Positions 1 through 64,000 of a stretch of 64,000 nt of DNA are shown here, piece by piece; within the stretch, counting starts at the first letter, position 1, and each line of letters starts with the position of its first letter. The DNA comes from Natronosporangium hydrolyticum (GTDB lineage: Bacteria; Actinomycetota; Actinomycetes; Mycobacteriales; Micromonosporaceae). Location of the stretch: NCBI RefSeq assembly GCF_016925615.1, contig NZ_CP070499.1, forward strand, positions 248,001-312,000, in the 5' to 3' direction. Under the pieces are notes generated by a model. It saw nothing but the letters and a program-made list of their open reading frames with translations, made no database searches and was not told the DNA's origin. A program made the translations under genes and the position numbers.

Positions 1-77
1 GTCGACCCACTCTCGACGAGGCGTTTTTGCAGCTCACTGGGGCTCCGCAGCGAACCGGGCAGGAGGTGCCGGCATGA
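1..77 (+). CDS. ABC transporter ATP-binding protein, C-terminal end (partial)
   Basis: Only the last 25 codons are inside the window, read in frame 3 and ending at TGA 75-77. The visible PTLDEAFLQLTG stretch matches the C-terminal signature of DrrA/CcmA-type ATPases, where a PTLD(D/E)xFLxLTG motif closes the protein. The stop codon overlaps the ATG of the next gene (ATGA), so the two are translationally coupled as the ATPase and membrane halves of one exporter. The catalytic core lies upstream of the window and cannot be inspected. Confidence 0.75.
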   Translation, partial: RPTLDEAFLQLTGAPQRTGQEVPA

Positions 78-862
78 CCGCGACGGTGGTGGACGGCTGG
101 GTGATGGGCCGGCGGTACGTGTCCCATGTGATCCGGGATCCGGCGGAGCTGGCGGTCTACTTCAGCCTGCCGATCATCTTCGTGCTGGTGTTCGGCTACG
201 TGTTCGGCAGCGCGATGATGGTGCCCGGCGGCGGTGACTACCGGGAGTTCCTGTTGCCCGGGGTGTTCGCGATGACCATGCTCTACGGCCTGGGGGCGAC
301 CGCCAGCGGGATGGCGCTGGACGCCAGCCGGGGCGTCATCGACCGGTTCCGGTCGTTGCCGGTGGCCCGCTCGGCGCTGGTGGTCGGTCGTTGCCTGGCC
401 GATCTGGTGCGGGCGCTGCTGGAGCTGTCAGTGCTGGTGGTGTGCGGACTGCTGGTGGGCTGGCAGTGGCGGAACAGCCTCGGTGACGCGGTCGCGGCGG
501 TGGGGCTGTTGCTGCTGCTGCGGACCGCGCTCAGCTGGGTGGGGATCTATCTCGGGCTGCTGGTGCGTAACCCGGACACGGTCGGGGTGATCGTCTTTCC
601 GCTGGCGTTCCCGGTCACCGCCGTGTCGAGCATCTTCGTGGCCCCGGAGTTGTTGCCGCGCTGGCTCGGGGTGGTCGCGGAGTGGAATCCGCTCTCGGCC
701 ACCGCGGCGGCCACCCGGGAACTGTTCGGCAATCCGGGCCTGCCCGCCTCCGAGTCGTGGCCGGCGCAGCATCCGGTGCTGCTCGCGGTGCTCTGGCCGC
801 TGCTGTTGATAGCGATCTTCGCCCCGCTGGCGGTGCGCCGGTACCAGCGGCTCAGCCGCTGA
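74..862 (+). CDS. ABC-2 type transporter permease (DrrB-like)
   Basis: A 262-residue membrane protein with about six hydrophobic segments, the usual size for the membrane subunit of drug or polyketide exporters such as DrrB. Visible family features are the early YVSHVIRDPAEL stretch ahead of the first helix, the central GVIDRFRSLPVARSALVVGR cytoplasmic loop, and the late membrane pair ending in RRYQRLSR. It pairs with the ATPase whose last codons precede it, and both probably form a homodimeric ABC exporter. The ATG is fixed by the 4-base overlap and by an upstream AGGAGGT ribosome site. The substrate is not apparent from sequence. Confidence 0.88.
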   Translation: MTATVVDGWVMGRRYVSHVIRDPAELAVYFSLPIIFVLVFGYVFGSAMMVPGGGDYREFLLPGVFAMTMLYGLGATASGMALDASRGVIDRFRSLPVARSALVVGRCLADLVRALLELSVLVVCGLLVGWQWRNSLGDAVAAVGLLLLLRTALSWVGIYLGLLVRNPDTVGVIVFPLAFPVTAVSSIFVAPELLPRWLGVVAEWNPLSATAAATRELFGNPGLPASESWPAQHPVLLAVLWPLLLIAIFAPLAVRRYQRLSR

Positions 863-873
863 GCTGAGTCAGC

Positions 874-926
874 AGCGGGCGCCCGCGCCGGCCGGTCACC
901 GAGCCGTCGGCATAAGGGCGCCCGCT
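874..926 (+). terminator. Inverted repeat after the ABC permease
   Basis: Perfect 11-bp arms AGCGGGCGCCC (874-884) and GGGCGCCCGCT (916-926) enclose a 31-base loop just after the permease stop. No U-tract follows, as is usual for actinobacterial terminators. It separates the exporter operon from the dodecin gene. Confidence 0.45.
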
Positions 927-945
927 GTGGGGTACCGGGGAGACC

Positions 946-1173
946 ATGGAGCATACGTATCGAGTAACCGAGATCGTCGGCACCTCCCCGGAGTCGATCA
1001 CCCACGCCGTACGCAACGGTCTCGATCGGGCCGGGCAGACCTTGCGTAACCTCGACTGGTTCGAGGTTACGGAGATCCGCGGGCATATCGAGGACGGGGA
1101 GATCGGCCACTTTCAGGTCGGCCTAAAGGTCGGATTCCGGCTGGACGACACGGACGGTTCCGGCGGCGGCTGA
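946..1173 (+). CDS. Dodecin family flavin-binding protein
   Basis: A 75-residue protein that fits the dodecin family, small proteins assembling into hollow dodecamers that store or buffer flavins. The visible pattern is MEHTYRVTEIVGTSPESI at the N-terminus (strand, then helix), the central NLDWFEVTEIRGHI strand carrying the conserved Trp that stacks on the isoalloxazine ring, and a final GHFQVGLKVGFRL strand. Length and motif order are typical. A GGGGAG ribosome site sits a few bases before the ATG. It is a stand-alone gene between two operons. Confidence 0.9.
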   Translation: MEHTYRVTEIVGTSPESITHAVRNGLDRAGQTLRNLDWFEVTEIRGHIEDGEIGHFQVGLKVGFRLDDTDGSGGG

Positions 1174-1318
1174 GCCGCCGGTCGGCTCGACAACCCCAGC
1201 ATTGCCGCCGCCGGGAAGGTGGTTGCCGGCCGGCCGGTGAAGGTCGCCGCGGCGACTGGCCGGGCCGGAGTGGAGCCTGCGTCGAGACGTACTGGCGCCG
1301 ATCGGGCAGACTGCTGTC

Positions 1319-2038
1319 ATGAGCGTGATCCTTCGTACCGTGGCGGTCAGTGACCGCGGCAAGGCCCGTGAGAACAACGAGGACGCGGTCCACGCCGGGC
1401 CCAACCTGGTCGCCGTCGCCGACGGGGTCGGTGGTGGGCCCTCCGGCGAGGTCGCCAGCGAGATCGTCATCCGGACCCTGGCCGAGTTGGATCAGGATCC
1501 GCGTCCGGAGCGCCCCGCCGAGGCGCTACGGGCGGCGGTAGCCGCCGCGAATCAGGGGATCCGGGACGCGATCGAGGCCGACCCCAACCTCGCCGGCATG
1601 GGCACCACCCTGACGGCGATGCTCGCCGACGGCGACGGCCTGGATCTGGTGCACGTCGGAGACTCCCGGGCGTACGCGTGGCGGGGCGGGCAGCTTACGC
1701 AGTTGACCCGTGACGACACCTATGTGCAGGGGCTGGTCGACCAGGGGTTGATCTCGCCGGCGGAGGCGCGGGCCCACCCGCAGCGGGCGCTGGTGACCCA
1801 GGCGGTGCACGGCGCGGGGATCAACCCGTCGTTCGCGGTGGTGACCCCCCGGCCGGGCGACCGCTACCTGCTCTGCAGCGACGGGCTCAGCGACTACGTC
1901 GACGACGGGGCGATCGCGCATACGCTGGCCGAGCAGAACGAGTTGGCGAGCTGCGCGCAGCAGCTGATCGACCTCGCCCTGGCGGCCGGCGCGCCCGACA
2001 ACGTCAGCGTCATCCTGGCCGACGTCACCGAGGTCTGA
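1319..2038 (+). CDS. PP2C-family protein serine/threonine phosphatase
   Basis: A 239-residue soluble PPM/PP2C phosphatase. Metal-binding and catalytic motifs appear in order: SDRGKARENNEDA near the N-terminus, VADGVGG, GMGTTLTAML, HVGDSRAYAWRGG, YLLCSDGLSDYVDD and finally APDNVSVI. It is the size of the catalytic domain of mycobacterial PstP and has no transmembrane segment or extracellular part, so it is a cytosolic phosphatase, possibly opposing Hanks-type kinases. No kinase gene lies beside it in the window. The next gene begins 8 bases downstream and is likely co-transcribed. Confidence 0.9.
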   Translation: MSVILRTVAVSDRGKARENNEDAVHAGPNLVAVADGVGGGPSGEVASEIVIRTLAELDQDPRPERPAEALRAAVAAANQGIRDAIEADPNLAGMGTTLTAMLADGDGLDLVHVGDSRAYAWRGGQLTQLTRDDTYVQGLVDQGLISPAEARAHPQRALVTQAVHGAGINPSFAVVTPRPGDRYLLCSDGLSDYVDDGAIAHTLAEQNELASCAQQLIDLALAAGAPDNVSVILADVTEV

Positions 2039-2046
2039 CCGGCGCC

Positions 2047-3330
2047 GTGGGGGCGCCCGGCCGCTCTCGGCTACTCGCCGCGCTGGTCGGGTTCGGCCTG
2101 GTCCTGGTCGCCCTCAACCTCCGGACCCCGGTGACCAGCCTCGGGGCGCTGCTGACTGAGGTGAGCGAAGAGGTAGGGCTCTCACCGGCGCTGGCCGGCG
2201 TGGCCACCATGCTGCCGACGATCAGCTTCGGCCTGGTCGGCGGGGCAGCCCCCTGGCTGGTGCGGCGCTACCCGCCCGCCCGGATCCTGACCATCGCGAT
2301 GGTGGTTCTCGCGGCCGGGACGGCGGCCCGGGCCAGCACCGATTCTGCCGCGGTCTTCCTGGCCTGTAGCGCGCTCGCGCTGGCCGGCATCGCGATCTCG
2401 AACGTGCTGTTACCGATGCTGGTCAAGCTCTACTTTCCGACCCGGATCGGGATGCTCACCGGGGCGTACACGATGTCGATGATCCTGGGCAACACGGCCG
2501 CAGCCGGAGCATCCGTGCCGGTGGCGGAGGTTACCGGGTCGTGGCGGGTTGGCATCGGCGTGTGGGCCCTGCTGGCGCTGGTGGCCGCGGTGGCGTGGCT
2601 GCCGGCGGCGTGGCGGGACCGGACCCCGCGGCGGCGGCCCAGCCCCGAGTACGCCGCCCGGCCGGGCGGGCGGTCCGATGTGTCGCGCCCGGGCCGTCCC
2701 GCGCCGGTGCGGACCAGGCTCGGCTGGCTGATGGCTATCCACTTCGGCGCGCAGGCGCTCAACGGTTACGCGATCATGGGTTGGCTGGCGGTGCTGTTCC
2801 GGGACGCCGGCTACTCGCCGGCCGCGGCAGGGCTGGCGGTGGCGGCGGTGACGCTGCTCGGGATCCCGCTCGCGTTCGTCATCCCGACGGTGGCCGCAGC
2901 GGTCAAGGACCTGCGCCCGGTGGTGCTGGTGCTCGCCGCCGCGAGCGTGGCGGGGTACACGGGGTTGGCGGTGAGCCCGGCGAGCCCGGCGCTGCTGTGG
3001 CTGGGCCTGCTCGCGGTCGGTCAGGCGGCGTTCCCGTTCGCGCTGACGTTGATCGGCCTTCGGTCGCGGACCCCGGTGGGGACGGTCTCGCTCTCCGCCT
3101 TTACCCAGAGCGCCGGCTACCTTGTCGCCGGTTTCGGGCCGTTGCTGGTTGGCGTACTCTATGGAGTGACCGGCGGGTGGGTGGCGCCACTGGGGTTCCT
3201 GATCGCCACCATCCTGATCCAGGCGGTCGCCGGCCTCGCTATCGCCCGCCCTCGATATTTTGAAGACGAGATCGACTCGCCGGGCATCGACGCCGCGGGT
3301 GAAGAATCCAGAGCGGAGCTGAGGCGATGA
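2047..3330 (+). CDS. MFS transporter, CynX/NimT-like
   Basis: A 427-residue transporter with about 12 membrane segments and a longer charged loop in the middle (roughly residues 195-225), as expected of the major facilitator superfamily. The start LVALNLRTPVTSLGALL followed by a GLSPALAGVATMLPTISFG stretch resembles the CynX/NimT (cyanate and nitroimidazole) branch. The GTG start follows the phosphatase stop by 8 bases, and the end overlaps the ATG of the next gene by 4 bases, which suggests one operon with the dehydratase. Substrate unknown; an amino-acid or organic-anion exporter would fit the context. Confidence 0.82.
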   Translation: MGAPGRSRLLAALVGFGLVLVALNLRTPVTSLGALLTEVSEEVGLSPALAGVATMLPTISFGLVGGAAPWLVRRYPPARILTIAMVVLAAGTAARASTDSAAVFLACSALALAGIAISNVLLPMLVKLYFPTRIGMLTGAYTMSMILGNTAAAGASVPVAEVTGSWRVGIGVWALLALVAAVAWLPAAWRDRTPRRRPSPEYAARPGGRSDVSRPGRPAPVRTRLGWLMAIHFGAQALNGYAIMGWLAVLFRDAGYSPAAAGLAVAAVTLLGIPLAFVIPTVAAAVKDLRPVVLVLAAASVAGYTGLAVSPASPALLWLGLLAVGQAAFPFALTLIGLRSRTPVGTVSLSAFTQSAGYLVAGFGPLLVGVLYGVTGGWVAPLGFLIATILIQAVAGLAIARPRYFEDEIDSPGIDAAGEESRAELRR

Positions 3331-4292
3331 TGGGCACCGGGGCCACCCTGGTGACGGCGGCCGAGGTCGCCGCCGCCGCCGCGACGCTCGCCGACGTGGC
3401 GGTCACGACTCCGCTGCTGCCGAGCCCATGGTCGCCCGAGTTGTGGCTGAAGCCGGAGAATCTGCAACCCACCGGATCCTTCAAAATCCGCGGTGCCTAC
3501 GTCGCGATCTCCCGGCTCTCCGCAGCGCAGCGGGGTGCCGGAGTGGTCACCCACTCGTCGGGCAACCATGCCCAGGCGGTGGCGTACGCGGCCCGCGTGT
3601 TCGACGCCCCGGCGACGGTGGTGATGCCCGACGTCGCCAGCCCGCACAAGATCGAGGCGACCCGCCAGCTCGGCGCCGAGGTGGTGCTGGTGCCGCCGGC
3701 CGAGCGTTCCCGGCGCGCCGAGCAGCTCGCGGTCGAGCATGGGCTGTCGATGATTCCGCCCTACGACCACGCCGACGTGATCGCCGGCCAGGGCACCGTC
3801 GGTGGGGAGATCGCCGATGCCGACGCCGAGGTGTCGACGGTGCTGGTGCCGGTCGGCGGGGGCGGGCTGGCGGCCGGCGTGGCGACCGCGTTGGCGGCGC
3901 GGCTGCCGCGGGCCCACGTGATCGGCGTCGAGCCGGCGCTCGCCGCGGACGCGCAAGAGTCGCTGGCCGCCGGGGAGCTGCGGCCGTGGCCGGCCGAGCG
4001 CACCTACCAGACCGTCGCGGACGGCCTGCGAACCCAGCTTTCGGAGCTGACGCTGGCCCACCTCACCGCCCGGCTCGCCGGCATCCTGACCGTCACGGAG
4101 GAGGAGATCCTCGAGACCACCGGGGCGTTGCTGACCGAGGCACGGTTGGTGGTGGAGCCCAGCGGGGCGGTGTCGGCGGCGGCCTGGCGGCACCGTCGCG
4201 GGGAGCTACCGGCCGGGCGGACCGTAGCGGTGATCACCGGTGGCAACCTGGGCCCGGCGCGGTTGGCAGAGCTGGCCACGGCCGCGGCCTGA
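3327..4292 (+). CDS. PLP-dependent threonine/serine dehydratase-like enzyme
   Basis: A 321-residue fold-type II PLP enzyme of the threonine dehydratase/serine racemase family. The cofactor lysine is in PTGSFKIRGAY (Lys53), the substrate loop is SSGNHAQAVAYAAR, and the phosphate-binding glycine loop is VPVGGGGLAAG. It lacks the C-terminal ACT-like regulatory domain of biosynthetic IlvA, so it is more likely catabolic threonine or serine deaminase, or a racemase. It overlaps the preceding transporter gene by 4 bases, and a leucine-responsive regulator is convergent just downstream. Together these suggest an amino-acid handling locus. Confidence 0.85.
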   Translation: MMGTGATLVTAAEVAAAAATLADVAVTTPLLPSPWSPELWLKPENLQPTGSFKIRGAYVAISRLSAAQRGAGVVTHSSGNHAQAVAYAARVFDAPATVVMPDVASPHKIEATRQLGAEVVLVPPAERSRRAEQLAVEHGLSMIPPYDHADVIAGQGTVGGEIADADAEVSTVLVPVGGGGLAAGVATALAARLPRAHVIGVEPALAADAQESLAAGELRPWPAERTYQTVADGLRTQLSELTLAHLTARLAGILTVTEEEILETTGALLTEARLVVEPSGAVSAAAWRHRRGELPAGRTVAVITGGNLGPARLAELATAAA

Positions 4293-4301
4293 GCCGCGGC
4301 C
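4280..4301 (+). terminator. Palindrome over the dehydratase stop codon
   Basis: GGCCGCGGC (4280-4288) and GCCGCGGCC (4293-4301) form a perfect 9-bp stem around a 4-base loop that contains the TGA stop. Lying between convergent genes, it could end transcription from either side. No U-tract is present. Confidence 0.45.
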
Positions 4302-4324
4302 GCCGCCCCCGGCTGGGGCCGGCG

Positions 4325-4786
4325 TCAGCTGGGCGGGGGCTCGCGGGCCGGCTGCGGACGCCCTTCCCACTTGGTGGAGAGCGCGACTGTGGTGCGGGTC
4401 CGGGCCACGCCGCGGATCCGGTTCAGCCGCACGATCAGCTGCTCCAGCTCGGCCATGGTGCCGACCCGTACCTTCAGCAGGAACGACTCTTCGCCGGCGA
4501 GGAAGTAGCAGGACTCCACCTCCGGCAGCTCCCGCAGGGCCGCGACGACGTCGTCGATCTCGGTGTCGCTCTGCTGGACGATGCCGATCAGCGCGGTGAC
4601 GCCGAGGCCGATCGTCTCCGGAGGGACGTCGGCGTGGTAGCCCTGCAGCACCCCGGCCGTCTCCAGCTTGCCCACCCGTTCGTGGACCGAGGGTGGCGTC
4701 AGGCCGACCTGCCGGGCGAGTTCGGCGTAGGAGAGCCGGGCGTTGCCACGGAGCAGGTCGACGATGCGGCGGTCGGTAGCGTCCAT
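4325..4786 (-). CDS. Lrp/AsnC family transcriptional regulator
   Basis: A 153-residue regulator. The N-terminal helix-turn-helix (MDATDRRIVDLLRGNARLSY through SVHERVGKLETAGVLQGY) is the asnC-type DNA-binding domain. The rest is the RAM ligand-binding domain ending in a TMAELEQLIVRLNRI helix. These proteins form dimers and octamers and sense amino acids. It is convergent with the threonine dehydratase-like gene, a plausible but unproven target. Confidence 0.9.
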   Translation of the reverse strand: MDATDRRIVDLLRGNARLSYAELARQVGLTPPSVHERVGKLETAGVLQGYHADVPPETIGLGVTALIGIVQQSDTEIDDVVAALRELPEVESCYFLAGEESFLLKVRVGTMAELEQLIVRLNRIRGVARTRTTVALSTKWEGRPQPAREPPPS

Positions 4787-4930
4787 CTCTCTGCCGACCC
4801 TAGTCGGTCCGTGTCCGATTGGGCGCTACCTGGCCCAGGCGGCGGTCTGACCGAAAATCGTGATCACCTCCGCCCGATGGTCAACTTCGCTGGTCCGTTT
4901 GGGCCGTATTTGGCCCGGGCGGAGCGGGTT

Positions 4931-4960
4931 TTGCCGAACCAACCCTGCCCCGTGTAGTCT
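4931..4960 (+). promoter_or_regulatory. Candidate promoter for bldC
   Basis: TTGCCG (4931-4936) and TAGTCT (4955-4960) are separated by 18 bases, which fits the actinobacterial housekeeping pattern TTGnnn-n17/18-TAnnnT. Transcription would start about 155 bases before the chosen GTG. Pattern match only. Confidence 0.4.
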
Positions 4961-5018
4961 GGGGCAAAATATGAGTATGGCTCGCAAAGGCTCCGGGGAT
5001 CGAACTGCCTTAGCCATG

Positions 5019-5046
5019 CATGTCTCTCAAATGGGGGACATGTCTC
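5019..5046 (+). promoter_or_regulatory. Paired CATGTCTC direct repeats
   Basis: The octamer CATGTCTC occurs at 5019-5026 and again at 5039-5046, exactly 20 bases apart or about two helical turns. Direct repeats on one DNA face are how BldC itself binds, so autoregulation is possible. This is inference from spacing only. Confidence 0.35.
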
Positions 5047-5122
5047 GCTGTCGGTGATGTATGCATTTATCGCGACAGTGAAACCTGGGGTCTCGGCGAC
5101 TTCCACGACGCGAGGAGGGGAC

Positions 5123-5320
5123 GTGGACACGGGAGATCGTCTGCTAACGCCGGGCGAGGTGGCCGCACTGTTCCGCGTCGACCCGAAGACGGTTACCCGC
5201 TGGGCGGCCGCCGGGCGGATCGGCAGCATCCGGACGCCCGGAGGACACCGGCGGTTCCGCGAGTCTGAGGTTCGGGCGCTACTCGAGGGAGAGCTGGAGA
5301 AGTTGGGCGAGACCCGCTGA
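5123..5320 (+). CDS. bldC: BldC-type MerR-like developmental regulator
   Basis: A 65-residue DNA-binding protein matching streptomycete BldC, which controls entry into development. The whole protein is a winged helix-turn-helix: LLTPGEVAALFRVDPKTVTR forms the helices and SIRTPGGHRRFRESEVRALL the wing and last helix. The reading frame is open upstream, but the GTG at 5123 is chosen because a strong AGGAGGGGA site precedes it and it gives the family's usual length. It is preceded by a long leader and is convergent with ubiX. Confidence 0.92.
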   Translation: MDTGDRLLTPGEVAALFRVDPKTVTRWAAAGRIGSIRTPGGHRRFRESEVRALLEGELEKLGETR

Positions 5321-5350
5321 GCGCAGCGGGCGATCGGGGCGCGGCGTGAC

Positions 5351-5989
5351 TCAGCGCGCCTCGCCCAGCGCACCGGCCCAGCGCCGGTAGAGCGTGTGTG
5401 GGACCGCCAGCGCATCCAGCACCTTCCCCGCCACGAAGTCGATCAACTGCTGCGCTGATGCCTGCGCGCCGGCTCCGTAGAAGCCCGGGCTCGCCGGCAG
5501 CACCACTGCGCCAGCGTCGAGCAGCTCCACCAGATGCAGCAGGTGACTGCGGGTCACCGGCGTCTCGCGCGGCACCACCACCACCGGCCGGCGCTCCTTG
5601 AGATTCACCTCCGCGGCGCGCTGCAACAGATCCTTAGAGAGCCCGATCGCGATACCCGCGCAGGCGGCGGTGCTCGCTGGCACCACCACCATGCCGCGGG
5701 CCTGGTAGGAACCGGAGGACGGGCCGGCGGCGAGATCCCCGGCCGGCCAGTAGCGCAGATCCGCCTCCCCCAGGTCGCGCCCCAGCCAACCGGCCAGATC
5801 GTCCCGCCAATGGCCGTCCCGGAACGGCTGACCGGTCTCGTCGAGCAGCGTCAGCCGGGCCGCCCGCGAAACCACCAGATCCACCGGCACCCCGGCGTCG
5901 AGCAGGCCGGCGAGCACCGCCGCCGCGTACGGTGTGCCGGATGCGCCGGAGACCCCCACTACCCACGGCCGGCGCGGCTCGCTGGTCAT
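5351..5989 (-). CDS. ubiX: UbiX-family flavin prenyltransferase
   Basis: About 212 residues. UbiX prenylates FMN to make the prenyl-FMN cofactor of UbiD decarboxylases. Visible motifs are the N-terminal VGVSGASGTPYA flavin-phosphate loop, the SSGSYQARGMVVVPAS segment, and VVVPRETPVTRSHL near the C-terminus. An in-frame ATG at 6034 would add 15 residues, but it lies inside the upstream prenyltransferase gene, so the ATG at 5989, directly before the conserved core, is preferred. It closes a ubiD-ubiA-ubiX operon, which fits supplying cofactor to the UbiD two genes upstream. Confidence 0.9.
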   Translation of the reverse strand: MTSEPRRPWVVGVSGASGTPYAAAVLAGLLDAGVPVDLVVSRAARLTLLDETGQPFRDGHWRDDLAGWLGRDLGEADLRYWPAGDLAAGPSSGSYQARGMVVVPASTAACAGIAIGLSKDLLQRAAEVNLKERRPVVVVPRETPVTRSHLLHLVELLDAGAVVLPASPGFYGAGAQASAQQLIDFVAGKVLDALAVPHTLYRRWAGALGEAR

Positions 5990-6020
5990 CTTGGCCCCTT
6001 GGTCATCCCGGCTCGCCCGG

Positions 6021-7016
6021 TCATCGCAGGCCACCCCGCAGCACCAGGTCCAGCAGCGCGAACCCGAACAGGGCGATGCCGACGAAGCCGTTGGCTGTGA
6101 AGAAGGCGCGGTTGACCCGGGACAGGTCGTCCGGGCGCACGATCGAGTGCTGATACGCGAACGCGGCGGCGGTGAGCGCCAGGCCGACCCACCAGGGCCA
6201 GCCGAACCCGACCGCGAAGCCGAACCCGGCGAAGCAGCCGAAGGCGAGCACGTGGGCGCCGACTGCGGCGCGCAGCGCGAACCGTACCCCGTACCGGGCT
6301 GGGACGCTGCGTACCCCGATCGTCCGGTCCACCTCGGCGTCCTGGCAGGCGTAGATCAGGTCGAACCCGCCGATCCACAGCCCGACCGCGATCGCCAGCA
6401 GCCAGGCCGGCCCCGAGCCGGCGAAGGTGCCGGTCACCGCCAGCCAGGCCCCCATCGGCGCGACCGCCTGCGCCACCGCGAGCACCGCGTGGGGCCAGTC
6501 GGTGAACCGTTTGGCGTACGAGTAGAGCACCAGCGGCATCACCGCCACCGGCGCGAGCACGGTGACCAGCGGGTTCAGCAGCACCGCCGCGGTCAGGAAG
6601 ACGATCAGCGCGACCGCGGCGCCGAGCCAGGCGGTACGCAGACTCACCGCGCCGGTCACCAGCTCGCGCCCGGCGGTCCGCGGGTTCCGGGCGTCGATGT
6701 GCCGGTCGATGATCCGGTTGGCCGCCATCGCGAAGGTGCGGGCCCCCACCATCGCCACGGTGATCAGCAGCAGCTCCCGCCAGGCCAGGCCGAGGCCGGT
6801 GACGGCCATCGCGGTCAGCGCCGAGAGGTACGCGAACGGTAGCGCGAAGACGCTGTGCTCGATCGCGACCAGCCGGAGGAACGCCCGCACGGACCCTTCC
6901 TGCGGCCGATCATGGGGCCCCGCCGCTTCCGGCCGATCATGGGGTTTGGTACCGGAATCTGCCCCGTTCATGTCCTTAAGTCCATGATCATCGCGAGGGG
7001 TTTGGGGGGTGGTCAC
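6021..7016 (-). CDS. mqnP: UbiA-family prenyltransferase of futalosine menaquinone synthesis
   Basis: A 331-residue integral membrane prenyltransferase with about nine helices. Two aspartate-rich motifs that bind prenyl diphosphate are visible: NRIIDRHIDARNPRTAGREL and YACQDAEVDRTIGVRSVP. In futalosine-pathway bacteria this family (MqnP) attaches the polyprenyl chain to dihydroxynaphthoate. The GTG start overlaps the UbiD stop by 4 bases. The first 40 residues are hydrophilic with an HDRP repeat and may not all be translated, since homologues begin near SVRAFLRLVAIEHS. The operon context with ubiD, ubiX and a distant mqnE supports the role. Confidence 0.88.
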   Translation of the reverse strand: MTTPQTPRDDHGLKDMNGADSGTKPHDRPEAAGPHDRPQEGSVRAFLRLVAIEHSVFALPFAYLSALTAMAVTGLGLAWRELLLITVAMVGARTFAMAANRIIDRHIDARNPRTAGRELVTGAVSLRTAWLGAAVALIVFLTAAVLLNPLVTVLAPVAVMPLVLYSYAKRFTDWPHAVLAVAQAVAPMGAWLAVTGTFAGSGPAWLLAIAVGLWIGGFDLIYACQDAEVDRTIGVRSVPARYGVRFALRAAVGAHVLAFGCFAGFGFAVGFGWPWWVGLALTAAAFAYQHSIVRPDDLSRVNRAFFTANGFVGIALFGFALLDLVLRGGLR

Positions 7017-8473
7017 AAGCCGTACTCCCGCCAGCGGCGGTCGACCTTCGCCACCACCTCCGGCGACATCACCGCCTCCTCCGGCCAGCCCCGCGAATAC
7101 CCCTCGGTGGGGAGCTTCCGGGTCGCGTCGATACCCGCCTTACCGCCCCAGAACTGCTGGTACGAGGCGTGGTCCAGGTGGTCGACCGGCCCCTCGGTGA
7201 GTAGCAGGTCCCGGGCGTAGTCGACGTTGCCGAACGCCCGCCAGGCGACCTCGTTGTAGTCGTGGACGTCGCAATCGTCGTCCACCACCACGATCAGCTT
7301 CGACAGCGACAACAGGTGGGCGCCCCAGATCGCGTTCATGACCTTCTGGGCGTGCTTCGGGTACCGCTTCCGGATCGAGACGATCACGCAGTTGTGGAAC
7401 ACGCCCGGCTCCGGCATCGAGTAGTCGACGATGTCTGGGATCAACAGCCGCAGCAGCGGCAGGAAGATCCGCTCAGTGGCGTGCCCGAGCGGGCCGTCCT
7501 CCTGCGGCGGCTTCGAGGTCACGATCGAGTGGTAGACCGGGTCCCGCTGGGTGGTGATGGCCTGCACATGCAGCACCGGGAAGTCCTCCACCGGCGTGTA
7601 GAAGCCGGTGTGGTCGCCGAACGGGCCCTCCGGGGCACGCTCACCCGGCTCCACGTACCCCTCCAGCACCACCTGGGCGTGCGCCGGCACCCGCAGCGGC
7701 ACCGTTTTGCAGTCCACCAGCTCCACCCGCTCCCCCCGGAGGAATCCGGCGAACAGGTATTCATCGATGTCACCGGGGAGCGGGGCAGAGGCTGCGTACG
7801 AGACCACCGGGTCGCAGCCGAACGCGATCGCCACCGGCAACCGCTGGCCGAGCCGTTCGGCGACCGCGTGGTGGGCGGTCGAGTCCTTATGGATCTGCCA
7901 GTGCATCCCCAGCGTGTTCGGCGAGTGCTGCTGCAACCGGTAAAGCCCCAGGTTGCGCTTGCCGGTCTCCGGGTGGGCGGTGTGAGTCAGCCCGTAGTTG
8001 TGGAAGATGCCGCCATCGCCAGGCCAGGTCTGCAGGCCGGGTAGCCGGTTCAGGTCCACCTCGGTGTCCTTGTAGATCACCTCTTGGCAGGGGGCCGACT
8101 TCACCCGCTTCGGCGGCACCGACTTGAGCTGCATCACCTTGCCCAGGCCTTCGCGGATGCCCGACCAACCCACCGGCAGCTCCGGCTTGGCCAACGCCCC
8201 GATCCGGTCCCCGATCTCGTCGACGCTCTCGACTCCCAGCGCCAGCGCCATCCGGCGTTGGGAGCCGAACAGGTTGATCGCTACCGGCATGTCGCCGCGG
8301 GTGGGCCGCTCGAAGAGCAGTGCCGGCCCCTGGTTGCGAACCGTCCGAGTGACGATCTCGCTGATCTCCAGCGTGGGATCGACCGGTGCCCGGACCCGGT
8401 GCAGCTCACCGGCGGCCTCCAGGGCAGCGAGGAAGTCTTTCAGGTCGTGGTACGGGAACGTCGGCACACCCAT
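7013..8473 (-). CDS. ubiD: UbiD-family decarboxylase, menaquinone biosynthesis
   Basis: A 486-residue prenyl-FMN-dependent decarboxylase of the UbiD family, the normal length. Recognisable stretches are FPYHDLKDFLAALEAAGELH at the start, the central GDHTGFYTPVEDFPVLHVQ segment and the KPPQEDGPLGHATERIFLPL region near the active site. In the futalosine route such an enzyme (MqnL type) decarboxylates the naphthoate carboxyl before or around prenylation. It is the first gene of a ubiD-ubiA-ubiX operon whose third gene would make its cofactor. The start lies back to back with the divergent acetyltransferase, so both promoters sit within about 60 bases. Confidence 0.9.
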   Translation of the reverse strand: MGVPTFPYHDLKDFLAALEAAGELHRVRAPVDPTLEISEIVTRTVRNQGPALLFERPTRGDMPVAINLFGSQRRMALALGVESVDEIGDRIGALAKPELPVGWSGIREGLGKVMQLKSVPPKRVKSAPCQEVIYKDTEVDLNRLPGLQTWPGDGGIFHNYGLTHTAHPETGKRNLGLYRLQQHSPNTLGMHWQIHKDSTAHHAVAERLGQRLPVAIAFGCDPVVSYAASAPLPGDIDEYLFAGFLRGERVELVDCKTVPLRVPAHAQVVLEGYVEPGERAPEGPFGDHTGFYTPVEDFPVLHVQAITTQRDPVYHSIVTSKPPQEDGPLGHATERIFLPLLRLLIPDIVDYSMPEPGVFHNCVIVSIRKRYPKHAQKVMNAIWGAHLLSLSKLIVVVDDDCDVHDYNEVAWRAFGNVDYARDLLLTEGPVDHLDHASYQQFWGGKAGIDATRKLPTEGYSRGWPEEAVMSPEVVAKVDRRWREYGL

Positions 8474-8535
8474 GCTGCCAGTCTGCCGGCCGAAGCTGGT
8501 GGCTGGCCGGTGGGGGTGGCTGGCAGACTGCCCGG

Positions 8536-9762
8536 ATGGAGATCCACCACCCCCTCGCTGACGGACTGGTCCTGCGTACCGCCGGCCCCGCGGACCTCGA
8601 CCAGATCGCGGCGCTGCTGACCGACCGGGGCGACCAGGTGGACGCGGTCGACCATCGACTGATCGTCTCCGACCCGGAGGTGGGGTGGGAGGCGTGCGCG
8701 GTGGTGGTCGACGGCGATCGGGTCGTCTCCACCGCCTCGCTGCTCGACGAGGTGCTGTGGTTGGCGGGCCAGCCGATCCCCGCCGGGCAGGTGGAGCTGG
8801 TCGCCACCGCTCGAGACTATGAGGGGCGCGGGCTGGTCCGGGCGCTCATGGGGTGGGCCCACGAGTGCTCCGCCGCCCGCGGCCACCTCGCCCAGATCAT
8901 GATCGGCATCCCGTACTTCTATCGGCAGTTCGGCTACTCGTACGCCATCCCACTGGCCACCGGGCGGCCGCTCACCGCCGCGCCGCCGGCCGCCCCCGGC
9001 CACCAGGTGCACGAGGCGACGGCGGCGGAGATCCCGGCGATGGCGGCGCTGCAGGAGGCTGCGCAGGCCGGGGCGCAGCTGCGAATGCCACACTCGCCGA
9101 GCTCCTGGCGCTGGCTGGTGGCGCACGACGCGACCCAGCAGTGGCTGGTGACCCGGGACGGGGCGCCGGTGGCGACCGGCCGGACCGGCGTGGGCAGCGC
9201 GGGGGTACGCCTCGCCGAGCTCGCCGCCACCGACTCCGCGTCGGCGTACGCGCTGGTGGCGCACGCAGCGTCGCTGGCTCGGGAGCCGGCGGATCCGCCG
9301 CCGGTCCGGGTGTACGAGCGGCCGGGCACGGTCGGCGACGCAGCGCTCGCCGGCTACCTGGGGCCGGTCGCGGACCAGCCGCAGCGGTACTACGCCCGGG
9401 TGCCGGACCCGGCGGCGCTGCTGGCCCAGCTACGCCCGGTGCTCTCAGCGCGGCTCGCTGGCAGCGAGTTCGCCGAGGCCAGCGGCGAGTTGGTGCTCTC
9501 GTTCTACCGCAGCCACCTGCGGTTGCCGTACCAGGCGGGCACGGTGGGCGCGCCGATCCTGGGCGGCACCATGCAGTGGGTAGGTTCGGACGGCGCCGCG
9601 GTGCCACCGGACCTGCTGCCGTCGTTGCTGTTCGGGACTGACGGGTTTGCCGGGCTCGCCCGGATCCACCCGGACGTGTCGGCCGGTGCCCACGCGGCAG
9701 GGCTGATGGCGGTGCTCTTCCCCCCGGTGCACGGCGACCTGCTCAGCTACTACCTGCCCTAG
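8536..9762 (+). CDS. GNAT acetyltransferase with SCP2-like C-terminal domain (Eis-like)
   Basis: A 408-residue protein with the organisation of Eis (enhanced intracellular survival) acetyltransferases. An N-terminal GNAT domain carries the acetyl-CoA loop in ARDYEGRGLVRALMGWAHE, followed by IGIPYFYRQFGYSYAIPLA. A second degenerate GNAT half and a C-terminal sterol-carrier-like domain follow. The frame is open 50 codons further upstream, but the ATG at 8536 starts the conserved fold (MEIHHPLADGLVLR). The substrate is unknown; relatives acetylate amines on lysine, aminoglycosides or peptides. Confidence 0.8.
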   Translation: MEIHHPLADGLVLRTAGPADLDQIAALLTDRGDQVDAVDHRLIVSDPEVGWEACAVVVDGDRVVSTASLLDEVLWLAGQPIPAGQVELVATARDYEGRGLVRALMGWAHECSAARGHLAQIMIGIPYFYRQFGYSYAIPLATGRPLTAAPPAAPGHQVHEATAAEIPAMAALQEAAQAGAQLRMPHSPSSWRWLVAHDATQQWLVTRDGAPVATGRTGVGSAGVRLAELAATDSASAYALVAHAASLAREPADPPPVRVYERPGTVGDAALAGYLGPVADQPQRYYARVPDPAALLAQLRPVLSARLAGSEFAEASGELVLSFYRSHLRLPYQAGTVGAPILGGTMQWVGSDGAAVPPDLLPSLLFGTDGFAGLARIHPDVSAGAHAAGLMAVLFPPVHGDLLSYYLP

Positions 9763-9847
9763 CCTCGGCCGACCAGGTCCGGACCTTGATCATCACGTAG
9801 CTCCGCCGGCCAGCCGTGTCCGTAATGCCCCCTTCTCGTGGCGGTGC

Positions 9848-9878
9848 GGCCGGGTTGGGGTGTCGACCCGAAGATCCA
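9848..9878 (+). repeat. Intergenic repeat module A, copy 1
   Basis: A 31-base box beginning GGCCGGGTTGGGGTGTCGA and ending GAAGATCCA. Copy 3 (36190-36220) is nearly identical and copy 2 (35837-35867) is diverged. Copies 1 and 2 are each followed closely by the module B hairpin. Confidence 0.7.
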
Positions 9879-9885
9879 AAGCCCG

Positions 9886-9920
9886 GCGGCTGTACGACAC
9901 GCGGCGGACCGTACAGCCGC
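9886..9920 (+). repeat. Module B hairpin, copy 1
   Basis: Perfect 10-bp stem GCGGCTGTAC (9886-9895) with GTACAGCCGC (9911-9920) around a GACACGCGGCGGACC loop. Copy 2 (35871-35913) keeps the loop exactly while the stem changes in a compensatory way. Both are followed by GGGTAGTTGATCA. Confidence 0.75.
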
Positions 9921-9980
9921 GGGGTAGTTGATCAACTCAGCAGGGTGCTCGGAACGACCTGCCGCGCCTGAGTGGCCCCG

Positions 9981-10060
9981 CTTGGTCGGTTGGGTGGTGA
10001 TCCACTACGGCGACAAAACGGGTTTAGCCTGGCAAAGCAGGCACCACTCAACCCACCAAG
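9981..10060 (+). repeat. 80-bp inverted-repeat element H, copy 1
   Basis: Arms of 19 bases (9981-9999 and 10042-10060) match at 17 positions and enclose 42 bases starting ATCCACTA. The element at 35717-35794 is the same unit in the opposite orientation. It resembles a MITE or REP-like element; no transposase is seen. Confidence 0.7.
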
Positions 10061-10223
10061 AAAGCCAAGCCCGCTGGCGCGGGCACGTGGGACGAGCTGC
10101 CCGGAGCCGACTTGTGGCGCCGGTCCTCTCGGCCGCCGGCTGACTCGCGCCGGGATCGCGTTCGACGGAAGTCTGTACCAGGTCTGCCCGCCGATCTTGC
10201 AGCCGACAGCCCGGCCGATGGCG

Positions 10224-10242
10224 TATGCGTAAGCAAAGCAAA
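10224..10242 (+). repeat. 19-base motif D, copy 1
   Basis: TATGCGTAAGCAAAGCAAA occurs here and identically at 36313-36331, at the far end of each non-coding block. It is unusually AT-rich against its surroundings. Confidence 0.65.
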
Positions 10243-10329
10243 CGCCTCCGCAGCGTGGCCGCGGCCAGGCGCGGACGACGAACTCCTCGACGGTGCCGGG
10301 CAACGCTGCTTGAGGCGGGGCGGGCGGAG

Positions 10330-10449
10330 TCAGTCGCGGCGGTTACGGCGCAGCAGCCACCAGGCGACCGTTAACCCCGCGGCGACCGCCAGCACACAGC
10401 CGCAGGCGGCGAGTAGCGAACCGCTGCCAGGGTCGAGGTAGGCGTACAA
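10330..10449 (-). CDS. 39-residue YLDPGSGS-type membrane microprotein
   Basis: A short gene of 39 residues starting at TTG 10449, six bases after a GGAGG ribosome site, and ending at TGA 10330-10332. The product begins MYAYLDPGSGSLLAACG, continues as one hydrophobic helix (VLAVAAGLTVAWWLL) and ends in a basic RRNRRD tail. The N-terminal Y-(L/I)-D-P-G-(S/T)-G-S motif is shared by many tiny bacterial membrane proteins of unknown function. Its orientation would place the motif outside and the basic tail in the cytoplasm. It lies opposite and upstream of folP. The motif plus a well-placed ribosome site make it convincing despite its size. Confidence 0.7.
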   Translation of the reverse strand: MYAYLDPGSGSLLAACGCVLAVAAGLTVAWWLLRRNRRD

Positions 10450-10534
10450 AGAGGGCCTCCACGTCGGTCGATGATGGGGCCGATGACCGTACCAACCGGC
10501 CCGGGGGTGTCGCTGACCGTAGTACGGTCAGGGG

Positions 10535-11380
10535 GTGGGGTCTTTCGAGATCGGCGCTGGGCCGGTCGTAATGGGGGTGCTCAACGTCACCCCGGACTCG
10601 TTCTCCGATGGTGGCCGCTTCCTCGACCGCGCCGACGCGGTGGCGCACGCCACGGAGCTGTGGCAACAGGGCGCCGACGTGATCGATGTCGGCGGCGAGT
10701 CGACCCGGCCGGGCGCTGACCGGGTGGACGCGGCGACCGAGACCGCCCGGGTGCTGCCGGTGATCCGGGACCTCGCCGCCGCTGGGGTGCCGATGAGCGT
10801 CGACACCAGTCGGGCGGAGGTGGCGGCGGCGGCGCTGTCGGCCGGCGTCTCGGTGGTCAACGACGTCTCCGGGGGGCTCGCCGACCCGGCGATGGTGAAG
10901 GTGGTCGCCGACGCCGGCTGCCCGTACGTGATCATGCATTGGCGGGGCCACTCCCGCCGGATGGCGGAGCTGGCGAGGTACGACGACGTGGTCGCCGAGG
11001 TCTGCGCCGAGCTGCGGGAGCGGGTCGACGACGCGCTCACCGCGGGGATCGCCGCCGACAAGATCATTCTTGATCCGGGGCTCGGCTTCGCTAAGACCGC
11101 CGCCCACAACTGGGCGCTCACCCAGCGGCTGTCCGAGGTGCTGGCGCTGGGGTTTCCGGTGCTGATCGGGACCAGCCGCAAGCGTTACCTCGGGGAGCTG
11201 CTCGCCGACCCGTCCGGGTCTCCCCGGCCGGAGCTGGACCGGGAGGCCGCGGTCGTCGCCACCTCCCTGCTGGCGGTGGCGGCGGGCGCCTGGGGGGTGC
11301 GGGTCCACGAGGTTCGCGGAATCCGGGACGCGCTCGCGGTGTGGCACGCCTCCGGCCGACCGCGGATCGGGGGCAGCTGA
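10535..11380 (+). CDS. folP: Dihydropteroate synthase
   Basis: A 281-residue enzyme condensing p-aminobenzoate with dihydropterin diphosphate. The signature MGVLNVTPDSFSDGG is near the N-terminus, followed by DVGGESTRPGAD and, near the C-terminus, a KRYLGEL-type phosphate and sulfonamide-binding loop preceded by LIGTSRK. The GTG at 10535 gives the usual short N-terminal strand; an ATG at 10571 would remove it. It is the first gene of a folP-folB-folK-DUF3180 run joined by 1- to 4-base overlaps, as in mycobacteria. Confidence 0.95.
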   Translation: MGSFEIGAGPVVMGVLNVTPDSFSDGGRFLDRADAVAHATELWQQGADVIDVGGESTRPGADRVDAATETARVLPVIRDLAAAGVPMSVDTSRAEVAAAALSAGVSVVNDVSGGLADPAMVKVVADAGCPYVIMHWRGHSRRMAELARYDDVVAEVCAELRERVDDALTAGIAADKIILDPGLGFAKTAAHNWALTQRLSEVLALGFPVLIGTSRKRYLGELLADPSGSPRPELDREAAVVATSLLAVAAGAWGVRVHEVRGIRDALAVWHASGRPRIGGS

Positions 11381-11769
11381 TGGACCGGATTCACCTGACC
11401 GGGCTGCGGGTTCCCGGGCGGCACGGGGTCTACGACTCCGAGCGGGAGCGGGGGCAGGACTTCGTGGTCGACGCGGTGCTGGAGCTGGACCTGTCGCCGG
11501 CGGCCGCCTCCGACGAGGTCGCCGACACGGTCGACTACGGCCACCTCGCCGACCAGCTCGCCGAGGTGGTGGCCGGCCCGCCGGTGCGACTGTTGGAGAC
11601 GTTGGCGACCCGGTTGTGCGCGGTCTGCCTCGCCGACCACCGGGTGCTGGCGGTCACGATCACGGTGCACAAGCCCGCCGCACCGATCGGCCACGCGTTC
11701 CGGGATGTGTCGGTGACCCGCCGGGTGGCCCGGCCGGGTCGGCCGGGTCGGCCGGAGCACCCAGCGTGA
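11380..11769 (+). CDS. folB: Dihydroneopterin aldolase
   Basis: A 129-residue enzyme of the FolB family that cleaves dihydroneopterin to 6-hydroxymethyl-dihydropterin. Family landmarks are DRIHLTGLRVPGRHGVYDSE at the start, with the conserved catalytic-region Tyr/Glu pair, then DTVDYGHLA, PVRLLETLATRL and VTITVHKPAAPI. The ATG shares its A with the folP stop codon. The last 10 residues are a PGRPGRPEHPA low-complexity tail. Confidence 0.95.
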   Translation: MDRIHLTGLRVPGRHGVYDSERERGQDFVVDAVLELDLSPAAASDEVADTVDYGHLADQLAEVVAGPPVRLLETLATRLCAVCLADHRVLAVTITVHKPAAPIGHAFRDVSVTRRVARPGRPGRPEHPA

Positions 11770-12308
11770 CCCGGGCAGTGCTGTCGCTGGGGAGCAACCT
11801 CGGCGACCGGTACGCCGAGCTGTGTGCCGCGGTCGCCGCGCTCGACGACGAGCTACTGGTCGCCTCCGGGGTGTACGAGACTCCGCCGTGGCCGCCCGGT
11901 GAGCAGGTGCCGCCGTACCTCAACGCCGCCGTGCTCGTCTGCGACCAGGGCGACGACCCTTACCACTGGTTGCGGCGGGCGCGGGAGCTGGAGGCGGCCG
12001 CTGGACGTACCCGGTCGGAGGCCCGACCGCCCGGTGCCCCGCACGAGCCGCGACCGCTCGATGTCGACGTGGTGATGGTGTGGGGCGCGGACGACCAGCC
12101 GGTGGTCGCGAACGAACCGGAGTTCACGTTGCCCCATCCCCGGGCCCATCTGCGCGCGTTTGTGCTGCGGCCGTGGCTGGACATTCAGCCCTACGCGGCG
12201 TTGCCTGGGCACGGGTGGGTGACCGATCTGATGCGGACCGAGCCGGTCGCCGGAGAGGTTACGCAGCTGAGTCCGCGACCGGAACTACCGCTACAGTCGG
12301 GGGCATGA
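11766..12308 (+). CDS. folK: 2-amino-4-hydroxy-6-hydroxymethyldihydropteridine pyrophosphokinase
   Basis: A 180-residue HPPK that pyrophosphorylates the product of FolB, giving the substrate of FolP. It begins MTRAVLSLGSNLGDRYAELC, the family's N-terminal signature, and contains PPYLNAAVL and the RPLDVDVVMVWG magnesium-binding segment with paired aspartates. The GTG start overlaps the folB stop by 4 bases. Length is normal for a monofunctional HPPK. Confidence 0.94.
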   Translation: MTRAVLSLGSNLGDRYAELCAAVAALDDELLVASGVYETPPWPPGEQVPPYLNAAVLVCDQGDDPYHWLRRARELEAAAGRTRSEARPPGAPHEPRPLDVDVVMVWGADDQPVVANEPEFTLPHPRAHLRAFVLRPWLDIQPYAALPGHGWVTDLMRTEPVAGEVTQLSPRPELPLQSGA

Positions 12309-12868
12309 GCGAGCGCCCGCCCGCCCTGCGGCCGACCCAGCCGGCCACCCTCGTGGTTGCGGCCCTGGCGGCCGCCGCGGTGGCCTGGCTGCTGATCAGC
12401 AATTTCTATCAACAGCTGCCGCCGATGGTCTGGCCGCCGGTGATCCTGATCGGCGGGATCGCGCTGCTGGAGGCCGGCGCCGCCCGCAGTCTCTGGGAAC
12501 GGATCCACGGGCGGGGTGGTCTGCTCGCGACCCGCCCCCGTGGTGGTGCCCCGGTGGGTCGCGATGGGCGGCCCCGGGAGCCGATGGATCCGTTGGTGGT
12601 GGTGCGGTTCGCGGTGCTCGCGAAAGCCTCCTCAGTAGGCGGTGCGATCTTCATCGGGCTGTACGCGGGTTTTCTGCCCTGGTTGGCGATCGAGTCCGGC
12701 CGGCTCACGGGCGCCCGCGCTGACCTGCCGGCCACGGTAGGTGGCTTGGTCGTGTCGGTCGCGCTGGTGGCGGCGGCGTTGTGGCTGGAGCGGGCGTGCC
12801 GAGTGCCGGACCATGACGGCGAACCACCGGAGCCTGGTGGCCGACCGGAAGATCCAACTGACTCCTAG
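12305..12868 (+). CDS. DUF3180 membrane protein
   Basis: A 187-residue protein with four hydrophobic segments: residues about 14-32, 42-58, a pair around 110-135, and 150-170. The N-terminal part MSERPPALRPTQPATLVVAA and the WPPVILIGGIALLEA segment match the DUF3180 family, which in actinobacteria sits directly after folK. The ATG overlaps the folK stop by 4 bases. The function is unknown; the conserved linkage with folate genes is the only clue. Confidence 0.85.
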   Translation: MSERPPALRPTQPATLVVAALAAAAVAWLLISNFYQQLPPMVWPPVILIGGIALLEAGAARSLWERIHGRGGLLATRPRGGAPVGRDGRPREPMDPLVVVRFAVLAKASSVGGAIFIGLYAGFLPWLAIESGRLTGARADLPATVGGLVVSVALVAAALWLERACRVPDHDGEPPEPGGRPEDPTDS

Positions 12869-12994
12869 TAGGACCTGCGCTACGCTGCGATGTTCTTCAC
12901 TCCGGGGGGTACCCTGAGATCCCCGGGGCGGGTACGGTGCGTGCCGTGACGGCCGAGCCTGACGGCCCGATTTGGACAGCAGTGGAGGCGTACC

Positions 12995-14494
12995 ATGGCG
13001 TACGACGACCGGCGGTACGGGCGGCGTGAGATGGAGCCCGGTGACGAGGCTGAGTTAACCCCCCGGGGCTACCCACACCAGGCCGGTTACCACGATCAGG
13101 GAGCGGGCCGGCGCGGTGGCACCGGCGCCCACCGGGTGATCGATACCCCGGGCGCGGTCGCCACCGTCGATCCCGACGAGGAAGAGACCACGGTCGTCAC
13201 GTCTGCCGAGGCCCCGGAGGTGTTCGAGACCCGCGGTGGGGTCGAGCCGGGTCGGGACCGGCTCGGCGTCCACCTGGTCTGGGAGTTCCTGCTCATCTTG
13301 GGCGTCGCTGGTCTGGTCTACCTGCTCCACCAGGCCCAGCCGGAGGCCCTGCGCGGCGGCGAGTTGGCGGAACTGCTGGTGACCGCCGCCGGCTTCGGGC
13401 TGCTCGCCCTCGCCGCTGGCGTGACCCTGCGGGCCGGCGCCCCCAACCTGGCGATCGGCCCGGTCGCGGCCGCCGCCGGCGCCTACTTCGCCGATCGCGG
13501 CGGCGACGGCGTGGCGATCTCGACAATCTTCACGCTCGGTGTCGCGATCATCTTCGGGTTGCTGGTGGCGGCGCTGGTGGTGCTGTTTCATGTGCCGGGC
13601 TGGGCGGCCACGCTCGCCGCTGCCGGCGCCGTGGTGATCTGGCTGCAGCTGCAGCCGCCGACGATTCCGCTGACCGGCGCGTTCGACCCCACCAACCAGG
13701 CCGCGTACCTGTTCGCCGTGGTCGCGGCGCTCGGCATCCTCGGCGGGTTGCTGGGGACGGTCCGCTCGGTTCGGCAGGCGGTGGGTCGCTTCCGGCCGGT
13801 CGCCGACCCGGCGGCGCGGCGCGGCGGCCCGGCGGCGATGGTGACTGCCGGGGCGCTGATCCTGTCGATGACCTTCGCGGCGGTGGCCGGCGTCATCCTG
13901 GTCGCCGGGGCGGGTCAGCCCGCCCAGGGCAGCGTCGGGGTGAACTGGTTCACCTGGACGGTGATCGGGATCGGCGTGGCGCTGGCCGGCGGCACCAGCG
14001 CGTATGGCCGCCGGGGCGGCGTGCTGGGCACCATCCTCGCGGTGGTGGCGTTGGTGCTTTTCGACCGGTACCAGGCCGCCCAGGATTGGCAGATCGCGCT
14101 GCTGGCGACCGGGCTCGGCGCGGTGGTGCTGGGGTTGGCGGTGACCCGGCTGGTGGAACGGTTCGGCCGGGCGCCGGGGGAGGCGGATGAGCTGGCCTGG
14201 TCCGAGGCGTCGGCGGAGCCGGGCGGGGTGGGTCGCGGCGGCAACGTCGAGCCGCCGCCGGAGCAAGCTACCGCGGTGGACGAGTGGCGTGGCCCGGCCG
14301 GGGTGGCCGGCCCCGCCGACGAGGGCTGGCGGGCCGCCCGCGGGCCCGCGAGCCGTGCGGAGCGGGCCGGGTGGCCGGCGATGTCGTCGGCGACTGAGCC
14401 GGAGGCGTCCGCCGTCGATTCCTGGTCGTCCACCCTGCCGGCACGGCCCGCGCCGACCCGGCCGACGTGGGAAGACGACCGCTGGGGTCGTTGA
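12995..14494 (+). CDS. Multi-pass membrane protein with RbsC-type permease-like core
   Basis: A 499-residue protein. Residues 1-85 are acidic and hydrophilic, then about ten membrane helices run to residue 390, followed by a 110-residue Pro/Ala-rich tail. Within the membrane part, GVTLRAGAPNLAIGPVAAAAGAYFA resembles the inner-membrane permeases of ribose/branched-chain amino acid ABC importers. No ATPase or binding protein is nearby, and the usual cytoplasmic coupling motif was not recognised. It precedes another disordered membrane protein. Function not assigned; it may be a transport-like scaffold. An alternative is a divergent permease whose ATPase is elsewhere. Confidence 0.6.
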   Translation: MAYDDRRYGRREMEPGDEAELTPRGYPHQAGYHDQGAGRRGGTGAHRVIDTPGAVATVDPDEEETTVVTSAEAPEVFETRGGVEPGRDRLGVHLVWEFLLILGVAGLVYLLHQAQPEALRGGELAELLVTAAGFGLLALAAGVTLRAGAPNLAIGPVAAAAGAYFADRGGDGVAISTIFTLGVAIIFGLLVAALVVLFHVPGWAATLAAAGAVVIWLQLQPPTIPLTGAFDPTNQAAYLFAVVAALGILGGLLGTVRSVRQAVGRFRPVADPAARRGGPAAMVTAGALILSMTFAAVAGVILVAGAGQPAQGSVGVNWFTWTVIGIGVALAGGTSAYGRRGGVLGTILAVVALVLFDRYQAAQDWQIALLATGLGAVVLGLAVTRLVERFGRAPGEADELAWSEASAEPGGVGRGGNVEPPPEQATAVDEWRGPAGVAGPADEGWRAARGPASRAERAGWPAMSSATEPEASAVDSWSSTLPARPAPTRPTWEDDRWGR

Positions 14495-14621
14495 TCAGCG
14501 CCGATAAGCCCGATCCCGGGGGCTGGCCGAGCCATGGTGAGCCGCTTCACGTGCCGCCGCCACGATCCGGGCGGTCGCCAGCCGTTTCCAACCGGTAGAA
14601 CTCTCGGTAGCCTCTATACCC

Positions 14622-16253
14622 ATGCCGGACGGAGACGCTGACGACAATGCGCGTAGCCGGCTGCCCAACTACCTGTTCTGGGGTGGGGTCGGGGTCGCGC
14701 CGCTCGCCGGGCTGCTCATGTTGCTGGGCAGCTTCCGGATCGGCGGCTTTCTCGGGATGACCGCGGTGGTGCTGATCGCGGCGTCGATGGCGATGCGTCC
14801 AGACGTCGCTACGGTGCGCCTCCGGATCGAGGAGACCCTGCTTGAGGAGGTCGATGTCGCGCGCGAGGAGCTGCGCGGCGAGATCGGCACCTCGGCCCGG
14901 GCCACGCACCAGATGGTGGGCGAACGGATCGGCGCGCTGCAGCAGACAGTGGACTCACTGCGGGCGGAACGGGGTGCGCCACCGCCGGGCCCGGCGGCCG
15001 CCTCGGCGGCGGTGCCGCCGCCGCAGGCCGCCGCGCCACCCGGTCACTCGGCGATGCCGGCGCCGCGCGGCGCGCCGCTGGGCCGGGCCGCCGCCGGCGC
15101 GGCTCCGGTCTCTGGGCCGGTTCGTTCTGCCGCACCGGTGCCGAACGGCTACGCCAACGGCGCGGCGAACGGTGCGGCCCGGGTCAACGGCGCCGCCCCG
15201 GTCAACGGCTCGCCTCGGGCGATCGGGGCCGGCCATGCGGATCCGCCGCCGGAACCTCGTCGGGGTGCGGCACCGGAGGGTCGAGCTGCGGCCGGTCGGC
15301 CGGTCTCTTCCGGTGGTGGTTACGGGGCCGGGCGTCGGCGTGGCTACCAGCCGGAGAGCGGCGGCGACGAATGGTCCACCGTGGTGCCGCAGAGCGCAGT
15401 CCCGGAGCCGCCGGTGGATTCCTGGTCGGATCGGGCGTCCCGTGACAAGTACGCCGCGGCGCCATATGGCGAGCCAAAATTCGGTGGGCCCCAGTACGGT
15501 GAATCCCAGTACGGTGAATCCCAGTACGGCGAGTCCCAGTACGGCGAATCCCAGTACGGTGAGTCGCCATATGCTGACCAGCAGCACGGTGGCCAGTGGC
15601 CGGTCTCGCCCTCGCCGACTGGCCGGGGGCGCTCCCGGCGGCGGGACGACGACGGTGGCCCGGCGGCGGACCGGTCGGGCGGCCGGTGGGCGGCCACCCG
15701 GGACGACGACAGCCCCGGCGACCCCCGGGCCGGCGACCCCCGGGCCGGCGAGCGCCGGGGCGGCCGGCGCGGCGAGCCTGCCGGTGACGAGCGTTGGAGC
15801 GGTTCCCGGTGGGACGAGGGCGGCTATGGGCAGCGCCGCTACGACGGGCCGTTCTCCGACGACGACGGCGGCGGCCACCGGCACCGCGGCGGCAGCGTCA
15901 GCGGCCCCGGTTACGGCGGCAGCGTCAGCTCGCCCGGCTACGGCGGGACGGGTTCGCCAGGGTATGACAGCGTCAGCGGCCCCGGGTACGGCAGCGTGAG
16001 CTCGCCCGGCTACGGCGGTGGTTCGCCCGGTTACGGCGGTGGGTCGCCCGGCTATGGCGGGGGTTCGGCGGAACGACCGGACTACAGCCGGCGGGCCCTC
16101 CCGGCGGCCAGCAGCGAACCTTCCTGGAACGACAGCTGGGAGGAGCCGGAGCGGCCGAGCGGCGGCCGCCGGCACCGGGAGGATCGCGACGACGAGTACG
16201 GGGGGTCACGGCGGCAGTTCGACTTCGGCCGCTCCGACGAGCGGTGGCGCTAA
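14622..16253 (+). CDS. Membrane-anchored low-complexity repeat protein
   Basis: A 543-residue protein with two hydrophobic helices at residues 15-60. A short helical segment rich in Glu and Arg (about 65-105, possibly coiled coil) follows, then a long disordered region of Pro, Ala, Gly, Tyr and Arg. The disordered part has five QYGES repeats (15492-15566) and a later series of GSVSGPGYG and GSPGYGG units. Such Tyr/Gly-rich tails are prone to condensate-like interactions; that is inference. It follows another low-complexity membrane protein and is convergent with the NuoD-like gene. No enzyme domain was recognised. Confidence 0.65.
   Translation: MPDGDADDNARSRLPNYLFWGGVGVAPLAGLLMLLGSFRIGGFLGMTAVVLIAASMAMRPDVATVRLRIEETLLEEVDVAREELRGEIGTSARATHQMVGERIGALQQTVDSLRAERGAPPPGPAAASAAVPPPQAAAPPGHSAMPAPRGAPLGRAAAGAAPVSGPVRSAAPVPNGYANGAANGAARVNGAAPVNGSPRAIGAGHADPPPEPRRGAAPEGRAAAGRPVSSGGGYGAGRRRGYQPESGGDEWSTVVPQSAVPEPPVDSWSDRASRDKYAAAPYGEPKFGGPQYGESQYGESQYGESQYGESQYGESPYADQQHGGQWPVSPSPTGRGRSRRRDDDGGPAADRSGGRWAATRDDDSPGDPRAGDPRAGERRGGRRGEPAGDERWSGSRWDEGGYGQRRYDGPFSDDDGGGHRHRGGSVSGPGYGGSVSSPGYGGTGSPGYDSVSGPGYGSVSSPGYGGGSPGYGGGSPGYGGGSAERPDYSRRALPAASSEPSWNDSWEEPERPSGGRRHREDRDDEYGGSRRQFDFGRSDERWR
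15492..15566 (+). repeat. 15-bp tandem repeat encoding QYGES x5
   Basis: Five in-frame copies of CAGTACGGTGAATCC with only silent or end changes between units. The third-position variation with an unchanged peptide shows selection on the protein repeat. Confidence 0.85.
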
Positions 16254-16266
16254 CCCCGCGGCGCTG

Positions 16267-17427
16267 CTACTTGTCGACGTCGCCCACGACGAAGAACATC
16301 GAGCCGAGGATGGCGATCAGGTCCGGCACCAGGCTGCCGGGGATCACCGTCGCCAACGCTTGCACGTTGGCGAAGGAAGCGGTGCGCAGCTTCATCCGCC
16401 ACGGCGTCTTCTCGCCGCGGGAGACCAGGTAGTAGCCGTTGACCCCGAGCGGGTTCTCCGTCCACGCGTAGGTCTGCCCCTCGGGCGCCTTGACCACCTT
16501 CGGCAGCCGCACGTTCACCGGCCCGGTGAGCTGGTCGACCCGGTCCAGGCACTGCTGCGCCAGGTCCAACGAGACGTAGACCTGGTCGAGCAGCACCTCG
16601 AACCGGGCGTGGCAGTCGCCGCTGGCGCGGGTGACCACCGGCACCGACAGCTCGCCGTAGGCCAGGTACGGCTCGTCGCGCCGCAGGTCGAAGTCGAGCC
16701 CGCTGGCCCGCGCGACCGGCCCCGACGCGCCGTACCCGGCGGCCTGTTCGGCGGTGAGCACCCCCACCCCGGAGGTCCGGGCCAGGAAGATGTCGTTGCG
16801 GCGGATCAGCTGGTCCAGCTGCGGCAACCGGCGCCGGACTTCGTCGATCGCGACCCGGGCGCGGCCGGTCCAGCCAGCCGGCACCTCCTCTTTGAGTCCG
16901 CCGACCCGGTTGAACATGTAGTGCATCCGGCCACCGCTGGCCTCTTCCAGCACCGATTGCAGCGTCTCCCGTTCCCGGAAGGCATAGAACATCGGCGTGA
17001 TCGCGCCGATCTCCAGCGGGTAGGAGCCGAGGAACATCAGGTGGTTGAGGACCCGGTTCAGCTCGGCGAGCGCGGTGCGGAGCCAGGTGGCGCGTTCCGG
17101 CACCTCCAGCCCCAGCATCCGCTCCACCGCCAGCGCCACGCCGAGTTCGCTGGCGAAGGCCGAGAGCCAGTCGTGCCGGTTTGCCAGCACCATGATCTGC
17201 CGGTAGTCCCGGACCTCGAACAGCTTCTCGGCGCCCCGGTGCATGTAGCCGATGATGGGTTCACAGGAGACCACCCGCTCCCCGTCCACGGTGAGCGCCA
17301 GCCGCAGCACGCCGTGGGTGGAGGGGTGCTGCGGGCCGATGTTGAGCACCATGTCGGCGGTCTCCAGCCCGGCGCCGGTGCCGACGGTGAGCTCCCGCAG
17401 TCCTGCCTCGCTGCTCATGTCAGCCAT
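16267..17427 (-). CDS. NuoD-like NADH-quinone oxidoreductase 49-kDa subunit (stand-alone)
   Basis: A 386-residue homologue of NuoD, the complex I subunit that forms the quinone pocket with NuoB. The hallmark [17 protein letters not shown] and [17 protein letters not shown] motifs are intact, and the [11 protein letters not shown] and [20 protein letters not shown] stretches fit the family. No other nuo gene lies here, so it is either a paralogue of the operon-borne NuoD or a subunit serving a different partner. It overlaps by 13 bases the upstream methyltransferase gene, whose mitochondrial relative methylates the NuoD homologue. Confidence 0.85.
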
Positions 17428-18509
17428 CCTGTCACGTCGGCGCGGTCCGGCAGGGCCACCGGCTGCAGCAGCCAGTAGTGGCCGCCGAGCCCGGTCGGGT
17501 CGGTGAGTTCGGCGGCGGCGCCGGCCGCCGCGAGCCGGCGCAGGTACTCGCCCGGGTCGCGGGTCGCCAGCTCGTGCGGGGGGCGGGCGCCGCTGATCCC
17601 CAGGGCGGTGAGCGCCTGCGACTGCCGGACCAGCATCGACGGTTGCTGCCGGAGCGTGCTGCCGGAGGCTGCCGGACGGGCGGCTGCCGCGGCCTCGCCG
17701 GCGTGGCGTACCGCGTCGATGGCGACGTGGGCGGTGAGGTCACGGGTGCCGTCCGGGATCGGGTCGACCTGGCGACCGGCCTGGTATCCGGCGAGGCTGC
17801 CGAAGGGCGGCCGGTTCGCCGCCTCGTGGCCGTAGTCGACCGCCAATGCCGCCCCCCGGTCGATCGCCGCCACCGCCGCCGCCCAGGCTTGGTCGCGGGG
17901 GTGCCCGAGCTCGGCGCGGCTGCCGGGGACGGTCAGCGGCCACCACCGCGCCAGCCAGGCGGCGTCTGCGCCGGCCACCGGGTCGCCGAGGGTCTCGTCG
18001 CCGGTTGCTGGGTCGACCAGCACCCGCCGCGGCACGCCCCGATCATCCAGTTCCGCCACGTCCACGGGTACTTCCGCCACGTCCACGGGTACTTCCGCCA
18101 CGTCTACGGGTACGTTGTCCAGCCACTCGGTGCCCAGCAGTAGCCCGGTGATCGAGGCCGGCAGCGAGGTGGACCAGGCGTAGGTCGGTGAGGTCGGCTC
18201 GCCGGCGGGCGCCAGCTCCACCGCGGTTGCCCGCAGCCGCGCCCTGAGTCCGGCTGGGACGGCGGCGGCCAGCGCGGTCAACAGCTCACCGCGGCCGGCC
18301 CCGACATCGACCACCTCGATCGGGTCCGGCCGGCCGAGCGCCTCGTCGAGCCGCTCCAACAGCCGTGCCAGGGCCGCTGCGAAGAGCGGTGAGGCATGTG
18401 CCGAGGTGCGGAAGTGCCCGGCTGGTCCGGGGCCGGGGCGGACAAAGAAACCCTCCGGGCCGTAGAGCGCCCCGGCCATCGCCTCCTGCCAGCCCAGCCG
18501 CCGATCCAC
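17415..18509 (-). CDS. SAM-dependent methyltransferase, MidA/NDUFAF7-like
   Basis: A 364-residue protein of the COG1565 type. The N-terminus carries [20 protein letters not shown] followed by [19 protein letters not shown], and the SAM-binding glycine loop is [17 protein letters not shown]. Mitochondrial NDUFAF7/MidA methylates an arginine of NDUFS2, the NuoD homologue. Here the gene overlaps a NuoD-like gene in the same operon, supporting the same enzyme-substrate pair. Odd feature: three perfect heptapeptide repeats VPVDVAE lie within the middle, encoded by a 21-bp tandem repeat. It starts at GTG 18509. Confidence 0.82.
18051..18113 (-). repeat. 21-bp tandem repeat inside the MidA-like gene
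   Basis: Three copies of a 21-base unit (18051-18071, 18072-18092, 18093-18113), the third with one change. They keep frame and encode (VPVDVAE)x3. Near-identity of the copies implies recent expansion. Confidence 0.9.
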
Positions 18510-18543
18510 CGGCCCAGCCTACGACCCGGCCGGCGACGGCAGT

Positions 18544-18615
18544 GGGCCCAGTATTTCGGGGGCCCAGCATTCGGTGGGCCCAGGACGTCAGTGGGCCCAG
18601 GACGTCAGTGGGCCC
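18544..18615 (+). repeat. GGGCCC array with 16-17 bp period at the panD 3' end
   Basis: Five GGGCCC palindromes start at 18544, 18560, 18576, 18593 and 18610. The last two or three units share CAGGACGTCAGT spacers. The final unit lies inside the panD end, and units repeat its stop codon context. Confidence 0.85.
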
Positions 18616-19003
18616 AGGAATCGGCGAGCGGGTGGGTGGTGGGGTCGCCGTCGAGCGCCACGATCCGGTTGTCGGCGTCGACGTGGACCACCTTCGGTTC
18701 GTAGCTGCGGGCGGTGGCGTCGTCGAGCTGCGCGTACGAGATCAGGATCACCAGGTCGCCCGGGTGGACCAGGTGCGCCGCGGCGCCGTTGATCCCGATC
18801 ACTCCGGTGCCCCGCTCGCCCGGGATCACGTACGTCTCCAGCCGGGCGCCGTTGGTGATGTCGACGATCGCCACCTGTTCGCCGGGTAGCAGGTCGGCCG
18901 CCTCGAGCAGGTCGACGTCGACCGTCACCGAGCCGATGTAGTGCAGGTCGGCCTCGGTCACCGTGGCCCGGTGAATCTTGGATTTCAGCATCGTCCGGAG
19001 CAT
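18605..19003 (-). CDS. panD: Aspartate 1-decarboxylase
   Basis: A 132-residue pyruvoyl enzyme making beta-alanine from aspartate for pantothenate synthesis. The self-cleavage site Gly24-Ser25 is in [11 protein letters not shown], and the catalytic Lys9 ([14 protein letters not shown]) and Arg/Tyr-containing [15 protein letters not shown] are present. Length is normal, with an extra 15-residue acidic tail. The ATG shares its last base with the panC stop. Its 3' end runs into a tandem array of GGGCCC units that repeats the stop codon. Confidence 0.96.
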
Positions 19004-19905
19004 TACTCGTCACCTCGCGGCAGCAGGATCTCAATATTGTCGATCAGTCGGGTGCTCCCCACCCAGGCCGCGATCAGCAGCCGGGCGACGCCATCGGCGG
19101 GGACCGGCGCGAGCGGTGCCAGCGCCGTACCGACCGGCTCGGCCAGCGGCCGCAGGTCGGGGTCGGTGAGTGCGAGGTAATCCAGTTTCACCTCGGGGGT
19201 GGCCGAGAGCGTCTGGGTGGCGGCCGTGAGCACCTGTTCGGGTGAAGCGCCGCGGGCGGCGGCGTCGGCCCCGGCCCGCAGCGTCGCCGGCACCCCGGCG
19301 GCGGCGCGGCGCTGTGCCGGGGAGAGGTAGCGGTTGCGGCTGGACAAGGCCAGCCCGTCGGGTTCCCGCACCGTCGGCACGCTTACCACCTCGACCGGGA
19401 GGTCGAGGTCGCGCGCCATCGCCCGGATCAGCGACAACTGCTGGTAGTCCTTCTCGCCGAAGCAGGCCACCGCCGGCCGGGTCGCCTGTAGGAGTTTGTA
19501 GACGACGGTCAGCACCCCGGCGAAGTGACCAGGCCGGCTCGCCCCCTCGAGCACCGTGCCCCACGGCCCTGGGTCGACGCGAACGAGTGGTTCACCGTGC
19601 GGGTACATCTCGTCGGGGGCCGGGGTGAAGGCGAGATCGACGCCGGCCGCCCGGCAGCGGGCCAGGTCCGACTCGAGGGTCCGGGGATACCGCTGGAAGT
19701 CTTCGCCGGGGCCGAACTGCAATGGGTTGACGAAGACGGTGGCGATCACGGTGCCGGCCCCGGCCCGGTCGCGGGCGGCGTGCAGCAGCGCGTCGTGCCC
19801 CTCGTGCAGGGCGCCCATGGTCATCACCACGGCGACCGGATCGGCCGCGGTGGCCCGGGCGGCGGCCAGCTGCGCCCGGGTGTCGAGCCGGAGTGGGGAG
19901 GTCAT
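19003..19905 (-). CDS. panC: Pantothenate synthetase
   Basis: A 300-residue ATP-dependent ligase joining pantoate and beta-alanine. The nucleotide-binding [14 protein letters not shown] (HxGH motif), the [20 protein letters not shown] loop, [10 protein letters not shown] and the [11 protein letters not shown] (KMSKS-equivalent) segment are present. The frame is open further upstream, but the ATG at 19905 overlaps the stop of the preceding gene (ATGA) and begins at the usual place. It sits between panD and a DUF2520 Rossmann gene, as in Mycobacterium. Confidence 0.95.
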
Positions 19906-20864
19906 CGCCGCCCCTCCCGCGGCCCGGTGGCGGCCTCGGCCGGCGGCGCGGGGGTGGCCGCGAGCGCGGTGAGCAGGGGTTCCGCCGCCTCGACCGGCAG
20001 CTGACCGGCGGCGAGCGCCCGGTCGGCGGTGCGGCGGGCCAGCTCCCGGTAGGCGGTGAGGGAGGCCGGTGCCGACTCCCGCAGGGCGGCCAGGTGACGG
20101 CTGATGGTGCCGGCGTCGCCGCGGGCGACCGGGCCGGTCAGCGCGGCGTCGCCGACCTGCAGGACATTGTCGAGAGCGGCGCGCAGCAGCGGTCCGAGTA
20201 GGCGCTGCGGCTGCGCCACGCCCGCCGACCGCAGCTGGTCGGCGGCCTCGTTGACCAGTGTGACCAGGTGGTTGGCGCCGTGGGCGAGGCCGGCGTGGTA
20301 GAGCGGTCGGGCGGCCTCGGCGACCCATTCGGGCACCCCGCCGAGGTCGGCGACGAGCCGGGTTGCGAACGGCCGCAGCGGCTCCGGGGCGGTGACTCCG
20401 TACCCGATCCCGGGGAGCCGGTCGAGGTCTCGGTGTTCGCCCTGCCAGGCCCCGGTGAAGGTCATCGCCGGGTGGAGCGCCACCGGGTGGGCGCCGCGGA
20501 CGGTGACCGGGTGTAGCACCGCCAGCCCGTGCGCGCCGGAGGTGTGGGCCACCACCTGCCCGACGGGCGGGTTCGGCAGCTGGCCCACCACGGCGGCGAG
20601 CGCGTCGTCGGGTACGGCGAGCAGCAGCAGGTCGGTGGCGGCGAGCGCCACCTCGGCGGCCGGTCGGGTGGGGGTACCGGGCAGGTTGCCGCTGGCCCGG
20701 TCGGGCTGGGAGCTGGGGGTGATCGCCGCGATGAGATGGCCGGCCTGGTGGAGCGCCGCGCCGAGGGCGGTTCCCACCCGGCCGGCGCCGATGACGCCGA
20801 TGGTCAGCCGGGCGGTGGGCCGCGGGGGCGGCGGAGATTGCGGGGCGCGCGTCGATGCGCTCAT
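19902..20864 (-). CDS. Rossmann-like DUF2520 oxidoreductase, candidate ketopantoate reductase
   Basis: A 320-residue protein with an N-terminal NAD(P)-binding Rossmann fold ([20 protein letters not shown]) and a C-terminal helical DUF2520 domain containing [19 protein letters not shown]. Family members sit next to panC in many actinobacteria, and related proteins (PanG) have been shown to reduce ketopantoate to pantoate in other bacteria. Position in a panG-like/panC/panD operon supports that role here. The ATG at 20864 is preferred over an upstream in-frame one at 20987 because the added residues are unlike the family and overlap the next promoter. Confidence 0.78.
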
Positions 20865-20974
20865 GGCGGATCCAGTCCTCGCTCGCGTGGTACCGGTCCC
20901 CTCAAGTATCGGTGGGAAGTCCCAGAGGTTAGCAACCAGTTGTGAGCAATTCCTCTGCGGTGGCGGGGGTCGCG

Positions 20975-20980
20975 TATGCT
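20975..20980 (+). promoter_or_regulatory. Candidate -10 of septum-lipoprotein gene 1
   Basis: TATGCT lies 43 bases before the start at 21023. The same hexamer stands 40 bases before the paralogous gene. The -35 region is not obvious. The shared element and distance support it. Confidence 0.35.
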
Positions 20981-21022
20981 CCGCCACGAGACGGATGGGG
21001 CGCTTGAGGCCGGGGAGGACAC

Positions 21023-21922
21023 GTGCGCGGGCGGAAGACAGCGGCGGCGGTGGTGGGCACCGGCGTGATGGGGCTGCTCCTTACGGGCTGCTCGCTGCCG
21101 GACGGCATCGACGGTGATCTTACCAGTAGTTGGTCGGAGCTGGCCGAACCGGTCGGTTTCGTGCCCGATGCGGCGGTCTGCCACGACGCGGAGTACGACG
21201 AGCGCGGGTCGCTCGCGGATTATCAGCCGGTCGACTGCGCGGATCCGCACCTTACCGAGACGGTGTATGTCGGAGAGTTCACCGACTCCGCCGGGGAGCG
21301 GACCAACCCGCCCTCGGCCGGGTCGTCGGATTGGCGTTCGGCGTACCGGTCGTGTGATGACGGCGCGGCGGATTATCTCGGCGCCGACTTCCGGTACGCC
21401 CGGCTGTGGTTGGGCGTCACTGTGCCCACCGAGGAGGCGTGGGCCGGCGGCGCCCGGTGGTTCCGGTGCGAGGTGGCTTCCCTGGAAGACCGGGACCGAA
21501 CCCGCTCCGGCAGCCTGGCGGGAGCCTTGAGCGGGGATTCGGAGCTGCGGCTGGGGTGCTTCGAGGTCGGCCTCGGCGACGATGACCAGTCGATCGAGTC
21601 GATGGATCCAGTGCCCTGTGATGAACCACACCATGCCGAGTTCGTCGGGGTCTGGGAAGCGCCGGACGTGCCGTACCTGGACGGTCGGGAGGGCGACTCG
21701 GCGGAGCAGGTGCACCGGGGGTGTCGCGAACAGGTGGCGGAGTACGTCGACGTGCCGGTCGATGGTGATCTGCAGTTCCGGACCGGCACGATCGCCGACT
21801 GGATGGAAGAAGAAGACTGGGACAACGGCGACCGGAAGTTCCGGTGCTACCTGTGGCTGAACGGTGAGGAGCTGGAGGATTCGCTGGCCGACGGTGGCGA
21901 TTCGGCGCTACCGGTGCGCTAG
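21023..21922 (+). CDS. Septum-formation family lipoprotein, paralogue 1
   Basis: A 299-residue predicted lipoprotein: a signal helix ends in lipobox LLTGC (Cys23), and the mature part is acidic and extracytoplasmic. It holds two related domains, each with paired cysteines and a DPHLTETVYVG or EPHHAEFVGVW strand, then ARWFRCEV or RKFRCYLWL. These match the 'septum formation' domain linked to cell division and PknB-type extracellular regions. The next gene is a close paralogue of similar length. A -10-like TATGCT lies about 45 bases upstream. The stop codon region is duplicated downstream. Confidence 0.78.
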   Translation: MRGRKTAAAVVGTGVMGLLLTGCSLPDGIDGDLTSSWSELAEPVGFVPDAAVCHDAEYDERGSLADYQPVDCADPHLTETVYVGEFTDSAGERTNPPSAGSSDWRSAYRSCDDGAADYLGADFRYARLWLGVTVPTEEAWAGGARWFRCEVASLEDRDRTRSGSLAGALSGDSELRLGCFEVGLGDDDQSIESMDPVPCDEPHHAEFVGVWEAPDVPYLDGREGDSAEQVHRGCREQVAEYVDVPVDGDLQFRTGTIADWMEEEDWDNGDRKFRCYLWLNGEELEDSLADGGDSALPVR

Positions 21923-21973
21923 CCCGGTCGTGAAGCGATCGGCCTTACGGTGCGTTAGTCCGGTTGCGGAGCG
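21912..21973 (+). repeat. Direct duplication spanning the stop of septum lipoprotein 1
   Basis: A 26-base segment containing the TAG stop (21912-21937) recurs at 21948-21973 with five differences, all transitions. The second copy keeps a TAG at the same place. Confidence 0.75.
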
Positions 21974-22050
21974 TGACCTGACTCACTCCTTATCGGGGCA
22001 ATTTCCCCCGAATCACGGCAAATAACGTCAGTTCCGTGCGAGGTACCTCC

Positions 22051-22056
22051 TATGCT
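22051..22056 (+). promoter_or_regulatory. Candidate -10 of septum-lipoprotein gene 2
   Basis: TATGCT about 40 bases before the start at 22096, matching the hexamer and distance at paralogue 1. No clear -35 is seen. Confidence 0.35.
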
Positions 22057-22095
22057 CGCAGACCATGACCCCCGGACCCCCAGGGAGCTGACGTC

Positions 22096-23049
22096 ATGGA
22101 CAAACTCGCCCGAAGATGGCTCGCCGCCGCCGGCGGCGCGGTCCTGTTCCTGCTCGCCGCCTGCGGCGACGACCTACCCGCCGGCGTGGACGGCGACCTG
22201 ACCAACGACTGGGGCGCGCTCGGCGAGCCGATCGCCTTCGCGCCCGGCAGCGAGGAGTGCCACGCCCGGCCGTACCAGCCGGTCGCCCCGCTCACCGAGT
22301 ACGAGCCGGTGGAGTGCGACGAGCCGCACCTGGTGCAGACGGTTCACGTCGGCAGCTTCGACGACGACGCATTTGACGACGACGCCTTCGACGAGGGCGA
22401 GGCCGGACTGGCCGCGCCGCCGGATGCCGACAGCACCGCGCACCGGACCGCGTTCAGCGTGTGCGAGGAGCACGCCGCCGAGTTCCTCGGTGCGGACCAC
22501 CGGCACGGCCGGCTCTGGCTGGGAGTGGCGTTGCCAGCGGAGGCCGCCTGGGAGGGCGGCGCCCGGTGGTTCCGCTGCGATGTGATGGAGGTCTCGTCCG
22601 TCTACGGGGAGCCGGTGGAGCGGACCGGTTCGCTCGCGGGCTCGCTCGGCGGCGACGACGCCGACCCCGAGCTACGGCTCGGCTGCTACCAGGTCGAGGT
22701 TGACGACGGCGCGGTAGCCGCGATGGATCCAGTCAGCTGCGACGAACCCCATGACGCCGAGTTCGTCGGGGTCTACCGGGCCGACGGCGGCGACTACCCC
22801 GACCCGAGCGACGACAGCGCCGAAGATCAGGTTTATGAGGGCTGCCGCGAGCAGGTGGCGGGCTACGTCGACGTCCCGGTCGACGATGACCTGGTGTTCC
22901 GCACCGGCACGGTGGCCGACTGGATGAGCGAGTCGGACTGGCAGGGCGGGGACCGTGGATTCCGTTGCTATCTGTGGCTGCCCGAGGAGGAGTTGACCGA
23001 GTCGCTGGCCGGGGCCGGTGAGGACGCGCTGCCGGTCCAGACGGAGTGA
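22096..23049 (+). CDS. Septum-formation family lipoprotein, paralogue 2
   Basis: A 317-residue lipoprotein with lipobox LLAAC (Cys23). It shares the two-domain arrangement of the preceding gene: CDEPHLVQTVHVG in the first half, CDEPHDAEFVGVYRA in the second, and the same ARWFRCDV and RGFRCYLWLPEEEL endings. An acidic insertion with DDDAFDDDAFDEGE, itself a small repeat, distinguishes it. Tandem placement with a separate -10-like TATGCT implies duplication followed by independent expression. It precedes nadB by about 60 bases. Function inferred only from the family: envelope or division-associated. Confidence 0.78.
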   Translation: MDKLARRWLAAAGGAVLFLLAACGDDLPAGVDGDLTNDWGALGEPIAFAPGSEECHARPYQPVAPLTEYEPVECDEPHLVQTVHVGSFDDDAFDDDAFDEGEAGLAAPPDADSTAHRTAFSVCEEHAAEFLGADHRHGRLWLGVALPAEAAWEGGARWFRCDVMEVSSVYGEPVERTGSLAGSLGGDDADPELRLGCYQVEVDDGAVAAMDPVSCDEPHDAEFVGVYRADGGDYPDPSDDSAEDQVYEGCREQVAGYVDVPVDDDLVFRTGTVADWMSESDWQGGDRGFRCYLWLPEEELTESLAGAGEDALPVQTE

Positions 23050-23110
23050 CGCCGCAGACTCGGCGGCACCCGGAGCGGCCCGACCGTCCGGGTTGGGGTT
23101 GACTGACGAG

Positions 23111-24829
23111 ATGCCCGAGCCGCCGCTCCCGGACCCGCCACCCCTGCCGGCGCTGCCCCACCGGCTGCGCGCCCCCGCCCCCGGCTGGGTCGAGCCCACC
23201 GATGTCGCCGTCGTCGGCTCCGGCATCGCCGGTCTCACCACCGCCCTCTACCTCCGGGAGGCGGGGCTGCATGTGACCGTGGTGACCAAGGTCAACGTGG
23301 CCGACGGATCGACCCGCTGGGCGCAGGGCGGCATCGCCGCGGTGCTGGATCCGCGCGACAGCCCGCGCGACCACGCCACCGACACGCTCACCGCCGGCGC
23401 CGGCCTGTGCGACCCGGCCGCGGTCGAGGCGCTCGTCACCGAGGGCCCGGCCCGGCTGCGGGAGCTGATCCGGTTCGGCGCGGACTTCGACCGGCATCCG
23501 GACGGGGCGCTGATGCTGACCCGGGAAGGCGGGCACCGGGCCGACCGGGTGGTCCACGCCGGCGGCGACGCCACCGGCGCGGAGGTGCAGCGGGCGCTGG
23601 AGGCGGTGGTCCGGGCCGATCCGTGGATCCGGCTGATCGAACACGCGCTGGTGGTCGACCTGTTGACCACCAGCGCCGGTGAGGTGTGTGGCCTCACCTT
23701 GCACGTGCTGGGTGAGGGGAGCGAGGACGGGGTGGGGGCGGTCCACGCCCGGGCCGTGGTCCTGGCCACCGGCGGGGTCGGTCAGATCTTCGCCGCCACC
23801 ACCAACCCGGCCGTCTCCACCGGCGACGGGGTGGCGTTGGCGCTACGGGCCGGCGCCGCCGTCACCGATCTGGAGTTCATCCAGTTTCACCCGACCGCGC
23901 TGTACGTGCCGGGGGTCGCGCCGGGGGCCCGGCCGCTGGTCTCCGAGGCGCTCCGCGGCGAGGGTGCCTACCTGCTCGACCAGGACGGCAAGCGGTTCCT
24001 GCTCGGCCAGCACGAGTTGGCCGAGTTGGCCCCGCGGGACGTGGTGGCGAAGGCGAGTTGGCGGTCGATGCAGGCGGCCGGCGCCGACCATGTCTTCCTC
24101 GACGCCCGTCACCTGGGCGGCGAGTTCCTGGCCCGCCGGTTTCCGACGATCGTCGCGGCCTGTGCCGCCGCCGGGATCGACCCGGGGCGGGAGCTGGTCC
24201 CGGTCGCGCCGGCGGCGCACTACGCCAGCGGCGGCATCCAGACCGATCTGCACGGTCGCAGCTCCGTCCCCGGGCTGTACGCGTGTGGGGAGGTGGCGTG
24301 CACCGGCGTCCACGGTGCGAACCGGCTCGCCTCGAACTCGCTGTTGGAAGGGTTGGTGTTCGCCCGCCGGATCGCGACCGACATCCTGGCCCGGTCGCCC
24401 GGCGAGCAGCCGCCGGCCACGCCGCCCGCTGAGCAGGCGCCGGACCGGCCGCCCGCTGGCCCGTCGGTCCCGGACCCACTGCCCGCCCCCGCCCGGATGG
24501 CGGCGGAACGGAGCCGGCTGCAGGCGGCGATGAACGCCGGCGCCGGCGTTCTACGCAGTGCCGACTCGCTGGCCAGCGCCGCGGCCGAGCTGCGGGCGCT
24601 GGCCAGCGAGTCGGACCTCGGGCAGGTCCGCGGCACCGACGGATGGGAGCTGACCAACCTGGTAACGGTCGCGAGCGCGTTGATCGCCGCGGCCTACACC
24701 CGGCAGGAGAGCCGCGGGTGCCACTGGCGGGCCGATCGGCCCGATCCGGACCCGGCCTGGCGTGGTCACCTCGCCGGGGTGCTCGCGCCGGGCGGGACGA
24801 TCTCGCAGACATGGGAGGAGCGGACATGA
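23111..24829 (+). CDS. nadB: L-aspartate oxidase
   Basis: A 572-residue FAD enzyme oxidising aspartate to iminoaspartate, the first step of NAD synthesis. The FAD-binding VAVVGSGIAGLTTALYL, the GSTRWAQGGIAAVLDP substrate loop, EFIQFHPTAL and HYASGGIQTDLHGRSS are all visible, with a C-terminal helical domain. The ATG at 23111 is chosen; upstream in-frame codons overlap the previous gene. It overlaps nadC by 4 bases. Proline-rich linkers lie near residues 445-470. No nadA is seen in the window. Confidence 0.94.
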   Translation: MPEPPLPDPPPLPALPHRLRAPAPGWVEPTDVAVVGSGIAGLTTALYLREAGLHVTVVTKVNVADGSTRWAQGGIAAVLDPRDSPRDHATDTLTAGAGLCDPAAVEALVTEGPARLRELIRFGADFDRHPDGALMLTREGGHRADRVVHAGGDATGAEVQRALEAVVRADPWIRLIEHALVVDLLTTSAGEVCGLTLHVLGEGSEDGVGAVHARAVVLATGGVGQIFAATTNPAVSTGDGVALALRAGAAVTDLEFIQFHPTALYVPGVAPGARPLVSEALRGEGAYLLDQDGKRFLLGQHELAELAPRDVVAKASWRSMQAAGADHVFLDARHLGGEFLARRFPTIVAACAAAGIDPGRELVPVAPAAHYASGGIQTDLHGRSSVPGLYACGEVACTGVHGANRLASNSLLEGLVFARRIATDILARSPGEQPPATPPAEQAPDRPPAGPSVPDPLPAPARMAAERSRLQAAMNAGAGVLRSADSLASAAAELRALASESDLGQVRGTDGWELTNLVTVASALIAAAYTRQESRGCHWRADRPDPDPAWRGHLAGVLAPGGTISQTWEERT

Positions 24830-25713
24830 TGGGGATCACCGCCACCACGGTGGACGCGTTGGTGCGGGGCGGGTTGGATCCGACCGTGGTTAGCCGGGTG
24901 ATCGAGACCGCGCTGGCGGAGGACCTCGGACCGGACGGAGTGGACGTCACGAGCTTCGCCACCGTGCCGAAGGAGCAGGTGGACACCGCGGACCTGGTCG
25001 CCCGCGCCGACGGGGTGGTCGCCGGGATCGCGGTCGCCGCCGCCGCCTTCGAGCTGGTCGAGGCTGGCGCGCGACTGTCCCCGCAGGTGGTCGACGGGGT
25101 CCGGGTAGGTCGCGGGGACCGGGTCGCCGAGGTGACCGGCCCCACCCGAGGGTTGCTCACCGCGGAGCGGACCGCGCTGAATCTGCTGTGCCGACTCTCC
25201 GGCGTGGCCACCCACACCCGGGCGTGGGCCGACGCGATCGCCGGCAGCAAGGCGCAGGTGATCGACACCCGCAAGACCACTCCGGGGCTGCGAGCGTTGG
25301 AGAAGTACGCGGTCCGGGTCGGTGGGGGCGCCAACAAACGGATGGGGCTCTACGACGTCGCGCTGATCAAAGACAACCACATCCTCGCCGCGGGTGGGGT
25401 GGCTCCGGCGGTGGGCCGGGTCCACGCCACCTACCCGAATGTGCCGTTGCAGGTCGAGGTCACGACCGTCGCCCAGGCGCAGGAGGCGGTGTCGGCCGGC
25501 GCCCGGTTCCTGCTCTGCGACAACCTGACTCCGGAGCAGCTGCGCGAGCTGGTGGCGGCGGTCGGCGACCAGGCCGAGCTGGAGGCCACCGGCGGGCTGA
25601 CCCTGCCGCAGGCGCGGGAGTACGCCGACACCGGGGTGGATTACCTTTCGGTGGGGGCGTTGACCCATTCGTCGCCCGTACTCGACATCGCGATGGACGT
25701 GCGAGGCCAGTAA
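24826..25713 (+). CDS. nadC: Nicotinate-nucleotide pyrophosphorylase (carboxylating)
   Basis: A 295-residue quinolinate phosphoribosyltransferase. The signature DTRKTTPGLRALEKYAVRVG, then GANKRMGLYDVALIKDNHI, is intact, followed by QVEVTTVAQAQEA and the phosphate-binding TGGLTLPQAREYA segment. The ATG (followed by a second ATG) overlaps the nadB stop and follows a GGGAGGAG site. The TAA stop shares its final A with the ATG of coaX. Confidence 0.96.
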   Translation: MMGITATTVDALVRGGLDPTVVSRVIETALAEDLGPDGVDVTSFATVPKEQVDTADLVARADGVVAGIAVAAAAFELVEAGARLSPQVVDGVRVGRGDRVAEVTGPTRGLLTAERTALNLLCRLSGVATHTRAWADAIAGSKAQVIDTRKTTPGLRALEKYAVRVGGGANKRMGLYDVALIKDNHILAAGGVAPAVGRVHATYPNVPLQVEVTTVAQAQEAVSAGARFLLCDNLTPEQLRELVAAVGDQAELEATGGLTLPQAREYADTGVDYLSVGALTHSSPVLDIAMDVRGQ

Positions 25714-26537
25714 TGCTGCTATGTATCGACGTCGGTAATACGAATATGGTGCTCGCCACCTTCGACGAGGGCAAGGTGGTGCACTCCTGGCGGGTGAAGA
25801 CCGACGCCCACGCCACCGCCGACGAGCTCGGCCTGATGTTCCGAGGGCTGCTCGCCAGCGACGGTGTGGAGATCACCGGGGTGGCGGCGTGCTCCACGGT
25901 GCCCGCGCTGCTGCGGTCGCTGCGGTCGATGCTCGGGCGCTACTACCGGGGCATCCCGGCGGTGGTGGTGGAGCCCGGCACCCGTACCGGGGTGCCGTTG
26001 GCGATCGACAACCCCAAGGAGGTGGGCGCCGACCGGGTGGTCAACACGCTGGCGGCGTACACCCTCTACGGCGGGCCGGCGGTGGTGGTGGACTTCGGCA
26101 CCTCCACCAACTTCGACGTGGTCTCGGCCCGGGGTGAGTTCCTGGGCGGGGTGATCGCACCGGGGATCGAGATCTCGGTGGAGGCGCTCGCGTCCCGGGC
26201 GGCCCAGCTGCGCAAAGTGGAGCTGGTGAAACCGCCCCGGGTGGTGGGGAAGAACACCGTCGAATGTCTGCAAGCGGGTGTGGTGTACGGGTTCGCCGGC
26301 CAGGTCGACGCTATCGTGCAAGCGATCGCGACCGAGCTGGGCGGGCTCACCGCGGTGGTCGCGACCGGTGGCCTGGCCCCGGTGGTGCTGAGCGAGTGCA
26401 CCACCGTCACCCACCACGAGCCCACCCTCACCCTGCTCGGTCTGCAACTCATCTACGCCCGTAACGTTCGAGAGGAACCACACCGTGAGTCAAGCGACGT
26501 CGCCGACCGGCTCGACGGAGCCGACCGACCAGGCTGA
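25713..26537 (+). CDS. coaX: Type III pantothenate kinase
   Basis: A 274-residue CoaX that phosphorylates pantothenate. The ATP-binding [17 protein letters not shown] loop starts the protein. [25 protein letters not shown] and [19 protein letters not shown] follow, all typical of the ASKHA-fold kinase. It shares one base with the nadC stop and its last 53 bases overlap lysS in another frame, so the C-terminal 18 residues may be a non-conserved extension. Together with panC/panD and the DUF2520 gene it covers the CoA entry steps. Confidence 0.95.
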
Positions 26538-28020
26538 TCCCGAGGGCACCGATCTGCCCGAGCAGCTGCGGGTACGCCGGGAGAAGCGCGCACGCCTCGC
26601 TGAGGTCGGCCGGGAACCCTACCCGGTCACGTTCTCGCGGACCGCCACCCTCGCCGAGATCCGGGCCCGGTTTCCGGAGCTGCCGCCGGATCACCGCACC
26701 GGCGAGCAGGTCGGTGTCACCGGTCGGGTGATCTTCATCCGGAATACCGGCAAGCTGTGCTTCGCGACGTTGCGCGACGGGGACGGCACGGAGCTGCAGG
26801 CCATGCTCTCGCTGGCGAATGTGGGCGAGCGGGCGTTGGAGGAGTGGAAGCAGCTGGTCGACATCGGCGACCTGGTGGGCATCCGGGGCGAGGTGATCAC
26901 GAGCCGGCGGGGGGAGCTGTCGGTCTTCGCCGACGACTGGACCATGACCGCGAAGGCGCTGCGGCCGCTGCCGGTGGCGCATCGTCCGATGTCCGAGGAG
27001 AGCCGGGTCCGGCAGCGGTACGTCGACATGATTATGCGTCCCGCGGCCCGGGAGACCGCCCGGGCGCGTCCGGCGGTGGTGCGGGCGATTCGGGAGTTTC
27101 TGCATCAGCGGGACTACATCGAGGTGGAGACGCCGGTCCTGCAACTGCTGCACGGTGGCGCCGCCGCCCGCCCGTTCGTTACGCATAGCAATGCGCAGGA
27201 TGTCGATCTGTATCTGCGAATCGCCACCGAGTTGTTCCTTAAGCGGAGCGTGGTCGGCGGGATCGACCGGGTCTTCGAAATCGGTCAGGTCTTCCGTAAC
27301 GAGGGGATGGACTCCACGCATTCGCCCGAGTACACGATGCTCGAGCTGTACCAGGCGTACGCAGACTATGACACGATGGCGGTGCTTACCCGGGAGTTGG
27401 TGCAGGCGGCCGCCTTCGCATTGACTAACTCCGATGTGGTCACGCTCGCCGACGGCAGCGAGTTCGACCTGGGTGGGCAATGGCGGGAGGTCACGCTCTT
27501 CGGTTCCCTCAGTGATGCGTTGGGGGAGGAGGTCACGGTCGCGACTTCGATGGCCCGGCTGGTCGAGTTCGCCGAGAAGGTGGGCCTGGCGGTCGACGCG
27601 AAGTGGGGCCCGGGCAAGTTGGCCGAGGAGCTCTTCGAGCGGTTGGTGGCACCGGAGCTGATCGCTCCCACCTTCGTCCGCGACTATCCCGAGGAGACCT
27701 CGCCGCTGACCCGGGCGCATCGCGAACAGCCGGGACTCACCGAAAAGTGGGACCTGTACGTTCGGGGTTTCGAGCTCGCCACCGCCTACTCCGAGCTGGT
27801 CGATCCGGTGGTGCAGCGGGAACGGCTGCTGGCGCAGGCCCGGCAGGCCGCCCGCGGCGACGAGGAGGCGATGCACCTCGACGAGGACTTCCTGCGTGCG
27901 ATGGAGTACGGAATGCCGCCGCTGGGAGGTATGGGAATAGGAATCGACCGGCTGATGATGGCGCTGACCGGCCTGGGTATTCGCGAGACAATCCTGTTCC
28001 CCTTGGTTCGGCCCGAGTAG
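26485..28020 (+). CDS. lysS: Lysyl-tRNA synthetase, class II
   Basis: A 511-residue class II synthetase. An N-terminal OB-fold anticodon domain (TRAHP-like [19 protein letters not shown]) precedes the catalytic domain. Motif 2 is [20 protein letters not shown] and motif 3 [15 protein letters not shown]. The GTG start follows a GAGAGGAA site inside the coaX end. HSP-type GGAAARPF in the lysine pocket is present. Position beside lsr2 and clpC is the usual actinobacterial order. Confidence 0.96.
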
Positions 28021-28067
28021 CGCTCGACCGTTCCGCTCGTTGATTTTTGCGGCGAGCAGGTGGTAGG

Positions 28068-28073
28068 CATAAT
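28068..28073 (+). promoter_or_regulatory. Candidate -10 for lsr2
   Basis: CATAAT (28068-28073) about 65 bases before the lsr2 GTG; TTGATT at 28040 is a little too far for ideal spacing. The leader is AT-richer than its surroundings. Tentative. Confidence 0.3.
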
Positions 28074-28137
28074 GGTGGGGCCGGGGTATCGTTTCGGGAA
28101 CACGATGTGCCCATGGGGGCAGGAAGGACATCGGCCA

Positions 28138-28485
28138 GTGGCGAAGCAGACCATTACAAAACTTATCGACGACCTGGACAAGGGGGAGGCTGACGAGACG
28201 GTCAAGTTCGGCCTCGATGGTGTCCTCTACGAGATCGATCTGTCGTCGAAGAACGCAGCGAAGCTGCGGGATGCGCTGGGTCCGTACGTAAAGGCGGGGA
28301 CCAGGGTCCGGGTCGCCACGGCGACCGCGCCGCCGCGGCGGCGCGGTGGGGTGCCGGCGACCACCGATCGGGCGCAGAACAAGGCCATTCGCGAGTGGGC
28401 CAAGAGCAAAAACCGGAAGATCTCAGATCGTGGCCGGATTCCGGAAGAGATCGTCGCCGAGTACCACGCGAGCGCCGGCCGCTGA
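28138..28485 (+). CDS. lsr2: Lsr2 nucleoid-associated protein
   Basis: A 115-residue H-NS-like protein that coats AT-rich and acquired DNA. The N-terminal dimerisation domain (KLIDDLDKGEADETVKFGLD through NAAKLRDALGPYV) is joined by a basic linker to the C-terminal DNA-binding domain (IREWAKSKNRKISDRGRIP), where RGR inserts in the minor groove. The GTG at 28138 after an AGGAAGG site gives the standard length; upstream in-frame codons do not fit. A strong hairpin lies 25 bases after the stop. Confidence 0.95.
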   Translation: MAKQTITKLIDDLDKGEADETVKFGLDGVLYEIDLSSKNAAKLRDALGPYVKAGTRVRVATATAPPRRRGGVPATTDRAQNKAIREWAKSKNRKISDRGRIPEEIVAEYHASAGR

Positions 28486-28510
28486 TCGTCGTTGGCGAGA
28501 CGCCCCCATT

Positions 28511-28559
28511 CGCCGGTGCCGCCGGGCCGCGCTCCTCGGAGGCGCCGTCGGCACCGGCG
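28511..28559 (+). terminator. Hairpin after lsr2
   Basis: Perfect 11-bp arms CGCCGGTGCCG (28511-28521) and CGGCACCGGCG (28549-28559) around a GC-rich 27-base loop, 25 bases past the lsr2 stop. It probably ends the lsr2 transcript before the clpC promoter. Confidence 0.55.
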
Positions 28560-28657
28560 ATGATGCTCCGGCTGGCCCGGTTCAGAGTTTCGCTCTACGC
28601 GTAGCGCCGCCGCTAGCTGGGTGATTTGTCCGGATATATGGCACTTTAGGGTGTTGT

Positions 28658-28675
28658 CGTGACGCGTTCGTCACG
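28658..28675 (+). promoter_or_regulatory. Inverted repeat upstream of clpC
   Basis: CGTGACG (28658-28664) and CGTCACG (28669-28675) form a perfect 7-bp inverted repeat just upstream of the clpC -35. Size and position suit a repressor or activator site, for example a protease regulator; the regulator is unknown. Confidence 0.4.
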
Positions 28676-28686
28676 GCGATGGCGGA

Positions 28687-28714
28687 CTGACACCCCGCAG
28701 TTCAGCGATAGAGT
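28687..28714 (+). promoter_or_regulatory. Candidate clpC promoter
   Basis: CTGACA (28687-28692) and TAGAGT (28709-28714) with a 16-base spacer. Transcription would begin about 30 bases before the start codon. Both hexamers match the housekeeping pattern well for this G+C-rich genome. Confidence 0.5.
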
Positions 28715-28751
28715 TGTGCGCAAGAGCCCTGCACGTGAGGAGCACGAGGGA

Positions 28752-31258
<2,507 letters not shown>

Positions 31259-31262
<4 letters not shown>

Positions 31263-31290
31263 CCAACGGTTGCGAAAGTAACCAACCGTC
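31259..31290 (+). repeat. Direct duplication spanning the clpC stop codon
   Basis: AGTAACCAACGGT (31259-31271), which includes the TAA stop, recurs as AGTAACCAACCGT at 31278-31290 with one change. The period is 19 bases. Confidence 0.65.
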
Positions 31291-32215
31291 AGCGACGAGG
31301 GCCGCCGCCCGACCCAGCCGGGTCGGGCGGCGGTTTCGTCGTCGCCGAGCCGGCGAGACCGTACCGGTTGTCCGGATGCCGCTCCACCAGCCCGTCGTCG
31401 AGCAGCGTGGCGAGCGCCCGTTCGCGTTGGCTGGCGTCCGGCCAGACCACATCCAGCTCCGCCCGCGGCACCGGCCCCGGCGCCTCCCGCAGCACCGCCA
31501 GCAGCTCCCCGCGTACCTGCCGGTCGGTGCCGGCGTAGCGCTGCGGGCGGCGGCTCGGGGCCGTCGGCAACGGTTCGCCGCCGGCCCGCCAGGCGCAGCG
31601 GGAGCCGAGCGGACACGCCCCACACTGCGGGCTGCGGGCGGTGCAGAGCAGGGCCCCCAGCTCCATGAAGGCCGCGCTCGCCGCCGCGGCGTCGGCCGGC
31701 TCCGCGGGCAGCAGGGCCTCGGTGGCGGCCAGGTCCGCCCCGGTGGTGGTCTGGCCACCGTCGGGTCGCCCGGCGACCACCCGCGCCACTAGCCGCCGGA
31801 CATTGGTGTCCACCACCGGGTGGCGTTGCCGGTAGGCGAAGGCCGCCACCGCCCGCGCGGTGTAGGCGCCCACGCCGGGCAGGTCGAGCAGCTCCGCCAG
31901 GTCGTCGGGGACCTGGCCGCCGTGCCGGGCCACCAGGGCGGTCGCGCACCCGTGTAGCCGCAGCGCGCGTCGCGGATAGCCCAGCCGCCCCCACATCCGG
32001 ATCGCCTCGCCGGGTTCGTCGGCGGCCAACGCCGCCGGCTCCGGCCACCGGTCGAGCCACTGCCGCCACACCGGCAGCACCCGGGCCACCGGTGTCTGTT
32101 GCAACATCACCTCGGAGACCAGGACCGGCCAGCCACCGATGCCGGGAGCCCGCCAGGGCAGGTCCCGCGCGTGCCGCGCGTACCAGGCAACGGCCGCCTC
32201 CGCCAGATCCACCAC
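31289..32215 (-). CDS. mutY: A/G-specific adenine glycosylase
   Basis: A 308-residue base-excision enzyme that removes adenine opposite 8-oxoguanine. Present are the catalytic Glu in VSEVMLQQTPVARVLPVW, the helix-hairpin-helix LPGVGAYTARAVAAFAY, the catalytic Asp in HPVVDTNVRRLVARV, and the four-cysteine iron-sulfur loop CTARSPQCGACPLGSRC. The C-terminal NUDIX-like 8-oxoG-sensing domain is reduced to a short winged-helix-like tail, common in actinobacteria. It is convergent with clpC, and the clpC terminator hairpin lies inside its last codons. Confidence 0.95.
   Translation of the reverse strand: MVDLAEAAVAWYARHARDLPWRAPGIGGWPVLVSEVMLQQTPVARVLPVWRQWLDRWPEPAALAADEPGEAIRMWGRLGYPRRALRLHGCATALVARHGGQVPDDLAELLDLPGVGAYTARAVAAFAYRQRHPVVDTNVRRLVARVVAGRPDGGQTTTGADLAATEALLPAEPADAAAASAAFMELGALLCTARSPQCGACPLGSRCAWRAGGEPLPTAPSRRPQRYAGTDRQVRGELLAVLREAPGPVPRAELDVVWPDASQRERALATLLDDGLVERHPDNRYGLAGSATTKPPPDPAGSGGGPRR
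31303..31338 (+). terminator. clpC terminator overlapping the mutY 3' end
   Basis: Perfect 14-bp stem CCGCCGCCCGACCC (31303-31316) with GGGTCGGGCGGCGG (31321-31334), loop AGCC, followed by TTTCGT on the plus strand. On the minus strand the same bases encode the PPPDPAGSGGG tail of MutY. Confidence 0.8.
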
Positions 32216-32313
32216 GCCCGCATCGTACGAGTCGGGGGGGACGACGAAACGGGCCGGCCCAAACAGGCGTAGCGCTGATCATCGCGGCTGGGCGCATGAA
32301 AGACTTGCTTGCG

Positions 32314-32829
32314 ATGAATGAGCTCGCGATCACAGTGCTCGGGCACGACCGGCCCGGTATCGTCGCCGATGTCGCGGGAACCCTCGCTGAGCTGGGGGTC
32401 AACCTGACCGACTCGACGATGACCCGACTGCGGGGTCACTTCGCCATGACCCTGATCTGCACCGGTGAGGTGCCGGCGGAGACCGTCGAGGCGGCGCTGT
32501 TGCCGATGTGCGCCGACGGGACGCTGCTGGCGACGGTGCGGGAGGTGCTGCCCGAGGCCGAGACGCCGCAGCCGGGTACGCCGTATCTGGTGAGCTTGCA
32601 CGGGGCCGACCGGTTGGGGATCGTCTCCTCGGTCACCCAGGCGCTGGCGCGGGCCGGCGGCAACATCACCGACCTCTCGACCCGGCTCGTGGGTCCGCTC
32701 TATGTGCTGGTCGCCGAGGTCGACCTACCCGCCGCGGCGGTCGAATCGGTCACTGACGAACTCTCCGCCATCGCCGCCGAGCTCGGCGTCGAGGTGACGA
32801 TCCGCCCCGGTGAGATGGACATCTTATGA
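32314..32829 (+). CDS. Double-ACT-domain regulator (GcvR-like)
   Basis: A 171-residue protein of two ACT domains: MNELAITVLGHDRPGIVADV and, after a short linker, YLVSLHGADRLGIVSSVTQA. This resembles the glycine-cleavage repressor GcvR and SerB-type ACT pairs that sense small amino acids. No DNA-binding or enzymatic domain is present, so it would act through a partner. An in-frame ATG at 32296 would add six residues; neither has a strong ribosome site. It precedes def with 10 bases between them. Confidence 0.82.
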   Translation: MNELAITVLGHDRPGIVADVAGTLAELGVNLTDSTMTRLRGHFAMTLICTGEVPAETVEAALLPMCADGTLLATVREVLPEAETPQPGTPYLVSLHGADRLGIVSSVTQALARAGGNITDLSTRLVGPLYVLVAEVDLPAAAVESVTDELSAIAAELGVEVTIRPGEMDIL

Positions 32830-32839
32830 GGTGGCCGGC

Positions 32840-33388
32840 GTGAGCCTGGCGGAGCAGACCCGCGCCGCGACCGCCGGAGTCATCGGCGCGCTGCGGCCGG
32901 TGGTGGCGGCGCCGGACGCAGTGCTCAGCCAGCCGGGCAAGGCGGTCGATCCGGCCAGCACCGAGATCGTGCAGTTGGTGGCCGACCTGTTGGTGACGAT
33001 GCGCTCTTCCCCCGGCTGTGTGGGGCTGGCGGCGCCGCAGGTAGGACTCGGGCTGCGGGTGTTTGTGGTGGATGTCACCGGCCACCCCAAAGCGGCTAAC
33101 TGCCAGGGCCCGTTCGCGCTCTGTAACGCCGAGGTGGCGGCGGCGAGCCGGTGGCGGCCCGGCCGGGAGGGCTGCATGTCGGTGCCCGAGCTGACCGGCG
33201 ACGTAAAACGGGCCACCCGGGTGACCGTGACTGGGCAGCTGCCCGGCACGGGTGAGCAGGTGAGCGTCGTGAGCGACGCGTTCGAGGCGCGGGCGTTGCA
33301 GCACGAGATCGACCACTGTAATGGACTGTTGTTCCTGGACCGGGTGGCCGGTGCGCACGCCGTTCACCCGCGCAAGGTGTATCTGTAG
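32840..33388 (+). CDS. def: Peptide deformylase
   Basis: A 182-residue metallo-hydrolase that removes the N-formyl group from new proteins. All three motifs are present with small variations: CVGLAAPQVG (motif I), EGCMS (motif II, Met for Leu) and QHEIDH (motif III) with the zinc-binding residues. The GTG at 32840 is chosen for the ATGAGG ribosome site ahead of it; another in-frame GTG at 32810 overlaps the ACT gene. The N-terminus is longer than in E. coli Def, as in actinobacterial type I/II forms. Confidence 0.93.
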   Translation: MSLAEQTRAATAGVIGALRPVVAAPDAVLSQPGKAVDPASTEIVQLVADLLVTMRSSPGCVGLAAPQVGLGLRVFVVDVTGHPKAANCQGPFALCNAEVAAASRWRPGREGCMSVPELTGDVKRATRVTVTGQLPGTGEQVSVVSDAFEARALQHEIDHCNGLLFLDRVAGAHAVHPRKVYL

Positions 33389-33490
33389 GGCGCCCCGGGC
33401 CGACCAGCGAGCGGAAGCTCACCGGTAAGGTACGTCCTCGGCGGCGCGTCGTGGCCGCACTGCTCGGAGATCTCGATACCGTGAAGGGCC

Positions 33491-34195
33491 ATGCGACTGA
33501 CGGTTGGTCCCCTCCCTCCCGCCGTCTACTGGCGGCGGCGGGCGCTCGTGCTCGGGGCCATTTTGTTGGTCCTCTTTCTAGTGGCGCAGGCCTGTATGGC
33601 GGCGTCGGCCTCACAGGACGGCGACACCGCGGCTCCGACGCCCACTTCGACCTCGTCCCCGCCGGGCCAGCCATCGCCGCCCGGCTCGCCGGCGCCGGAT
33701 GACCCGACCGGCGATCCGACCGACCCGGAAGCCACTGAGGACGCGGACGCGGACCCGGAGCCGTCCGGCCTGGCCGAGGACGACCTGGGGGAGGCCGGCT
33801 GCACCGACGACGAGCTGCTGGTGGTGGCCGAGGCGGAGCCGACCACGGTCGGTTCCGGCGAGGCGACGACGTTTACCATCAGATACCAGAACAGCTCCGA
33901 TCGGGCCTGCCAACGTGACATCGGCGATGGTCGCCGGGAGCTGTTTCTGCGCGCCGGCCCGGGCAGCCCGCCACTGTGGTCGTCCCGGGACTGCCAGGAT
34001 CTGCGCGGTAGCAACGTCCAGGAGCTGGCCCCGGGGATCGAGAACGAGCACTTCATCGCCTGGCAGGGGCGCGGCAGCGAGGCCTGCGACGGGGCGGCCG
34101 CCGCGGGCGATCCGCTGCCGCCGGGCGACTATCAGCTGATCGCCCGGGTCGGGACCGCCCATAGTGAGCCGGTCACGATCACCGTGAGCGGGTAG
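33491..34195 (+). CDS. Membrane-anchored extracellular protein of unknown function
   Basis: A 234-residue protein. A basic N-terminus (VYWRRR) is followed by one hydrophobic segment ending at a possible lipobox Cys35 (LVAQAC), a 65-residue Thr/Pro/Asp-rich linker, and a compact domain with six cysteines. The domain's TTVGSGEATTFTIRYQNSSD and SEPVTITVSG strands look like an immunoglobulin-like fold (DUF4232-type), predicted extracytoplasmic. It stands just upstream of radA by about 40 bases. No enzyme motif was seen. Confidence 0.6.
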   Translation: MRLTVGPLPPAVYWRRRALVLGAILLVLFLVAQACMAASASQDGDTAAPTPTSTSSPPGQPSPPGSPAPDDPTGDPTDPEATEDADADPEPSGLAEDDLGEAGCTDDELLVVAEAEPTTVGSGEATTFTIRYQNSSDRACQRDIGDGRRELFLRAGPGSPPLWSSRDCQDLRGSNVQELAPGIENEHFIAWQGRGSEACDGAAAAGDPLPPGDYQLIARVGTAHSEPVTITVSG

Positions 34196-34235
34196 TCCTG
34201 CGCCGGGCGTCGGTCCGGTCGGTTAGCGTGCCGGC

Positions 34236-35657
34236 GTGAGCACCGCGAAGTCGAAGTCGAAGAGCCGGCCGGGGCGCCCCGGGTATCAGTGTGATGTCTG
34301 CGGGCACCAGCCGGCGAAGTGGGTGGGGCGCTGTCCGGAGTGCGGTGAGTGGGGTTCGGTGGTGGAGCGAGCCCCGGCGCCCACGATGCCGGGTGCCGGC
34401 GGACCGCTGGCGATGCGGACCCCGCTGCAGCCGGCGCAGCCGATCGCGACATATAGCGTGACCCCGGCCCGCGCCCGCCCCACCGGGGTCGGCGAGCTCG
34501 ACCGGGTCCTCGGCGGCGGAGTGGTGCCCGGCAGTGTGGTGCTGCTCGCCGGCGAACCAGGGGTGGGCAAGTCGACGCTGTTGCTGGAGGTGGCGCAGCA
34601 GTGGGCGGCCTCGCCGGAGGCCGACCCGTCGCTGGTGATCTCAGCGGAGGAGTCGGTAGGTCAGGTGCGGCTGCGCGCGGAGCGGATCGGCGCGCTGCAC
34701 GAGCGGCTCTACCTCGCCGCCGAGACCGACCTCTCGGCGGTGCTGGGGCAGCTGGATCTGATCAAACCGGGCCTGCTGGTGCTCGACTCGGTGCAGACCG
34801 TCGGCGCGCCCGACCTGGACGGGGTGCCGGGCGGAGTGACCCAGGTGCGGGCGGTGACCGCCGCGCTGGTGGCGGTGGCGAAGGAACGCGGGGTGTCGGT
34901 GATCCTGGTCGGCCACGTCACCAAGGACGGCAACGTGGCCGGCCCGCGGGTGTTGGAGCACCTGGTCGACGTGGTGCTCCACTTCGAAGGGGACAAGCAC
35001 GCCGCGCTGCGGATGGTACGGGGGTTGAAGAACCGGTTCGGGGCGGCCGACGAGGTCGGCTGCTTCGAGATGCACGAGGGCGGCATCACCAGCTTGCCGG
35101 ACCCGTCCGGACTGTTCCTGAACCGGCATCCGGAGCCGGTGCCGGGGACCTGTGTGACGGTGGCGATGGAGGGGCGGCGGGCGCTCGTCACCGAGGTGCA
35201 GGCGTTGATCGGGGCGGCGGTGCCGGGTTCGCCGCGGCGTACCGTGAGCGGGCTGGATCCGGCCCGCCTGGCGATGGTGCTGGCGGTGGTGCAGCGGTGC
35301 CGGCCGCAGATCAAACTGCACGACCATGAGGTCTTCGCCGCCACCGTCGGCGGCATCCGGGTGGTGGAGCCCGCCGCCGACCTGGCGTGCGCGTTGGCGG
35401 TCGCGTCGGGCGCGCTGAATTTGGGGGTCGCCGCGGATTTGGTGGCGATCGGGGAGGTCGGGTTGACCGGCGAGGTGCGGCCGGTGAGCGCGGTGCCCCG
35501 CCGGCTGGCGGAAGCGGCCCGGTTGGGTTTCCGGCACGCGCTGGTCCCGGTGGGCGGGGCCGGCCCCGGCAGCGCGCCCCCGCCCGGCCTGGACGTGCAA
35601 GAGGTCGGGAACCTGACTGACGCGATGCGGGCCGCCGCAACCGTCTCTGCCCGCTAA
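34236..35657 (+). CDS. radA: DNA repair protein RadA (Sms)
   Basis: A 473-residue branch-migration helicase that aids recombination. A C4 zinc finger (CDVCGHQPAKWVGRCPECGE, residues 14-33) precedes the RecA-like core with Walker A LLAGEPGVGKSTLLLEVAQ. The diagnostic KNRFG motif follows, then a C-terminal Lon-like domain (GLTGEVRPVSAVPRRLAEA). In many actinobacteria radA is next to disA, whose activity RadA inhibits; here they are split by a repeat-filled gap and a membrane gene. Confidence 0.96.
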   Translation: MSTAKSKSKSRPGRPGYQCDVCGHQPAKWVGRCPECGEWGSVVERAPAPTMPGAGGPLAMRTPLQPAQPIATYSVTPARARPTGVGELDRVLGGGVVPGSVVLLAGEPGVGKSTLLLEVAQQWAASPEADPSLVISAEESVGQVRLRAERIGALHERLYLAAETDLSAVLGQLDLIKPGLLVLDSVQTVGAPDLDGVPGGVTQVRAVTAALVAVAKERGVSVILVGHVTKDGNVAGPRVLEHLVDVVLHFEGDKHAALRMVRGLKNRFGAADEVGCFEMHEGGITSLPDPSGLFLNRHPEPVPGTCVTVAMEGRRALVTEVQALIGAAVPGSPRRTVSGLDPARLAMVLAVVQRCRPQIKLHDHEVFAATVGGIRVVEPAADLACALAVASGALNLGVAADLVAIGEVGLTGEVRPVSAVPRRLAEAARLGFRHALVPVGGAGPGSAPPPGLDVQEVGNLTDAMRAAATVSAR

Positions 35658-35716
35658 CTCCGTCCCGCCGCTGCCATCCGCCACCCTAGGTCGTTGATCA
35701 ACTCGCCTTTCGCCGG

Positions 35717-35794
35717 CTTGGTGGGTTGAGTGGTGCCTGGTTCGCCGGTTGGATCCGTATATCGCCCTAGTGGATCACCACTCAACCGACCAAG
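35717..35794 (-). repeat. Inverted-repeat element H, copy 2 (opposite orientation)
   Basis: Arms 35717-35735 and 35776-35794 match at 18 of 19 positions. Read on the minus strand, its left arm and ATCCACTA-G-GGCGA inner start match copy 1 at 9981-10060. The right ends (AGGCACCACTCAACC) also match. The middle differs. Confidence 0.75.
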
Positions 35795-35836
35795 CGGCGC
35801 CTGCGCCGGTCGAGCGCCGGCGTCTCGCGGCCGTGT

Positions 35837-35867
35837 GGCCGGGTCGGATCGTCGAGCTGAAGATCCC
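35837..35867 (+). repeat. Intergenic repeat module A, copy 2
   Basis: A diverged copy of the box at 9848-9878 (shared GGCCGGGT, GTCGA and GAAGATCC). It precedes hairpin B with the same order as in copy 1. Confidence 0.6.
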
Positions 35868-35870
35868 ATG

Positions 35871-35913
35871 CCCTACAGCTGTACGACACGCGGCGGACCG
35901 GACAGCTGTAGGG
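35871..35913 (+). repeat. Module B hairpin, copy 2
   Basis: Perfect 12-bp stem CCCTACAGCTGT / ACAGCTGTAGGG with the same TACGACACGCGGCGGACCG core as copy 1. Two stem positions changed from G-C to A-T on both sides, a compensatory pattern. GGGTAGTTGATCA follows, as in copy 1. Confidence 0.78.
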
Positions 35914-36074
35914 TAGTTGATCAGCCAGCGCAGGCGTATGCGACTCTGCTGGTCAATTAAGACAAGCCTGCGCCCTGGCGAGACGTTCTGCTGCGACTAG
36001 GTGGGGTCCGGTGTGGACAATGCCCGGGTTGCCACTCGACCCACCGGGTGAATTGAGCGGCGCCCCTGCCAACC

Positions 36075-36161
36075 CCGACATGGTTGGGCAGGGAGGGATC
36101 TTGCGTACGGAAAAGTCGGATATTCCGGCGTACAAGATCCCTCCCTGCCCAACCATGTCGG
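36075..36161. repeat. Perfect 29-bp inverted repeat
   Basis: Arms 36075-36103 and 36133-36161 are exact reverse complements, starting CCGACATGGTTGGGCAGGG, with a 29-base loop that is partly self-complementary at its ends. This is the strongest hairpin in the window and is not placed as a terminator of any gene. Confidence 0.9.
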
Positions 36162-36189
36162 AAATGCTGTGGTCTCGCAGCAGCGCGGC

Positions 36190-36220
36190 GGCCGGGTTGG
36201 GGTGTCGAGCTGAAGATCCA
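36190..36220 (+). repeat. Intergenic repeat module A, copy 3
   Basis: GGCCGGGTTGGGGTGTCGA then GCTGAAGATCCA, matching copy 1 at 29 of 31 positions. No hairpin B follows this copy. Confidence 0.7.
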
Positions 36221-36312
36221 ATGAGTGGGCCGCGGCCAGGACACCAGTTCAGCGGCTCCGGTAGCCGCCTTCTGCGCTGCTCCAGGCCTTCCTCAACTAA
36301 CCAGCAGAGTCC

Positions 36313-36331
36313 TATGCGTAAGCAAAGCAAA
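36313..36331 (+). repeat. 19-base motif D, copy 2
   Basis: Identical to 10224-10242 (TATGCGTAAGCAAAGCAAA). It lies 70 bases from the stop of the PH-like gene. Confidence 0.65.
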
Positions 36332-36400
36332 GGCGCCGGCAACACCACCCGAGCTGCCACGATGTCAGATGATCAAGCGCGTTCGGTCCAGCAGACTCGG

Positions 36401-36967
36401 TTAGCCGGGGAAGCCCGTGAGCCGGATCCGCTGCGGCGCCCAGGCGGCGAGTTCGCGAAGCCGTTGGTCGGGTTCCCCGGTGAAGTCGTCCACCCGCAAC
36501 GCGAGCTGGTATCTGCCGCGTACCCCAGCGTTCAGGGTGCGGAGCACCGCCTGGTCGCACCATCGGGGGATATCGCCGGCGGCCCCGGGCAGGCGGCGGA
36601 CCAGCAGCACCGGTTCGTCGCCGGGCCCGGCGGTAGCGGCCAGTTCGGCCACCGCGCTCCACGGCAGCAGCAGGGTACGGAGGCTGCCGGGGCGGACCTG
36701 CAACGCGTAGTGGTCGGCCCGCAGCCGGGGCCGCCGCAGCAGCGCCGCGGTGAGTGGCAGCAGCCCGGCGGCGAGCAGCGTGATGGCGACCGGTGGCGCG
36801 AGCGCCAACGGGTTGGGTGCGCCGTCGGGCAGCCGGCGCGGCTCTGCGCCGAAGAGCAGCACGGTCCCGGCAGCTACCGTGGCCGCGGCGAACAGGTACC
36901 AGCCGAGCCGCCAGAGCGCCCGCCGCGGGAACCGGCGGCGCCATGTCAACGCTGCAGCTTGGGCCAT
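36401..36967 (-). CDS. Membrane protein with PH-like C-terminal domain
   Basis: A 188-residue protein with two membrane helices (about residues 20-40 and 55-75) and a cytoplasmic C-terminal domain. LRADHYALQVRPGSLRTLLLPWSAVAELA is typical of bacterial PH-like (bPH) domains. The ATG at 36967 is preferred over an upstream in-frame start, since the extra residues are unlike the family. It is divergent from disA. No specific role can be read. Confidence 0.65.
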   Translation of the reverse strand: MAQAAALTWRRRFPRRALWRLGWYLFAAATVAAGTVLLFGAEPRRLPDGAPNPLALAPPVAITLLAAGLLPLTAALLRRPRLRADHYALQVRPGSLRTLLLPWSAVAELAATAGPGDEPVLLVRRLPGAAGDIPRWCDQAVLRTLNAGVRGRYQLALRVDDFTGEPDQRLRELAAWAPQRIRLTGFPG

Positions 36968-37116
36968 CGCCGTGGCGTCCTTCCCCGCCCGCGTGCTGCG
37001 TGCGCGTGCCTCGCTGAGCCGCCCCCCGCCCGCCTGACCAGTGCCGGGATGGACCTTAGCGGGCACGGGCCGGCCCACACCAGCACCGTACGGCCGACGG
37101 TCTCTAGACTGAGCGG

Positions 37117-38241
37117 GTGGCGACCCACCGTGACCCCGGCAGGACGGCCGGGACCATCATGGCCGTCGCGGGTGTCGACGGCGATCCGCTGCGCGCCAAC
37201 CTGGCGTTGATGGCGCCGGGTACGGCGCTGCGGGACGGCCTGGAACGGATCCTGCGGGGCCGGACCGGCGCCTTGATCGTGCTCGGCTACGACGATGTCG
37301 TGGAGTCGATGTGCACCGGCGGCTTCCCGTTGGACGTCGAGTTCTCGGCGACCAGTCTCCGCGAGTTATGCAAGATGGACGGCGGAATCGTGCTCTCCAG
37401 CGAGGGAACCCGGATCATCAAGGCCGGTGTGCACCTTATGCCGGATCCGAACATCCCCACCAACGAGTCCGGCACCCGGCACCGCACCGCCGAGCGGGTC
37501 GCCCGGCAGAGCGGCTTCCCGGTGATCTCGGTGAGCCAGTCCATGCATCTGATCGGGCTTTACCTGAATGGCCAACGGCATGTGCTCGACGACTCCGCCG
37601 CGATCATGTCCCGGGCCAACCAGGCGCTCGCCACCCTCGAACGCTACAAAGTGCGGCTCGACGAGGTCAGCGGCACCCTCTCCGCCCTGGAGATCGAGGA
37701 TCTGGTGACCCTCCGGGACGCGGCGACCGTCGTGCAGCGGCTGGAGATGGTGCGCCGGATCGCCGATGAGATCGCCGGGTACGTGGTCGAGTTGGGGGTC
37801 GACGGCCGGTTGCTGGCGTTGCAGCTCGATGAGCTGATGGCCGGGGTCGACGCCGACCGGACCCTGGTGGTGCGCGACTACCTGCCGATGGATCAACCGG
37901 AGCGGACCAGTCAGGAGGCGCTGCAGGATCTGGACCTGCTCTCCGCCACCGACCTGATCGATCTGGTGTCGGTGGCGAAGGCGCTGGGCTACCCGGCTAC
38001 CGCAGAGGCGCTCGACGCCTCGGTCAGCCCGCGCGGTTTCCGGCTGCTGGCGAAGGTGCCCCGGCTACCCGGTTCGGTGGTCGAGCGGCTGGTTCGCCAC
38101 TTCAGCAGCCTGCAACGACTGTTGGGCGCCACCGTGGAGGACCTGCAGGCGGTGGGTGGTGTCGGCGAGACCCGCGCCAGGGGGGTCCGGGAGGGCCTCT
38201 CCCGCCTCGCCGAGGCGTCGATCCTCGAACGCTACGTCTAG
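37117..38241 (+). CDS. disA: Diadenylate cyclase / DNA integrity scanning protein DisA
   Basis: A 374-residue enzyme that makes cyclic di-AMP from ATP and scans DNA. The N-terminal DAC domain has the catalytic [15 protein letters not shown] (DGA-type) and [16 protein letters not shown] (RHR) motifs. A helical linker and a C-terminal helix-hairpin-helix domain ([19 protein letters not shown]) bind branched DNA. It starts at GTG 37117. The stop codon and nine bases before it are duplicated immediately downstream (38245-38256). Confidence 0.96.
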
Positions 38242-38256
38242 CACCGCTACGTCTAG
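38230..38256 (+). repeat. Direct duplication spanning the disA stop codon
   Basis: CGCTACGTCTAG (38230-38241), ending in the TAG stop, recurs exactly at 38245-38256 with a 15-base period. The second copy lies outside any gene. Confidence 0.85.
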
Positions 38257-38293
38257 CGGCGATGAATGACCAGGGCCGGCTCCGAGCGCTGGC

Positions 38294-38890
38294 TTAGTGC
38301 CCGTGCCCGACATCGAGGTGCTCGCCGCGCTCCTCGGGCTGCAACGGCGGCGCGACCGGCGCCATCAGCGAGAGTTCGGCGCCGTTGTCGAAGGTCAGGG
38401 TGAGCGGGACGACCGCCGCCAGGCCCAACTCCTCGGTGAGGCCGGTCAGCTCGAAGGTCACGTCGATGAAGCCCTCCGGCCCCAGCGCGACCTCCTGCGA
38501 GGCGGCCGCCGGGTCGGTCGGCGCCGGGTCGGCGATCGCCGGATCCTCCGGGTCGGGCCGTGGCAGGGTCACCGTGACCGCGTCTCGGACCGTCACCTCC
38601 TGCGCCGCTGGCGAGCTGACCGAGGTCAGCTGAACCGGCTCCATGGTCTCGTTGATCAGCGCCATCCGGACCGGTGCGTTCTCGCCCACGGCGTAGCCCT
38701 CGGGGGCGAACTCGATGATCACGTTGCGCGCCGAGACACCCTCGTCGCTGACGTTGACGCCGGGCACCGACGGGCGGTCCTGTGCGGTCGCGGCGTTCTG
38801 CGTGGCACCGCAGCCGACCAGCGCCAACCCAAGCAGACCACTCGTCGCGGCCACCGCCACTCTGCGCGTCCCGGCAACCCTGCGCATCAC
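38294..38890 (-). CDS. Predicted lipoprotein (PCu(A)C-like)
   Basis: About 198 residues with a signal helix and lipobox LALVGC (Cys27 from the GTG start). The mature part has a beta-rich domain with VRMALINETMEPVQLTSVSS and ends in GEHLDVGHGH, a histidine-bearing tail that could bind metal. This layout resembles copper chaperones of the PCu(A)C type, but the Met/His cluster of true members is not obvious. A GGGAGG site fits either GTG 38890 or ATG 38887. Its promoter faces the UbiA gene tail. Confidence 0.65.
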   Translation of the reverse strand: MMRRVAGTRRVAVAATSGLLGLALVGCGATQNAATAQDRPSVPGVNVSDEGVSARNVIIEFAPEGYAVGENAPVRMALINETMEPVQLTSVSSPAAQEVTVRDAVTVTLPRPDPEDPAIADPAPTDPAAASQEVALGPEGFIDVTFELTGLTEELGLAAVVPLTLTFDNGAELSLMAPVAPPLQPEERGEHLDVGHGH

Positions 38891-38958
38891 GTCGAACCTC
38901 CCGCCCAGCGTCTGATCCGCCTAAGGGTAGCGTGGCCGTCGATCACCGCTGGCGGCGG

Positions 38959-39882
38959 CTAACCCGGCTGGTTCAACAGCAGCAGCAGCACATTTACCAG
39001 GGCCACCACCAGGAACGCCCGGAACAAGCCGGTCGGCCGGTGGCCCCGCTGGCGGGCGCGGGTCGCCGACCACCAGCCCGCGCAGACCGCTGCCACGGCG
39101 GTGGCCAACCCCGCCATCGCCCACCAGGCCGGCGGCCCTGCCGGGCCGAACCCGAGCACACCGGCGGCGGCGAGCAGCAGCCCGCTGGCCGCGATGCCGC
39201 TGCCGGTAGCGCCAAGCCGGTGCGGTGCCCCGTACACCCCGGTGGCAGCGTCGTCGGCGAGGTCAGGCAGGGCGTTGGCGAAGTGGGCGCCGGCGCCGAG
39301 TAGGGCGCCGGCCGCCAGCAGCCAGCCGGGTGGGGTGGCCGAGGCCGCGAGTACCACGAAGGCCGGCAGCGCCGCGAACGACACCGCGTAGGGCAAGGGT
39401 GAGAAGACCGTGGCCTTCAACGGCCAGTCGTACGCCAGCGCCGACAGCAGCCCGGTCACCGCCACCACCGCCGCCGCGGGGCCGGTGGCCAGGGCCAACA
39501 GCACCGTGGCGACCCCTGCGCCGGCGGCCGCCACCGCCACCGTACGGCGGCGGACCTGACCGGCGACGATCGGCTTGTCGGTGCGCCCGACCGCCGCGTC
39601 CCGCTCGGCGTCGAGGGCGTCGTTGGTCCAGCCGACCGCGAGTTGGCTCGCCGCGACGGTCGCGACCACCAGTGCCGCGGTGGCGGGGCGGTGGCCGACC
39701 GCGAACGCGAGTAGCCCCGCGACCGCGGTCACCGCCGCCGTCGGCTCTGGGTGGGTGGCCCGTGCCAGCGCGACAATCACGCCCGAAGTCAACACGGTGG
39801 GGCGACCGCGGCCGCTGTCGCGTCCCCGGCGTTGTTGTTCCGGATCGTGCTCCGGCTGCGTCACTCTGGCTGTTCGCACCAT
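38959..39882 (-). CDS. UbiA-family prenyltransferase of the type III PKS locus
   Basis: A 307-residue membrane prenyltransferase with about eight helices. The first Asp motif is GWTNDALDAERDAAVGRTDK and the second ALPDLADDAATG, as in UbiA enzymes that prenylate aromatic acceptors. It is divergent, by only 19 bases, from the methyltransferase/dehydrogenase/type III PKS operon. It is distinct from the menaquinone prenyltransferase at 6021. The locus suggests it prenylates an alkylresorcinol, pyrone or quinone-like product; substrate unproven. The first 28 residues are hydrophilic. Confidence 0.82.
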   Translation of the reverse strand: MVRTARVTQPEHDPEQQRRGRDSGRGRPTVLTSGVIVALARATHPEPTAAVTAVAGLLAFAVGHRPATAALVVATVAASQLAVGWTNDALDAERDAAVGRTDKPIVAGQVRRRTVAVAAAGAGVATVLLALATGPAAAVVAVTGLLSALAYDWPLKATVFSPLPYAVSFAALPAFVVLAASATPPGWLLAAGALLGAGAHFANALPDLADDAATGVYGAPHRLGATGSGIAASGLLLAAAGVLGFGPAGPPAWWAMAGLATAVAAVCAGWWSATRARQRGHRPTGLFRAFLVVALVNVLLLLLNQPG

Positions 39883-39901
39883 TTCATGCCATTCTCAGGA
39901 G

Positions 39902-40651
39902 ATGCCCGCGCTCGTACGGCCTCGCAACGACGTCCGGTTGTACGACGATCTGGCGGCGGAGTGGTGGCGGCCGGGCGGCGCGTTCGCGATGTTGCACTGG
40001 TTGGCCCGGGCCCGCGCCGCGCTGGTGCCGCCGGCGGACCGGGCGGGTGCGGTGCTGGTGGACGTGGGCTGTGGCGCCGGTGTACTCGCCCCGCACCTGG
40101 CCGGCAAGGGCTACCGCCACATCGGGGTGGACCTGACCCGCTCGGCGCTGCGTCAGGCGGCTGAGCACGGCGTGACCGTGGTGCAGGGCGACGCCACCGC
40201 GCTGCCGCTGCCGGACCGCTGCGCCGACGTGGTGAGCGCGGGGGAGCTGCTGGAGCACGTCCCGGACCTGCCGGGGGCGGTCCGCGAGGCGTGCCGGATT
40301 CTGCGCCCGGGCGGCCTGCTCGTCGCCGACACGCTGAACGCCACCCGGATCGCCCGGCTGGTCGCGGTGACCGTGGGCGAACGGATCCCGGGCGGCGCAC
40401 CCCCGGGCATCCACGACCCGGCCCTGTTCGTGCCGCCTGCCCGGCTGATCGCCGAGTGCGCCCGGCATGACGTGCCGATCACCGTCCGCGGGGTACGACC
40501 GGCGGTCGGGGCGATGGTGCGGTGGCTGCTGACCCGCCGGGGTGAGGTGCCGATCGTGCCGACCCGCTCCACCGCGGTGCTCTACCAGGCGTGGGGCGTT
40601 CGCAACCGCCCTCCGGACGAGTCCAGGCCGACCCCTGAAGGAGAGACGTGA
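39902..40651 (+). CDS. SAM-dependent methyltransferase (UbiG-like)
   Basis: A 249-residue class I methyltransferase. The SAM-binding VLVDVGCGAGVLAPHLAGKG motif, VVQGDATALPLPD and LRPGGLLVADTLNA follow the UbiG/UbiE arrangement used on quinone-type phenols. An AGGAG sequence directly abuts the ATG, unusually close spacing for a ribosome site. The end overlaps the GTG of the acyl-CoA dehydrogenase-like gene by 4 bases. As part of the type III PKS operon it probably O- or C-methylates the polyketide. Confidence 0.85.
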   Translation: MPALVRPRNDVRLYDDLAAEWWRPGGAFAMLHWLARARAALVPPADRAGAVLVDVGCGAGVLAPHLAGKGYRHIGVDLTRSALRQAAEHGVTVVQGDATALPLPDRCADVVSAGELLEHVPDLPGAVREACRILRPGGLLVADTLNATRIARLVAVTVGERIPGGAPPGIHDPALFVPPARLIAECARHDVPITVRGVRPAVGAMVRWLLTRRGEVPIVPTRSTAVLYQAWGVRNRPPDESRPTPEGET

Positions 40652-41814
40652 CTGATCTGGTGGCGACCGCGGCGCGGCTGGCGCCGCGGTTCGCCGGGCG
40701 GGCGGCGGCGCACGACGACGCCGGCGATTTCCCGACCGCCGACTTCGATGACCTGCGGCAGGCCGGGCTGCTGGGGGTGCTGGTCCCGCCGCGGCTGGGG
40801 GGTGTCGGGGCCGGTTTCGCCGAGTACGCAGCGGTGGCCTACGAACTCGCACAGGGCAACGGTGCGACCGCCCTGGTCTTCAACATGCACGCCTCGGTGA
40901 CCGGGGCGATGGCGGCGGTGGACGACGGGCTCGCCGAGGCGTTGGGGATCCCACCGGCGGCGCTGGCGGCCCGCGACACGCTGCTCCGCGCCGCCGCCGA
41001 CGGTGCGTTCTACGCCGTGGCGATGAGCGAACGGGGCGCCGGTTCCCGGCTGTCGCAGCTGGCGACGATCTACGAACCGGTGCCCGGTGGGTTCCGGATC
41101 ACCGGCGCGAAGACCTTCGTATCCGGCGCCGGCTACGCCGACGGCTACCTGGTGGCGGCGCGACACGCGGATGATCAGCAGGTCGTGTCGCAGTTTCTGG
41201 TGCCGGCCGACGCGGCCGGGCTGTCCGTCGAACGGAGCTGGGACTCGCTAGGGATGCGCGCGACCCGCTCCGATGATCTGCACCTGGCGGTCACGGTCCC
41301 GGCCAGCGCGCTGCTCGGCGGAGTGGAGGGGCTGGCGCTGGCGGTGGCCCAGCTGGCCCCGCACTGGCTGGTCGCCAGCTACGCGGCGGTCTACGTGGGA
41401 GTAGCTCAGGCCGCTGTGACCGCCGCCGCGGCGCACGTCTCCGAGCGGGGGTTGGGCCGGCTGCCGGCGGTCCGGGCCCGGCTCGGGCGGGCCGATGCCG
41501 CGGTCGCCGCCGCCCATCAGGTGGTCCGGGAGGCGGCGCGCCGGGTCGACGCAGCCCCGGGTGATCCCGAGACCAACCGGTGGGTGTGGCGGGCGAAGCT
41601 GCTCGCGGGTACGACGGCGAGCGAGGTGACCGCCTCGCTGCTGGAGGCCGCCGGCACCTCGGCCAGCCGCCGGGGCCATCCGCTGGAACGGCTGTTCCGG
41701 GACGCCCGCTGCGGGTCGCTGCAGCCTGCGACCTCAGATGTCTGCGCCGACTGGCTGGGGGTGGCGGTGCTCGGCGGCGACCCAGACGCAGATGCGGCCG
41801 CGCCGAGATGGTAG
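40648..41814 (+). CDS. Acyl-CoA dehydrogenase-like flavoprotein
   Basis: A 388-residue protein of the acyl-CoA dehydrogenase fold. An N-terminal helical domain (FDDLRQAGLLGVLVPPRLGG) is followed by the middle beta domain, with YAVAMSERGAGSRLSQLATI and GFRITGAKTFVSGAGYADGY, and the C-terminal helical bundle with GHPLERLFRDARCGSLQPAT. The usual catalytic Glu was not located with certainty, so it could be a dehydrogenase or a flavin monooxygenase-type member. It may desaturate the acyl starter of the PKS. Confidence 0.8.
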   Translation: MTDLVATAARLAPRFAGRAAAHDDAGDFPTADFDDLRQAGLLGVLVPPRLGGVGAGFAEYAAVAYELAQGNGATALVFNMHASVTGAMAAVDDGLAEALGIPPAALAARDTLLRAAADGAFYAVAMSERGAGSRLSQLATIYEPVPGGFRITGAKTFVSGAGYADGYLVAARHADDQQVVSQFLVPADAAGLSVERSWDSLGMRATRSDDLHLAVTVPASALLGGVEGLALAVAQLAPHWLVASYAAVYVGVAQAAVTAAAAHVSERGLGRLPAVRARLGRADAAVAAAHQVVREAARRVDAAPGDPETNRWVWRAKLLAGTTASEVTASLLEAAGTSASRRGHPLERLFRDARCGSLQPATSDVCADWLGVAVLGGDPDADAAAPRW

Positions 41815-42875
41815 CGGTGATCGCCGGGGCCGGCCGCGGATTGCCGCCGCCGATCCGGCAGGACGAGATCTGGTCGGGCTACTTCGCCGCCCACTACCAG
41901 GGGCCGGCCCGCGCGCTGGCGCAACGGATCTTCGCCAACGCCGGGGTGGTCACCCGGCACGCCGCGGTCAGCCCGTTGCTGGAGGACGTCTCGCAGTGGC
42001 CGACTGCCCGGCGGATGGAGCGGTACCTGGTAGAGGCGATGCCGCTGGCGAAAGAGGCGGCCGGGGCCGCGCTCGCCGACGCCGGGCTGCCAGCGGGCGA
42101 GCTGGGGCTGCTGGCGGTGTGCTCGTGCACCGGGTACGCCACTCCGGGGCTGGATATCCTGCTCGCCCGGGATCTGGGGTTGGCGGCCGACTGTCGGCGG
42201 CTGTTCGTCGGCCACATGGGGTGCTACGCGGCGCTGCCGGGGCTCTCGGCGGTCGCGGACGCGGTCACGGTCCACCAGCGGCCGGCGTTGCTGCTCTGCA
42301 CCGAACTGGCCAGTCTGCATGTGCAGGCGCCGACGGTGGAGACCGGCCAGATCGTCGCGCACGCGCTCTTCTCCGACGCGGCGGCGGCGGTGGTGGTGAC
42401 CCCGGGCAGCGGCGGATACGAGGTGGTACGGGTCGCCTCGCTGACCGATCCGGCCACCGCCGACCACATGACCTGGGATGTCACCGATCTCGGGTTTCGG
42501 ATGGGGCTTTCACCCCGGGTGCCCGAGGTGCTGGCCAGCCACGTGGGCGGCTTCGTTACCGAGCTGCTGGCGGGCGCCGGCATCGGGCTGGACCAGGTCG
42601 ACGGGTGGGCGGTGCATCCGGGCGGTCCGCACATCCTGGATGTGGTCGAACGGGAACTTGCCCTGCCGGGTGAGGCGCTCGCCGACTCCCGCGGGGTGCT
42701 CGCCGACCACGGCAACTGCTCGTCACCGACGGTGCTGCTGATTCTCGAACGGCTGCGCAAGCTCGGCCGGCGCACCGTGGTGGCGATGGCGTTCGGGCCG
42801 GGTCTGACCCTCTACGCGGCGGTGCTCCACCACCGCCCGCCCACCCACCCGCTTACCCCGCCGATCATGAGCTAG
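41808..42875 (+). CDS. Type III polyketide synthase
   Basis: A 355-residue chalcone-synthase-fold enzyme. The catalytic triad is visible: Cys139 in VGHMGCYAALPGL, His270 in WAVHPGGPHI, and Asn303 in DHGNCSSPTVL. These enzymes extend an acyl-CoA starter with malonyl-CoA and cyclise it to resorcinols or pyrones. The ATG lies inside the end of the preceding gene. The final residues TPPIMS are encoded by one arm of a perfect inverted repeat, used as the terminator shared with the convergent gene. Confidence 0.92.
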   Translation: MVAVIAGAGRGLPPPIRQDEIWSGYFAAHYQGPARALAQRIFANAGVVTRHAAVSPLLEDVSQWPTARRMERYLVEAMPLAKEAAGAALADAGLPAGELGLLAVCSCTGYATPGLDILLARDLGLAADCRRLFVGHMGCYAALPGLSAVADAVTVHQRPALLLCTELASLHVQAPTVETGQIVAHALFSDAAAAVVVTPGSGGYEVVRVASLTDPATADHMTWDVTDLGFRMGLSPRVPEVLASHVGGFVTELLAGAGIGLDQVDGWAVHPGGPHILDVVERELALPGEALADSRGVLADHGNCSSPTVLLILERLRKLGRRTVVAMAFGPGLTLYAAVLHHRPPTHPLTPPIMS

Positions 42876-42926
42876 GTGGCAGACACGCCCGGCGTGTCGG
42901 GTCAACACGCTCATGATCGGCGGGGT
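42855..42926. terminator. Bidirectional terminator between PKS and thioredoxin-like genes
   Basis: Perfect 18-bp arms 42855-42872 and 42909-42926 (GCTCATGATCGGCGGGGT on the right). The left arm encodes the last PKS codons; the right arm reaches the stop of the minus-strand gene. A small inner hairpin GACACGC/GCGTGTC lies between. Confidence 0.75.
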
Positions 42927-43690
42927 CAGGAGCCGAGGTTGGTCAGCTCGGCCTGGTATTGGGCGACCGAGGTGGCCGCGGGCACGGTGTCCCGGATCTG
43001 CCCCGAGGCGTCGACCAGGATGACGGTGGCCGCGTCGCTGGGCGGCGGCAGCGAAAGCTCGGCCCGCGCGGCACCGGAAGGATCGGCGAGTCGTAGTGGC
43101 TGCGGATCGCCGGGGGCGAGCCCGGTGGGGACCGGCGGCGCCGAGTGGCCCACCAGCACCACCCGCACCCCGGCCGGGGCGGCGGCCGCCGTGGCGGAGA
43201 CCAACTGCTGGCAGTCGCACTCTTCGACCAGCATCAGCACCATCGGGGTCTGTGCCTGCAGGATCACCTGGCGGCCGGTGGCGTCCGGCAGCGTCAGCGG
43301 TGGGAGCGCGGCCGAGTCGACGGCCGGGGTGCCGACGCCGTTGCGGTCGTCAGGCAGGGTGCTCGCCCCCGACCAGGCCATCGCGAAGAGGCTGATCAAC
43401 GTGATCACCACCGCGACCGACATGATCAGTAGCGGGGTGCTGATCGAGGGTTGGCGCGGCTCCGGGTCGTCGCCGGACGGGTCGTCGGCTGGCTCGGCTG
43501 GCGGGCGCCGGCGGCCGGTCAGCCGCTCCTCGGCGAGTTCGGCGCGGAGCTGCTCGGCCTCGGCCGACAACTCAGACGCGTCGTCGGGGACCTCTCCCCA
43601 GCCGGTCGGCAGCTCCGGTAGGTCCGGGTCGCGCGGCCGGTCGCCCTCAGGCGGCATCTCGCCGCCGTTGCCGCCCTGGTGTGTGGCCAT
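42926..43690 (-). CDS. Membrane-anchored thioredoxin-like protein
   Basis: A 254-residue protein. An acidic N-terminal part (about 85 residues) is followed by one membrane helix (LLIMSVAVVITLISLFAMAW) and an extracytoplasmic domain with a thioredoxin-like fold (VILQAQTPMVLMLVEECDCQ). The EECDC arrangement puts two cysteines one residue apart, not the CxxC of a redox-active thioredoxin. The ATG at 43690 is the likely start; the frame is open further up. It is convergent with the PKS and divergent from carD. Confidence 0.7.
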   Translation of the reverse strand: MATHQGGNGGEMPPEGDRPRDPDLPELPTGWGEVPDDASELSAEAEQLRAELAEERLTGRRRPPAEPADDPSGDDPEPRQPSISTPLLIMSVAVVITLISLFAMAWSGASTLPDDRNGVGTPAVDSAALPPLTLPDATGRQVILQAQTPMVLMLVEECDCQQLVSATAAAAPAGVRVVLVGHSAPPVPTGLAPGDPQPLRLADPSGAARAELSLPPPSDAATVILVDASGQIRDTVPAATSVAQYQAELTNLGS

Positions 43691-43879
43691 CGTCTCGAGC
43701 TCCTCGGCGCGAATCCCGATCCACCGTGTCCCGGAATGTGCCTCTCCCACCACTGTCGCGCATCCGTCGCCGGAGCGCCACAGCTATCCGTACCAGAGAT
43801 CCGTATCCTTGCGGTGCGCTCCGAAACCGGATCGGTGTCGAGTGGTGCGGCAACCGCCGATCTTATGGGCATCCGACGA

Positions 43880-43885
43880 TATAAT
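43880..43885 (+). promoter_or_regulatory. Consensus TATAAT upstream of carD
   Basis: A perfect -10 hexamer, rare in this G+C-rich sequence, 163 bases before the carD start. The -35 is weak. It may drive carD with a long leader. Confidence 0.35.
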
Positions 43886-44011
43886 GGGAAAAAGGCGTCC
43901 TACGACGGTTTCGGGTCAGTGCCCCGCGGATCCGGTTGCGGCGGGTTCCCGGCGCGAGCCGCTGAGCTGCGGGAATGGCCTCGCCCGGGGTGGAGCGCGG
44001 GGATCGAGACG

Positions 44012-44020
44012 TGTTACCCT
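44012..44020 (+). promoter_or_regulatory. Extended -10 near the carD start
   Basis: TGTTACCCT fits an extended -10 (TGn-TAnnnT). A start site near 44027 would give a short leader with an AAAGGGG ribosome site. The nearby TTGACA is too close to serve as -35 for carD. Confidence 0.35.
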
Positions 44021-44047
44021 TGACACAGCGAAAGGGGTTTCGAACCT

Positions 44048-44533
44048 ATGGTTTTCAGTGTCGGCGAGACCGTTGTCTACCCCCACCACGGGGCCGCACT
44101 CATCGAGGCAATCGAGACCCGGGTCGTCAAGGGCGAGGAGAAACAGTACCTCGTCCTGCGGGTCGCCCAAGGTGACTTGACGGTGCGGGTCCCCGCGGAG
44201 AACGCCGAGATCGTCGGGGTGCGCGAAGTTGTCGGTGAGGAAGGCCTCACGAAAGTCTTCGATGTGCTTCGGGCTCCGCACACTGAGGAGCCGACCAACT
44301 GGTCGCGGCGCTACAAGGCGAACCTTGAGAAGCTCGCCTCCGGTAATCCCATGAAGGTCGCCGAGGTCGTCCGCGACCTTTGGCGTCGGGAGCGCGAGCG
44401 AGGGCTGTCCGCGGGTGAGAAGCGGATGCTCTCCAAGGCCCGGGACATCCTCGTGGGTGAAGTCGCCCTCTGTGAGCAGAGCAGCAAGGATGAGGCGGAG
44501 ATTCTGCTGGACAAGGTCCTTACCGAGTCCTGA
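44048..44533 (+). CDS. carD: CarD-family RNA polymerase-binding regulator
   Basis: A 161-residue essential-type regulator that stabilises open promoter complexes. The N-terminal Tudor-like RNA polymerase-interaction domain is [20 protein letters not shown] through [14 protein letters not shown]; the C-terminal helical DNA-binding domain contains [17 protein letters not shown] and the conserved Trp wedge region near residue 85. Length equals mycobacterial CarD. An AAAGGGG ribosome site precedes the ATG. ispD follows, as in Mycobacterium. Confidence 0.96.
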
Positions 44534-44578
44534 CTGCGGCGTCCATGACGTCGATCACTCCTTCGAGTTGGCGGTGAC

Positions 44579-45304
44579 GTGACCACGCTGCGCGCCGAGC
44601 GGCGTGGTGACGTTGCTGTGTTGATACCCGCTGGCGGAGCCGGGGTCCGGCTGGGGCCGGGCGGGCCGAAGGCGCTCCGCCCGCTCGCTGGCGAACCACT
44701 GCTTGTCCACGCGGTCCGCCGCGTCTTTGCCGCCGGTGATGTGGGTTGGGTCGTGGTCGCCGCCCCGGCCGGCGCCGAATCTGCCGTCGCCGAGCTGCTG
44801 GGTCCGCTCTCCCCGGAACCTGACCGGCTCCGGGTGGTCACCGGCGGGGCGCAGCGGCAGCACTCGGTCGCCGCCGCGCTCGCCGCCGTTCCGGCCGGTC
44901 CGCAGATCATTCTGGTGCATGACGCGGCGCGGGCCCTGACCCCGCCCGATCTGGTGACCCGGGTCGCCGCCGCGGTACGCGACGGTCACCGCGCCGTGAT
45001 TCCAGTGCTGCCGGTGGTCGACACCGTCGTCGAGGTCACCGCCGCCGGTCGGGTGGCGGGAAACCCGGACCGGTCGGCCCTCCGGGCGGTGCAGACCCCG
45101 CAGGGGTTCGCGCGGGCCACCCTGGAGGCGGCCCACGCGGGGGCCGTCGGAGACGCCGCGACCGACGATGCCGGGTTGGTCAGCCAGCTCGGCATCGAGG
45201 TGCATACGGTGCCCGGTTCGGCGTACGCGATGAAAATCACCACCCCGTACGATCTGACGGTGGCGACCGCCCTGGTGGCGACCGCTGCCGTGCCGGACGC
45301 CTAA
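44579..45304 (+). CDS. ispD: 2-C-methyl-D-erythritol 4-phosphate cytidylyltransferase
   Basis: A 241-residue MEP-pathway enzyme making CDP-methylerythritol. The CTP-binding [19 protein letters not shown], the [16 protein letters not shown] stretch, [18 protein letters not shown] and [11 protein letters not shown] are visible. The GTG start has only a weak ribosome site, 45 bases after carD. It is followed 10 bases later by ispF; both steps serve isoprenoid synthesis. Confidence 0.94.
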
Positions 45305-45314
45305 GCTGCCGGGC

Positions 45315-45812
45315 ATGCAGCTGCCGCAGGTCGGTGTCGGCACCGATGTCCACCAGTTCGATCCGCAGCAGCCCTGCTGGGTGGCTGGGCTGCACTGGCC
45401 CGACGTCCCAGGGCTGGCCGGGCACTCCGACGGCGATGTCGCCGCCCACGCCGCCTGCGACGCGCTGCTTTCCGCCGCCGGCCTGGGTGATGTGGGCGCG
45501 GTCTTCGGCACCGGCCGGCCCGAATGGGCGGGAGCGTCCGGCATTTCGCTGCTTACGGAGGCGGCGCGGCTGGTGCGCGCGGCGGGTTACCAGATCGGCA
45601 ACGTCTCCATCCAGGTGATCGGGGTGTCGCCGAAGATCGGGCCGCGGCGGGCCGAGGCGCAGCAGGTGTTGACCGCGGCGGTGGGTGCGCCGGTCACCGT
45701 CTCCGGCACCACCACGGACGGGCTGGGGTTGACTGGTCGCGGGGAAGGGTTGGCCGGGGTGGCGGTCGCGCTGGTCGCTGCCGCAGCCGGCGAGCCTGGC
45801 CGGCACCGGTAG
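45315..45812 (+). CDS. ispF: 2-C-methyl-D-erythritol 2,4-cyclodiphosphate synthase
   Basis: A 165-residue trimeric enzyme closing the cyclodiphosphate of the MEP pathway. Metal ligands Asp and His are in VGTDVHQFD near the start and [29 protein letters not shown] and the C-terminal [16 protein letters not shown] nucleotide-binding loop complete the family pattern. It is directly after ispD and ten bases before a TPR protein. Confidence 0.95.
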
Positions 45813-45822
45813 GGTCGGCGGC

Positions 45823-46998
45823 GTGGCGGACTCCTCCTACCTGCACCGCGCCGAGCTGCTCGCGGACCTCGGACACTGCGAGGAGGCGGCCGAGGAGCTG
45901 GCGGCGGCCGAGCCTGACGACGCGTCAGCGCAGACGCTGCTGGCGCGGCTGCGTCTCTACGCTGGTGAGCTGCGGCCGGCGCTGGCCGCCGCGGAGGCAG
46001 CGGTGCAGGCTGCCCCGCAGGACCTGGCGGCGTTGACCGTCTATGGCCGGGCGTTGGCCGCGCTGGGCCGGGTCGATGACGCCGCGGCGCAGGCGGAACG
46101 GTTGTTGAAGCGGGGCCGGGGCGAGGCGGCAGCGGCCACCGGCGCCGCCGCGATCCTGGCCAGTGTGCGGGTGGGGCAGGTGGCGCTCGACGCGGCTTGG
46201 GAGGGGGTGCGGCTGGCCCCGGAGCAGCCGTTGGGCCATGTGGTGCTGGGGGTGGTCGCGGCCGAGCTCGGTCTGACCGAGATCGCCGAACGGGCGTACG
46301 AAGAGGCGCGGGCGCTGGAGCCGGCGTTGCCGGAGGTGCCGCCGGAGGCGGGGTTGGCCCGGTTGGAGTGCCGCGGCTACGCCGTCCGGTTGGCGCGACT
46401 GATCGGCGCTGAGACGCCACCGGGGACGGAGCAAGCGGGCTCCGGGCCGGGGCCGGCGCCGCGCCGGCATCCCCGCCCGGAGCGCTCGAGTCGCCGCGGC
46501 CCGGGTGCGGCTGGCTCGGCCGCCTCCGGCGAGGAGCAGCCGCCCGGCGCGGCCCGGTCGATCTGGTCGCAGTTTCTCAGCGGGTCGGGGCGGTCCCCGG
46601 CCGCTGATTCCGGCGGCGAGGTCGGTGACGGCGATTCGGCGGCTGAGGTGTCGGTGCTGGCCCGGCTGCTGGGTCGTGGGGCGCTCTACGCGCTGCTCGC
46701 CGCCCTGTTCGTAGCGTGGGCGCATGTGACCACCGACGCGGCCCCGGTGGTGGCGGTGGTGGTCGCTGGTGCCGGCCTCGCGGCGTTGGTGCTGGCCCGC
46801 CGACGGCTGCCGGAGCCGCTGCGTCATGAACTCGCCGCCCGGTTGCAGGCGGACCGGTCGTTGCTGCTGCCCACCTGGGCGCTCTACGCGGTGCCGGTGT
46901 TGCTGCTGCTCTACAGCCTCTTCGTGGAGGTGTGGCTGGTGGTGGCCGCGGTGGCGGCGGCGGTGGTGGCGTTCTGGAGTGCCCGCGCCCGGCGCTAG
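45823..46998 (+). CDS. TPR-repeat membrane protein
   Basis: A 391-residue protein. Residues 1-190 are helical tetratricopeptide-like repeats with recurrent Ala-rich A-x-A-E patterns (for example YLHRAELLADLGHCEEAAEE and ALTVYGRALAALGRVDDAAA). A disordered linker follows, then about four membrane helices. It resembles actinobacterial TPR proteins near ispF, whose role is unknown. The GTG start is 10 bases after ispF. The TAG stop sits in a perfect 18-bp palindrome shared with the convergent hmgA. Confidence 0.72.
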   Translation: MADSSYLHRAELLADLGHCEEAAEELAAAEPDDASAQTLLARLRLYAGELRPALAAAEAAVQAAPQDLAALTVYGRALAALGRVDDAAAQAERLLKRGRGEAAAATGAAAILASVRVGQVALDAAWEGVRLAPEQPLGHVVLGVVAAELGLTEIAERAYEEARALEPALPEVPPEAGLARLECRGYAVRLARLIGAETPPGTEQAGSGPGPAPRRHPRPERSSRRGPGAAGSAASGEEQPPGAARSIWSQFLSGSGRSPAADSGGEVGDGDSAAEVSVLARLLGRGALYALLAALFVAWAHVTTDAAPVVAVVVAGAGLAALVLARRRLPEPLRHELAARLQADRSLLLPTWALYAVPVLLLLYSLFVEVWLVVAAVAAAVVAFWSARARR

Positions 46999-47005
46999 CG
47001 CCGGG
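46988..47005. terminator. Palindrome CCCGGCGCTAGCGCCGGG shared by convergent stops
   Basis: An 18-bp perfect palindrome centred on CTAG. The stop of the TPR gene (46996-46998) and the stop of hmgA (46995-46997) overlap in its centre. It gives the same stem-forming sequence to both transcripts. Confidence 0.7.
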
Positions 47006-48164
47006 ACCAGGTCCAGGCGTACTCTTCGTCGGCCACAGCGAGGGCCGGTTCGCAGAGGTCGAGTGGCCGGAACGTGTCCACCATGACCGCCAGCTCGTCG
47101 AAGCGTTCGGCGCCGATCGAGCGCTCCGCCGCGCCGGGCTGCGGGCCGTGGGTGAACCCGCCCGGGTGCAGCGAGATCGAACCCTGCCCGATGCCGGAGC
47201 CGCGCCGCGCCTCGTAGTCGCCGCCGGCGTAGAAGAGCACCTCGTCGGAGTCGACGTTGTGGTGGTTGTAGGGGACCGGGACCGCCAGTGGGTGGTAGTC
47301 GACCTTGCGGGGCACGAACGAGCAGATCACGAAGTTCGGCCCCTGGAAGGTCTGGTGCGCCGGCGGTGGCTGGTGGATCCGGCCGGTGATCGGCTCGAAG
47401 TCGTGGATCGAGAACGCCCACGGGTAGAGGCACCCGTCCCAGCCGACCACGTCGAAGGGGTGGTGGGCGAAGACGTGCCGGGTCCAGGCGGTGCCGCCGC
47501 GTACCCGGTGCTGCACGTACACCTCGACGTCGGAGCCGTCCACCAGCAGCGGGGCGGTCGGGCCGCGGAGATCGCGTTCGCAGTACGGCGCGTGCTCCAG
47601 GAACTGCCCGCGGACGGAGAGATACCGCTTGGGTGGTCCGATATGGCCGGTCGCCTCGACGGTGAGCAGCCGGACCGGGCCGTCGACCGGCACCAGCCGG
47701 TAGATGACCGAGGTCGGGATGATCACGTAGTCGCCGGCGGTCAACTCGAGGACGCCGAAGCTAGATTCCAGCCGGGCGCTGCCGTCCTCCAGGTAGAGGC
47801 ACTCGTCGCCGATCGCGTTGCGGTAGAGCGGGGACGGGCGGTCGGCCACTACGTAGGAGATCCGGCAGTCGTCGTTGGCGAGCAGCGGTTGCCGGTCGAG
47901 CACCGGGTCGCCGCCGGTGTCCAGCTTGTGGGTGCGCAGGTGCCGCGGCGTCAGCGGCTGGTTCGGGGTCCGCGACCAGGTGGCGGGCTGGTAGGGGGTG
48001 GCGGCGACGATCGCGGTGGGGAGGTGCCGGTGGTACAGCAGGGAGGAGTCTGAAGAGAAGCCCTCCTGGCCCATCAGCTCCTCGGCGTAGAGCGACCCGT
48101 CTGGCTGCCGGAACTGGGTGTGGCGCTTGGGTGGCACCTCACCGACCGAGCGGTAGAACGGCAT
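46995..48164 (-). CDS. hmgA: Homogentisate 1,2-dioxygenase
   Basis: A 389-residue ring-cleaving iron enzyme of tyrosine catabolism. The cupin-type metal site appears in NHHNVDSDEVLFYAGGDY and SISLHPGGFTHGPQPGA, with the family N-terminus FYRSVGEVPPKRHTQFRQPD and the central VRGGTAWTRHVFAHHPFDVVG. The ATG at 48164 with an AAAGGGG site is preferred over one nine codons earlier. It is divergent from a conserved hypothetical gene and from fahA, which completes the pathway; no maleylacetoacetate isomerase is visible here. Confidence 0.94.
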   Translation of the reverse strand: MPFYRSVGEVPPKRHTQFRQPDGSLYAEELMGQEGFSSDSSLLYHRHLPTAIVAATPYQPATWSRTPNQPLTPRHLRTHKLDTGGDPVLDRQPLLANDDCRISYVVADRPSPLYRNAIGDECLYLEDGSARLESSFGVLELTAGDYVIIPTSVIYRLVPVDGPVRLLTVEATGHIGPPKRYLSVRGQFLEHAPYCERDLRGPTAPLLVDGSDVEVYVQHRVRGGTAWTRHVFAHHPFDVVGWDGCLYPWAFSIHDFEPITGRIHQPPPAHQTFQGPNFVICSFVPRKVDYHPLAVPVPYNHHNVDSDEVLFYAGGDYEARRGSGIGQGSISLHPGGFTHGPQPGAAERSIGAERFDELAVMVDTFRPLDLCEPALAVADEEYAWTWSRR

Positions 48165-48253
48165 AACAAGACCCCTTTGTCCCATCTGCACGTGCCGGTC
48201 CTTGATCGGGCCGGCTTGTCGCCTGCGCTCAGACTCTTATAGGTTCAGGAGTT

Positions 48254-49105
48254 GTGTCAACTGATCGCCGCGTACCCAGTCTCTTCGCACGGATGATCGA
48301 CGATGCTGCGGTCTTCCCGCCGGGGAACGCGCCGCTGCCGGACGCCCTGACCGGCCACGCCGAGCACCGTGCGGCGTGGTATTCAGAGCTGGTCGGGCCG
48401 CTGCTGCTGCCGGTCTCGGTGCTCGGTGAGCTGCCGGGCCCGCCACCGCCCCGGCTGGGAGTGATCGGCGACACCGGACTCGCTGGGCTGCCGGCGGCGG
48501 TCGCCGCCGCCAATGGGCGGTGGAGCCAGCTGGAGATCCCGGTCGCGAAGCGTGGCGAGGACCCGCAGCCCGGCCTGCGGCAACTCTTCGGCGCCGCCGC
48601 CGAACTCGCCACCCGGATCGACATCTACGTGGAACTTCCGCTCACCTGGGGGTTGATCGGGGCGCTCGACACGGTCGCGGCCGAACGGGCGGCCGGCGCG
48701 CGGGTCGCGCCGAAGTTCCGCACCGGCGGCCTGGCGGCCGAGTTGTTCCCCACGCCGGTCGAGCTCGCCGCGGTGATCTGCGCCTGCCGCGACCGTGATC
48801 TGCCCTACAAGCTGACCGCGGGCCTCCATCACGCGCTGCGCCACACCGACCCGGAGACCGGTTTCACCCACCACGGCTTCCTGAATGTGCTCGCCGCCGA
48901 CCTGGCCGCCGCGGACGGCGTGGAGGTGGCCGAGGTTGCGGAGCTGTTGGCGAGCACCGATCCGCGGCCGGTGCTGGCGACGATCGAAGGCCGGCTCGCC
49001 GAGTCCCGCCCCCGCTGGGTGGGGTACGGCTCCTGCCGGATCGACGAGCCGCTCGCGGACCTGATCTCGCTGGGGCTGCTGCCCCGCGCCGGGAGTGAGT
49101 CGTAA
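48254..49105 (+). CDS. Conserved hypothetical protein of the homogentisate locus
   Basis: A 283-residue soluble protein of unknown function. It begins RVPSLFARMIDDAAVFPPGN, a motif I associate with uncharacterised actinobacterial proteins near fumarylacetoacetase. Later features are RIDIYVELPLTWG, APKFRTGGLAAELFPTP and the His-rich LHHALRHTDPETGFTHHGFL, which could bind a metal or substrate and reads like a TIM-barrel lyase or isomerase. It lies between hmgA (divergent) and fahA (same strand). A candidate for the missing isomerase step, but only by context. Confidence 0.65.
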   Translation: MSTDRRVPSLFARMIDDAAVFPPGNAPLPDALTGHAEHRAAWYSELVGPLLLPVSVLGELPGPPPPRLGVIGDTGLAGLPAAVAAANGRWSQLEIPVAKRGEDPQPGLRQLFGAAAELATRIDIYVELPLTWGLIGALDTVAAERAAGARVAPKFRTGGLAAELFPTPVELAAVICACRDRDLPYKLTAGLHHALRHTDPETGFTHHGFLNVLAADLAAADGVEVAEVAELLASTDPRPVLATIEGRLAESRPRWVGYGSCRIDEPLADLISLGLLPRAGSES

Positions 49106-49153
49106 GGGCGACGACCCGTCCGAGCCGACGAACCATCAACAGAGGAGGGTCGC

Positions 49154-50359
49154 GTGGCGACGATCGAAGGCACCCCAGGGTACGGCCGGGACCATCTCCC
49201 GTACGGGGTGGTGCTGGTGGCCGGGGCTCCGACGCCGGCGGTGCGGATCGGTGACCAGGCGCTGGATCTGGCGGCGGCGGAGGCGGCCGGGCTGGTCGAC
49301 GCGGGTGGCGTGCTGCGCTCCGCCACCACGCTAAACCCGTTGCTGGCGGCCGGGCCGGCGGTGTGGCGGCGGGTGCGGGCACGGTTGCTGGAGCTGTTCA
49401 GTGACCCGGCCGCCGACGCGACGCTGGAGGAGTTGCTGCACCCGCTGGCGCAGGTGGAGCCGGTGCTGCCGATCGCGGTCGGCGACTATGTGGACTTCTA
49501 CTCGTCGGAGCACCACGCCAGCAATGTCGGCCGGATCTTCCGACCCGACCAGGAACCGCTGCTGCCGAACTGGCGGCATCTGCCGATCGGTTACCACGGC
49601 CGGGCCGGCACGGTGGTGGTCTCCGGTACGCCGATCGTCCGGCCGTCGGGTCAGCGCAAGCCGCCGAGCCAGGAGTCGCCCAGCTTCGGCCCGTCGGCCC
49701 GGCTCGACATCGAGGCGGAGGTCGGGTTCGTAGTGGGGGCGCCGAGCCCACTCGGCGCCCCGGTGCCGGTGGACCGGTTCGCCGACCACGTCTTCGGGGT
49801 GGTGCTGGTCAACGACTGGTCCGCCCGGGACCTGCAAGCCTGGGAGTACCAACCGCTGGGGCCGTTCCTCGGTAAGTCATTCGCCACCTCGGTCGGTGCC
49901 TGGATCACCCCGCTGGCGGCGCTGTCGGAGGCGTGGACCGACGCGCCAACGCAGGACCCGCCGGCGCTGGACTACCTCCGGGAGTCCGATCGGCGGGGTC
50001 TCGACCTTTCGCTGACCGTCCGGTGGAACGACACGGTGGTCACCTCCCCGCCGTTCGCCGGCATGTACTGGACGCCGGCGCAGCAGTTGGCGCACCTGAC
50101 CGTCAACGGCGCCTCGCTGCGCACCGGCGACCTCTACGCCTCCGGCACGGTCTCCGGGCCGCGACGGGACCAGGTGGGCTCGTTTCTGGAGTTGAGCTGG
50201 GGCGGCGCCGAGCCGGTGACGCTCGCCGACGGGTCGGAGCGGACCTTCCTCGCCGACGGCGACACCGTCACGATCGAGGCGACGGCGCCGGCCAGCGGCG
50301 GGGGCCGGATCACCCTCGCCGAGGTCACCGGCGCGGTGACTCCGGCCCGATCTGGCTGA
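49154..50359 (+). CDS. fahA: Fumarylacetoacetase
   Basis: A 401-residue hydrolase splitting fumarylacetoacetate to fumarate and acetoacetate. The catalytic region DYVDFYSSEHHASNVGRIF, the metal site EVGFVVGAPSPLG and NDWSARDLQAWEYQPLGPF match the family, and the N-terminal SH3-like domain is present. The GTG start follows an AGAGGAGGG site. With hmgA it forms the last steps of tyrosine breakdown. Confidence 0.94.
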   Translation: MATIEGTPGYGRDHLPYGVVLVAGAPTPAVRIGDQALDLAAAEAAGLVDAGGVLRSATTLNPLLAAGPAVWRRVRARLLELFSDPAADATLEELLHPLAQVEPVLPIAVGDYVDFYSSEHHASNVGRIFRPDQEPLLPNWRHLPIGYHGRAGTVVVSGTPIVRPSGQRKPPSQESPSFGPSARLDIEAEVGFVVGAPSPLGAPVPVDRFADHVFGVVLVNDWSARDLQAWEYQPLGPFLGKSFATSVGAWITPLAALSEAWTDAPTQDPPALDYLRESDRRGLDLSLTVRWNDTVVTSPPFAGMYWTPAQQLAHLTVNGASLRTGDLYASGTVSGPRRDQVGSFLELSWGGAEPVTLADGSERTFLADGDTVTIEATAPASGGGRITLAEVTGAVTPARSG

Positions 50360-50393
50360 GGGCTCGGTCCCCGCCGAACCATGGTCGCCCCGG

Positions 50394-51287
50394 CTACCGG
50401 CCGGCGCGCAACAGCTCCACCAGGCTCGCGAAGCTGTCGTCGCCGTGGCCGTCGGCGGTCCGCCGGTCCAGCAGCGCCCGCAAGGGTGCGTGCACCGCTG
50501 GGTCGACGCCCCGCCGAACGCTCGCCTCGATCAGGTTCGCCACCGCGGCACGGTTCATCGCCACCGGGGAGACCCCGTCGCCGTACTGCTGGGCCTCGAC
50601 CTCTCCGGCCAGCTCCGGTAGGAATGCCAGCATGCCGTGCAGCCACCTGGTGGCCAACGGGAGAAACTGGGCCGGGGGGACCTGCACCGTGTCCAGTATC
50701 GCCAGGCTGTGGAGGAACCCGATGAGGGTGGCGTAGCCGGTGCCGAGCAGCGCCAGGTCCCACAGCTCCGCCACCGCGGGGTCCTCGCCCAGGTAATGGC
50801 TGCTGGCCAACACGTCCAGGGTTGCCCGGTGTGCGTCGAAGCCGGCCGCGGCTCCGCTGTAGAGGAAGAATCCGTCCTGAGTTCCGACGGTCTGCGGCAC
50901 CGCCAGCATCGCCCCGTCGAGGTAGTCGGCGCCGCGGCTGGTGACCCACTCGGCCAGCTCCCGGGCCTCCTCCGGGGTGCCGGTGGTCAGGTTGACCACG
51001 GTACGGTCGGCCAGTGCGTCGGGGTGGGCGGCGAGCAAAGCCCGGACGGCGGCGTAGTCCCCGAGCGAGATGATCGCCACCGGGCTGGCCCGGAGCGCGT
51101 CGGCCACCGACTCGGCGCGGACGGCTCCGCTGGCGACCAGCGCGTCGGCCTTGGCCAGGGTGCGGTTCCAGACCGTGGTCCGCCGGCCGGCGGTGAGCAG
51201 GGCGCTGGCCATCGCGGCGCCCATCTTTCCGAGGCCGATCACGGAGACGTCGGTGTAAGTGTCTGCTGTGGCTGTGGTGTTGGTCAT
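50394..51287 (-). CDS. NAD(P)-dependent imine-reductase-family protein
   Basis: A 297-residue 6PGDH-like oxidoreductase. The Rossmann loop is VSVIGLGKMGAAMASALLTA followed by VWNRT, and the IRED-type TTGTPEEARELAEWVTSRGA, YLDGAMLAVPQTVGTQDGFF pattern follows; the helical C-terminal dimerisation domain completes it. Imine reductases reduce cyclic imines in secondary metabolism, though many natural substrates are unknown. The ATG at 51287 is chosen. It is divergent from a MerR regulator across a palindromic site that overlaps its promoter. Confidence 0.83.
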   Translation of the reverse strand: MTNTTATADTYTDVSVIGLGKMGAAMASALLTAGRRTTVWNRTLAKADALVASGAVRAESVADALRASPVAIISLGDYAAVRALLAAHPDALADRTVVNLTTGTPEEARELAEWVTSRGADYLDGAMLAVPQTVGTQDGFFLYSGAAAGFDAHRATLDVLASSHYLGEDPAVAELWDLALLGTGYATLIGFLHSLAILDTVQVPPAQFLPLATRWLHGMLAFLPELAGEVEAQQYGDGVSPVAMNRAAVANLIEASVRRGVDPAVHAPLRALLDRRTADGHGDDSFASLVELLRAGR

Positions 51288-51301
51288 GCCGGTTAAGCTA
51301 G

Positions 51302-51323
51302 ACCTTGACGTCGGCGTCAAAGT
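51302..51323. promoter_or_regulatory. MerR-type operator between imine-reductase and merR genes
   Basis: ACCTTGACGTCGGCGTCAAAGT is a 22-bp near-perfect palindrome containing TTGACG on both strands. On the minus strand TTGACG lies 19 bases from TAACCG just before the reductase ATG, the stretched spacing typical of MerR-activated promoters. The regulator gene starts 24 bases further. Confidence 0.65.
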
Positions 51324-51346
51324 CCAGCTGCGGTGACGGAGGCCAC

Positions 51347-51724
51347 ATGCTGATCGGGGAGCTCGCCCGGCGCGCCGGAGTAAGTGAGCGGGCGCTGCGG
51401 TATTACGAGGAGCAGCAGCTCCTCCGGCCTGCCCGACGGTCCACCGGCTACCGGGAGTACAAAGACTCCGATGTCGCCACCGTCCGCCACATTCGGACCC
51501 TGCTCGGCGCGGGGCTGAGTACCGCCACCATCGCCGAGGTGTTGCCGTGCATGGTGGCCGACGGTGAGCAGCTGATACCGGGATGTCCGGAGCTCGACCC
51601 GGTGCTTCGGACCGACCGGGACCGGCTCACCTCCGCAATCGAGGATCTCCAGTCCGCCCGCGACGTCCTGGACGCCATCATCGCCCGCGCCCCCCAGCCC
51701 GAACCAGCCACCCCTTCCCTGTAG
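51347..51724 (+). CDS. MerR-family regulator
   Basis: A 125-residue regulator. The N-terminal winged helix (MLIGELARRAGVSERALRYY, then STGYREYKDSDV) is MerR-type and the rest is an antiparallel coiled-coil dimerisation helix with two cysteines (LPCMVADGEQ and PGCPELD). The ATG follows a GACGGAGG site. It is divergent from an imine-reductase-family gene and probably activates it at the intervening palindrome. The ligand is unknown. Confidence 0.9.
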   Translation: MLIGELARRAGVSERALRYYEEQQLLRPARRSTGYREYKDSDVATVRHIRTLLGAGLSTATIAEVLPCMVADGEQLIPGCPELDPVLRTDRDRLTSAIEDLQSARDVLDAIIARAPQPEPATPSL

Positions 51725-51758
51725 AACTCCGCTCAATGATCGACTTCGGGATGCGGAA

Positions 51759-53000
51759 ATGAGCACGTTAGCGACTGCGCTTAAGAATCTCCTTCTCCTG
51801 CTGCGCCATAGTCGATACTTCGGCATGGGCGTGGCCCTTACCGCGGCGTTTGTTGTGGTCGCGGGTGGCCTCGTGGCACAGGCAACCGCGGAGGTCCGCG
51901 ACCAGGGCGAAGCGACATCGATAATGCGGACTATCGAAGTCCGTTCCGGGGGTCAGGGCGAACCCATGCCGCTAACCGAAGCACGGATCGATGAGCTTGC
52001 AAGCATCCCGGGCGTAACGCACGTGCGTCCGTGGGTGCGGGTCGGCACCCTGATCGTCGAGGCGGACGTAGCGGCGGCTGATGCTGGCAAGGCCGGAACG
52101 CTTTGGGCGACACCATACATGGGAGTTGGTCAGCCACCGGTCATCCATGCCGAGCGGCAGCAATTGCTTCCGCTGCAAGATGACGAGGCGATCCTTCCGG
52201 CCAGAGCGCAGGGGGCGAGTATGGTTCCCCTATTGGGCGAGCGAGTCGTCGTTGAGTACACGCAACGGACGTCGGTCGACACTGGCGAGGCTCGGCACGT
52301 CGAGCTGCATGTCGTAGGGCTCTACGATGAGGCGGTTGACGGGAGAGACGGGCCGGCGGCGATGTATATCAGCGAGTCGGCAGCGGTGGAGATGGCTGCG
52401 GCAGCCGAAGGAATCCAGTCGGATGACTTCTACAGCGGGCTCGGCTTTCCGAGGGTCATCGTGGAGGTGGAAGCAGCCGCAGCGGTTCCAGATGCGCAAC
52501 GCAGAATGAGCGAACTCGGCTACGCTGCGGCCAGTGCGCAGTCGCTCGTGGACCGATTGCCCGTGGCGATGCGGCTGCTCGACCTCCTGGCCAGGGTTCT
52601 GACCGGTGCGCTGTTACTTTCGTGCGTGATCGCTGGTCTGACCATCGGGGCAGGCCTGATCCGGTCGCGCTGGCGGGATATTGCCAGGCGCAAGGCGGTC
52701 GGCGCCACTAACGGCCGGATCGCTCGATTACTGGGGGTGGAGCTCGGCCTCTTCGGGTTGCTGGCAGGAGCGGCAGGGGTCGGCTTCGGACTTGCGGTCT
52801 CTACCGGCCTGCAGCTTTGGCTCGGAGGTGGCAACCTGTTCGGTGCCCAACTGGCGGCAGGCGTTTTCTCTCCTGCTATATGGGTCTTGGTGGGGTTGGC
52901 TCTCGCCCCTTCCGCGGCAATGCTCATCGGTGCTCTGCTGCCGCTGGCGCGGGTCTCGGTCGTGCCAGCGGAGGAGGCGATACGTACCTCAGCTGGGTAG
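51759..53000 (+). CDS. Orphan FtsX/MacB-type permease
   Basis: A 413-residue membrane protein with the FtsX topology. A first helix (about 22-40) is followed by a large extracytoplasmic domain (45-270), then three helices near the C-terminus starting LLARVLTGALLLSCVIAGLT. A cytoplasmic WRDIARRKAVGATNGRIARL loop matches the MacB-type coupling element. No ATPase gene is adjacent. Codon choice is less G/C-biased than neighbours, suggesting horizontal transfer. The function is not known. Confidence 0.75.
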   Translation: MSTLATALKNLLLLLRHSRYFGMGVALTAAFVVVAGGLVAQATAEVRDQGEATSIMRTIEVRSGGQGEPMPLTEARIDELASIPGVTHVRPWVRVGTLIVEADVAAADAGKAGTLWATPYMGVGQPPVIHAERQQLLPLQDDEAILPARAQGASMVPLLGERVVVEYTQRTSVDTGEARHVELHVVGLYDEAVDGRDGPAAMYISESAAVEMAAAAEGIQSDDFYSGLGFPRVIVEVEAAAAVPDAQRRMSELGYAAASAQSLVDRLPVAMRLLDLLARVLTGALLLSCVIAGLTIGAGLIRSRWRDIARRKAVGATNGRIARLLGVELGLFGLLAGAAGVGFGLAVSTGLQLWLGGGNLFGAQLAAGVFSPAIWVLVGLALAPSAAMLIGALLPLARVSVVPAEEAIRTSAG

Positions 53001-53266
53001 GTATCACGGCGGCGACGGCTTCGGCGGCAGTGAAGTCGACGGCGACCAGGATGCGGGTGGTGGACCCCGGCGGCGGTTCGTCCCCGGTTTCAGCTGCGGC
53101 CGAGCTCTAGTGCTGCTCGGTGTCGTCCGACGTAAGGGCGCCATTCCTACATCCTGCCGGTGGCTTGCCGGTGGGGACGACAGAACGCCAGCCAGCCCCT
53201 CTTACGGGGGTTAGATTCTGGACATTGCTCAGCTTTCTGCAATCGTCTTATGTGGGGGAGGTTGGC
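53001..53266. other. Intergenic region before the secreted protein
   Basis: No gene could be supported. A minus-strand frame reads about 36 residues (TRILVAVDFTAAEAVAAVI) that look protein-like but have no start or family match, possibly a decayed fragment. A GGGGGAGG ribosome site for the next gene lies at its end. Confidence 0.4.
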
Positions 53267-53794
53267 GTGTTCAGAAACGTTCTCACAAAGGTGGGAGCCG
53301 GATTGTCCGTGGCCGCAATGGGTCTGTTGATGAGTGCCCCATCGGCGACGGTGGCCGGTGAACCGCCGGGCTCGTTCAAGCACATCAAGGAGTCCGGCTT
53401 CATCACCGGGGTATTCGGAATAGATCTCACCCTTGAGCCGTTCATCACCGTCTTCCAGGTCTGCTCGACACCACAGAAGGCGCCAGTGGCGACCCTCCGG
53501 CCGGCGACGATCGATGAGCCGATCACGATCCCGCTGGAGCTGGTCTACCCGGGCGCCGACCAGATCCTCCAACAGCTGGCGCTCCTCGACCACGGAGCGT
53601 CGAAGAAGTTCGGCGGCTTCAAGCAGGGGGAGTTCTTCGTCTATATCGGAACCCTGACCAATGGCGGACCGCCGCCCGACGAGGTGGTGCCGCTGCAGCA
53701 GGAGAATGAAGGGTTGCTCCTGATCCTGGAGGGCAGCTGCGCGACCGGCTCGCTGTTCATCCCCTTCGCAGAGCCACCACCACCGGTGCTCTAG
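53267..53794 (+). CDS. Predicted secreted protein of unknown function
   Basis: A 175-residue protein with a signal peptide (hydrophobic residues about 8-22, likely cut after an SATVA motif). The mature part is beta-rich and has two cysteines (VCSTPQKAP, GSCATGSLF), perhaps forming a disulfide. The GTG at 53267 after GGGGGAGG is chosen over earlier in-frame codons. It is convergent with the rloB-like gene. No family was recognised. Confidence 0.6.
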   Translation: MFRNVLTKVGAGLSVAAMGLLMSAPSATVAGEPPGSFKHIKESGFITGVFGIDLTLEPFITVFQVCSTPQKAPVATLRPATIDEPITIPLELVYPGADQILQQLALLDHGASKKFGGFKQGEFFVYIGTLTNGGPPPDEVVPLQQENEGLLLILEGSCATGSLFIPFAEPPPPVL

Positions 53795-53829
53795 CCGCCG
53801 ATCGGGTGCGCCCTCCCGGCCGGGCAGGG

Positions 53830-54474
53830 TCAGGCGTACCCCCCGGCGGTCGGCCCAGCCGGCTGGGTCCCGGGCTCCAGCGCCCGCAGCAAGTGGTGCA
53901 TCCCCGATGAGGGATTGTCGTGGGGGAAGTTCGTGCCATCCTTCGCATGCCGCTCTTCCAGCTTCGCTGCCCGCGCTGCCGCCATTTTGCGCAACGGCAA
54001 GTAGAACCCGCTGTCAATGCTCTTGGCGGATCGGCCGTCGAGTTTACGGCTCAACCGCTCGGCCTCTGCGGTTGCTACTTGCTTGGTGAACTCTTGGTGA
54101 TGGAGGACAAGCCAGAGTTCGAAGCACGGGTTCGAGATGGCCAGCCTGATGCCTCGTGCCTCCGCTAGCTGCCGGGCCTCGGCGAGGTTCGGATGATTCC
54201 TCGGCCACTCCACGTCGAAGACACACCAGCACGCATCGACTTCGGGGTCCTCGAGCCGGTCGGCGGCCATCTGGACCAGGGTCAACGGCACTCCCTGCCT
54301 CGGATGGAGTTCAAGATTCAAGGCGGTGTCTCGAACCACCTCGGGAAGTCGTTTTAGTCCTCTGATGTAATCCGGTTCGGAGTTTTTGCCTTCGCAAAAG
54401 ACCACAACCGTGCGGAGTTCGGGGCGGCGGGCGGTGGCGCGTCTGAGCGGTTTCGTGTCTCGGCGGCGTCTCAT
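53830..54474 (-). CDS. RloB-like protein (AbiLii-type)
   Basis: A 214-residue protein with the RloB pattern. An arginine-rich start is followed by VVVFCEGKNSEPDYIRGLKR, a TOPRIM-like motif with acidic residues Glu28 and Glu33. CVFDVEWPRNH (acidic pair) and AISNPCFELWLVLHH come next. Proteins of this family are partners of an AAA ATPase in the AbiL abortive-infection system and in anticodon-nuclease-like loci. It lies 6 bases downstream of the ATPase on the same strand, so both form one operon. The catalytic activity is predicted to be nucleic-acid cleavage. Confidence 0.85.
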   Translation of the reverse strand: MRRRRDTKPLRRATARRPELRTVVVFCEGKNSEPDYIRGLKRLPEVVRDTALNLELHPRQGVPLTLVQMAADRLEDPEVDACWCVFDVEWPRNHPNLAEARQLAEARGIRLAISNPCFELWLVLHHQEFTKQVATAEAERLSRKLDGRSAKSIDSGFYLPLRKMAAARAAKLEERHAKDGTNFPHDNPSSGMHHLLRALEPGTQPAGPTAGGYA

Positions 54475-54480
54475 CGTTGC

Positions 54481-55797
54481 TTAGCCGATCAATCCGAGAG
54501 CCCGAAAGAACTCGGTTTGGTCGACCTGGGGAAGGCCTCCGAACCTGCCATGCAAGTAGGCGTTTTCCAGGTTCTGGGACTTGCGAACCCGCTCACCGGC
54601 GAAGTCGGCGAGCGCGCCGAGCCGGGTGGCGCCGTCGCGTCGTTTCTCTGTGAGCCAGACCTCGTCGCGGTTCAAGTGGTTGAGCAGGCTGGTGTCGTGA
54701 GATGTAAAGACCAGCTGGGCGCCGTACGGATTGGTGACCGTGCTGCGGAAGATCCGCAGCAGCTCCGCCGATAGCGTCGGATGCAAGCTGGCGTCCAGTT
54801 CGTCGACGACGATGATCGATCCTGTCTGCAGCGCAGTCAATACCGGTCCGATCAGTCCGAACCAGGTCCTGGTCCCCTCCGATTCCGCCGAGAAGTCGAG
54901 TGGAGTCGGACCATCGCCGGAGCTGTGGACCAGCCGTAACCGGCGCTGGGTACGAGTCTCGCCGGAACTCGCGAGGAGCACCTCCTGCTCGTCGATCACG
55001 ACATCCTCGATACCGAGATCAGCAATCCGCAGTAGCGCCAGTGCCTGTTCGCGGCTGCTCAGCGCGGGCCACTTAGTGCCCTGGCCCTCGACGGAGAAGA
55101 GTGACGGTTGATCGGTGTCGGGGCCGTCGAACAACCGCGTGGTGCTGACCGTGCCCAGCGCACGCGGCCTCGATCTGCCACCGCGGTTGGCGAATGCGCC
55201 CGCTCGTGGTCGCTGTGGTGTCTGGCCCATGACTTGGATTCGAAGGATGTCTCGAGCGAAAGTCGACACCAGTGGCTCATCGAAGCGTCGGGCGACCGAT
55301 AGCGCCAAGGCTCGTTGGGTGAGGAGGTCACGAGTGCCGGACAGGCCACCGAGACCGCGTTGTAGTTTCAGTTCGGAACCTTCGCGTTCGAAGACCCGAC
55401 GTCGTTTCTTCTCCGGGTAGTGGAAGAGGCCCTCGTACAAGACCCGGTCTGGGTTGAGTTCCAGGACGTACTCGAAGCGCACTCCGTCGACGGTGGCCTC
55501 AAGGACGAACGCGCTGGACTCCGTCGGTCCGGCGCCGAAGGCGAACGGTTCCAAGGGGATGTCGTCCTCCCAGAACCGGAGCGAATCCTCAACGGCGTTG
55601 CGGAGCCAGGCCAGGGCGCCGACCACGTTCGACTTTCCGGAGGCGTTGGGGCCGTACACCGCAGCTAACGTCAGCAGGCTGGCGCCGAGGCGGGGTGCCT
55701 CCCGGGCCGCCTCCCGGTCCCGGTCGACCGCCACCATCGACAGCTCGACCCCTTCGGCGAGCGACCGGTAGTTGCTGGCCTCGAACCTGATCAGCAC
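54481..55797 (-). CDS. AAA ATPase of an RloAB/AbiL-like defence pair
   Basis: A 438-residue SMC/RecF-like ATPase. Walker A is VYGPNASGKSNVVGAL near residue 50. The C-terminal half has a SEGTRTWFGLIGPVL signature-like segment, Walker B TGSIIVVDELDASLHPTL and the D/H-loop FTSHDTSLLN. It is the AAA_15/AAA_21 type found as AbiLi or RloA. With the RloB protein downstream it forms a two-gene defence unit. It begins MLIRFEASNYRSLAE, standard for the family. Several features of this region suggest mobility. Confidence 0.88.
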   Translation of the reverse strand: MLIRFEASNYRSLAEGVELSMVAVDRDREAAREAPRLGASLLTLAAVYGPNASGKSNVVGALAWLRNAVEDSLRFWEDDIPLEPFAFGAGPTESSAFVLEATVDGVRFEYVLELNPDRVLYEGLFHYPEKKRRRVFEREGSELKLQRGLGGLSGTRDLLTQRALALSVARRFDEPLVSTFARDILRIQVMGQTPQRPRAGAFANRGGRSRPRALGTVSTTRLFDGPDTDQPSLFSVEGQGTKWPALSSREQALALLRIADLGIEDVVIDEQEVLLASSGETRTQRRLRLVHSSGDGPTPLDFSAESEGTRTWFGLIGPVLTALQTGSIIVVDELDASLHPTLSAELLRIFRSTVTNPYGAQLVFTSHDTSLLNHLNRDEVWLTEKRRDGATRLGALADFAGERVRKSQNLENAYLHGRFGGLPQVDQTEFFRALGLIG

Positions 55798-55939
55798 GGA
55801 CTCAGGCTATCGCACGGTAGAGGCGTCGACACACACAAAACTTCGTAGATTCTTGACGAAAACTGCGCTCATCTCGCACGGGGGGCGTCGCCACCGGGCC
55901 GGGTTGCCTGCCGGTGGGTGGTGGCGTAGCGAGGAGCGG

Positions 55940-57469
55940 CTAGCTGGCGGTGGCGGTTGGGGTGCTGTTCGGCGTCCCGGTCGGCGACGTGGTCGTGGGC
56001 GGGGTGGTGGGGGGCGGGGTCGGGCTGGGTGGTGGCGTGGTCGGCGGCGGGGTGTCCGGCGGTGTCGTGGTTGGCGGCGGGGTGTCCGGCGGTGTCGTGG
56101 TCGGTGGCCGGGTGGTCGGCGTCGGCGAGGTCGGCGGTGGTGACGTCGTCGGCGGTGAGGTGGACGGCGGTGAGGTGGACGGCGGGCCAGACGTTGGTGG
56201 AGTCGAGGGCGGCAGCGTCGGGCTCGGGCCACCAGTTGGGCTCGGCGCAGTGGGGCGCGGCGGGGTGGGGCGCGGTGGGGTGGGGCTCGGTGGGTCCTCC
56301 GCCGGGACCGCACCGACCGGCCGGGTGGCGCCGAAGAACCGGGACCACCACACCGGTGAGACCTTCACCACCTCATTCCGGTTCGGGGCGTGGACCATCT
56401 GCCCGTCGCCCACGTACATGCCGACGTGGTGGATGGACTGCCAGTTCGGCGCGGAGCTGAAGAAGACCAGGTCGCCCGGGAGCAGGCCGCGCTGGGCGGC
56501 CGCCGCCGAGCGGGTCACCACCCGGTCGCTGGTGCCGTTGTACTGGTCGGCGGCGACTCGGGGGAGGGAGTGGCCGGCGTGTCGGTAGGCGGCCCAGACC
56601 AGGCCGCTGCAGTCGAACCGGTCCGGCCCTTGGGCGCCCCATTGGTACGGCTTGCCTAGTTGGCCGAGCGCGAAGCTGACCGCCCGGAGCGCGTCCGGGT
56701 GCGCCTCGAAGCCGTCGACCGGCTGTGAGTCGGGGAACCGGTCGCTGGCGCCGGCCTGCTCGGAGGCCTCCCGTTGCCGCTCCTGCTGGGCTAGCGCGGC
56801 GAGGTTGCGCTGGTGCAGGTCGTCGAGTTCGAGTTGCAGGTCGGACAGCTCGGTCGCAAGGTCGTCGAAGAGGTCGCCGAGGTTGGCTTCGGCGTCCTGG
56901 GCGGCGGCGAAGAGTTCGATCGCCGCCTGCTCGGCCTCGCGGGCTTCGACCAACTCGCGGGCGGCGGTGCGGACACCGAGCGGGGCGGCCACCGGCAGCG
57001 GCGCGTGGGCCGAGAGGCCCGGCAGCTTCCGCAGGTATTGGGGGGTGGGGAGGGCCGCGGCGCCCCGGAACGACTCGCCGACCAGCGTGTCGACGGCCTC
57101 CTGTGCGGCGTCCCGGGTGTCCACTGCTTCGGCGAGCTGGATCTCGGCGTACTCGACCGCGGACTGGGCCGGTTCGAGCTCCGGGCTGATCGTCTCCAGT
57201 TGCAGGGTCAGCGCCTCGATCTCGAGCTCCAGCTCGGCGATTTCGGCGGCGAGTGGGCCGTCGACCAGTCGGTCGGGCGTGATCGGGGTCGCCAGGCCAC
57301 CGTCCGGCATCGGGACTTCACCGGCGGCCCGGGGCGGTTCGCCGCCGTCGGGGACCTGGCTGCGGTCGGCGTGGCCAGGGGCGGCCAGCGTCCCCACGAG
57401 CGCTAGACTCAGCACAGTGGAGAGCGCGAGGTGCGCCAGCGGTCGCGTGGCGCGCGCGGGTGTGCCCAT
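55940..57469 (-). CDS. NlpC/P60 peptidoglycan endopeptidase (RipA-like)
   Basis: A 509-residue secreted cell-wall hydrolase. The signal peptide (about residues 10-34, cut after GHA) is followed by a long coiled-coil (roughly 75-250) like RipA and an NlpC/P60 domain (about 265-385). The domain holds catalytic Cys in RFDCSGLVWAAYRHAG and His in SIHHVGMYVGDGQMVH. The last 120 residues are a Pro/Thr tail with PPTTTPPDTP repeats that may span the wall. Such enzymes cut stem peptides during septation. A 7-bp inverted repeat lies about 60 bases upstream. Confidence 0.92.
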   Translation of the reverse strand: MGTPARATRPLAHLALSTVLSLALVGTLAAPGHADRSQVPDGGEPPRAAGEVPMPDGGLATPITPDRLVDGPLAAEIAELELEIEALTLQLETISPELEPAQSAVEYAEIQLAEAVDTRDAAQEAVDTLVGESFRGAAALPTPQYLRKLPGLSAHAPLPVAAPLGVRTAARELVEAREAEQAAIELFAAAQDAEANLGDLFDDLATELSDLQLELDDLHQRNLAALAQQERQREASEQAGASDRFPDSQPVDGFEAHPDALRAVSFALGQLGKPYQWGAQGPDRFDCSGLVWAAYRHAGHSLPRVAADQYNGTSDRVVTRSAAAAQRGLLPGDLVFFSSAPNWQSIHHVGMYVGDGQMVHAPNRNEVVKVSPVWWSRFFGATRPVGAVPAEDPPSPTPPRPTPPRPTAPSPTGGPSPTLPPSTPPTSGPPSTSPPSTSPPTTSPPPTSPTPTTRPPTTTPPDTPPPTTTPPDTPPPTTPPPSPTPPPTTPPTTTSPTGTPNSTPTATAS

Positions 57470-57530
57470 CGTCCTACCGCCCCGTCCGGGATGGCCGCGC
57501 CGGGGTGAGCGCGGTCCTCTCTCTATTTAC

Positions 57531-57556
57531 CGCATCGGCGCTACCGTGTCGATGCG
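57531..57556. promoter_or_regulatory. Inverted repeat between nlpC and mqnE
   Basis: CGCATCG (57531-57537) and CGATGCG (57550-57556) form a 7-bp perfect inverted repeat 60 bases before the endopeptidase start. Possible operator or leader hairpin; regulator unknown. Confidence 0.35.
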
Positions 57557-57654
57557 TGACGGTGGAGCATCACACCCGCGACCATTGCACAAACCGGACG
57601 GAAGATAGCTTACTGGGATGAATAGCGCCGGCTGGGGCCGGTTAAGCTGGCGGC

Positions 57655-58836
57655 ATGGCAGTCACCCTGGAACCAGCGCGTAAGCAGGAGCTCGAGGCGA
57701 AGGTCATGGCCGGCGAGCGGCTCACCCGCGCGGACGGGATCGACCTCTACGAGTGTGACGATCTCACCTGGCTGGGGCGGTTGGCGCACCACCGCCGTAC
57801 CGAGCGCAGCGGTGACCGGGTGATGTACAACGTCAATCGGCACCTCAACCTGACCAATGTGTGCAGTGCATCTTGCGCCTACTGCTCTTTCCAGCGTAAA
57901 CCGGGCGAAAAGGCCGCCTACACCATGCGGGTGGAGGAGGCGGTCGCCAAGGCGGTGGAGATGCGCGACGAGCAGCTCACCGAGCTGCACATCGTCAACG
58001 GCCTGCACCCCACGCTGCCGTGGAAGTACTACCCCCGGGTGCTGCGGGAGCTCAAGGCGGCGCTGCCGGAGGTGAGCCTCAAAGCTTTCACCGCGACCGA
58101 GGTCCAGTGGTTCGAAAAGATCTCCGGCCTGCCCGCCGAGGAGATCCTCGACGAGCTGATGGACGCCGGGTTGGCGTCGCTGACCGGCGGCGGCGCCGAG
58201 ATCTTCGACTGGGAGGTCCGGCAGCACATCGTCGACCACGACACACACTGGGAAGACTGGTCCCGGATCCACCGGCTGGCGCATGCCAAGGGCATGCGGA
58301 CCCCGGCCACCATGCTCTACGGCCACATCGAGGAGCCGCGGCACCGGGTCGACCATGTGTTGCGCCTGCGTGAGCTGCAGGACGAGACCGGTGGTTTCGT
58401 GGTCTTCATCCCGCTGCGCTACCAGCACGACTTCCATGACTCGGCAGACGGCGTGGTCCGCAACCGGCTGCAGGCGCGCACCACGATGGCGTCGCCCGCC
58501 GAGTCGCTGAAGACGTTCGCGGTCTCCCGGCTGTTGTTCGACAACGTGCCGCACGTCAAGTGTTTCTGGGTCATGCACGGGCTGTCGGTCGCGCAACTGT
58601 CGCTCAACTTCGGCGTGGATGATCTGGACGGTTCGGTGGTCGAATACAAGATCACCCACGACGCCGACGAGTACGGCACACCGTCCACGATGCACCGTGA
58701 CGACCTGCTGCACCTGATCTGGGACGCCGGGTTCCAGCCGGTGGAACGCAACACCCGGTACGAGATCGTGCGGGAGTACGACCCGGCGCCGTCGCTGGCG
58801 GAGCGGCGGGCCGAGCCGCAGGCGGTCACGTTCTGA
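57655..58836 (+). CDS. mqnE: Aminodeoxyfutalosine synthase
   Basis: A 393-residue radical SAM enzyme of the futalosine menaquinone pathway. The cluster motif is CSASCAYCSF (CxxxCxxC), the SAM-binding GGGAEIFDWEVRQHIVD loop and the FIPLRYQHDFHDSADG segment follow the MqnE/CofH-like pattern. It joins SAM-derived adenosyl with an enolpyruvyl benzoate. It stands alone here, about 50 kb from the ubiD-ubiA-ubiX operon, as menaquinone genes are often scattered in actinobacteria. Confidence 0.93.
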   Translation: MAVTLEPARKQELEAKVMAGERLTRADGIDLYECDDLTWLGRLAHHRRTERSGDRVMYNVNRHLNLTNVCSASCAYCSFQRKPGEKAAYTMRVEEAVAKAVEMRDEQLTELHIVNGLHPTLPWKYYPRVLRELKAALPEVSLKAFTATEVQWFEKISGLPAEEILDELMDAGLASLTGGGAEIFDWEVRQHIVDHDTHWEDWSRIHRLAHAKGMRTPATMLYGHIEEPRHRVDHVLRLRELQDETGGFVVFIPLRYQHDFHDSADGVVRNRLQARTTMASPAESLKTFAVSRLLFDNVPHVKCFWVMHGLSVAQLSLNFGVDDLDGSVVEYKITHDADEYGTPSTMHRDDLLHLIWDAGFQPVERNTRYEIVREYDPAPSLAERRAEPQAVTF

Positions 58837-58936
58837 GCGCACCCCGCCGGTAGGCGGAAAGCCCCGCGGGTCGCGCATGCCGACCGCCCAGGTCGGGTAC
58901 GGGACGTAGGTTGGTGCGCGGTCGGGGGGTCGAGTG

Positions 58937-59725
58937 ATGCCAGAGTTGCCCGATGTCGAGGGGTACCGCCGAACCTTGGCGGAGCACGGCACTGGTCACC
59001 GGATCCAGCAGGTCGAGGTGCTCGACCCAGGCGTGCTGCGCGACACCGACCCGGCCGAGCTGGCCTCGACCCTGGCCGGTCAACAGCTGCGGCGGCCGGA
59101 CCGGCACGGCAAGTGGCTGCTGGCGCACACCGACGGACCTACCGTGCTGCTGCACTTCGGGATGACCGGGGAGCTGCGGTGGATGCGGTCGGACGAGCCG
59201 CGGCACCGGCATGACCGGGTGGTGTTTCGGCTCGACGACGGGGCGGCGGAGCTTCGCTACCGGGACATGCGCAAACTGCAAGGACTGCGATTGGCGCATG
59301 GGCCCGGTGAGGTCGAACAGGAGTTGGCCGAGCTCGGGCCGGACGCGTTGGGGATCGAGCGGGACGAGTTCTTGACGATGCTGCAGCAGCGGCGCGGCGC
59401 GATCAAGCCGGCGCTGGTCGACCAGAGCCGGATCGCCGGGCTCGGCAATCTGCTCGCCGATGAGATCCTGTGGCGGGCGCGGGTGCATCCCACCACCCCG
59501 GCCCGGCAGCTCACCGACGCGCAGCGGCGCCGGCTCTACGACCAGCTGCGGCGGGTGTTGGCGCGAGCGGTGCCGGCGGGCCGGGTGCCGCCGCTGCCAT
59601 CCTGGCTCACCGGAGTGCGGGATCAGCAGCATCCGCACTGTCCGCGATGCGGAGCCGAACTCTCCCGTACGACGGTCGGCGGGCGCAGCACCGTGTGGTG
59701 CCCGCACTGCCAAGCTTCCGATTAG
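58937..59725 (+). CDS. Formamidopyrimidine-DNA glycosylase family protein
   Basis: A 262-residue Fpg/Nei repair glycosylase. The N-terminus MPELPDVEGYRR exposes the catalytic proline after Met removal, so the ATG at 58937 is fixed; an upstream GTG would destroy it. The helix-two-turn-helix QSRIAGLGNLLADEILWRA and the zinc finger CPRCGAELSRTTVGGRSTVW are present. The second zinc cysteine pair is CPHC. The segment IKPALVDQSRI (Lys) fits the active site. It may act on oxidised pyrimidines or purines. Confidence 0.92.
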   Translation: MPELPDVEGYRRTLAEHGTGHRIQQVEVLDPGVLRDTDPAELASTLAGQQLRRPDRHGKWLLAHTDGPTVLLHFGMTGELRWMRSDEPRHRHDRVVFRLDDGAAELRYRDMRKLQGLRLAHGPGEVEQELAELGPDALGIERDEFLTMLQQRRGAIKPALVDQSRIAGLGNLLADEILWRARVHPTTPARQLTDAQRRRLYDQLRRVLARAVPAGRVPPLPSWLTGVRDQQHPHCPRCGAELSRTTVGGRSTVWCPHCQASD

Positions 59726-59759
59726 TCGCACCGACCGAGGGGGCTGGGGGCGCTCACCT

Positions 59760-59789
59760 CGCTGGCGGCGCCGGCAGGATGCGCCAGCG
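59760..59789 (+). terminator. Hairpin after the glycosylase gene
   Basis: CGCTGGCG (59760-59767) and CGCCAGCG (59782-59789) form a perfect 8-bp stem 34 bases after the stop. A modest candidate terminator. Confidence 0.45.
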
Positions 59790-59907
59790 ACACCCGGTTG
59801 TCACCGAGTTATTACTATGCGATAGTCATCGATATTCAGGTGCGTCTCGGTCCATGGCCAACGCCCGCTTCCCAAACCGGTTGCCGGTTGATCGCAAGGA
59901 GAGGCGA

Positions 59908-60708
59908 ATGTCGACTAACGCCAGCCCATCCTCACTGCTCACGGCGCCCAGCGCCGGCCCGTCGCTGGTCACCCTCCAGTCCTTAGCGGCGGCCGTCGAC
60001 GCGCTTCCCCGTACCGGCCAGGAGCTGGTCGCCGGCAACCTCGACTTCATTACCCGACTCGGGGAGCCCGGCGCGATGGTCGACCGGTTGCGGGCCCTGC
60101 TCGCCGACCCCGCGGCCCTGGCCGAGGTCGCCGGGCGCTCCTACCACCACGTCAACCATTTCGACAAGGTGGTCCTCGTCGACTCCGCAGCCGGGTACCG
60201 GCTGACGCTGCACATCTGGGATCCGCCGTACTCAGCCGCTGAAGTCCGGGAGGAGCTGGTGCACGACCACCGGTTCAGCTTCTGGTCGCACATCCTCACC
60301 GGTGAGTTGCGCTCCGAATACTATGTACCGGTCGATGCCGGTGAGGGGACCACCTATCAACGGTTCCGCTATCTGCGGGAGCCGGCCAGCGGGGTCGAGG
60401 GCGGCAGGTTCGGTGAGTTCTACCAGCATGCTGGTGCGGTGAACCTGCGGGAGGCGGCGCCGACGGTCGACCCCGCCGGGCACTCCTATTATCTCCACAA
60501 CAAGCGGATCCACCGGGTGCTCCTGCCGGAGCGGACGCTGACCGCCACAGTGGTGCTACGGGGGCCGCGGGAACGGGAGACGTCGAATGTCTACAGCACC
60601 GTCTATCCGGAACACGATGTGTTGTCCCGCAACGTTACTTTCGGCGCCGGCGAGCTGGCGGCAAAGTTGGCGAACCTCGCGGCCGCGATGGCGTCGACCC
60701 GGCGGTGA
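59908..60708 (+). CDS. Uncharacterised cupin-fold-like protein
   Basis: A 266-residue soluble protein. The middle has HVNHFDKVVLVDSAAGYRLT, VREELVHDHRFSFWSHIL and HSYYLHNKRIHRVLLPERT, a spacing of His and Glu residues that resembles a cupin metal site as in cysteine-dioxygenase-like proteins. The N-terminus is helical. An AAGGAGAGG ribosome site fixes the ATG. A small cupin and an MFS exporter follow nearby. The activity is unknown; a metal-dependent oxygenase or lyase is possible. Confidence 0.6.
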   Translation: MSTNASPSSLLTAPSAGPSLVTLQSLAAAVDALPRTGQELVAGNLDFITRLGEPGAMVDRLRALLADPAALAEVAGRSYHHVNHFDKVVLVDSAAGYRLTLHIWDPPYSAAEVREELVHDHRFSFWSHILTGELRSEYYVPVDAGEGTTYQRFRYLREPASGVEGGRFGEFYQHAGAVNLREAAPTVDPAGHSYYLHNKRIHRVLLPERTLTATVVLRGPRERETSNVYSTVYPEHDVLSRNVTFGAGELAAKLANLAAAMASTRR

Positions 60709-60717
60709 CCGAGCGGA

Positions 60718-61083
60718 TCAGGCGGCGTCCCGATGCACCGTCTCGGGCGAGAAAGCTGGCAGGCACACGGCTACATATTCGGCGCCGCCCTCGTAGGGCG
60801 TGTGGTAACGAACCCACTCGCCGGCGGTCACCAGGACCGCCTCGCCCGCCTTGACCTCGAGCTGGCCGCCGTCGTGCTCGACCACCAGCACACCACGTAG
60901 GACCAGCGACCACTCGTCGAACTCCGGCCGTTGCCCCGGCTCCCGCCACCCGGTTGGGCTGGTCATTCGGGCGATGCTGACCGCCTCGGTGCCGGTGTTT
61001 ACCCGCCCGGCGAACTCCTCGATCGTCTTAGGTGGTGAACCGGCGGCTTCGACCCTGGTCGGTCGCTGGATGTGTGCAGGCAT
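60718..61083 (-). CDS. Small cupin-domain protein
   Basis: A 121-residue single-domain cupin. The first motif is WREPGQRPEFDEWSLVLRG and the second VKAGEAVLVTAGEWVRYHTP, the conserved G-x-H/E type pattern in which one metal ligand is Glu. It could sense or bind a small ligand or modify a metabolite. The ATG at 61083 is preceded by an in-frame TTG one codon earlier. It is convergent with the previous gene and divergent from the MFS exporter. Confidence 0.72.
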   Translation of the reverse strand: MPAHIQRPTRVEAAGSPPKTIEEFAGRVNTGTEAVSIARMTSPTGWREPGQRPEFDEWSLVLRGVLVVEHDGGQLEVKAGEAVLVTAGEWVRYHTPYEGGAEYVAVCLPAFSPETVHRDAA

Positions 61084-61169
61084 CAAGCGAGACTAGCCGA
61101 TCCGTCCACCAACCGTGACGGCTACCTCACCACATTGACTGTGGTGGTTCGCTGTGGAACCGTTGCCCA

Positions 61170-62456
61170 GTGCCGCTGCGCTCCCGCCTCGGGCTGCTTG
61201 CCCAGCATGACTTTCGCCAACTCTTCGCCTCGACCACGGTCAGCCAGATCGGCCTGCAGATCACCCAACTGGCGATGTCGCTGGTGGCGATCGACCAGCT
61301 CGGTGCCGGTGAGTTCGAGGCCGGGCTGCTGATAACCGTCCAGTTCTCCGCCTTCCTCCTGATGGGGTTACCCGCCGGGGCGTTGGTGGATCGGCTGCGG
61401 CGACGCAGCGTCCTGATCGCCAGTGACCTGGGTCGAGCGGTGCTGCTGGTCTCCGTGCCGGTGGCGTGGTGGGCCGAGCTGCTGACGATCTGGCACCTCT
61501 ACCTGGTCGCCTTCGGCTATGGCGCGATGACCGTCTTCTTCGACGCCGCCTACCAGAGCTACCTGCCCCACCTGGTCGGCCGCCGCGGCCTGGTCGAGGG
61601 CAACGCCAAACTGGAGGCGGTGCGCGCGGTGTCGCAGACGGCCGGGCCGGGGCTGGCAGGGCAGCTGGTCCGGCTCCTGGGGGCGCCGGTGGCGCTGTTC
61701 GTCGACGCGTTGACGATGGCGGCGTCGGTGCTCTTCTATGCCCGCATCCGCAGCCGTGAGCAGCGTCCGGCCCGGCAACCCGGCGCCCGGCTGCGCCGGG
61801 AGATCGCTGAGGGCCTGCGGTTCGTGTTCGGGCAACCATTGCTACGAGCGATCGTGATGTGCACCGGCACGTTCAACCTCTTCTTCGCGCTCTACACGGC
61901 GATGCTGATCTTCTTCCTGCGGCGAGACCTGGAGATCGGCCCCGGCGCCATCGGGCTGGTCCTGTCGATCTTCAGCCTCGGTGGCCTGCTCGGCGCCGTC
62001 TTCGCCCGCCGGTTCGCCAGCTGGGTCGGCCAGGGCCGGGCGATCTGGATGTCGACGGCGTTCGGGACCCCGTTCCTGCTGCTGATGCCGTTCGCCGAGG
62101 TGGGCTGGCGGCTGTGGTTGGCGGCCGCCGCCAGCGCCGTCGCCGCCGCCGGCGGGGTGATCTACAAGGTGACCCAGGTCAGCTTCCGGCAGGCGCTCAC
62201 CCCCGACCACCTGCTGGGGCGGATGAACGCTACCGTCCGGTTCCTGGTGTGGGGGGCGATGCCGGTCGGTGGGCTGCTCGGCGCCGTGCTGGGGGACCGG
62301 TTCGGCGCCCGGGTCGCGGTGGGGGTCGCGGTGGTCGGCATGTGTTCGGCGTTCCTGCCGGTGTTCCTGTCCGGGTTGCGGAGCATGCGCACGCTGCCGG
62401 TCGAGCCGGTCGGTGTTGACCGGCCGTCACCGGATCCGGATGTTCGCGTAGGCTAA
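61170..62456 (+). CDS. MFS exporter (EntS-like)
   Basis: A 428-residue transporter with about 12 helices. RSRLGLLAQHDFRQLFASTT starts it, followed by the loop-2 motif ALVDRLRRRSVLIASDLGRA, typical of EntS/MdtG-like drug or siderophore exporters. The GTG start lacks a clear ribosome site. It is divergent from the small cupin gene. Substrate unknown. Confidence 0.82.
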   Translation: MPLRSRLGLLAQHDFRQLFASTTVSQIGLQITQLAMSLVAIDQLGAGEFEAGLLITVQFSAFLLMGLPAGALVDRLRRRSVLIASDLGRAVLLVSVPVAWWAELLTIWHLYLVAFGYGAMTVFFDAAYQSYLPHLVGRRGLVEGNAKLEAVRAVSQTAGPGLAGQLVRLLGAPVALFVDALTMAASVLFYARIRSREQRPARQPGARLRREIAEGLRFVFGQPLLRAIVMCTGTFNLFFALYTAMLIFFLRRDLEIGPGAIGLVLSIFSLGGLLGAVFARRFASWVGQGRAIWMSTAFGTPFLLLMPFAEVGWRLWLAAAASAVAAAGGVIYKVTQVSFRQALTPDHLLGRMNATVRFLVWGAMPVGGLLGAVLGDRFGARVAVGVAVVGMCSAFLPVFLSGLRSMRTLPVEPVGVDRPSPDPDVRVG

Positions 62457-62465
62457 CGAGCCGTT

Positions 62466-62897
62466 ATGGCTGACCGGTCCGATCGTTTCCCCCGCCGCGA
62501 CGATGACGGGCGGGTGGTCGGGCTGACCGACCTGCTGGCGTTGACCGCGGCCGGGCTGATCACCTGCTTCGCAGTGGTGCTGCTGGTCGATGCCTCCGGC
62601 GCGGCGATCGGGTGGGGCGAGTTCGGCCAGGCGAGCGGCTGGCTGACCTTGGTGCTGCCGGCGTGGCTGTTCATCATTGAGGAGCTGCGGGCCTGGCAGG
62701 CGGTGCGGGGCCGGCTGGCGGTGGTGATCTCCGGTGGCCTGGTCGCGATGGCGGTGGGGCTGCTGATCGCCGGAGTGGCCCCCGGGCCACCGCTGATCTC
62801 CAGCGGGGTGGGGGCGGCGGCGGCCGCGTTCGCGTACGCGGTCTACTGGTTCTATGGCATCCGGTGGCTGGCTCGCCGGGAAGGGAGTCTGCAATGA
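62466..62897 (+). CDS. Small integral membrane protein
   Basis: A 143-residue protein of four predicted helices (about 22-42, 55-70, 83-103, 112-130) with a charged start (MADRSDRFPRRDDDGR). No family was recognised. It overlaps the next gene by 4 bases and so is likely co-expressed with the DUF4229 protein. Confidence 0.6.
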   Translation: MADRSDRFPRRDDDGRVVGLTDLLALTAAGLITCFAVVLLVDASGAAIGWGEFGQASGWLTLVLPAWLFIIEELRAWQAVRGRLAVVISGGLVAMAVGLLIAGVAPGPPLISSGVGAAAAAFAYAVYWFYGIRWLARREGSLQ

Positions 62898-63181
62898 GCC
62901 CACTGTTGAAGTACACGCTGGGGCGGATCGGGCTGTTCGCGGCGGCGTTCCTGGTGCTCTACCCGATTCCGCAGCTCGACCTGCTGCTGAAGTTGCTGCT
63001 CGCGCTGCTGATCTCGTTCCCGTTGTCGTGGTTCCTGCTGCGCGGCTACCGCGATCAGGTCTCGATGCGGCTGGTCGACAAGCTGGAGCAGCGCAAGGAG
63101 CAGAAGGAGCAGCTGCGGTCGGCGCTGGCGGGCGAGGACGAATCGCCGCCGAGCTCCGACGGTGACCAGCCCAAGCGGTGA
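62894..63181 (+). CDS. DUF4229 membrane protein
   Basis: A 95-residue protein with two helices and a charged C-terminal tail (SMRLVDKLEQRKEQKEQLRS), matching the DUF4229 family. The start YTLGRIGLFAAAFLVLYPI fits. The ATG overlaps the preceding stop. Its last codons and stop are duplicated downstream in a 16-bp tandem array. Function unknown. Confidence 0.8.
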   Translation: MSPLLKYTLGRIGLFAAAFLVLYPIPQLDLLLKLLLALLISFPLSWFLLRGYRDQVSMRLVDKLEQRKEQKEQLRSALAGEDESPPSSDGDQPKR

Positions 63182-63208
63182 CCAGCCCAAGCGGTGACCA
63201 GCTCAGGC
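63161..63208 (+). repeat. 16-bp tandem array spanning the DUF4229 stop
   Basis: Three copies of GGTGACCAGCCCAAGC (63161, 63177, 63193; the third with two changes) and a partial fourth. The TGA stop of the DUF4229 gene and the stop of the convergent DeoR gene both fall in it. Confidence 0.85.
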
Positions 63209-63988
63209 GGTGACCACCCGGAGGCCAGCAGCGGTGAACCCGGCCACCAGCGTCGGGTCCGCCCCGGCATCGGTCACCAACGTCTCGATCTGATCGGTGG
63301 CGCAGATCTGGGCGAACGCCTGCCCGTCCAGCTTGGAAGAGTCCGCAATGATCGCGACCCGGCGGGCCCGCTGCACCATCAGCCGGTTCATCGCCGCCTC
63401 GCCCTCGTGGTGGGCGGCGGCACCCAACCCGACGTTGATCGCGTCGACGCCGAGCAGCACCAGGTCGAGGTTCACCTCCGCCAGCAGCGCCGCCCCGAGC
63501 GGTCCCACCAGCTCGTACGACTGCGGCCGCACCACGCCACCGGCGACCACCACCTTCATCCGGGAACCCACCAGCAGCTCGTTGGCGATGTTCAGGGCGT
63601 TGGTGACCACGGTGAGCTGGACCCCGCCGCGGTCGCTGGTGAGTTCCGGCCGTGCCGCGAGCGCCCGGGCGACCTCGGTGGTGGTGGTGCCGCCGTTCAA
63701 CCCCACCACCATGCCGGGTGAGACCAGGGCGGCGGCGGCCTCGCCGATCCGCCGTTTCTCACTGGAGTGCCGGGCGGTCTTGTAGCGCAGCGGCAGGTCG
63801 TAGGCGACGCCGTTGGCCGCTGCCCCACCCCGGGTCCTCGTGATCAACTGTTGTTCGGCGAGCTGCTCGAAGTCCCGGCGGATGGTCGCCTCGGAGACCC
63901 GCAGCGCCTCCGCCGCCTCCGCCACCGTCAGCTGCCCGCGCTGCGACAACAACTCCACCAGCGCGTTCCAGCGCGCGTACCGGTCCAC
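63203..63988 (-). CDS. DeoR/GlpR-family sugar regulator
   Basis: A 261-residue repressor. The N-terminal HTH (RWNALVELLSQRGQLTVAEA, then RVSEATIRRDFEQL) is DeoR-type, and the C-terminal sugar-phosphate-binding domain has VVGLNGGTTTTEVARAL and VVAGGVVRPQSYELVGPLGA. It starts at GTG 63988, near the window edge, so the regulated operon may lie beyond. It probably responds to a phosphorylated sugar. Confidence 0.9.
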   Translation of the reverse strand: MDRYARWNALVELLSQRGQLTVAEAAEALRVSEATIRRDFEQLAEQQLITRTRGGAAANGVAYDLPLRYKTARHSSEKRRIGEAAAALVSPGMVVGLNGGTTTTEVARALAARPELTSDRGGVQLTVVTNALNIANELLVGSRMKVVVAGGVVRPQSYELVGPLGAALLAEVNLDLVLLGVDAINVGLGAAAHHEGEAAMNRLMVQRARRVAIIADSSKLDGQAFAQICATDQIETLVTDAGADPTLVAGFTAAGLRVVTA

Positions 63989-64000
63989 CCTGCCATCATC

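Follow-up and report, generated by a model that had tools for sequence, protein, structure and literature searches.

Two hairpins that lie 26 kb apart in Natronosporangium hydrolyticum raise the question of whether a fold, rather than a string of letters, has been kept at these sites and, if so, what that fold might do. Both belong to the window, the 64,000-nucleotide stretch that spans positions 248001-312000 of a genome of 5,699,854 bp in one contig. A preliminary description had credited them with a common core, a common trailing GGGTAGTTGATCA and a common upstream box, module A; all of these are present in both copies. By itself, the core is only moderately unusual when up to 3 mismatches are tolerated. 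Exact matches to TACGACACGCGGCGGACC lie at 9893-9910 and 35882-35899, with no further window site at this tolerance; shuffled windows held a mean of 0.23 matches, and 3 of 100 shuffles reached two. The longer context around the core is decisive for the reality of the repeat. A BLAST search of window positions 35800-35945 against the genome itself yielded 54 matches at E<=1, some of which represent both strands of the same palindrome. Copy 1 was recovered at E=1.6e-22, together with many more places.

Each window copy is a full inverted repeat with GATC at either end. The best continuous stem of copy 1 joins 9886-9896 to 9910-9920, and the main stem of copy 2 joins 35871-35885 to 35899-35913 with one mismatch. 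Two stem positions are compensatory, as the preliminary description had read them: where copy 1 has G-C at columns 14/48 and 16/46, copy 2 has A-T. Elsewhere in the main stem, copy 1 breaks pairing at column 13/49 (G-G), where copy 2 is intact, and copy 2 does so at column 22/40 (A-G), where copy 1 is intact. What had been taken for a constant loop turned out to be the inner stem of a larger family (CTGTACGACACG / CGTGTCGTACAG), mismatched in both window copies. Predicted folds of the + strand reach -35.7 kcal/mol for copy 1 and -34.2 kcal/mol for copy 2 (z -4.0 and -4.4), with 0 of 200 shuffles as good. On the - strand the values are -33.8 kcal/mol for copy 1 (z -3.0, 2 of 200 shuffles as good) and -32.2 kcal/mol for copy 2 (z -3.3, 0 of 200). 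Our own codon-usage gene calls bear out the non-coding setting of both copies, and Rfam returned 0 matches above the gathering score in the window.

A family of 61-bp palindromes

The hairpin is not confined to the pair first noticed. The BLAST family search scored the best 40 of 111 candidates, and a covariance model was built from 19 aligned copies. Among the best 150 of 5441 candidates scored, the genome holds at least 25 strong places (E<=4e-9) and two weak ones (E 0.002-0.006). The 61-bp consensus of this family, P1, reads GATCAA-nTn-CCC-TGG-AGCTGTACGACACG-nnn-CGTGTCGTACAGCT-CCA-GGG-nAn-TTGATC. Six strong places (174525, 718488, 804924, 1759507, 3847309 and 5057258) lie outside the model-building set. 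Pairing is kept in the four of these at 718488, 804924, 1759507 and 3847309, all members of the solo class described below, which retain 21, 29, 27 and 26 of 29 Watson-Crick pairs (25, 29, 27 and 28 when G-U is allowed); those at 804924 and 3847309 add new compensatory pairs. The place at 174525, with a single deletion, aligns worst of all copies (21 pairs), and 5057258 is too divergent to be read in a common register.

Inspection of feet and flanks by eye divided the copies into two classes, with 5057258, 5490117 and 1461341 left out. The 13 solo copies are near-symmetric over 61 nt and sit in apparently unrelated flanks; the least regular is 718488, and 5192510 alone has a repeat module (P2) within 1 kb. 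The 11 asymmetric copies, both window copies included, have left feet of the GATCC or GATCAAAGG types, not GATCAAnTn. By BLAST, module A (consensus ..CTCGCGGCCG..GGGTTGGGGTGTCGAGCTGAA) lies upstream of nine of them, the exceptions being L085 and L088, and at least one repeat module occurs within 1 kb of 10 (none at L088). By eye, the next 30-40 nt are common to several asymmetric copies. Module A is also found without a hairpin, at window positions 36171-36223 and at L103, L104 and L105 (followed by module B) and at L106 (no module B detected), and the asymmetric copies thus look like chimeras of module A and the right part of P1. The left foot of the window copies looks replaced by module A sequence and their inner stem is decayed; they are probably worn, shuffled versions of P1, weaker in function or relics. 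A sister form, GATCATGAGC..CGACACGC..GCTCATGATC, is seen at 5057258 (L100) and at the weak place 5490117 (L101), at gene ends in both cases. It keeps the P1 inner stem CGACACGC between the feet GATCATGAGC and GCTCATGATC. Ten of the 11 asymmetric copies fall within 1.25 Mb of contig coordinate 1.

P1 is extragenic, palindromic and repeated, and it is a real, structured, lineage-specific repeat family. Its kind is already known, from palindromic repeats and bidirectional terminators; the family itself did not turn up elsewhere in the collections searched. Its inner stem ranks with the most conserved parts, a near-constancy that suggests common descent of the copies from a single sequence as it spread.

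Both window copies are set in mosaic blocks (Table 1). In the gap after 9762 the order is module A, hairpin, P2 and a piece of module B. In the gap after the gene at 34236-35657, whose product we take to be RadA-like from its combination of domains, the order is P2, module A, hairpin, module C, P3, module A and module B. Orthologs of the genes flanking the copy-2 block (84.5% and 53.7% protein identity) stand 54 bp from each other in the sister genome G001, against 743 bp here, which implies that the block was either gained here or lost there. Within this block the beginning of module C base-pairs with a stretch of module B (35935-35970 / 36283-36318), forming a 36-nt inverted repeat with 75% of positions matched. 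As a frame around C to B (35935-36318), this repeat looks like the termini of a small, non-autonomous mobile element. P2, about 85 nt long, has many genome copies, with five inverted pairs 290-690 bp apart among the BLAST matches listed. P3 also has many copies in its own genome and is more widely spread than the P1 hairpin.

Table 1. Hairpins, repeat modules and neighbouring genes (window positions unless a locus is named)
Feature	Position	Strand	Remarks
Gene with GNAT acetyltransferase domain	8536..9762	+	Ends 110 nt before copy 1 (nearest stop codon)
Module A upstream of copy 1	9846..9879	+	94% to the second copy of module A in the copy-2 block
Hairpin copy 1, 61-nt P1 element, asymmetric class	9873..9933	+	G000:C1:257873-257933; covariance model E=1.1e-15
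P2 palindromic repeat (CTTGGTGGGTTGAGTGGTG..) beside copy 1	9978..10060	-	
Gene with AAA/KaiC, LapB zinc ribbon and ChlI domains	34236..35657	+	Ends 204 nt before copy 2 (nearest stop codon)
P2 palindromic repeat beside copy 2	35713..35798	+	20-nt arms 35716-35735 / 35776-35795
Module A upstream of copy 2, running into the hairpin left foot GATCC	35816..35873	+	
Hairpin copy 2, 61-nt P1 element, asymmetric class	35862..35922	+	G000:C1:283862-283922; covariance model E=3.8e-14
Module C	35924..36074	+	Whole or partial repeats elsewhere in the genome, 76-100% identity
P3 palindromic repeat, 87 nt	36075..36161	+	29-nt perfect arms, 29-nt loop
Second module A of the block, followed by module B, no hairpin	36171..36223	+	
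Module B	36224..36345	+	Repeated elsewhere in the genome
Convergent gene, no Pfam match	36401..37078	-	
CRISPR array with cas1 and cas2 (cas2: Cas_Cas2CT1978)	L079:5011-9763		G000:C1:5192510 onward

Paired changes and gene-end position

Solo copies are paired in 359 of 377 cells (95.2%). Both-sided change is seen at 10 of the 29 pairs, in 22 cells. Not one of 500 shuffles reached any of five covariation measures, and slid registers yielded 0-3 pairs with both-sided change. The outer variable block is mostly CTT/AAG, GTG/CAC, ATG/CAT or ATA/TAT (imperfect in 3 of 13 copies, two mismatched and one G-U), the middle block is mostly TGG, TGC, TGA or GGG, and outer and middle forms occur in mixed combinations. 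As 61-nt units, all 13 copies are predicted to fold at -26 to -60 kcal/mol; two taken with short flanks reach -62.0 and -63.6 kcal/mol (z -12.9 and -13.8).

The asymmetric class is paired in 260 of 318 cells (81.8%), which differs from the solo class at P=1.6e-8, with cells that are not independent. Both-sided change occurs at five pairs, a count matched by 11 of 500 shuffles; the covariation score was matched by none of 500, and further pair types did not rise above shuffles (272/500). Mismatches gather in the inner stem, where columns 25/37 and 27/35 are unpaired in 8 and 7 of the 11 copies. The mixed first alignment of 19 copies gave seven both-sided-change pairs, which is unexceptional (89/500 shuffles); further pair types were matched there by 15 of 500 shuffles and the other three measures by none.

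The preliminary description took the paired changes as a sign that a folded RNA or single-stranded DNA was under selection, rather than of random repetition. It passed the checks that could have overturned it: the genome search gave further copies, with pairing kept as described above. The reading also gains from the solo-class covariation, which beats all shuffles and slid registers, and it is tempered by palindrome correction, which could contribute in part. Selection on a folded strand is well supported, a strong but not airtight case.

Genes were taken from our own calls, made with a codon-usage scorer trained on the window, and the null for position placed 57-nt intervals in 134 other gaps of the fetched loci, a reference drawn from those loci and not from the whole genome. 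The solo copies occupy seven convergent gaps, six tandem gaps and no divergent gap. Eleven of the 13 lie at most 65 nt from a stop codon, against an expectation of 19% when gaps are weighted by length (P=7e-7) and 46% per gap (P=0.005). Enrichment in convergent gaps is modest when length-weighted (P=0.037) and stronger per gap (P=0.0003), and the absence from divergent gaps (0/13) compares with 34% expected (P=0.004). One exception, 1657255, lies in a convergent gap at 133 nt from a stop. The other, 5192510, stands 43 nt past a degenerate last CRISPR repeat (20/28 bases), at the end away from cas2/cas1, which is presumably the 3' end of the array, given repeat orientation and leader side (type I-E). 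The 3.7-kb gap at 5192510 had also been considered as a tRNA or rRNA region and is the CRISPR array; Rfam gave 0 matches in L079.

The weak places 1461341 and 5490117 and the divergent strong place 5057258 are all at most 16 nt from a stop. Asymmetric copies lie in six convergent gaps, four tandem gaps and one divergent gap (3585097), and only 3 of the 11 are at most 65 nt from a stop codon. Weaker pairing and rarer stop proximity in this class match the expectation for a fold maintained by selection at gene ends. Where the preliminary description had left a folded RNA and single-stranded DNA side by side, this context points to RNA 3' ends over mobility as single-stranded DNA.

A candidate 3'-end hairpin and its alternatives

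We infer that P1 is probably a set of lineage-specific long palindromic hairpins that act at transcript 3' ends, stopping the polymerase and/or protecting the ends. Transcription through P1 would produce an RNA hairpin of up to 29 bp, which would stop RNA polymerase, shield the new 3' end or both. The palindrome reads almost alike on both strands, and one copy could therefore serve both genes of a convergent pair. If the fold is selected and the letters of the stem are partly free, compensatory changes would follow. The element would also have multiplied across the genome, with some copies becoming part of BIME-like mosaics. Taken together, the symmetry, the position near stop codons, the copy after the CRISPR array, the stability and the compensatory changes are best fitted by a bidirectional 3'-end hairpin.

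Of the features of an intrinsic (Rho-independent) terminator, the solo class presents the stable, GC-rich stem-loop directly 3' of a gene end. The consensus terminator scan found no T-run after the stem at the two L080 solo copies, and no terminator at window copy 1, with three other sites in the same 840-nt stretch. In the 13 solo copies, whichever strand is read, the 15 nt that follow the GGG core contain 3-7 T, for example in the tail CACTTGATCTT. Given the missing U-run, the best reading of the sequence is a U-run-poor element that would be either a non-canonical terminator or a 3'-end protector, two roles that sequence cannot separate. To our knowledge, U-run-free transcript ending in high-GC actinobacteria is poorly settled. 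A terminator has no need of the conserved inner stem, which must be explained by common descent or by a binding protein. A bolder version seems doubtful to us: P1 would be a spreading 61-bp terminator, multiplied within one actinobacterial lineage precisely at gene 3' ends (the end of a CRISPR array among them) without a REP-type transposase, whose covarying outer and middle stem 'codes' surround an unchanging inner stem recognised by a factor of the cell.

Known terminators offer the closest comparison. Ordinary ones have structure, not sequence, in common, whereas P1 is near-identical in ~25 places. Bidirectional intrinsic terminators resemble P1 in forming a stable hairpin just 3' of stops, common to convergent genes, with compensatory stem changes (PMC5381666); they differ in that no U-run was found at the P1 copies scanned. 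For Bacillus cereus terminators, bidirectional ones included, compensatory evolution is documented, with single-arm changes persisting as G-U or mismatched intermediates before the second change (PMC5381666). Paired DNA-uptake-sequence terminators of Neisseria and Pasteurellaceae are inverted pairs of a repeated sequence enriched between tail-to-tail genes; uptake sequences measure ~9-11 nt and generally occur at least 1,000 times (PMC1852404), against 61 nt and ~25 copies for P1. P1 hairpins offer a ready test set, with near-identical sequence and covarying blocks at many gene ends, and may show the path from a terminator to a repeat family and on to absorption into mosaic intergenic blocks.

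A rival reading is DNA mobility. P1 would then be a REP- or MITE-type palindrome moved as single-stranded DNA or a cruciform by a transposase acting in trans, merely tolerated at gene ends, and its covariation would stem from the transposition hairpin. The family is indeed multicopy, extragenic and palindromic, with GATC ends and, in the solo class, unrelated flanks. P1 was not detected at comparable strength in the two sister genomes, the copy-2 block fills a gap that is far shorter in G001, and most asymmetric copies lie in BIME-like mosaics. At solo copy 134995 (L082:4980-5063) a 9-nt direct repeat, GACCTTGGG, is present in two copies, one lying 5 nt before the element and the other overlapping with the right foot; none of the other 12 solo copies has a long one. 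Overall, direct repeats in the solo flanks average 4.5 nt against 4.2 nt in mismatched flanks, a value reached by 99 of 500 shuffles. The Y1 transposase domain (Y1_Tnp, PF01797) has 0 matches in the genome, in a search whose control was positive in 5 of 14 genomes, and the lack of solo copies in divergent gaps also tells against this reading. We regard mobility of this type as unlikely. As to a MITE, with terminal inverted repeats and a target-site duplication, the P1 unit itself is an inverted repeat, and the sister genomes are too distant at the gaps for an exact empty site to be read.

REP and BIME elements (the GTAG and CGTC families) are, like P1, extragenic palindromic repeats that lie partly in mosaic blocks. 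Both ends of the solo copies are GATC-type feet, which pair in almost every copy, and there is no unpaired GTAG/CGTC tag; GTAG does occur in the 3' arm of 9 of the 11 asymmetric copies and of solo 718488, inside the element and not at its end. The unpaired GTAG/CGTC tag is a REP feature and REPs measure 14-40 nt (PMC3733652 and PMC12306157, respectively). A REP/RAYT origin of P1 was considered and set aside: Y1 transposase and GTAG/CGTC end tag are both missing, and the unit of 61 nt compares with 14-40 nt.

Two further readings dispense with selection on an RNA fold. Recent spread of a palindrome, followed by palindrome correction through template switching within the hairpin, would copy mutations from one arm to the other with no selection at all. 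The mechanism is known in quasi-palindromes, and P1 looks young, being restricted to one genome in the searches made. Yet asymmetric copies, though mostly paired, keep uncorrected mismatches at columns 25/37 and 27/35, and of the two classes the better paired one is also the one closer to stop codons; we hold this origin of the covariation to be very unlikely. Less probable still, P1 might be a protein-binding DNA palindrome, the site of a regulator or chromosome organiser, with the inner stem AGCTGTACGACACG as the recognition half-site. Double-stranded palindromes are typical of dimeric DNA-binding proteins, and the conservation of the inner stem would suit one. However, columns 7-9 and 13-16 change in step on both arms, and a double-stranded site offers no obvious reason for complementarity at free letters. 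The solo copies stand at stops and never between divergent genes, which speaks against a promoter regulator, and the asymmetric copies are mismatched within the inner stem itself.

Similar hairpins in other genomes

At E<=0.001 the covariance model matched 6 of 61 genomes, its own included, with far weaker matches in the others (best 1.1e-5). These resemble P1 to different degrees. In G055, hairpins at L117, L120 and L122 carry the P1 inner stem ACGACACGC, with GATCA feet in two of the three; G012 has a short hairpin whose inner stem is similar by eye; and the hairpin in G001, present once and set between two convergent genes, is unrelated. By eye, the matched loci of G002 and G017 show no such palindrome. 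In a Frankiales MAG (L115/L119) the inner stem is framed by TGATCA, and the arms between are not clearly complementary.

Pattern searches reached further. A 27-base exact inner-stem pattern found 0 matches in genome_contigs and 0 in viral_contigs, collections that may not include the own genome, and a looser one found four stretches in genome_contigs, with only the Frankiales MAG framed by TGATCA. The phage and plasmid collections gave no match to one solo copy used as query. The inner-stem pattern occurs in 4 of 397 genomes across the order and the framed pattern in 2 of 354 across the family, the own genome counted in each. The inner stem ACGACACGC/GCGTGTCGT turns up in distant actinobacteria, framed by TGATCA or GATCA in several places. 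There may be an older, or convergent, wider family of P1-like hairpins.

With the copy-2 block as query against the 61 genomes, the hairpin part matched the own genome only, and P3 was also found in G001, G002 and G032, the last from another genus. At L080:4994-6247 (G000:C1:3532293-3533546) a DUF559 gene lies between two near-identical solo hairpins. In the sister genome G002 the orthologs of the genes flanking this pair overlap by our own calls and the DUF559 gene is absent there, and a stretch similar to it lies on another contig. A gene set between two hairpins also suggests integron-like attC sites as a candidate arrangement. The gene could have been gained together with its terminator, or inserted like a cassette.
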